Shown in pieces: positions 1-23,108 of a stretch of 23,108 bases of DNA. The position numbers and the translations under genes were made by a program. This DNA is from a virus. The stretch lies in IMG/VR virus record IMGVR_UViG_3300018424_000268, positions 1-23,108 of that record; one strand, given 5' to 3'. Below the pieces are notes generated by a model, which searched no databases, had not been told where the DNA came from, and saw nothing but the letters and a program-made list of their open reading frames with translations. Position 1 is the stretch's first letter. Each line of letters opens with the position of its first letter.

Positions 1-804
1 AAAGCAGTTAATGGTGAAGGTATTCAGTTCACTGATGCTGAGCTTGAGACATTTGGACACGACATCATGGATGCTATCCGTCACTGGGCAGCACCACGTG
101 AGCAGAGTACTGGCTTACGTATGAGTAATGTCGGACATCCAAACCGTAAGCTATGGTACGACATCAAGCATGACTTGAAAGAACAAACCTTCAAGCCACA
201 CGATGCTATGAAGTTCTTGTTCGGTCACATCATCGAAGAGTTAGTGCTGCTTATTGTTCGTAAGTCTGGACACAAAGTAGAGAATGAGCAAAAAGAAATT
301 GAAGTGCTTGGTGTTACTGGTCACATGGACTGTACCATCGACGGTAAAGTAGTTGATGTTAAGTCTGCTTCACCTTTTGCTTTCACTAAGTTCGTGACTG
401 GTAAGGTAGCACAAGAAGATCCATTTGGTTACATGGCACAGCTTGCAGGTTATGAGCATGCTATGGGTACTGAAGGTGGTGGCTTCTTAGTTATGAATAA
501 AGTAACTGGTGAGCTGACGTTATTCCAACCAGACTTTGTTGACTTACCTAACATCGAGAACAGAATTGTGGAGGTGCGGGAACAGATCGATGCTGATAAC
601 CCGCCACCGTTTTGTTATCCGCTTGTTGAAATGGATAATGGGAACAAGAAACTATCACGTGACTGTTTGTTCTGCCCGCACAAAGTTGATTGCTATTCGG
701 AGATGGGTGTACGGGTGTTCCGTTATTCGTCCGGTGATGAATTTCTTGTGGGCGAGATATCGAAACTACCGAGAGTGGAAGAAGTAACTGGAGAATATGT
801 ATGA
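1..804 (+). CDS. PD-(D/E)XK nuclease, Cas4/RecB-exonuclease-like (5' end cut by window edge)
   Basis: The reading frame is open to base 1, and the first ATG (67) has no Shine-Dalgarno sequence, so the true start probably lies outside the window. Numbering from that ATG, I see GH at 53-54 with E57/E58, then D88 in GHMD, the core D97-V-K99 and the RecB-type QxxxY at Q125/Y129. Together these are the order of a Cas4/RecB-type nuclease fold. A C-terminal cluster C200-x2-C203-x5-C209 resembles the iron-sulfur ligands of Cas4/AddB nucleases. The expected N-terminal fourth Cys is not visible: the matching stretch reads GHPNRKLWY. The likely role is an exonuclease that degrades host DNA or trims recombination ends, in line with the endonuclease I gene just downstream. 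The stop overlaps the next start as ATGA. Confidence 0.85.
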   Translation, partial: KAVNGEGIQFTDAELETFGHDIMDAIRHWAAPREQSTGLRMSNVGHPNRKLWYDIKHDLKEQTFKPHDAMKFLFGHIIEELVLLIVRKSGHKVENEQKEIEVLGVTGHMDCTIDGKVVDVKSASPFAFTKFVTGKVAQEDPFGYMAQLAGYEHAMGTEGGGFLVMNKVTGELTLFQPDFVDLPNIENRIVEVREQIDADNPPPFCYPLVEMDNGNKKLSRDCLFCPHKVDCYSEMGVRVFRYSSGDEFLVGEISKLPRVEEVTGEYV

Positions 805-1025
805 ATGGTAAACAAGCTAAAGCAATTAGACGTAAAGCTAAAGAGTCTATGGTCTCATGGTACAACAACATGCTACCAGAAGAAGAGAAAGGCAAAGCAA
901 CTATGGAACAGATTATGGAACAGATTCCGCAGGGCTATCACACTCACGTTGGGTGCCGTCACCATTCTGCGTACTCTTATAACTGGTTCGTTAAGGCAGA
1001 GAAGCTTAAGTACTATCATGGCTAA
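801..1025 (+). CDS. Small hypothetical phage protein (74 aa)
   Basis: The ATG at 801 overlaps the TGA of the nuclease gene (ATGA), and the gene's own end overlaps the start of endonuclease I (1018), so all three are probably translated in coupling. The protein starts with a Lys/Arg-rich stretch (KQAKAIRRKAKE). It ends with an aromatic and His-rich tail (GCRHHSAYSYNWF) that looks structured. No recognised domain, signal peptide or membrane segment is visible. The position between two nucleases suggests a DNA-metabolism accessory, but this is inference from context only. A longer frame opening at 805 is the out-of-frame extension of the downstream gene and not a competitor. Confidence 0.7.
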   Translation: MNGKQAKAIRRKAKESMVSWYNNMLPEEEKGKATMEQIMEQIPQGYHTHVGCRHHSAYSYNWFVKAEKLKYYHG

Positions 1026-1380
1026 GAAAAAGAAGTACCGCAATAAGTTTGAGACTGCGGTAGCCAGTAAACTTAAGGGGTGGGAATACGAGAGCGAAAA
1101 AGTTCCGTACGTAATCCAACGTAACTACATACCCGACTTTGTCCATGACAAGTATCTCATTGAATGTAAAGGATACTTTCGAGTAGGTGATACTCAGAAG
1201 TACAAAGCCATACGTGACTCTCTTGACGGACGTGAGCTAGTGTTTATACTCTATAATCCGGGGACTAAAGTTAGGAGAGGAGCGAAAATGACCATGTCTG
1301 AATGGTGTGAGAAGGAAGGTCTTCGATGGTATACCCTTGATACCATTAAAGAAATGAAGAAGGATTTGAAATGTCAGTAG
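1018..1380 (+). CDS. T7-type endonuclease I (Holliday junction resolvase)
   Basis: The 120-residue product has the T7 gp3 signature: E12 in KFETAVA, D40 in YIPDF, and E49-C-K51 in YLIECKGYF. These match the T7 catalytic set E20, D55, E65 and K67 in order and spacing. Endonuclease I resolves branched DNA during replication and packaging and helps break down host DNA. I chose the ATG at 1018, inside a longer open frame, because it gives the family's short N-terminus, overlaps the previous stop (1023-1025) and removes an unrelated extension. The C-terminal half (LVFILYNPGTKV..) has the hydrophobic strand expected in this fold. T7 endonuclease I is 149 residues, so this copy is compact. Confidence 0.93.
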   Translation: MAKKKKYRNKFETAVASKLKGWEYESEKVPYVIQRNYIPDFVHDKYLIECKGYFRVGDTQKYKAIRDSLDGRELVFILYNPGTKVRRGAKMTMSEWCEKEGLRWYTLDTIKEMKKDLKCQ

Positions 1381-1667
1381 AAGACGAAGAAGTAATGTAC
1401 GAGTTTGTCGGTGAAGCTGACATTGATGACGTAGAGTACTACAGCACACTCCAACCTGATCGTGTCTACATCTCATTCGGTATATCTGAAAACGGTAAAC
1501 CAGAGATCAACATCATAGACATGACTGATGAGGGATCAGCAGAGCAGCAAGTATTCATGCCTATTGCTCACGCTTTCGTTGACTTCGTGTTGGAGAACAC
1601 AACAGAAGCACAGCGGATGGGAATTAAAATTCTTTCAGAGATAGAAGAAGATGCAACAGAACATTAA
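1371..1667 (+). CDS. Acidic hypothetical protein (98 aa)
   Basis: The start overlaps the last 10 bases of the endonuclease I gene, in the AT-rich context aaatgtcagtag. The product is strongly acidic at both ends (MSVEDEEVMYEF and EIEEDATEH), with a central beta-rich part (DRVYISFGISENGKPEINIIDM). No signal peptide, membrane segment or known motif is seen. Its end overlaps the next gene by 17 bases, which keeps it inside the coupled run. The acidity could point to a DNA mimic or a partner of a basic protein, but nothing in the sequence proves this. I do not recognise the family. Confidence 0.75.
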   Translation: MSVEDEEVMYEFVGEADIDDVEYYSTLQPDRVYISFGISENGKPEINIIDMTDEGSAEQQVFMPIAHAFVDFVLENTTEAQRMGIKILSEIEEDATEH

Positions 1668-1878
1668 TCCATCTCACTACACCAGTGGTGAGATACAACC
1701 AATCGAGTACATCGATGCTAACAAGCTCGGTTACTACGAAGGTAACATCCTCAAGTACATCACTCGATACAAGATGAAGAATGGTGTAGAGGATCTGAGA
1801 AAAGCACAGTGGTATCTAGAAAGATTAATTGATAACACAATCGTTGATGAAGTAACACAAGATGTCGAGCAACCGTGA
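1651..1878 (+). CDS. DUF3310 family protein (SaV-like)
   Basis: The 75-residue product carries the DUF3310 pattern nearly end to end: NPSHY near the N-terminus, then QPIEYI, EGNILKYITRYK and a KNGVEDLRKAQWYLERLI stretch. Some members of this phage family are annotated as SaV-like nucleotide kinases, but no P-loop is visible here, so a catalytic role should not be assumed. The gene lies between endonuclease I and nrdA, consistent with nucleotide metabolism. It overlaps the gene before it (1651-1667) and the small gene after it (1862-1878). The length is typical of the family. Confidence 0.88.
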   Translation: MQQNINPSHYTSGEIQPIEYIDANKLGYYEGNILKYITRYKMKNGVEDLRKAQWYLERLIDNTIVDEVTQDVEQP

Positions 1879-2014
1879 CAAGAAAAAGAATCGTATTCAG
1901 AATAAGCTGAAGCATTCCGTACGTCATGACGATATGTGGCACCAACGTGTCGAAAGAGATCAGACTAAGTACAAAAGAAAACAAAAATACAAACAGGATT
2001 TCATACCAGAATGA
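1862..2014 (+). CDS. 50-aa basic protein overlapping nrdA start
   Basis: This short frame starts at an ATG inside the end of the DUF3310 gene and stops with a TGA that overlaps the nrdA ATG at 2011 (ATGA). It fills what would otherwise be a 132-base hole in a tightly packed run. The product begins MSSNRDKKKNRIQNKLKH and ends KYKRKQKYKQDFIPE. It is very rich in Lys, Arg and Gln, likely helical, with no Cys and no membrane segment. The overlaps at both ends are the main evidence that it is real. A role in nucleic-acid binding is only a guess from charge. It may also serve mainly to couple nrdA translation. Confidence 0.72.
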   Translation: MSSNRDKKKNRIQNKLKHSVRHDDMWHQRVERDQTKYKRKQKYKQDFIPE

Positions 2015-3747
2015 AAATTCAAATCGATTACTCACGAGATAAAGATTTCAGCGATCAAGCACTTAAACTACTACAGGATTATTACTTAAGACCAAACGAG
2101 AAAAGCCCACAAGATGCATTCGCACGTACTGCTTTAGCTTATTGCGATGGTGACTACAAGTTTGCTCAACGCATCTACGACTACGCCAGTAAACGTTGGT
2201 TTATGTTTGCTAGTCCTGTACTCAGCAATGCACCGGCAGAAGGTGAAGAAGTAAAAGGTCTACCGATCTCTTGCTTCCTCACTTACATCGGTGACAATCT
2301 AAATGAATTAATTAACCACAACAATGAAGTGGCATGGCTATCTGTTAAGGGTGGTGGTGTTGGTGGTCACTGGTCTGATGTCCGTGGTATCTCTGAGAAA
2401 GCACCGGGTCCTATCCCATTCATGAAGGTAGTTGATTCTGGTATGCAAGCTTGGAAGCAGGGCAAGACACGTAAAGGTTCTTATGCTGCTTACTTAGATA
2501 TCTCTCATCCTGATATCGTAGAGTTTATGAACTTCAAAGTACCTACTGGTGGTGACATCAATCGTAAATGCTTCAACTTATTCAACGCAGTAAACGTAAC
2601 CGACGCATTCATGGAGGCAGTAGAGAATGACGGAGAATGGCAGCTCATCGATCCCAACGACGGCAGTGTCAGAGATACACTCAACGCTCGAAGCTTATGG
2701 CAACGCTTACTTGAAGCTCGGTTTAGAACTGGCTCACCTTACATCCACTTTATCGACGAGTCCAATCGCCAACTCCCAGAGGCACAGCGAGCACTTGGTC
2801 TCAGAGTTAGAGGCAGCAACCTCTGTTCTGAAATTACTCTGCCAACAAATGCAGAGCGCACGGCAGTATGCTGTCTCTCAAGTGTCAACGTCGAGAAGTT
2901 TGACGAGTGGTCCGACACCGAAATGGTTAAAGACCTTATCCGATTCTTGGACAACGTCCTTAGCTTCTTTATCGAACACGCACCAGACGAGATTTCAAAA
3001 GCACGTTACTCAGCAGAGCGAGAGCGTTCTCTCGGACTCGGAGCTATGGGATTTCATGGTTACCTCCAGAAGAACGGCATTGCATGGGAAGGACTGACAG
3101 CGAAGTTTGCTAATGAAAAATTATTCTCACACATTCACACAGAAGCTCTCCGAGCTACGCTTGATCTTGGTAAAGAATTGGGTGAAGCTCCCGACATGGT
3201 TGGAACAGGTAGGCGCAACGCTCATCTTATTGCCATCGCTCCTAATGCTAACAGTAGTATTATTTGTGGGTGTTCCCCTTCTGTTGAGCCTATTAAGTCT
3301 AATGCTTATACCCATCGCACTCGTGCGGGTGCTCATCTTGTTACCAATCCCTACCTTAAGGAATTACTTATCGCCAAAGGTAAGGACACCAAAGACGTAT
3401 GGAAGTCGATTGTTGCAGAGCAGGGATCAGTCCAACATCTTGACTTCTTATCCGAAGAAGAGAAGTATGTTTTCAAAACGGCGTACGAAATAGATCAGGG
3501 TTGGGTAGTAGAACATGCAGGTAACAGACAGAAGTACGTGTGCCAAGCACAGTCAGTTAACCTGTTCTTCCCTGCCGGTTCACCGAGATCTTACGTTAAC
3601 TCTGTACACTTACGTGCATGGAAGAGTAAACTAAAGAGCTTGTACTACTTGCGTACTGATGCAGGTTTCCAAGCAGATAAAGTCGGTCTGTCTGTTGAGC
3701 GTGTAGCTCTACAAGATGCAGAAGAATGTGTTTCATGTCACGGATAA
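2011..3747 (+). CDS. nrdA: Class I ribonucleoside-diphosphate reductase, large (alpha) subunit
   Basis: The enzyme reduces ribonucleoside diphosphates to deoxyribonucleotides with the NrdB radical subunit. Visible features are C88 in PISCFL and C287 in AVCCLSS (the redox-active pair), the active-site loop SNLCSEI with C272 and E274, the phosphate-binding PNANSSIICG stretch near 411-420, and the radical-relay tyrosines Y545-Y546 in SLYYLRTDA. A C-terminal C573-VS-C576 would pass electrons from thioredoxin or glutaredoxin. At 578 residues it is much shorter than the roughly 760 of E. coli NrdA. Its N-terminus starts near the catalytic barrel, so the ATP-cone used for dATP feedback is missing. 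The start overlaps the stop of the 50-aa gene, and nrdB follows immediately. Confidence 0.95.
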   Translation: MKIQIDYSRDKDFSDQALKLLQDYYLRPNEKSPQDAFARTALAYCDGDYKFAQRIYDYASKRWFMFASPVLSNAPAEGEEVKGLPISCFLTYIGDNLNELINHNNEVAWLSVKGGGVGGHWSDVRGISEKAPGPIPFMKVVDSGMQAWKQGKTRKGSYAAYLDISHPDIVEFMNFKVPTGGDINRKCFNLFNAVNVTDAFMEAVENDGEWQLIDPNDGSVRDTLNARSLWQRLLEARFRTGSPYIHFIDESNRQLPEAQRALGLRVRGSNLCSEITLPTNAERTAVCCLSSVNVEKFDEWSDTEMVKDLIRFLDNVLSFFIEHAPDEISKARYSAERERSLGLGAMGFHGYLQKNGIAWEGLTAKFANEKLFSHIHTEALRATLDLGKELGEAPDMVGTGRRNAHLIAIAPNANSSIICGCSPSVEPIKSNAYTHRTRAGAHLVTNPYLKELLIAKGKDTKDVWKSIVAEQGSVQHLDFLSEEEKYVFKTAYEIDQGWVVEHAGNRQKYVCQAQSVNLFFPAGSPRSYVNSVHLRAWKSKLKSLYYLRTDAGFQADKVGLSVERVALQDAEECVSCHG

Positions 3748-3751
3748 TACG

Positions 3752-4738
3752 ATGTCATTACTAGAAGAATCTAAAACCTATAAGCCATTCAAGTTCGCAT
3801 GGGCAGTGGAAGCTGCCATCGATCATGAGAAGATCCACTGGGGTGAGTGGGAAGCTAAGCTACAAGAAGATGTATCTCAATGGCAGAATGGTAAGCTGTC
3901 ACCTACTGAGAAGCACCACATCACACAGATACTGAAACTGTTTACTCAGTCAGACGTAGCTGTGGGACGTAACTATCTTGAGTACTACATCCCGAAGTTT
4001 AAGAACAATGAGATCAGGGCTATGCTCTCTTCTTTTGCTAACCGTGAGTTCGTACACCAACGTGCTTACGCTCTACTGAATGACACACTCGGTCTACCAG
4101 AGGAAGAGTTCTCTGCATTCTTAGAGTACAAAGTGATGCGTGACAAAGTAGACTTCATGGGTGACATTGATACTCACTCTCATGCAGGTACTGCTTTAGC
4201 TATTGCTCGCTCAGTAATGAATGAAGGTATGTCTTTGTTCTCTGCTTTCATTATGCTACTCAACTACCAACGTTACGGTAAGATGAAAGGCATGTGTGAA
4301 ATTGTTGAGTGGTCTATCAGAGATGAGACAATGCACACAGAAGGTATGGTCAAACTGTTCCGTGCTTTCTGTGATGAACACTCTAAGATTGTTAACGATG
4401 ACTTCAAGAAGCAGATCTACGACATGTTCCGTACGGCTGTAGCACTTGAAGATAAAGTAATCGATAACGCATTTGAGATGGGTGAGATCGAAGGACTGAC
4501 TGCACATGATGTGAAGCAGTACATTAGATATTTAGCTGATCGTCGTTTGATTCAGCTCGGACTAAAGGGTAACTGGAAAGTTAAAGAGAATCCTTTGGAC
4601 TGTCTTGAGTGGGTACTCAACGGTGCTAGTCATAAGAACTTCTTTGAGGGTACGGTTACTGACTACAACTCAGACGGCATGGAAGGCGACTGGGGTTGGA
4701 CTCCACTGGAAGAAAACAATGAGCAACAAAATAGTTAA
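3752..4738 (+). CDS. nrdB: Class I ribonucleoside-diphosphate reductase, small (beta) radical subunit
   Basis: This ferritin-like subunit houses the dimetal site and tyrosyl radical for NrdA. All six metal ligands are visible: D68, E99, H102, E158, E192 and H195. The radical tyrosine Y106 sits four residues after H102 (REFVHQRAY), as in E. coli Y122. I chose the ATG at 3752, giving 328 residues beginning MSLLEESKTYKPF, because NrdB homology begins there. A further upstream start at 3716 would add 12 residues lying inside nrdA. The gap after the nrdA stop is 4 bases. The C-terminal tail (ending NEQQNS) is in the place where NrdB docks on NrdA, and it overlaps the next gene by 20 bases. Confidence 0.95.
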   Translation: MSLLEESKTYKPFKFAWAVEAAIDHEKIHWGEWEAKLQEDVSQWQNGKLSPTEKHHITQILKLFTQSDVAVGRNYLEYYIPKFKNNEIRAMLSSFANREFVHQRAYALLNDTLGLPEEEFSAFLEYKVMRDKVDFMGDIDTHSHAGTALAIARSVMNEGMSLFSAFIMLLNYQRYGKMKGMCEIVEWSIRDETMHTEGMVKLFRAFCDEHSKIVNDDFKKQIYDMFRTAVALEDKVIDNAFEMGEIEGLTAHDVKQYIRYLADRRLIQLGLKGNWKVKENPLDCLEWVLNGASHKNFFEGTVTDYNSDGMEGDWGWTPLEENNEQQNS

Positions 4739-4973
4739 AGTCAAATGGCAAGACATCATCGGAGATATGGTCTGGAATGATGAGAATCCAGAACCATTAG
4801 AGCTACCAGTCTTCGAGACTGTTGGTTTCTTAATCTCTGCGGATGATGAGGAAGTCCGTATCTGTGATACGCTACCGGGTTACGGCAATCGCTGCACGTT
4901 TCCCCGTGGCTGTATCGTAGAAATGGAGATCATCGGGGTTGACGAAAGGGTTCATGACCTATTCAACTCTTGA
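4719..4973 (+). CDS. Small conserved-type phage protein after nrdB (84 aa)
   Basis: The ATG at 4719 lies inside the 3' end of nrdB. The frame is open further upstream, but that part is read out of frame from nrdB codons, so the short form MSNKIVKVKWQDIIGD is preferred. The pattern of a KVKWQDIIGD opening, then ELPVFETVGFLIS, then a central EEVRICDTLPGY and a RCTFPRGCIVEMEII end resembles a small family often found near nucleotide-metabolism genes in phages. I know of no function for it. It is predicted soluble and acidic. Its last bases contain the -35 element of the promoter that follows. Confidence 0.75.
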   Translation: MSNKIVKVKWQDIIGDMVWNDENPEPLELPVFETVGFLISADDEEVRICDTLPGYGNRCTFPRGCIVEMEIIGVDERVHDLFNS

Positions 4974-4998
4974 CATCTACATAAGTATTAGCTAATAT
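4970..4998 (+). promoter_or_regulatory. Consensus-like sigma70 promoter for the exported gene at 5034
   Basis: A perfect -35 TTGACA (4970-4975) and a near-perfect -10 TAATAT (4993-4998) are separated by exactly 17 bases. Transcription would start near 5005, about 30 bases before the ATG at 5034, which has a GGAG at 5022-5025. The intervening bases are AT-rich. The -35 overlaps the stop region of the previous gene. It is the best host-type promoter I found in the window and implies transcription by the host RNA polymerase. Confidence 0.8.
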
Positions 4999-5033
4999 AG
5001 TAATTATACACTTACTTAATTGGAGAATACAAA

Positions 5034-5327
5034 ATGTCTAAGATCAAAACAGTAATCGGCGTAGCTCTTGCAGTTGTTTGGGGTGCTATCTTTCTGGTAC
5101 TTCCTGCTCATGCCTTCGTAAATGATGGTACTGCTTCTACTAACCACAACGGTTCAGTAGAATCTAAGTCTACTGCTAACGCTACTGGTCGTGGCGTAGC
5201 TACTTTCGGTATGAACTTCTCAGCTTCTGCTAACACTACTGGTGATTTCAATCACGATGGTATGATGCAGAACATCTTTGGCGGTAACTCAGATAGCCGT
5301 CCTTATTACTATGGTACGAACAAATAA
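5034..5327 (+). CDS. Small exported Ser/Asn/Thr/Gly-rich protein with its own promoter
   Basis: The 97-residue product has a clear Sec signal peptide: a positive start (MSKIK), a hydrophobic core at 6-23 and a cleavage site after AHA at 25-27. The mature part of about 70 residues is rich in Ser, Asn, Thr and Gly (for example VESKSTANATGRG), has no Cys, and ends with an aromatic patch RPYYYGTNK. No family is recognised. A GGAG at 5022-5025 and a strong sigma70 promoter precede it. It is the only exported protein in the plus-strand block. Possible roles are changing the envelope or blocking superinfection, but both are inference. The 3' end overlaps the next gene by 17 bases. Confidence 0.85.
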   Translation: MSKIKTVIGVALAVVWGAIFLVLPAHAFVNDGTASTNHNGSVESKSTANATGRGVATFGMNFSASANTTGDFNHDGMMQNIFGGNSDSRPYYYGTNK

Positions 5328-5781
5328 GACAAACGTCCTATTCGCTAGTAATCTAGAGAGTCACGGGGCTGTAAGAGAAATCCTACTTCTCCGTGATCTC
5401 TCACCCATCATATCAGTAGATCACTATATTCTCACAGATCTACACGGAAATTATCGAGAGCGATACGACTTAACTAAAGTCAGTATCGAGAAGAGCGGGA
5501 TGCTCAATCCAATCGTCGTTGTCCGTACTACCGCTGCCGAGTGGACTAAACAGTACCAGATCTCCTCTAACGGCGACACGCTAACTAAGCATACTACCCC
5601 ACCAGATGACCCCACATCTCCCGTCAACGTCGTTCTCTGCGGCTGTAGGAGGCTACATGTTGCTGAGTCTCTGGGCTATACCCACATCGATTGCTTAGTG
5701 GTTGACTCTTTCAAAGAAGCAGGTCTTATTTGTCCCAGACAACGTAAGAATTTCAAGCAGAAGGTTGACAACGCACCGTAA
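5311..5781 (+). CDS. ParB/sulfiredoxin-like domain protein 1
   Basis: The ATG at 5311 (MVRTNKTNVLFASN) is preferred over a TTG at 5278, which would run further into the exported gene. Residues about 54-72 (LTKVSIEKSGMLNPIVVV) and 109-132 (LCGCRRLHVAESLGYTHID..) form the two halves of a ParB/Srx-like fold: a SI..sGM..P strand pair, then G-x-x-R followed by A-x-x-LG. The insert between them is Pro/Thr-rich. A related copy lies at 7484-7870 and shares the GYTHIDC string. ParB/Srx-fold proteins bind DNA or nucleotides, and some cut DNA. The exact activity here is unknown. A Cys pair (C110, C112) lies at the motif. Confidence 0.75.
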   Translation: MVRTNKTNVLFASNLESHGAVREILLLRDLSPIISVDHYILTDLHGNYRERYDLTKVSIEKSGMLNPIVVVRTTAAEWTKQYQISSNGDTLTKHTTPPDDPTSPVNVVLCGCRRLHVAESLGYTHIDCLVVDSFKEAGLICPRQRKNFKQKVDNAP

Positions 5782-5820
5782 ATATAGTACGTTCATACTA
5801 ATTCTAACAGGAGAATTGGT

Positions 5821-6066
5821 ATGGAATTTCATGGTCCAGTGTATGACTTCGGTGACGGAGTTAAGAACAAACCCGTATATACAATTAGACCCAGTGAGGC
5901 TACCGGTGCAGACTTCGTTATTGAAGATTGTGTAGGTAGGATTATGCCTATACCGATGGCTGCTCTTACTGATCTGCGTCGATCACTGACTGAGTTCTGT
6001 ACTGAGTACGCAGAAGAGATTTCTGTGTGGCAGAAAGACTTCGATAGATACCGAGTAGATTCATGA
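5821..6066 (+). CDS. Hypothetical protein (81 aa)
   Basis: A good Shine-Dalgarno AGGAG (5809-5813) lies 7 bases before the ATG. The stop overlaps the glycosyltransferase start as ATGA at 6063-6066, so the two are likely coupled. The N-terminal half is beta-rich (MEFHGPVYDFGDG, KPVYTIRPSEATGADFVIED). The C-terminal half is a helix (LRRSLTEFCTEYAEEISVW). No signal peptide, membrane segment or known motif is seen. It could assist the glycosyltransferase, but only the overlap supports that. I do not recognise it. Confidence 0.75.
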   Translation: MEFHGPVYDFGDGVKNKPVYTIRPSEATGADFVIEDCVGRIMPIPMAALTDLRRSLTEFCTEYAEEISVWQKDFDRYRVDS

Positions 6067-6740
6067 CACCTCTACGTATCTTTATTGGCTACGATCCTAA
6101 CGAAACAGTAGCACTACAAGTACTAACACATAGTATTTATTCTAACTCTACTGTCCCTGTCTCCATCACTCCCATCATCAAGAAGCAGCTACGCTCAGTA
6201 CACAAGCGTAAGCTAGATCCACAAGCTTCTACTGAGTTTAGCTTCACTAGATTTCTAGTCCCTTACCTTTCTAACTACACTGGTTGGTCATTGTTCATGG
6301 ACTGTGACATGCTAGTGAAAGGTGATATAGCAGAAGTATTTGATCTTGCTGATGATAAGTACGCTGTCATGTGCTGCAAGCATGAGCATAAACCTACAAG
6401 CAACAACAAGTTTCTTGGTAACGTACAGACTAAGTACGAGAAGAAAAATTGGTCTAGCTTCATGCTGATGAATAATATTCGTTGTGCTGCACTCACTCCG
6501 TACTACGTAGAGAACGCGAGTGGCTTAGACTTGCATCAGTTTAAGTGGCTAGATTCTGATAGTTTTATCGGTGAGATACCAAAGCAGTGGAATTATCTAG
6601 TAGGATACGACGAGCCAATACACAATGTTAAAAACTACCATTATACAGAGGGTGGTCCTTACTTCCCCGACTACCACGACTGCGACTTCAATGAAGAATG
6701 GTTCGCAGAAAAAGCAAAGGCAGACTACGCCAGTGAGTAA
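6063..6740 (+). CDS. GT8-like glycosyltransferase
   Basis: The 225-residue product starts with a Rossmann-like strand MTPLRIFIGYDPNE. It carries the metal and nucleotide-sugar binding DxD motif as D80-C-D82 in FMDCDMLVKGDI. Upstream it has FSFTRFLVPYL (59-69) and downstream NWSSFMLMN (129-137), the layout of GT-A fold, family 8-like enzymes. It probably transfers a sugar from an activated donor to a surface glycan, phage DNA base or virion protein; the acceptor cannot be read from sequence. No membrane segment is present. It is joined to the gene before it by ATGA and overlaps the methyltransferase after it by 8 bases, so glycosyl and methyl transfer may act on one target. Confidence 0.85.
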   Translation: MTPLRIFIGYDPNETVALQVLTHSIYSNSTVPVSITPIIKKQLRSVHKRKLDPQASTEFSFTRFLVPYLSNYTGWSLFMDCDMLVKGDIAEVFDLADDKYAVMCCKHEHKPTSNNKFLGNVQTKYEKKNWSSFMLMNNIRCAALTPYYVENASGLDLHQFKWLDSDSFIGEIPKQWNYLVGYDEPIHNVKNYHYTEGGPYFPDYHDCDFNEEWFAEKAKADYASE

Positions 6741-7260
6741 TTTAATTTCGGACGATTATCTTAAACTACAGCAGGAGCTACACAAGAATCCTATGTACGG
6801 CTTTGCCTCTAAACGGTATGCAGGTCTTGTGCACAACGTGATGGTGCAGCATGATCTCCAGTCACTGTCTGACTACGGTGCCGGTAAGAAAAGACTGTAC
6901 TCTACACTGGTGGAGATGGGACTAGAACCAAGAGATTACTATCCCTATGACCCTTCATTCCCAGAGTACGGAGAGGCTAGACCTGCTGATCTTTTGGTGT
7001 GTATTGATGTACTCGAACACATAGAGCCTGAGCTACTAGATAATGTACTGGATGACCTACAGCGACTAGTAATTAATACTGGTCTGTTTACTATTCACAC
7101 TGGACCTGCAGGTAAAGTACTAGCTGACGGACGTAACGCACATCTAATCCAAGAGGGTTATGATTGGTGGGTAGAGAAACTAGATAAGCGTTTCAATATA
7201 ATCGAACATACTTCAGAACAAAATGGATTCTGGGTAGTATTAAAACCAAAGGAAGACTAA
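6733..7260 (+). CDS. Class I SAM-dependent methyltransferase (GTG start)
   Basis: From the GTG at 6733 the product is 175 residues, beginning MSNLISDDYLKLQQELH. SAM-binding motif I is D48-YGAGKKRLY, an acidic loop follows (YYPYDPS, 69-75), and DVLEHIEP at 92-99 is motif IV-like. A later TGPAGKVLADGRNAHLI stretch (123-139) looks conserved in phage copies. The ATG at 6691 in the same frame would sit 50 bases inside the glycosyltransferase and add residues read from it, so I prefer the GTG, which gives the usual 8-base overlap. The target is unknown; pairing with a glycosyltransferase suggests glycan or small-molecule methylation. The stop overlaps the next start (TAATG). Confidence 0.83.
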   Translation: MSNLISDDYLKLQQELHKNPMYGFASKRYAGLVHNVMVQHDLQSLSDYGAGKKRLYSTLVEMGLEPRDYYPYDPSFPEYGEARPADLLVCIDVLEHIEPELLDNVLDDLQRLVINTGLFTIHTGPAGKVLADGRNAHLIQEGYDWWVEKLDKRFNIIEHTSEQNGFWVVLKPKED

Positions 7261-7487
7261 TGGCTAAGAAAGAACAAGAAGCTACACTAGTCGGTCTACG
7301 GTTTCTGATTAATAAAGATGGCAACATTGTAGCTGAGACTTCTGGTATACCACCGGAAGAGATCGGCAAAGTATTCAAGAACAAAGACATGCGCTTTACT
7401 GTTGCGCTGCTTGTTAATGAATCACGAGCAATCTTTAAGGAAACTGTTGAGACTGTCGAGCGTGTACTCAACACTATGCGAAAATGA
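7260..7487 (+). CDS. Hypothetical protein (75 aa)
   Basis: The ATG shares its A with the previous TAA (TAATG), and its stop overlaps the next gene as ATGA, so it is embedded in the coupled run. The product opens with MAKKEQEATLVGLRFLINKD and continues with a beta/turn segment and a helical C-terminal half (RFTVALLVNESRAIF, ETVETVERVL). It is small, soluble and mixed in charge. No family or motif is recognised. The placement between a methyltransferase and a ParB-like protein gives no firm clue to its job. Confidence 0.75.
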   Translation: MAKKEQEATLVGLRFLINKDGNIVAETSGIPPEEIGKVFKNKDMRFTVALLVNESRAIFKETVETVERVLNTMRK

Positions 7488-7870
7488 AATGCGTTAAAGC
7501 TAAGCGTGATATGGGGCAGGACTGTATATCAGTAGGATTACTCCACCCTATATCTAATAGAGAGCAGCAAGCCTACTATCCTGATGTGCATAAGTCTATC
7601 ATGGAGAATGGGATGGAGTTCCCGTTGATTGGATATCTCACTACGATAGAAGAGTGGGATGATCTAGCTAAACGTAATCACTTAGTACTACCACCACCAA
7701 CAGGTTACACTCCAGAACAGATTGTAATTCAAGTTCGTGGCGGCAATAAGCGTCTCAGATATGCCAGAGAAATTGGCTACACACACATTGATTGCTATGT
7801 ATCTACTGATCTAGATGAAGTTGCCCAACTCATGCTAGAGCAGGGCAAGTGGTACAAGACTACTTCTTAG
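7484..7870 (+). CDS. ParB/sulfiredoxin-like domain protein 2
   Basis: The 128-residue product carries the ParB/Srx-like pattern: SIMENGMEFPLIGYL near 38-52 and GGNKRLRYAREIGYTHID.. at 86-103. The G-x-K-R and A-x-x-IG elements lie where the G-x-x-R and A-x-x-LG elements of the copy at 5311 lie, and both share GYTHIDC, so the two are probably paralogues. The start overlaps the previous stop (ATGA). It is the last gene of the plus-strand block, and its last 11 bases overlap the end of the giant minus-strand gene. A role in DNA binding or nicking is possible but not shown. The N-terminal Cys residues (C3, C14) are unlike the other copy. Confidence 0.78.
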   Translation: MKCVKAKRDMGQDCISVGLLHPISNREQQAYYPDVHKSIMENGMEFPLIGYLTTIEEWDDLAKRNHLVLPPPTGYTPEQIVIQVRGGNKRLRYAREIGYTHIDCYVSTDLDEVAQLMLEQGKWYKTTS

Positions 7871-10800
7871 CACCCAACATCTTCATCTGTGCCCACTGCA
7901 TCAACTGTCCTGCAGTCTTCACTTTATTAAACACACCGGGGTTACGTTTAATCTGACCTTCACTCAGTACTTCTGAGATTGGTGTGTTCGGTTTAGCTCT
8001 AGCTACAGCCACTGCACCAGATGGTCCTGCGAAGTGAGCAAGATATAAGTTACTACGGGTAGCATTCACACCCTTCTTCTTTAAGATGTTCTTATTCTCT
8101 TCCATCAACTTACGTGCCATGTAGCGTGAAACTTCTGGGTTACGTCTGAACTCCATGTAGTCTCCCTTCTGCTGCTTCAACTCTGGCATGTAGCGAGTAA
8201 CCATACTATCCCATGTCTTCGGTACGAATTGATACAGACCGAGAGCACCAGAAGTTTCAGCATAAGCATTAGTATTATTGCTTGATTCAATCTCAGCAAG
8301 ACGATCTAAGTATGCTTCTTCTTCATTCGGTACTTGAGCTACAGGTTTCTGTGGAGCTTGTGCTTGACGTACTTCTTGTACTTGTTGTACTGGTTGTTCT
8401 ACTGGTGCTGCATCCATAGTATCGTACTCCGGTGCTATCTCTTCGTTAAGATTACCTTCAGCTAAACCACCATCAGCAAATGTCTCGGTGTTATTTCCTT
8501 TCTTATCGAAACGGAATCGTGGATCATTTGGTGAGGTACGCTGTACACCCTTAGCTAAAACTAAAGGACCAACTTGTATTACTTGTTCTGCAGCTACTAC
8601 AGGTTCTAATGTATCTTTATCGTAGAAGTAAGAAGCACGATAAGGATTCATCCCTACTTGAGTCCACTCAGGATCATCAATAAGTTTCTGTGCTACATTG
8701 AACAGCTCATCTGAATCATGGTTTTCCCACTGACCGTAGATACGACCGATAGTAGTCTTGCTCTTACCTTTAGCAATGTTAATTGCAGCTTGTGGCTGAG
8801 TACCAAACTCAACATTATTTAATACTGATGTCTTACCGTATCCTAATGATTTACCTTTGGTTGTCCGTCCACCACTTTCGTGTAGAGAAACAACCCAAGT
8901 ATCAAAACCTTCGTATGCAGGTATGTCTAAACGAGAAGCTACTTCAGTGCCATCAGGTATGGATTTATTCAAACCAATAATACCTGTGCTTACTTTGTTT
9001 TCGTCAAGAGAAAATACAATCTCTTCGAATGTAGGCATCTTAGTTACTTCAGTAAATTTAGTTGGTGGGCGTAATGCAGCAGCAGTAGATCTAAACTCAT
9101 CTCCAGTAATCTCACCTGCGAATAATTTCTCAGCTTGCTCTTTTAATTCAGGAGTTTGCTTTTGCTTTTGATTTACTTTGTTAGTTTCACGCCACGCTTT
9201 CTTATCGTCTAATGATTTACCAAGAACATCATAAGCAGCTTTACCTTCATTACCTGCAATTGGTAACGTCTTACTCGGCAGGGTATCTAAGAAGTCTTTC
9301 TCACCTTCCTTAGCCATGTCTAAAATATCTGACATCTGTAAGCGAGTATTCAAACCCTCTAGAGACCAACCGTAAACACTATTACGCTCAATGAAGTTAC
9401 TAATGTCTTGTACTTCTCTCAGCCCTTCCTTACGTACAAACGTACCGTCAGAAGTTTCAAGATTCTTAAGTCCTTTGTATAGAGCGTTAGTACTAGCAAG
9501 ACCAAACATATCTTTTAGTTTTTCTGCTAATTGTTTGTAGTACTCGACAGCTTTACCTACCCACTTACCCTGTACTTTGTATTGGTTACGTAAGATATCT
9601 GAACCATTGACAGCCCAGAACTCACTGGGATTGGTGTATTGGTAGTCACCAGATTTAAGTACACCGTCTTTAGCATACTGCTTCATTCGCTTAGTCAAAG
9701 CATCTAAGTCTGGACCTTTAACATAAGGAAGCATCATTACATCTGCAAGTGCTTCAGCTCTTGATTGCTGTCCTGCTTTCTTTGACAATTTAATTTCTTT
9801 TTTAACCGCATCTTCCCATGACTTACGGATACCATCACGAATATCAGAAGGCAGCATACGCTCAGTGTGGTGCAACGTTTCGTGCATCACTAACTCAGGA
9901 ATCTGATCTCCTTTACTCAGCTTAACAAGTCGTTCAGAGATAGAGTAAACACCGCTAGTACCTTTCTCTAAATCACTAACAGCAGTAATTGAAATATCAT
10001 CTACTAACTTACGGTTCTTATCCACAAACCACAAAGCAATATCCGCTGACTCATCAGAGATATAACCTTTATCCACAAAGTCATTAACACGGGAAGCATA
10101 AGCACGATACCCACGTACTCTATCGCGATCTTTCTTTAGAGTTCGGAATGCTCGCTGTGTTGCTGCTTTCTTTTGCTGATTGAATGCAAACTCTGCAGCA
10201 TCATTAATATCAGCAGTACCATTTTGAATGTAGTGAAGAATCTTCTTAGCTTCTGATTCAGTGCGTGGGTTATCAGCAGTAGATTGCCAAATCTTTTCTC
10301 GTTGCGGTCTATCACTTGGATTCTTAGGATCTACAAACTGAGCATCGTACTCTTCCATTTCACGTTTAAACTGATCACGCTCAAACGCATTCTCAAGTTC
10401 ACGGTCAGTATTCTTTGCATAATCTAATTGACCGGGATTGTTGTATATCTCATCTACGTAATCTTTGTACTTCTTACTACTCGCTCTAGCTAAAGCAGCA
10501 GTACCTTTTGCAGCAGCACCTATAGGTAAAGATAGACCAGTAAACTCACCCATGCCTGATGCTACTTCACGTTGCTTATCAGTCATGAACTCATCACCAG
10601 TTACTTTTGGTAAGTATTCTTTTACATCTTCTGTTGTTGGTAGTACTGTCTCTTCCTGTATGCCACGTTGGAACCCTTCACCGAATGAATCTTCACCTGT
10701 AGCACCTTCGTACACACCACGACCAAGTGCTTCAATATCACCCGCACCACCAAGCATTGCAGCAGTAGCACCACGAGCCATATGCTCATACGTCTTACCT

Positions 10801-13800
10801 GCACGGTAAATGGTTTCAGATAGTGGACGCTCTTCTGGCATATCTACGCCTTCAGTAGATACTCCTTCTGGATCATCAGCAGCAGCCATACCACCTTTAG
10901 CAAATGGAGTTACTCTTGCTCTTGAGTCATACCCCGGTTTACCGCGCCCGTGTATCCACGATGGTGTGTGCTTATAATGAATACTAAATCGAATAGCATT
11001 GTACTTATCATCACCAAAGTTTACGTACTGACCAGTTTCTTCTGCATATTCTTTTGCTTTATCACGAACAATACGACCGCTAGCATCACGGATATCTTCT
11101 TGCTTAATAAGCTCACCTGCTTGTGTCTGAATAATAGTCGGATAAGCAGCCCAACTACCATCACTTAATTGACCCGCACCCATACGGTGAGTTTCTTCGT
11201 ATTCGTATCCTTCTTTATCTGTAGCACGTAGTGAAGGTGAGTTTACATCTTTCATACGTTGAATAAAATTCTTATCAGAATTCTCTTCGATTGCTTTTTC
11301 ATAAAGATCTATGTCTTCTTTAGTTACTGGTATGTTATAGTAATCTGGTCCTTTTTTATCAGCTACGCCGCCTTTATTAAATAACTTACGTGCTTGATCA
11401 AGCATGCCACCGAGTTTAAATTTCTTCTGTGCTTCTTTAGTTACGTCAATTGCTTGTTCAATTAATTCAGGTTGAGCACTACCACGTTTAGCACTTTGCT
11501 CATATAGCTTTTGTAGTTGCTTTATCTTTTGCTCTTCGTCCATACCGGCAAACATCTTCTGCTGATCTAAGTTGACAGCATAAGTACGGAAACCAGTTAA
11601 GAAAGCAATTAAAGATTCTTCTACTGTCTTAGGTTTAGACGCAAAAGGAGATAGCTTCTTCTCTGCTTTACCTAAGATATGATCACCCTGAAGTACTTTA
11701 ATAATCTTCTGATCTGACTCAGAGTTTCTGACTGACTGAATAAAGTCATCCATAGTAGCAAGCAATCTGAGATTCTTCAGATCGTGTGCTACTGTTTCTG
11801 GCATCTCAACACCAACAAAATTCTGTTTTAATTTTGGATGTAGTTTTTGACCTGTAAATAAATCAGTTACATATCCATCTTCGTCAGCAGAAATACGCTC
11901 ATAGATTAATTTTATACCGGGATGTAAGTTATCTTTAAATACACGAGCAGGAGCAGCAGCTAACTTCCATGCATCAGCAGCAGGTAACCAACCACCAAGA
12001 ATAAAGTATCTTGGATCGCCAGTCTCTTCATCAATCTTAACTTTAGTTGGATAGTTCTCAATCATCCAAGAAGCTAAGTAACGCTCATTAGTATCTTCTT
12101 CTGATACTGCTGCTTCAATCTCTTGACGTAGGGTATCGATAGCTTTGTATCGACCCGGCTTCTTAATCATCTGCTCAATCTGGAATGGTACGTTCTTACG
12201 TGTCCATGTGTAGAAAGGCATGATGCGTTTCATTACATCTTGTTCGAACTGAGTGAGGTCACTGTAGTCAAAGAGTGTTTTACGTACACGAGCAGCAGCT
12301 TGTTCTGGAGATAGTCCTTTGTTAAGACCATCCAAGAAGTTAGCCATACGAGCATTGTTCTCTAAGCCTTCACCAATACGCTTACCGATCTCAATAGCTT
12401 TGTTCTCTTTAGATAGAGTCAACCACTTAGCATCACCCATCTCAGAGCGTAGAGTGCTTTCAATGTCGGTAGCCATGAAGCCCTTACCAATAATACCCTG
12501 CTCATCCATCATGTCTCTGAGTTGAGTATAGGTATATTCGGTACCATCTTTAGTTTTAAACTTAGTGTACGCAGGTAGTGGACCTTCACTAACAGTAGGT
12601 GTTCTGCCTGTCTTACCCCATCTTGGTGGAGTAATCTGAGAACCCATTACAGCTTCTTGAATCTTAGCTGCTTCTTGGTAGAACTTAGGATCAACATCCA
12701 TAACAAAGTTATTCCATACGTTACCTACTTCATTTCGGAAGTGGTACGATGGGAAGATAGAAAGCGTCCAAGCCTTCCACCAGTTAGTAACTTGGTCAGC
12801 AGTATTCAAGAATTTATTTATTTCTTGAGGGTCATAGATCTTATTTAAGTTTCCATCTACAAACTCAACGATCTCACGATCCATTACGTAGCCTTCAGTC
12901 ATTGGGTTGTTAGAAATTTCCCAACGATCCCAACCTTTACGATTCTTTTTAAGGTAACGTAATGCTCCAACAACAGTTGGATTCTTTGTCTTTGGTTGCC
13001 ATCCTGATTTCTGTGCTGCTTGAATAAGCTTCTCAGGGGCAATAGAAATATTATTAGCAGGGTCAATAATCTGATCAGCAAGATCACGTGAAGCAATAGC
13101 ACGATAGTGTTTACTATCACGTAGTGCTTGAGCTATAGCAGGATCAGAGTAGAAGAAACCATCTTTAAATACCTTACCTTCATAACCCGGAAGCTCTCCG
13201 CGTTTAGCCATGTCGTTAATGTCATTGATAGTTAACCCTTCCCATTCCTCATTACGAGCAATAGTAGAGCTGTGCTTACCTGACATATTGGTAGGACCTT
13301 CACCACCTTCTGCAATTGGCTTGTAACCTTTAGCTTCACGCTTTTCATTAATTGCTTTACGAGCATCAGGAGTTACTGCACGATTGAAGTAAGCTAACAG
13401 TAAAGCATCATCCTCATCACCCACACGAAGCAGTGGCTGCTCAGACAATGGTGTGATGGTTACACCTGCATCAATTTCTTTTGCAAGTTGATCTGCATTG
13501 CGTTGAGAGAGTGACCATACTTCATAGCGAATGTTGTCATCTTTAGAGAGTAACTCAACAGCTTCATCACTAAGCTCAGCGAGATTAACGTTATTAACAC
13601 CACCACGCTCTACAGCTTCAGTGATGAACATCTCCACTTCTTTTTCTGTAGTGTTTGTTTCACGTGCAAATACTTTAATACGATCTTGGAACTCACGTCC
13701 TTCACGTATAGCTTGAACACGACCAGAAGCAATTAAGTTTAAGAAGTTCTCACGAAGCTCTTCTACTTTTGGTTTATTCTTAAACTGGTTTTTAGTGCTG

Positions 13801-14720
13801 AACAAATTCCATGCGTAGTTAGCAGCATCAGTAAGAGACTGACCTGTTTTGGTTTTAGTTAGTACGTCTTTTGCTTTTTGCTTAGTGGTGTTTGCTGCTT
13901 TAGCATACTGATCTAATACAGCATCTGGTATAAGGATCTTACCCTTCTTAGTAAAAGACAGAATAGGATTAGTGTAAGTAACAGGGTCAATCGCAACATC
14001 AACACCAAACCCTGCAGTGTATGCTAATGCATCCAAACCTGCAGTATTAGAAGTGTAAGCGTCTACTAAAGGTTCAAATGCACTTTTTAAACTAGCATTA
14101 AGATCTTCTCTTGCTTCTTGTTTTTCTTGTTCAGTATCAGCCATACCAATCTTAATTAAGTCAGCATACACACCGGACTTAGCTATGTTAATTGGCATCA
14201 TACCTACTTGATACTTCTTAACAGCCTCTGAGAATAGTGAATCAACGCCTTTAAATACTGTATTAAGTGTTGGATATTCTGTTGGGTTGTCTACAACTTC
14301 CTTAGCTTTCTTAGAGAAGTACTCACCCATCATTGGGTGCTGTTCACCACTAATACCTTTAGCAGCTTCTGCTTTAATAGTCTCTGCATCCTTACCTTCA
14401 AGAGTGGCAATTAAACCACTAGCAACAGCAGCTCTTGGACGGTCAACAACCTCTAATGCAGCAAACGGATTAACACCTACATCAGCTTCTACTTCTGCTT
14501 CAGCTATTGGATATGTACGCTCAGAAGTAACGTCACCAAAATCTGTAGTCAATGCTTCAGGTACTACAGGTTCTTCTGGTATTAAGAATGGATTAGCTTG
14601 GGCTACTGGCTGTTCTTCCTGAACTAAAAAAGGATTAGTATTTACAGTTTCAGGTTGAGTTACAACTGGAGTAACAGGTGCCGTTGGTTCTTCTTCAATA
14701 AGAAAAGGATTTTGCGCCAC
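7860..14720 (-). CDS. Giant virion/ejection protein with C-terminal lytic transglycosylase and internal HExxH
   Basis: This 2286-residue protein starts at a GTG (complement of 14718-14720), supported by an AGGAG 8 bases upstream. Visible parts in order: NPF-x-x-x-EE repeats at 4-49; a long helical region; a stretch at about 808-845 with LFDYSDLTQFE and PFYTWTRKN, of the kind seen in phage large polyvalent proteins; F-x-x-GG-x-A linkers at 1114, 1273 and 2081; an HETLH at 1613-1617, a possible zinc protease; a YGKTSVLNNVEF..QVGPLVLAK module before the last linker; and an SLT domain from about 2135, with catalytic E2145 in EIESSNN and GALGLYQFVP. By position it parallels T7 gp16, entering with DNA and cutting peptidoglycan. 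In T7 the SLT domain is N-terminal, here C-terminal. Protease activity is inferred. Confidence 0.9.
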   Translation of the reverse strand: MAQNPFLIEEEPTAPVTPVVTQPETVNTNPFLVQEEQPVAQANPFLIPEEPVVPEALTTDFGDVTSERTYPIAEAEVEADVGVNPFAALEVVDRPRAAVASGLIATLEGKDAETIKAEAAKGISGEQHPMMGEYFSKKAKEVVDNPTEYPTLNTVFKGVDSLFSEAVKKYQVGMMPINIAKSGVYADLIKIGMADTEQEKQEAREDLNASLKSAFEPLVDAYTSNTAGLDALAYTAGFGVDVAIDPVTYTNPILSFTKKGKILIPDAVLDQYAKAANTTKQKAKDVLTKTKTGQSLTDAANYAWNLFSTKNQFKNKPKVEELRENFLNLIASGRVQAIREGREFQDRIKVFARETNTTEKEVEMFITEAVERGGVNNVNLAELSDEAVELLSKDDNIRYEVWSLSQRNADQLAKEIDAGVTITPLSEQPLLRVGDEDDALLLAYFNRAVTPDARKAINEKREAKGYKPIAEGGEGPTNMSGKHSSTIARNEEWEGLTINDINDMAKRGELPGYEGKVFKDGFFYSDPAIAQALRDSKHYRAIASRDLADQIIDPANNISIAPEKLIQAAQKSGWQPKTKNPTVVGALRYLKKNRKGWDRWEISNNPMTEGYVMDREIVEFVDGNLNKIYDPQEINKFLNTADQVTNWWKAWTLSIFPSYHFRNEVGNVWNNFVMDVDPKFYQEAAKIQEAVMGSQITPPRWGKTGRTPTVSEGPLPAYTKFKTKDGTEYTYTQLRDMMDEQGIIGKGFMATDIESTLRSEMGDAKWLTLSKENKAIEIGKRIGEGLENNARMANFLDGLNKGLSPEQAAARVRKTLFDYSDLTQFEQDVMKRIMPFYTWTRKNVPFQIEQMIKKPGRYKAIDTLRQEIEAAVSEEDTNERYLASWMIENYPTKVKIDEETGDPRYFILGGWLPAADAWKLAAAPARVFKDNLHPGIKLIYERISADEDGYVTDLFTGQKLHPKLKQNFVGVEMPETVAHDLKNLRLLATMDDFIQSVRNSESDQKIIKVLQGDHILGKAEKKLSPFASKPKTVEESLIAFLTGFRTYAVNLDQQKMFAGMDEEQKIKQLQKLYEQSAKRGSAQPELIEQAIDVTKEAQKKFKLGGMLDQARKLFNKGGVADKKGPDYYNIPVTKEDIDLYEKAIEENSDKNFIQRMKDVNSPSLRATDKEGYEYEETHRMGAGQLSDGSWAAYPTIIQTQAGELIKQEDIRDASGRIVRDKAKEYAEETGQYVNFGDDKYNAIRFSIHYKHTPSWIHGRGKPGYDSRARVTPFAKGGMAAADDPEGVSTEGVDMPEERPLSETIYRAGKTYEHMARGATAAMLGGAGDIEALGRGVYEGATGEDSFGEGFQRGIQEETVLPTTEDVKEYLPKVTGDEFMTDKQREVASGMGEFTGLSLPIGAAAKGTAALARASSKKYKDYVDEIYNNPGQLDYAKNTDRELENAFERDQFKREMEEYDAQFVDPKNPSDRPQREKIWQSTADNPRTESEAKKILHYIQNGTADINDAAEFAFNQQKKAATQRAFRTLKKDRDRVRGYRAYASRVNDFVDKGYISDESADIALWFVDKNRKLVDDISITAVSDLEKGTSGVYSISERLVKLSKGDQIPELVMHETLHHTERMLPSDIRDGIRKSWEDAVKKEIKLSKKAGQQSRAEALADVMMLPYVKGPDLDALTKRMKQYAKDGVLKSGDYQYTNPSEFWAVNGSDILRNQYKVQGKWVGKAVEYYKQLAEKLKDMFGLASTNALYKGLKNLETSDGTFVRKEGLREVQDISNFIERNSVYGWSLEGLNTRLQMSDILDMAKEGEKDFLDTLPSKTLPIAGNEGKAAYDVLGKSLDDKKAWRETNKVNQKQKQTPELKEQAEKLFAGEITGDEFRSTAAALRPPTKFTEVTKMPTFEEIVFSLDENKVSTGIIGLNKSIPDGTEVASRLDIPAYEGFDTWVVSLHESGGRTTKGKSLGYGKTSVLNNVEFGTQPQAAINIAKGKSKTTIGRIYGQWENHDSDELFNVAQKLIDDPEWTQVGMNPYRASYFYDKDTLEPVVAAEQVIQVGPLVLAKGVQRTSPNDPRFRFDKKGNNTETFADGGLAEGNLNEEIAPEYDTMDAAPVEQPVQQVQEVRQAQAPQKPVAQVPNEEEAYLDRLAEIESSNNTNAYAETSGALGLYQFVPKTWDSMVTRYMPELKQQKGDYMEFRRNPEVSRYMARKLMEENKNILKKKGVNATRSNLYLAHFAGPSGAVAVARAKPNTPISEVLSEGQIKRNPGVFNKVKTAGQLMQWAQMKMLGAKK
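14574..14711 (-). repeat. Three NPFL-x-x-EE repeats at the N-terminus of the giant protein
   Basis: The first 50 residues contain NPFLIEEEP, NPFLVQEEQP and NPFLIPEEP at residues 4, 29 and 43, separated by Pro/Val/Thr-rich linkers, with a further NPF at 84. The spacing is uneven (25 and 14 residues) but the core is nearly identical. Such repeated short motifs in a disordered tail usually act as docking peptides for a partner. Confidence 0.85.
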
Positions 14721-14735
14721 AGTAACAGCTCCTAT

Positions 14736-16013
14736 TTATTGCTGTTTAAGTTCTGGTGGTAGTTTATCTTCGCCGTATGTATCAATGAAGTACTGCACCA
14801 TTTCAGGTGTTGCTTTCTCACGTAATATAGCAAGTGCTTGCTCTACTGGCATTGCTTTTGGTTTCTCTTCAACGGTAGGAGAAGGAGTAGGTTGCGGTGA
14901 TGGAGTTTCACCCGGTTGTGCAACAAACTGTTGTAGTCCTTCACCGCCCAAAGATAGGGCTTGAGTAAAGAAGTTTCCTTTAGATACGTTGTAAGCTTGG
15001 AATGCAGCCATCTGAGCAGCAGGTACTTTCTCACCGCGAGAAATAGCCATGATAGTTGGAACAACAATATCACGATTAATTGCATTCTCTTGTTCGATAT
15101 CAGCAAGTGCTAGTTTCTTAGCAGTTGTTTTATCTAACTCTTTAATAGACATGTATAGTTCAACTTTCTCGTCGAACTTCTTTTGAAATGCAGAGCGATT
15201 GTCTTTCTCTTCTCGTAAGACTTCAGCCAATGCTTCTGCACGAGCTACTGTTGGCTCTATCTTCATTTCGTTGACTTTGATATCAACAAGATCATCAAAC
15301 TTTTTACGAGTAGTACCACGAAGATCTTTATTTTCTTTGTCTGCTTTAACTATGTTAAATGCAAACTCTTCTGGATTTTCAATGTTTTGACGCTTAGCAA
15401 TCTCTAATGCATCGTCATACTTTTTAAGTAAAGTACCACGCATATCCTTTTCTTTATCTTTAACCTTAGACCACTCTGGTTGCTCTAACGTACCAGTATA
15501 GGCTTGTGGTTTAATCTGTGGTGCTTTCTGAGCTGCTGATGTACCGCTAGCACGAATAGCAGATACTTGTTCTTCTACTGTAGGACCAGTCTCACCGATT
15601 CCTAAATCACCGAGTACACTCTGTGCTTCTACACCAGAGTAATCAGTACCTTTATAATCAAACAATGGCTCATCACCAATTGCATTATTGATGAAGTCAT
15701 CACTTAAATCTAATGGCGACTCACTTGCTTTCTTAGCAGCTTGCTCTTCACTTAAACCAAGTACTTTAGTGTTGTATACCATGTTGCGAGTATACATATC
15801 ACCTGCAGACATGATTGGATCGAACTGAGTCTTACGTGTTTCGTAGCTTTTATATGCAGTCTTATGACGTGACTTAGCTAACTCAACATCGTTCTTCTGC
15901 AGCTCTTTAATACGCTCAGATAGTTTCTTTTCACGTGCTTCTTGTACTTTAACAGCACCCTTAGCACCACCCTCTGCGATAGCTAGTGCAATGTCACCAA
16001 AGTTTAATGCCAT
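14736..16013 (-). CDS. Internal virion/ejection protein candidate, helical with triple repeat (425 aa)
   Basis: The ATG overlaps the previous stop (TAATG) and has GGAG 7 bases upstream. The N-terminus (MALNFGDIALAIAEGG) is followed by a charged coiled-coil-like helix at 20-60. Residues 190-310 hold three degenerate copies of about 40 residues (KKYDDALEIAKR, KKFDDLVDIKVN, KKFDEKVELYMS). Near 365-385 there is a Pro/Thr-rich linker (PGETPSPQPTPSPTVEE), then a C-terminal helical part. There is no signal peptide. Lying just before the giant transglycosylase gene, it is in the place of T7 gp15, an ejectosome tube protein, but no sequence match supports more than a structural or ejection role. Confidence 0.8.
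   Translation of the reverse strand: MALNFGDIALAIAEGGAKGAVKVQEAREKKLSERIKELQKNDVELAKSRHKTAYKSYETRKTQFDPIMSAGDMYTRNMVYNTKVLGLSEEQAAKKASESPLDLSDDFINNAIGDEPLFDYKGTDYSGVEAQSVLGDLGIGETGPTVEEQVSAIRASGTSAAQKAPQIKPQAYTGTLEQPEWSKVKDKEKDMRGTLLKKYDDALEIAKRQNIENPEEFAFNIVKADKENKDLRGTTRKKFDDLVDIKVNEMKIEPTVARAEALAEVLREEKDNRSAFQKKFDEKVELYMSIKELDKTTAKKLALADIEQENAINRDIVVPTIMAISRGEKVPAAQMAAFQAYNVSKGNFFTQALSLGGEGLQQFVAQPGETPSPQPTPSPTVEEKPKAMPVEQALAILREKATPEMVQYFIDTYGEDKLPPELKQQ
15084..15446 (-). repeat. Three degenerate ~40-aa repeats in the 425-aa virion protein
   Basis: Copies run at residues 190-229, 230-271 and 272-310. Each holds a Lys-Lys followed by Tyr or Phe, Asp and Asp/Glu (KKYDD, KKFDD, KKFDE) near its start, then an amphipathic helix, and the first two open with RGT. 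Divergence is high, so the repeat is seen at protein level only. The pattern suggests a helical-repeat rod. Confidence 0.7.
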
Positions 16014-16549
16014 TATTCTTCTCCCATTGGAGCTGCAGGTTTAATCTGAGAAAGTAACGAACCCGGAACAACGTCTTCAATACGCTTATCCATCTCTGGC
16101 TTCATCTTAGTACGCTTAGGAGCCATGCGATTAGCATCGTCATCAATTAATTCTACTGCTTCTTCATCTTCTAGTTCATCTTCTTCACCATCGTACACAA
16201 CGTAGTCGAAGATTTCATTGTGCTCAGCAAGAGCAATCAACAAGTAAAGTACAGGCTCAGCCATGAGCAGCATTAAGTCAGTAGTCCAATAACCTGCTGA
16301 GTAACCTTTAAATAAGATATACTGAGTAAGCTCATCTAACGGGAAACCATCACGAATCTGATCTAATAGATCTTCATAGATTTCTTCACTAGTCAACTCA
16401 AGAAATGTATCTTGAAGTGCTTCGTTAATATCAGTGTACTGTGGTGGACGTTCCCATGCCTGACGATTCTCTGGATCACCAGTTAGTGACTCACCGGGAA
16501 TCGGAGCATCAAAAGGATCTGTCGGAAAGTTATTGTACATGTCTTCCAT
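16013..16549 (-). CDS. Virion-associated protein with DAPIPGESLT N-terminus (178 aa)
   Basis: I chose the ATG at 16549 (MEDMYNNFPTDPFDAPIPGE), which shares a base with the previous TAA and has AGGA just upstream. An ATG at 16564 would add five residues read inside the previous gene. The APIPGESLTGDPENRQAWERP opening resembles a small structural protein of marine myo- and podoviruses that begins with an (A/T)PIPG-S-(L/M)T motif, recalled from family knowledge. A central region rich in Leu and Met (TTDLMLLMAEPVLYLLIALAE) could be a hydrophobic helix. The next part is highly acidic (YDGEEDELEDEEAVELIDDD). Probable role: assembly or internal virion component. It is coupled to its neighbours on both sides. 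Confidence 0.8.
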   Translation of the reverse strand: MEDMYNNFPTDPFDAPIPGESLTGDPENRQAWERPPQYTDINEALQDTFLELTSEEIYEDLLDQIRDGFPLDELTQYILFKGYSAGYWTTDLMLLMAEPVLYLLIALAEHNEIFDYVVYDGEEDELEDEEAVELIDDDANRMAPKRTKMKPEMDKRIEDVVPGSLLSQIKPAAPMGEE

Positions 16550-17775
16550 TATCCTACACCCCATCCAGAAGCTGCACGTTTACGGGCTAACTCTGCTTGT
16601 TGTTCTGCTTGTGCGATTAATTGTGCTTGTGTCTGACGTTGAACATCAGTAAAACCAAGCATACCACCTGCACCACCTACAGCACCAGTAGCTTTAATAG
16701 CACCAATACCTTTACCCGGATCTGTCATTACAAATGGTACTTGACTAAAGCTAGTAGCATCAGGACTTAGCAATCCTTTAGGCATACCAGTTTCTTCTTT
16801 TGTCGGTGCTGCATAAGCTTGTGTCATGAATGTTGGGGTACCAGTAGTACCAGAAGATGCAGTTAAATAAAGATCTTGAGTACTTGTAAATGCTAGATCT
16901 GGATCGTATACGCCATCAGCACCTGCAAATTGTTGCTCAGCTAACATTTTAGCCTGTTGACCGGTAGGATCGATACCAAGATCACGTGTTACTTTACCCC
17001 ATTCTGTCTCAACTTTAGTACCCGCAGGAACAGCTTCACCATAAGCATCGGTACCGAAGAAGTCTTTATTCTGTTCGTACAACATTTGTTGCTGTTGAGT
17101 ACCTGCACTTGTAGCTACATCTGGTAGTTTATTATACGTATCCATGTACTCTTGTGGTGACATTCCGTACTTCTCATAAGTACCTGCAAACGCTTCAGTA
17201 CCACCTACGATATCACCAGTAGGTGAATTAGAACTAAAGAACTTACCTACGCTATCAGTGAAGTTACCCCATGATTGTGATGCTGATTTCATACCGGCTT
17301 CAAAACCTGCTGCACCAGTAAGACCACCAGTGAATGTACTTGGAGCCATAGCTGCTGCGTTAGCTTGTGCAAAGCCAGTAGAGAGACTTCCAGATTTCCA
17401 TGTACCTTTAGCAGCATCACCAAGATAGCTACCTGCACCACCCATGACACCACCAACTACTGCTGACTTAAGGTTACCACCAGAAGTAATGAAACCAGTA
17501 AGAGCACCAGAAGCTACGTTAGCTGCGAGTGTACTTGAGAAGCCGAGACCTCCTGCAAGACCCGCAGCAAAGGCTTGGAATCCGGGTATCGCCATAAGAG
17601 CTATAGAAGCTAGCGGTCCGAGTTTACTTAGTGACTTGCCAACAGTCTTTACTGCTTTCTTAACACCACTAACTACTTTCTTACCTACTTTAACTACAGC
17701 CTTAGCTACTTTCTTAACTACTTTAGTTACTGATTTGACGACTTTTTTGATAGTCTTAAACGGATTCCAACCCAT
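16549..17775 (-). CDS. Membrane-active ejection protein candidate, Lys/Val-rich N-terminus (408 aa)
   Basis: The ATG is preceded by AGGAG 7 bases upstream. Residues 7-51 are an amphipathic Lys/Val/Ala stretch of KKVV-type repeats (16 Lys in 45 residues), followed at 54-120 by a Gly/Ala-rich hydrophobic region with at least one possible membrane helix (LASIALMAIPGFQAFAAGLA). The rest is Gly/Ser/Thr-rich and ends in a Gln-rich helix (QRQTQAQLIAQAEQQAEL). A cationic amphipathic helix beside a hydrophobic segment is the layout of proteins that insert into membranes, so a role in DNA ejection is reasonable. The stop overlaps the next gene (TAATG). It also has an NPF at residues 4-6. No family is recognised. 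Confidence 0.82.
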   Translation of the reverse strand: MGWNPFKTIKKVVKSVTKVVKKVAKAVVKVGKKVVSGVKKAVKTVGKSLSKLGPLASIALMAIPGFQAFAAGLAGGLGFSSTLAANVASGALTGFITSGGNLKSAVVGGVMGGAGSYLGDAAKGTWKSGSLSTGFAQANAAAMAPSTFTGGLTGAAGFEAGMKSASQSWGNFTDSVGKFFSSNSPTGDIVGGTEAFAGTYEKYGMSPQEYMDTYNKLPDVATSAGTQQQQMLYEQNKDFFGTDAYGEAVPAGTKVETEWGKVTRDLGIDPTGQQAKMLAEQQFAGADGVYDPDLAFTSTQDLYLTASSGTTGTPTFMTQAYAAPTKEETGMPKGLLSPDATSFSQVPFVMTDPGKGIGAIKATGAVGGAGGMLGFTDVQRQTQAQLIAQAEQQAELARKRAASGWGVG

Positions 17776-17786
17776 CGTTATTCTCC

Positions 17787-19424
17787 TTATTTAAACGCTG
17801 CAAACAACGTAACGGCAGAAGAAGCAAGACTAGATATCTGCTCTCGCTTAGCTGCGTCTGTTGCTGCTTCGTTACCCAATGCTGCAATTGTTAAACGTGT
17901 CTGTTGATCTTGTGCATTCTCTGCAGATTGGAATGCCCAGTTAGCTGCATCACGATTCTCTTGCCATAAGAATGTCATTGCTTGGTTAGACAAGTTAAAT
18001 GCATTGATTGCGTTAGCTTGATTTACAGCATTAACACCCGCAGTGTTAGCTGTATTCAATTGTCTACGCCACTGTACGTTAGACTGTTCAATAGCAATTG
18101 CATTCTGTGTATTGAATTGATCACGATTAAATGCAAGCTGTGCATTAAATTGATCTGCTGCTTGTTTAGCTTGTAGATTAAGTTGCTGTGCTTGTAACTC
18201 ATTACCTGCTTGTAGTGCAGCACGTTGTTGAGCTAACTGTGAGTTGTACTGACTAGCAGCATCAGCACGTGCAGCATTATTAAGCGCAATGCTAGAGTTT
18301 AAGTTAGACATAAACTGCTGTGCTTGATTGACACTAGAGGCATTGAACTGTGCAGCAGCATTAGCGGCAGCTTGATCTGACAACATATTCTGCTGACGAA
18401 TCTGTGCATTAACTACAGATGCTTGTTGCTTGTTAGTTAAGTTCTGCATGTCGATAGCTAAGAAAGCCTTAGCATTCTCAACTTGTGCTTGCTGTTGATT
18501 AGACAGATTAGTCAAATCCATCTGCGCCATATTAGTAGCGTTAGTGATAGCAGCTTGCTGTTTGTTGTTGAGATTAGTTAATTGCAGAGTCTGCATGAAC
18601 TGGCTGTTAGCCAATGCAGTTTGTTGTTGGTTAGATAAACTAGCAAGATCCATCTGAAGTGCAGACTGAGCATTGTTCAGTGCTGCTTGTTGTTTGTTAT
18701 TCAGATTAGCTAAGAATGTCTGCTGTTGAGTCTGAGCATTCTGTTGTGCAATCGGTAATGCAGAAGTAACGATTGCATTCATGATTGCTTCTTTAGCTAC
18801 AGAAGACTTACCCATACCACGAGCAGCAAGTACAGCTTCAGCAGAAGCAAGTGCAGGTGCAGCCCAATCTGGTACATCTTTACCTGCAGAAGTAGCAAGT
18901 AAGTCTTCCATCTGCTTACTGACTAATGCTTCATCTGGTGTGGTACCAGTAGCAGCAGCCATAGTAGCGGCACTAGATAGACCCGCAGTAGCAGCGGTAG
19001 CCATCGTACCGGCACCTGCTTTAGTATCTTGAGCAGCTACGGCAGGAGCAGTAAGAGTACCAGTAGCACCTGTGACAGTCTGTGTGGGAGCAGCTTGAGT
19101 TGCACCGGTAACAGTAGGAGCAGTACCTGTAGTAGTTGCTTTATATGTCTGACCAGTAACAGCAGTTGGAGCACCAACACCAGTAGTCGTCATACCCGGA
19201 GCAGCAGCTAATGTAGGGGCAGTGACAGTACCTGCAGTAATAGATGGAGCAGTACCCATAGTGGCACCCTTCATCAATTCATTAGTCTGTACTGCTTGAG
19301 GAGTGTAGGTTTGTTTAGCTGCGGTTGGGATAGTAGCAGCAGGGTCAGTAAGAGCCTGTGTTACCTGCTTACCTACTTCAGTAGTAGCGTACGCTCCCGG
19401 TTTACTTTTGTCTGGTAGTGCCAT
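17787..19424 (-). CDS. Ala/Gln/Asn/Thr-rich virion protein with 22-aa tandem repeats (545 aa)
   Basis: The ATG shares a base with the stop of the tiny gene before it (TAATG). Residues about 55-150 are Thr/Ala/Pro/Gly-rich low complexity (repeated TAP, TVT and TGAT elements). A short folded-looking part (DEALVSKQMEDLL, VPDWAAPALASAEAVLAARG) follows. Then come five 22-residue repeats at 237-346, and after them a long Ala/Gln/Asn-rich helix with further imperfect repeats (ASQYNSQLAQQR, ADQFNAQLAFNR). There is no Cys, signal peptide or membrane segment. Late position and helical rod nature point to a virion or internal-core component; T7 gp14 is a position-based comparison only. The composition is unlike the rest of the window. 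Confidence 0.83.
   Translation of the reverse strand: MALPDKSKPGAYATTEVGKQVTQALTDPAATIPTAAKQTYTPQAVQTNELMKGATMGTAPSITAGTVTAPTLAAAPGMTTTGVGAPTAVTGQTYKATTTGTAPTVTGATQAAPTQTVTGATGTLTAPAVAAQDTKAGAGTMATAATAGLSSAATMAAATGTTPDEALVSKQMEDLLATSAGKDVPDWAAPALASAEAVLAARGMGKSSVAKEAIMNAIVTSALPIAQQNAQTQQQTFLANLNNKQQAALNNAQSALQMDLASLSNQQQTALANSQFMQTLQLTNLNNKQQAAITNATNMAQMDLTNLSNQQQAQVENAKAFLAIDMQNLTNKQQASVVNAQIRQQNMLSDQAAANAAAQFNASSVNQAQQFMSNLNSSIALNNAARADAASQYNSQLAQQRAALQAGNELQAQQLNLQAKQAADQFNAQLAFNRDQFNTQNAIAIEQSNVQWRRQLNTANTAGVNAVNQANAINAFNLSNQAMTFLWQENRDAANWAFQSAENAQDQQTRLTIAALGNEAATDAAKREQISSLASSAVTLFAAFK
18387..18716 (-). repeat. Five tandem 22-residue (66-bp) repeats in the 545-aa protein
   Basis: Residues 237-346 divide into five units of exactly 22 with the core NL-(N/S/T)-N-(K/Q)-QQ-A near positions 4-11. 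Units alternate between NLNNKQQ and SLSNQQQ or NLSNQQQ, as though a 44-residue pair was copied. There are no insertions or deletions. 22 is two hendecads (11 x 2), the period of a nearly straight coiled coil. At DNA level the period is 66 bp. Confidence 0.9.
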
Positions 19425-19567
19425 TATTTCTTACCTTTCTTAGATTGAGAAGCTTTGATAGCTTGGGCTTGCTTAACGGCTTTACTACGTTGGGTATAGC
19501 ACTTACCACTATCCCCGTATTTATAACCGGACTTACCCGTTGTTGTCTTGCACTTCTTGATTGGCAT
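19424..19567 (-). CDS. Tiny Lys-rich protein with two Cys, KSGYKYGDSGKCYT type (47 aa)
   Basis: The start overlaps the previous gene's last 35 bases, and the stop shares a base with the ATG at 19424 (TAATG). An AGGAAG lies just upstream. The product reads MPIKKCKTTTGKSGYKYG, then SGKCYTQRSKAVKQAQAIKA and a Lys-rich tail. The GYKYG..GKCYT pattern followed by A..QA.AI.AS recalls a very small protein common in marine phage structural regions, of unknown function (family knowledge, not searched). Two Cys (C6, C23) could bind metal or form a link. It is strongly basic. Confidence 0.78.
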   Translation of the reverse strand: MPIKKCKTTTGKSGYKYGDSGKCYTQRSKAVKQAQAIKASQSKKGKK

Positions 19568-19793
19568 TATCTTCTTCCTGTTCTGGAGTAATTTCTACTG
19601 GATCAGGAAGGGTGTTATTGAACATCGAAGTAAAAGCGGCAAGTGCAGTACGTAATTGCTTAGTGTTGAACTCTGCTTCTCGAAGCTTAGTCTCTAAGTT
19701 CTGCATATGAGAGAGATACTCAAGACAGTCAGAAGACATCTCTTCTACTCGATATACTTTGTCTTGATAGTTAATAGTCTTTATATTACTCAT
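19533..19793 (-). CDS. Small coiled-coil protein (86 aa)
   Basis: An AGGA lies about 10 bases before the ATG. The product has a beta-like start (IKTINYQDKVYRVEEMS) followed by a helix at about 23-58 (LEYLSHMQNLETKLREAEFNTKQLRTALAAF) with heptad-like spacing, and a disordered acidic tail. It loosely resembles DUF6447-type phage proteins (short strand pair, then coiled coil), which I cannot confirm. It is the first gene after the 100-base gap, so it may be the first gene of a separate transcript. Its 3' end overlaps the tiny gene. Confidence 0.78.
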   Translation of the reverse strand: MSNIKTINYQDKVYRVEEMSSDCLEYLSHMQNLETKLREAEFNTKQLRTALAAFTSMFNNTLPDPVEITPEQEEDNANQEVQDNNG

Positions 19794-19893
19794 TATACTT
19801 AATCCTTTTAAAAAGTTCTATAGAATTCTATAAGAATCAAGAGGGTAGCATATTTTCATAAGACAGTCAACTAATCAACCTTCCTTATTGTTG
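19794..19893 (-). promoter_or_regulatory. Intergenic gap with a 14-bp palindrome; candidate control region of the virion genes
   Basis: This 100-base AT-rich gap is the largest on the minus strand. It holds the perfect palindrome TATAGAATTCTATA (19819-19832), overlapped by the 10-bp palindrome TTCTATAGAA at 19816-19825. On the minus strand there are -35-like TTGATT (19873-19878) and TTGACT (19865-19870), but I see no convincing -10 at 16-18 bases (AAATAT and TACCCT are poor). A phage polymerase promoter or operator is as likely as a host promoter. No terminator hairpin with a T-run is visible. Confidence 0.4.
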
Positions 19894-20352
19894 TTAAGAC
19901 TTGCCCAGATAGAATGAACCTGCAGCAAGAATACTTATTTTTAGCCACTCAAAGTGGACAATCGCGTTCTCTAGTCTTACGAACTCAGTGGTGGTACCAG
20001 TGGTATCTATAAGACCGAGTAAATTAAATCCCGTTTCTTTCTCAATTGGTACTACAATATCAAGACCAGTAAGAGAACCCATCATTGCCCATGCGCCCAA
20101 AGCGACCATCGACAACACAAAGATTCTCCGCGTCAACTTTGCGAAAGGATCGTTCCCAACACGAGCAGCAGCAGCGTCGGCAGCTTTGGTTGCTCGCTCA
20201 GAGGCGGCATCGGCTTCTTCGGTCTTAGCCTTCATAGCTTCAAGCATGAGCTTCTGTTGTTCTGCTTTAGCTTTCTGAGCTTGATCCATGAACTTAAAGA
20301 GACCGCCCATAGCAGCTCCACCGCCCATCGTTAGTAATTCTATAGGAATCAT
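19894..20352 (-). CDS. Holin-like membrane protein (152 aa)
   Basis: The product starts MIPIELLTMGGGAAMGGLF, with a possible short N-terminal hydrophobic helix. A coiled-coil-like stretch rich in Ala, Lys and Glu covers 23-63, followed by TM segments at about 76-95 (RIFVLSMVALGAWAMMG) and 136-150 (EWLKISILAAGSFYLGKS). The arrangement resembles the 3TM holin family of gene transfer agents and marine phages, from family memory only. Holins open the inner membrane at lysis. No separate endolysin is seen here; the only muramidase-type domain is in the giant virion protein. The start overlaps the EF-hand gene's stop (ATGA). Confidence 0.75.
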   Translation of the reverse strand: MIPIELLTMGGGAAMGGLFKFMDQAQKAKAEQQKLMLEAMKAKTEEADAASERATKAADAAAARVGNDPFAKLTRRIFVLSMVALGAWAMMGSLTGLDIVVPIEKETGFNLLGLIDTTGTTTEFVRLENAIVHFEWLKISILAAGSFYLGKS

Positions 20353-20678
20353 TTTTCCTCTCCTTTCTTATCTTTGCCTTTGACGTAAGCATCAGCACCA
20401 AAGAAAGCACCAACCACTACAGATACAGCCATAAAGTAAGTAGGAGCCATGTCACCGATTACGCCACTAGCATTACTGAACCCCAGAGCTTCGGTACCAA
20501 ACACGAATAGTGGGTATAGAAGCATACCGAAGAGAGCAAACCAAACCATCTTACGTTGTTGGTCACGCTTAGCATCTTCATCTTCCATCTCACGACGCTT
20601 AGACTCAAGATAGATCTCAAGCTCTTGTTGAGAAACACTGCCGTCTCCGTCAATGTCTGCTTTTTCAAACTCGGTCAT
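20349..20678 (-). CDS. EF-hand plus two-TM membrane protein (109 aa)
   Basis: A canonical EF-hand loop lies at 8-19: D8, D10, D12, S14, S16 and E19 (DIDGDGSVSQQE), with helices on both sides as expected for calcium binding. Two membrane segments follow, at about 44-66 (MVWFALFGMLLYPLFVFG) and 78-98 (APTYFMAVSVVVGAFFGA), then a Lys-rich tail. I chose the ATG at 20678, which overlaps the previous stop as ATGA. A GTG at 20690 with a weak GCAGG is the alternative and adds four residues. It sits directly upstream of the holin-like gene and may be a holin or holin regulator. The calcium role is inferred from the loop alone. Confidence 0.82.
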   Translation of the reverse strand: MTEFEKADIDGDGSVSQQELEIYLESKRREMEDEDAKRDQQRKMVWFALFGMLLYPLFVFGTEALGFSNASGVIGDMAPTYFMAVSVVVGAFFGADAYVKGKDKKGEEK

Positions 20679-20824
20679 TTCTTTAGACACTTACCTGCTT
20701 TCTTACACTTAGCAGGAGTCTTACAACCTTTACAGGGTTTAAAAGCAACAGCACCACCTTTCTTGTAACCAGTAGCTGCTTTTGATTTAGCCATACGTTG
20801 ACCACGTTTTGGATAATTAGGCAT
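20675..20824 (-). CDS. Tiny Lys-rich four-Cys protein (49 aa)
   Basis: The start overlaps the end of the previous small gene and the TGA overlaps the EF-hand ATG (ATGA). The product reads MPNYPKRGQRMAKSKAATGY, then KKGGAVAFKPCKGCK and a tail with two more Cys. The spacing C31-x2-C34-x5-C40-x5-C46 could hold one zinc ion. It also has a KKGGAVA stretch like the linkers in the giant protein. A shorter form could begin at the ATG at 20794. It is highly basic, with no membrane segment. Function unknown. Confidence 0.72.
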   Translation of the reverse strand: MPNYPKRGQRMAKSKAATGYKKGGAVAFKPCKGCKTPAKCKKAGKCLKK

Positions 20825-20957
20825 TTTTCTTTGCTCCTTTCTTTTTACCCCAGTTGTTTTTCATATCTTTGTAAGCTTTAGCACTAACAGTACTGTTCTT
20901 CTTACTACGTGAAGTACCTGCTTTCTTACGCTTGTTGATGTTCTTAACTAATGACAT
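20817..20957 (-). CDS. Tiny Lys-rich protein (46 aa)
   Basis: The ATG shares its last base position with the end of the preceding small gene (20957), and the stop overlaps the next start by 8 bases. The product reads MSLVKNINKRKKAGTSRSKK, continues NSTVSAKAYKDMKNNWGKK and ends GAKKNA. About a third of residues are Lys or Arg. It has one Trp and no Cys. The overlaps on both sides are the best support that it is translated. No family is recognised; DNA binding or packing into the virion is possible from charge alone. Confidence 0.7.
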   Translation of the reverse strand: MSLVKNINKRKKAGTSRSKKNSTVSAKAYKDMKNNWGKKKGAKKNA

Positions 20958-21226
20958 TACCACTTAACCTTATCTGCCCAGTAAGCAGCAGACATATTAC
21001 CTTTCTTAATGTTCTTAGCATGACGTGCTTTGAACGACTTCTTACGTGCTTTCTCTTTAGCAGTGCTTGGTGACTTACCTGCACCTTTGACACCCTGCTG
21101 ACCAAAGCGAATGATCTTCTCTTTACCGTCCTTACACGCTTTAACTACGTGAGACTTCTTAGGATGATTGGGTGTACGTTTTGGCTTGTTACACGCCATC
21201 TTCTTTTTGTCTAGTTTTTTTGCCAT
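20957..21226 (-). CDS. Small basic protein ending KKSFKARHAKN..AAYWADKVKW (89 aa)
   Basis: I chose the ATG at 21226 (MAKKLDKKKMACNK), two bases after the previous stop, over a start at 21274 that would lie within that gene. The product is rich in Lys and Arg. Its segments KKSHVVKACKDGKEKIIRFG, QQGVKGAGKSPSTAKEKAR and the KKSFKARHAKN end resemble a small protein seen in many marine phages, and I believe also in some giant viruses (recalled, not searched). It has no known function. C12 and C31 are the only Cys. It is probably a nucleic-acid binding or virion component. Confidence 0.8.
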   Translation of the reverse strand: MAKKLDKKKMACNKPKRTPNHPKKSHVVKACKDGKEKIIRFGQQGVKGAGKSPSTAKEKARKKSFKARHAKNIKKGNMSAAYWADKVKW

Positions 21227-21227
21227 A

Positions 21228-21662
21228 TCAATTTGCCAGTGGGTTGTTGAGTGCTTGTTGAATCTTGTCTTCAAGTTCTACTTTAGTGGCATCTACTTTG
21301 CCTTCGAATTTATCCATCTTCCCTTCAAAGTAAACTACCTTATCGTTTACTCGCTTTTCGATGTCGTAAGTTAATTGCTTTACGTCACGTAAGTTCTGCT
21401 CAATAGAAGTAAGAAGTGATTGTTGTGTCTCTATCTTAGTACTAGTCTGCTGCATCTGCTGCTCGTAACTTGCTAAGTCGAGTGATGCAATCTCCTCCAC
21501 CTTCTGATACATAGTGAAGCCACCGTAGAGAGCACCAACAATACTGGAAAGAAGACCGAGAGCAAGACCAAGTTGAGTAGGTGTAAAACGTAAGCCAAAT
21601 AAGCTGAGACGTTTATCAGCCAACCCTTCGATGTCGTCAAGTTTTTCTCCGAGATCTGCCAT
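21228..21662 (-). CDS. Single-TM coiled-coil protein (144 aa)
   Basis: The product has an N-terminal cytoplasmic-type part (MADLGEKLDDIEGLADKRLS), one membrane segment at about 29-51 (TQLGLALGLLSSIVGALYGGF), then a coiled coil at about 55-137. Within it two adjacent heptads repeat, FEGKMDK FEGKVDA (112-125). The N-in/C-out layout is like an inner-membrane spanin. The exported neighbour just upstream lacks a lipobox, so a classical two-gene spanin pair is not supported. It may instead be a membrane anchor for the exported proteins in the same run. It is joined to the upstream gene by TGATG. No enzymatic motif is visible. Confidence 0.8.
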   Translation of the reverse strand: MADLGEKLDDIEGLADKRLSLFGLRFTPTQLGLALGLLSSIVGALYGGFTMYQKVEEIASLDLASYEQQMQQTSTKIETQQSLLTSIEQNLRDVKQLTYDIEKRVNDKVVYFEGKMDKFEGKVDATKVELEDKIQQALNNPLAN

Positions 21663-22081
21663 CAGTTTTCAAATCCGTTAGACTGTAATCGACGTAGATT
21701 ATCTAATTCTTGTTGCAGCTTCTGTACTTCTAAGCGTCTACGACTAAGCTCTAGTTGGTACAGCGTATTGCAGTTAATTCTTTCTTTCGGTGCATCTAGC
21801 GGTATGATGATGCGAGCATACAAGCCAATGTCTTTACTCTGTGGATTGGCAGGGTCTTCACTACTAAATGGGCTTACGGCATTATTGACAATCCCAGTAG
21901 CTCCAAGCTCAAAGTTAGTAGCACCCCCAATGCTATTACGACAGTCAAGATCGCCTGAACGTATAGAATCCGATCCATAATTACTTCCCATATTCGGTAG
22001 CTGCAAGTTTAAAGAACTATTATCAGCATGTAGTACAGACATTACCGTAATGAGTAGTAGTGCAATGCCTGTTTTAATCAT
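21662..22081 (-). CDS. Exported protein with C-terminal coiled coil (139 aa)
   Basis: A signal peptide is clear: MIKTGIALLLITVMSVLHA, with cleavage after A19, and no lipobox Cys. The mature part has a DLDCRNSIGGATNFELGATG stretch, then DIGLYARIIIPLDAPKE, and ends with a coiled coil (LYQLELSRRRLEVQKLQQEL). Two Cys (C47, C104) could pair in the periplasm. The pattern Cys...LY-LEL..RR recalls an unnamed phage protein family. The start overlaps the previous stop (ATGA) and the stop overlaps the next start (TGATG), tying it to both neighbours. I suggest a periplasmic partner of the one-TM protein. Confidence 0.8.
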   Translation of the reverse strand: MIKTGIALLLITVMSVLHADNSSLNLQLPNMGSNYGSDSIRSGDLDCRNSIGGATNFELGATGIVNNAVSPFSSEDPANPQSKDIGLYARIIIPLDAPKERINCNTLYQLELSRRRLEVQKLQQELDNLRRLQSNGFEN

Positions 22082-22458
22082 TTAATCTTAGAACAGATCT
22101 TAGAAGATATCATCGGCTTCTTGTTACTGTTCTCTCTTAGCTTAGTTACTGAGCAAATGTATTTAGCTCTGACCACATCAATAGCATTTATGTAGATACT
22201 AAACTTAACTTTCGATAAGTGGTCTAAGCGCATAATCCTGTAGTCCGATACAAACTGTACGGGTTCCCAGTCTTTTGTGAACACCCCAATCTCATACCAG
22301 TTAACGTCACTACGCTTATTGAACAATTCCATCTGCGTCTTGTAGATACCCATTACGTGAGATACTTCCCACTTCGGATATGTCGGAGTCATGTCGTGTG
22401 CTGATGTAGTACCCATGCACAACATCATTGTGCACAGAGCTATTACTTTGCGATACAT
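22078..22458 (-). CDS. Exported beta-rich protein, possibly Ig-like/chaperone-like (126 aa)
   Basis: The signal peptide is MYRKVIALCTMMLCMGTTSA, with likely cleavage after A20. The mature part is beta-rich and begins HDMTPTYPKW. It contains ELFNKRSDVNWYEIGVFTKD and then WEPVQFVSDYRIMRL, ending with ICSVTKL and a second Cys at C122. The layout faintly recalls PapD-type or Ig-fold proteins that work with pilus subunits, and it lies next to a pilin-like gene, but no diagnostic chaperone motif is visible. It overlaps the pilin-like gene by 16 bases and the next gene by ATGA. Confidence 0.72.
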   Translation of the reverse strand: MYRKVIALCTMMLCMGTTSAHDMTPTYPKWEVSHVMGIYKTQMELFNKRSDVNWYEIGVFTKDWEPVQFVSDYRIMRLDHLSKVKFSIYINAIDVVRAKYICSVTKLRENSNKKPMISSKICSKIK

Positions 22459-22943
22459 TCTGCTTGTGCTACAGCACGGTAAGTGCCACCCGGAAATGCC
22501 TTCTCACCACCATTGACTGCAGAAGAATTAATCTTAAACCAAGTACTACCAGTAGCTGTTAAATCGTACTCACGAGTCTGATCGTAAGTGATTGAGTCAG
22601 TCTGGTAATCAGCCATAGCAACATCACCAACTTTATCTACTTCAACTGAGCCTGACCATACTGGTGTGTCATTCAGTGAAGGGCTTGCTGAGAAGCTTGT
22701 AGGGTAAGTAATACGTCCTTTGTAAGCATCTGCTAGTGATACGTCAAAACGTACGACTGGAACTACACCACCATCTGCAGGAGCAGTAGTCAGTGTGTAC
22801 GCATTAGGGTTGCCGTAGACACCTGCTGTATCCGTTTGGATAATACAGCGTGACTGTACTGTGCCAGTGATTGGTACGTCTTCAGCATAAGAAGAAGCAC
22901 TAAACACACACAATGCAGCTAAAGTAATTTGTTTCATTTCCAT
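22443..22943 (-). CDS. Exported pilin/spore-coat-U-like protein (166 aa)
   Basis: The signal peptide is MEMKQITLAALCVFSASSYA, with cleavage after A20. The mature part has two Cys (C33 near the start, C163 near the end), as expected for a disulfide in an Ig-like pilin or spore-coat-U fold. It is mostly beta: ITGTVQSRCIIQTD, VVPVVRFDVSLADAYKG, REYDLTATGSTWFKI and the last strand FPGGTYRAVAQAECI. The C-terminal strand with alternating hydrophobics resembles the end of CU pilin and SCPU domains. I do not recall a named phage function. It is the second gene of the minus run at the right edge, upstream of the other exported genes. Confidence 0.8.
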   Translation of the reverse strand: MEMKQITLAALCVFSASSYAEDVPITGTVQSRCIIQTDTAGVYGNPNAYTLTTAPADGGVVPVVRFDVSLADAYKGRITYPTSFSASPSLNDTPVWSGSVEVDKVGDVAMADYQTDSITYDQTREYDLTATGSTWFKINSSAVNGGEKAFPGGTYRAVAQAECIAK

Positions 22944-23107
22944 TGCTCATCCACCATCTGTTTATGAAGTTTCTGTTGTGCCAGATTGTTTCTTAATGCT
23001 CTTTTATTATCTGGTAATTTAGAATCTACTAACTTAGTAGTTTCCCTATATACACCACCATCAATGTTGGCAGCATAGTAATTATTTAAATTGGTTGCGA
23101 TATTCAT
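22934..23107 (-). CDS. Short protein at the right edge, possibly 5'-truncated (57 aa)
   Basis: The frame ends with a TGA inside the start of the pilin-like gene (10-base overlap) and is complete from an ATG at 23107, one base from the window edge, so a longer start outside cannot be excluded. The product begins MNIATNLNNYYAANIDGGVY, continues with a charged helix (KLVDSKLPDNKRALRNNLA) and ends QQKLHKQMVDEQWK. No motif, signal peptide or membrane segment is seen. The overlap supports translation. Confidence 0.6.
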   Translation of the reverse strand: MNIATNLNNYYAANIDGGVYRETTKLVDSKLPDNKRALRNNLAQQKLHKQMVDEQWK

Positions 23108-23108
23108 C

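Follow-up and report, generated by a model that had tools for sequence, protein, structure and literature searches.

A phage-borne block of exported genes with pilin-like and pilus-chaperone-like products

We describe a block of six genes encoding exported or membrane proteins that is common in aquatic viromes, occurs in several types of phages, and is nearly absent from cells. Two adjacent genes of the block, P1 and P2, encode proteins whose models resemble pilins and a domain of pilus chaperones, respectively. We tentatively propose that the products form a phage-specific complex, akin to a chaperone with its subunit, whose target is the envelope of the infected cell and whose most likely role is superinfection exclusion. 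Support is stronger for the fold relation of P2 than for any function.

Gene layout in the viral record

We analyzed a 23.1-kb viral record (23,108 nt; hereafter, the window), where the late-type genes, including P1 to P4, are on the minus strand (Table 1). The initial annotation had described three coupled genes with Sec signal peptides (P1 to P3), followed by a gene for a protein with a single transmembrane (TM) segment and a long coiled coil (P4). The four open reading frames were confirmed, as was the architecture of P4, and the coordinates, overlaps, and tests on homologues all agree with this description. P1 and P2 overlap by 16 nt, P2 and P3 by 4 nt (ATGA), and P3 and P4 by 1 nt. The four genes are the right-hand part of a longer block that is cut by the end of the window: the remaining tail of B is 65% identical over 57 aa to the B protein of a related locus (L002).

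A 545-aa protein (17787-19424) matches HMO-2011, the pelagiphages HTVC103P, HTVC104P, and HTVC115P, several roseophages, and Pseudoalteromonas and Vibrio phages. Hence, the record is probably from a podovirus of the HMO-2011 type. The window also encodes a 2286-aa protein (7860-14720), probably an internal virion protein, at the end of which we noticed by eye a lytic-transglycosylase-like segment.

Table 1. Genes of the block and its neighbours in the window.
Gene	Description	Coordinates	Strand	Basis or remark
B	C-terminal 57 codons	22934..23108	-	truncated by contig end; exported, ~300 aa in relatives
P1	exported, Ig-like with predicted pilin-like fold, 2 Cys, 166 aa	22443..22943	-	AF2 and Foldseek
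P2	exported, single-domain, PapD/MSP-like, Cys in predicted F1 and G1 strands, 126 aa	22078..22458	-	AF2, Foldseek, PHROG
P3	exported, 2 Cys, conserved SLNLQLP N-terminus, C-terminal helix, 139 aa, marker of the trio	21662..22081	-	phrog_37374
P4	N-terminal TM, long coiled coil, conserved C-terminal NPL, 144 aa	21228..21662	-	motif in homologues
P5	small basic protein, frequent neighbour	20957..21226	-	phrog_7595, E 3.1e-34
H1	EF-hand and TM, holin candidate, neighbour	20349..20690	-	weak EF-hand match
H2	TM protein, holin candidate, neighbour	19894..20352	-	weak GTA_holin_3TM match

Conservation of the block across viral records

The scans of IMG/VR with P1 and P3 resulted in 104 and 356 confirmed relatives, respectively, from which the best 80 of each were kept, and the loci were made non-redundant by P2 sequence. 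At least 105 non-redundant loci remain among the matches listed. In this set, 75 loci carry the complete block in the order A-B-P1-P2-P3-P4, and none of the 105 shows a different gene order. Most of the others are shorter stretches in identical order, as expected where contigs end. For 136 of the 140 members of the B cluster, P1 is the next gene downstream. The median dN/dS ranges from 0.069 to 0.135 over the six families, which reveals purifying selection and indicates that the genes are real. The genes flanking the block vary, with the major capsid gene in one set and tail-fibre-like, TerL, or cell-wall hydrolase genes elsewhere. Hence, the block appears to move as one unit. P5 sits before, after, or far from it depending on the locus and is probably outside the module. 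When 84,980 cellular genomes were scanned with the P3 alignment, only four MAG contigs matched, three of them from one Rhodobacteraceae bin; these four are presumed to be phage contigs.

Signal peptides were called by a simple rule of our own rather than by SignalP, and shuffled N-termini pass this rule in 11-20% of the cases. Among the homologues listed, it was passed by 101/102 P1, 100/107 P2, 104/108 P3, 83/87 A, and 84/97 B. Exactly two Cys are found outside the signal peptide in 100/102 P1, 100/107 P2, and 103/108 P3. A is the exported gene upstream of B in relatives; its product has ~186 aa and a C-terminal hydrophobic segment, with four Cys in 79 of the 87 listed homologues. B has ~297 aa. 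P4, which has a homologue in pelagiphage HTVC115P (gp49), ends in NPL in 96 of the 98 homologues listed.

Annotation has missed these families: all genes of the block are labelled “hypothetical” and one is sometimes uncalled. None of P1 to P3, A, and B could be placed convincingly in a Pfam family, and the weak Pfam and PDB sequence matches of P1 to P3 of the window (CbtA, RNaseT2L, coiled coil) were taken as noise. The PHROGs matched by the block are of unknown function, except for a weak “Ig domain” match of P1; the window P2 matches phrog_25455 (E 9e-4) and P3 matches phrog_37374 (E 1.1e-6). A likeness of P3 to CsgF (LNLQLPNxG vs NPNFGG) was dropped, since neither CsgF nor CsgG gave a match.

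Relatives in cultured phages

P1-P2-P3 are found in the same order in three types of Vibrio phages (~59, 84, and 111-126 kb), including the T5-like Morian and pVp-1, without A, B, or P4 alongside. These relatives were recovered by profile HMMs and missed by tblastn, which gave no matches for P1 and P2 in the phage collection. The marine HMMs match the Vibrio P1, P2, and P3 with E-values of 1.6e-7, 4.8e-7, and 5.5e-14, respectively, and phrog_25455 and phrog_37374 are the families of the Vibrio proteins. Once the signal peptides are removed, the similarity of marine and Vibrio P2 is weak (hhalign 4%); their homology is supported by the HMMER match and by phrog_25455. The Vibrio trio directly follows two large genes, presumed to encode tail proteins. 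In pVp-1 (L171:4821-6799), it is followed by a short lipoprotein, a T-family holin (PF11031, E 1.6e-46), and an endolysin. The P3 gene of Morian (L155:3980-4357) is uncalled and partly overlapped by gp143 and gp144; in pVp-1 it is called as gp079.

P3 is also present in large phages of other hosts: Klebsiella phages Miami and Eowyn, Serratia phage KpXa_1, and Erwinia phage pEa_SNUABM_56. The P3 HMM gave E-values of 1.4e-7 to 2.8e-11 for Miami, and the Eowyn and Erwinia proteins were assigned by phrog_37374. The order in these phages is P2 slot, P3, P1 slot, where both slots encode exported two-Cys proteins of the size of P2 and P1. Their homology to P1 and P2 was unsupported by profile-profile comparison, in which only P3 was significant, and they agree with P1 and P2 only in position, size, export signal, and the two Cys. 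In the annotated Klebsiella and Erwinia records, thymidine kinase, tRNA, or MazG genes lie nearby, and the stretches read contain no gene annotated for lysis.

Conversely, A is carried without P1-P3 by pelagiphages, roseophages, and an Achromobacter N4-like phage. Several marine carriers of A also have, at the place of B, a larger exported protein, as well as a P4-like protein with NPL at its C-terminus. We observed this A-B'-P4' cassette in pelagiphages and a Mediterranean phage (L156, L158, L160-L162, L166), in roseophages (L163, L164), and in Mosig (L157); B' has an acidic middle and is annotated as carbohydrate-binding in some of them. As the trio occurs alone in Vibrio phages, and A, B', and the P4-like protein occur without it, A-B-P4 and P1-P2-P3 are two sub-modules that are fused in the marine block.

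Lysis-type neighbours

At least one lysis-type gene (cell-wall hydrolase or candidate holin) was found within five genes of the block in 46 of the 68 marine loci; H1 and H2 are themselves only candidates for holins. H1 is within five genes downstream in 29 of 87 loci and H2 is downstream in 33 of 87, the PF11351 match of the latter (E 0.0029) being under our cut-off. H1 makes up 34 of the 779 near genes vs 2 of the 635 far genes, in a test where the families were chosen from the neighbours. A SleB-type hydrolase and a phage lysozyme among the neighbours were confirmed by Pfam. The N-terminal EF-hand-like loop and TM segment of H1 are conserved in marine phages, and from its sequence H1 is possibly a calcium-binding holin.

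This enrichment counts against superinfection exclusion and suits an accessory role in lysis, where the complex would help breach the outer membrane or time lysis in the manner of a spanin or an antiholin, with P4 as an inner-membrane coiled coil. The type-II TM and coiled coil seen in the P4 sequence fit the inner-membrane part of a spanin. The T4 antiholin RI is periplasmic, and the trio of pVp-1 lies upstream of a T4-type holin. It is thus conceivable, by analogy, that the trio times lysis in this lineage. However, the Rz match of P4 in PHROGs is weak (E 0.007), and neither within the block nor across it is there a constant, conserved lipobox gene. Some loci carry, immediately upstream of A, a gene for an Rz-like protein (phrog_739, E 8.7e-7) in overlap with one for a lipoprotein (L057:7385-8111; also L028, L038, and L061). 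These pairs led us to demote P4 as a candidate for the spanin, and the module is probably not simply one. A two-component spanin is also listed for pVp-1 itself (PMC6139136). Together with the position of P3 away from lysis genes in the Klebsiella and Erwinia stretches, the Rz-like and lipoprotein pairs weaken the initial suggestion of a lysis module if a pure lysis cassette is meant. The accessory role is a rival reading that we regard as rather unlikely.

Predicted folds of P1 and P2

The AF2 monomer model of mature P2, built from 85 sequences, has a pLDDT of 88.4 and a pTM of 0.77. When it was compared with the whole PDB by Foldseek, the first 15 matches listed were all pilus-chaperone entries (DraB, PapD, FimC, FaeE, Caf1M, SafB, and SfaE), some complexed with pilins, with E-values from 2.6e-4 (DraB, the best) to 2e-3 and TMq of 0.56-0.70. 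The highest TMq was against FimC 1qun (0.74). Mature P2 has ~105 residues and in the model the chain terminates right after the G1 strand. Hence, it corresponds to chaperone domain 1 alone and lacks the second domain. The invariant Cys81 and Cys101, placed by the model in F1 and G1, match the F1-G1 disulfide of FGL chaperones (PMC4133393) and may form the same bond; DraB is itself an FGL chaperone (PMC5625045). The modelled F1-G1 loop, with ~13 residues, is of FGS length. The donor-strand hydrophobic ladder of P2 is weak, with only partial alternation, and its first strand has no invariant Arg as counterpart of PapD R8 or Caf1M R20. A C-x-K/R motif at G1 is conserved among the homologues listed. 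At the sequence level, the PapD_N family (PF00345) had no match in 20 phage records.

The model of mature P1 (78 sequences) has a pLDDT of 94.5 and a pTM of 0.85. Its top seven matches in the whole PDB are chaperone-usher pilins (PapG pilin domain, CfaB, FimG, and FimF; prob 0.97-1.00, E 0.006-0.01, TMq 0.40-0.49), with mixed non-pilin matches further down, and its pilin TM-scores stay low at about 0.3-0.5. Against viral models, only unnamed proteins came at the top. Pfam gave no family for the window P1 at E up to 1 nor for the Vibrio P1 at E up to 5, and hence no spore coat U or fimbrial model. The P1 model places one Cys where the first strand begins and the other in the last strand, whereas the disulfide of fimbrial subunits joins strands A and B (PMC5625045). 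Residues 1-12 are conserved (VPIxGTVQS, with G7 and V9 invariant) and lie outside any modelled strand, and might serve as a short donor strand.

Given these scores, the assignment of P2 to domain 1 of a periplasmic pilus chaperone is good at the level of models, and that of P1 to a pilin-like Ig domain is suggestive. The two-Cys, pilin-like beta fold and the beta-rich neighbour anticipated from the sequence agree with these confident models, and neither fold turned out to be unrelated to pilins or chaperones. One may argue that the resemblance is generic to Ig-like beta-sandwiches and functionally meaningless, in view of the P1 scores (TM ~0.4-0.5, E >= 0.006) and of the non-pilin matches lower in its list. 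We find this improbable, because the adjacent P1 and P2 independently gave mostly pilins and, in the first 15 matches, only pilus chaperones, P2 has the F1/G1 Cys pair, and the adjacency is kept in the marine and Vibrio lineages.

Search for an exit route

No outer-membrane usher (PF00577) was found in any of 20 phage records, including the complete Vibrio phage Morian (126 kb) and HTVC115P, in a search whose E. coli control was positive. CsgG and CsgF were also absent from all 20 records searched for each, which include complete Vibrio and pelagiphage genomes. The lack of an usher had initially been taken as an argument against a classical pathway, and this still applies: with no usher in the 20 records, without domain 2 in P2, and with a Cys layout of P1 unlike that of pilins, a canonical pilus is unlikely.

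An usher-free filament or adhesin is possible, at the surface or in the periplasm, where P1 would polymerise by donor-strand exchange with the help of P2 and decorate or aggregate infected cells. The pilin and chaperone folds and the conserved strand-free N-terminus of P1 are compatible with it, and phage-encoded curli clusters, for which “sibling capture” was proposed, are a precedent (PMC9599517, PMC7029224). Yet, we consider it quite improbable: the exit route that it needs was not found, there is a single pilin-like gene, and purifying selection is strong. The initial view of an exported module with pilin-like and chaperone-like neighbours stood, whereas a surface appendage, a decoy, or a masking layer was not borne out. 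It is still less probable that these are virion or tail-associated proteins with incidental N-terminal hydrophobic segments, as the frequent structural neighbours might suggest, given the canonical signal peptides in nearly all listed homologues of P1-P3, the even Cys counts, and the occurrence of P3 with exported flanks in accessory regions of Klebsiella and Erwinia phages.

Proposed function

In the tentative model of superinfection exclusion, P2 would be the dedicated folding or holding partner of P1, to which it presumably binds, and P3 would join the two, since P1-P2-P3 is the part also found alone. Anchoring to the inner membrane would come from P4 and from the C-terminal hydrophobic segment of A, and B would be an exported extension. 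No pilus would be assembled. Instead, the complex would reside in the periplasm, act on a conserved envelope target, and alter the envelope of the infected cell, so that a second phage could neither adsorb nor inject. The position of exported accessory cargo by presumed tail genes, as for T5 llp, together with purifying selection, points to such an envelope-changing periplasmic complex. The predicted folds of P1 and P2 and the fixed order of the six genes, as of a linked unit, speak for the proposal. The low dN/dS fits a conserved target, the occurrence of P3 and its exported two-Cys flanks by thymidine kinase, tRNA, or MazG genes is as expected of accessory cargo, and the near-absence of P3 from cellular genomes indicates that the module is phage-borne. 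Against this proposal count the low TM-scores of P1, the weak ladder of P2 with no invariant counterpart of PapD R8, and the fact that only P3 is homologous in the Klebsiella and Erwinia phages.

As for how the proteins would work together, it is doubtful, but conceivable, that phages adopted the chaperone and subunit half of the chaperone-usher pathway as an usher-free envelope machine, in which the one-domain P2 holds P1 by donor-strand complementation. P3 or the N-terminus of P1 may supply the exchanging strand, while in marine phages A and P4 would tether the complex and B extend it. If so, donor-strand-type protein pairs would work without an usher. The block would also be a way, common to several types of phages and overlooked by annotation, to act on the Gram-negative envelope. 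Because cultured Vibrio phages carry the trio, its function is directly testable.

Comparison with known systems

The module resembles chaperone-usher systems such as DraB/DraE and Caf1M/Caf1 in having adjacent, exported pilin-like and PapD-domain-1-like proteins, but it is phage-borne, has no usher, and its P2 lacks domain 2. The placement of the P2 Cys in F1 and G1 is that of FGL chaperones, in contrast to the length of the modelled loop, and the Cys of P1 run from strand A to the last strand rather than from A to B as in pilins. With Rz/Rz1 spanins it shares, as far as the sequence shows, the N-terminal TM and putative periplasmic coiled coil of P4 and the frequent proximity to lysis-type genes; it differs by having no constant lipoprotein partner, and some of the phages have an Rz-like protein and a lipoprotein in addition.

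The position of the Vibrio trio is like that of T5 llp. Similarly to T5 Llp-type and other exported superinfection-exclusion proteins, the trio of T5-like Vibrio phages is exported cargo by presumed tail genes and beside a lipoprotein gene, except that the module has several proteins and, as a rule, no lipoprotein. We searched the literature on phage-encoded pilins, chaperone-usher systems, and spore coat U, and the titles and openings of abstracts, which cover few subscription papers, mention no such module. The nearest published parallel is the curli (T8SS) cluster of pelagiphages (PMC9599517, PMC7029224, PMC9004378). Its proteins are unrelated to those of the module, no tested component is in common, and neither CsgG nor CsgF was matched in the records searched; what the two share is to be multi-gene export clusters that move between families of marine phages.
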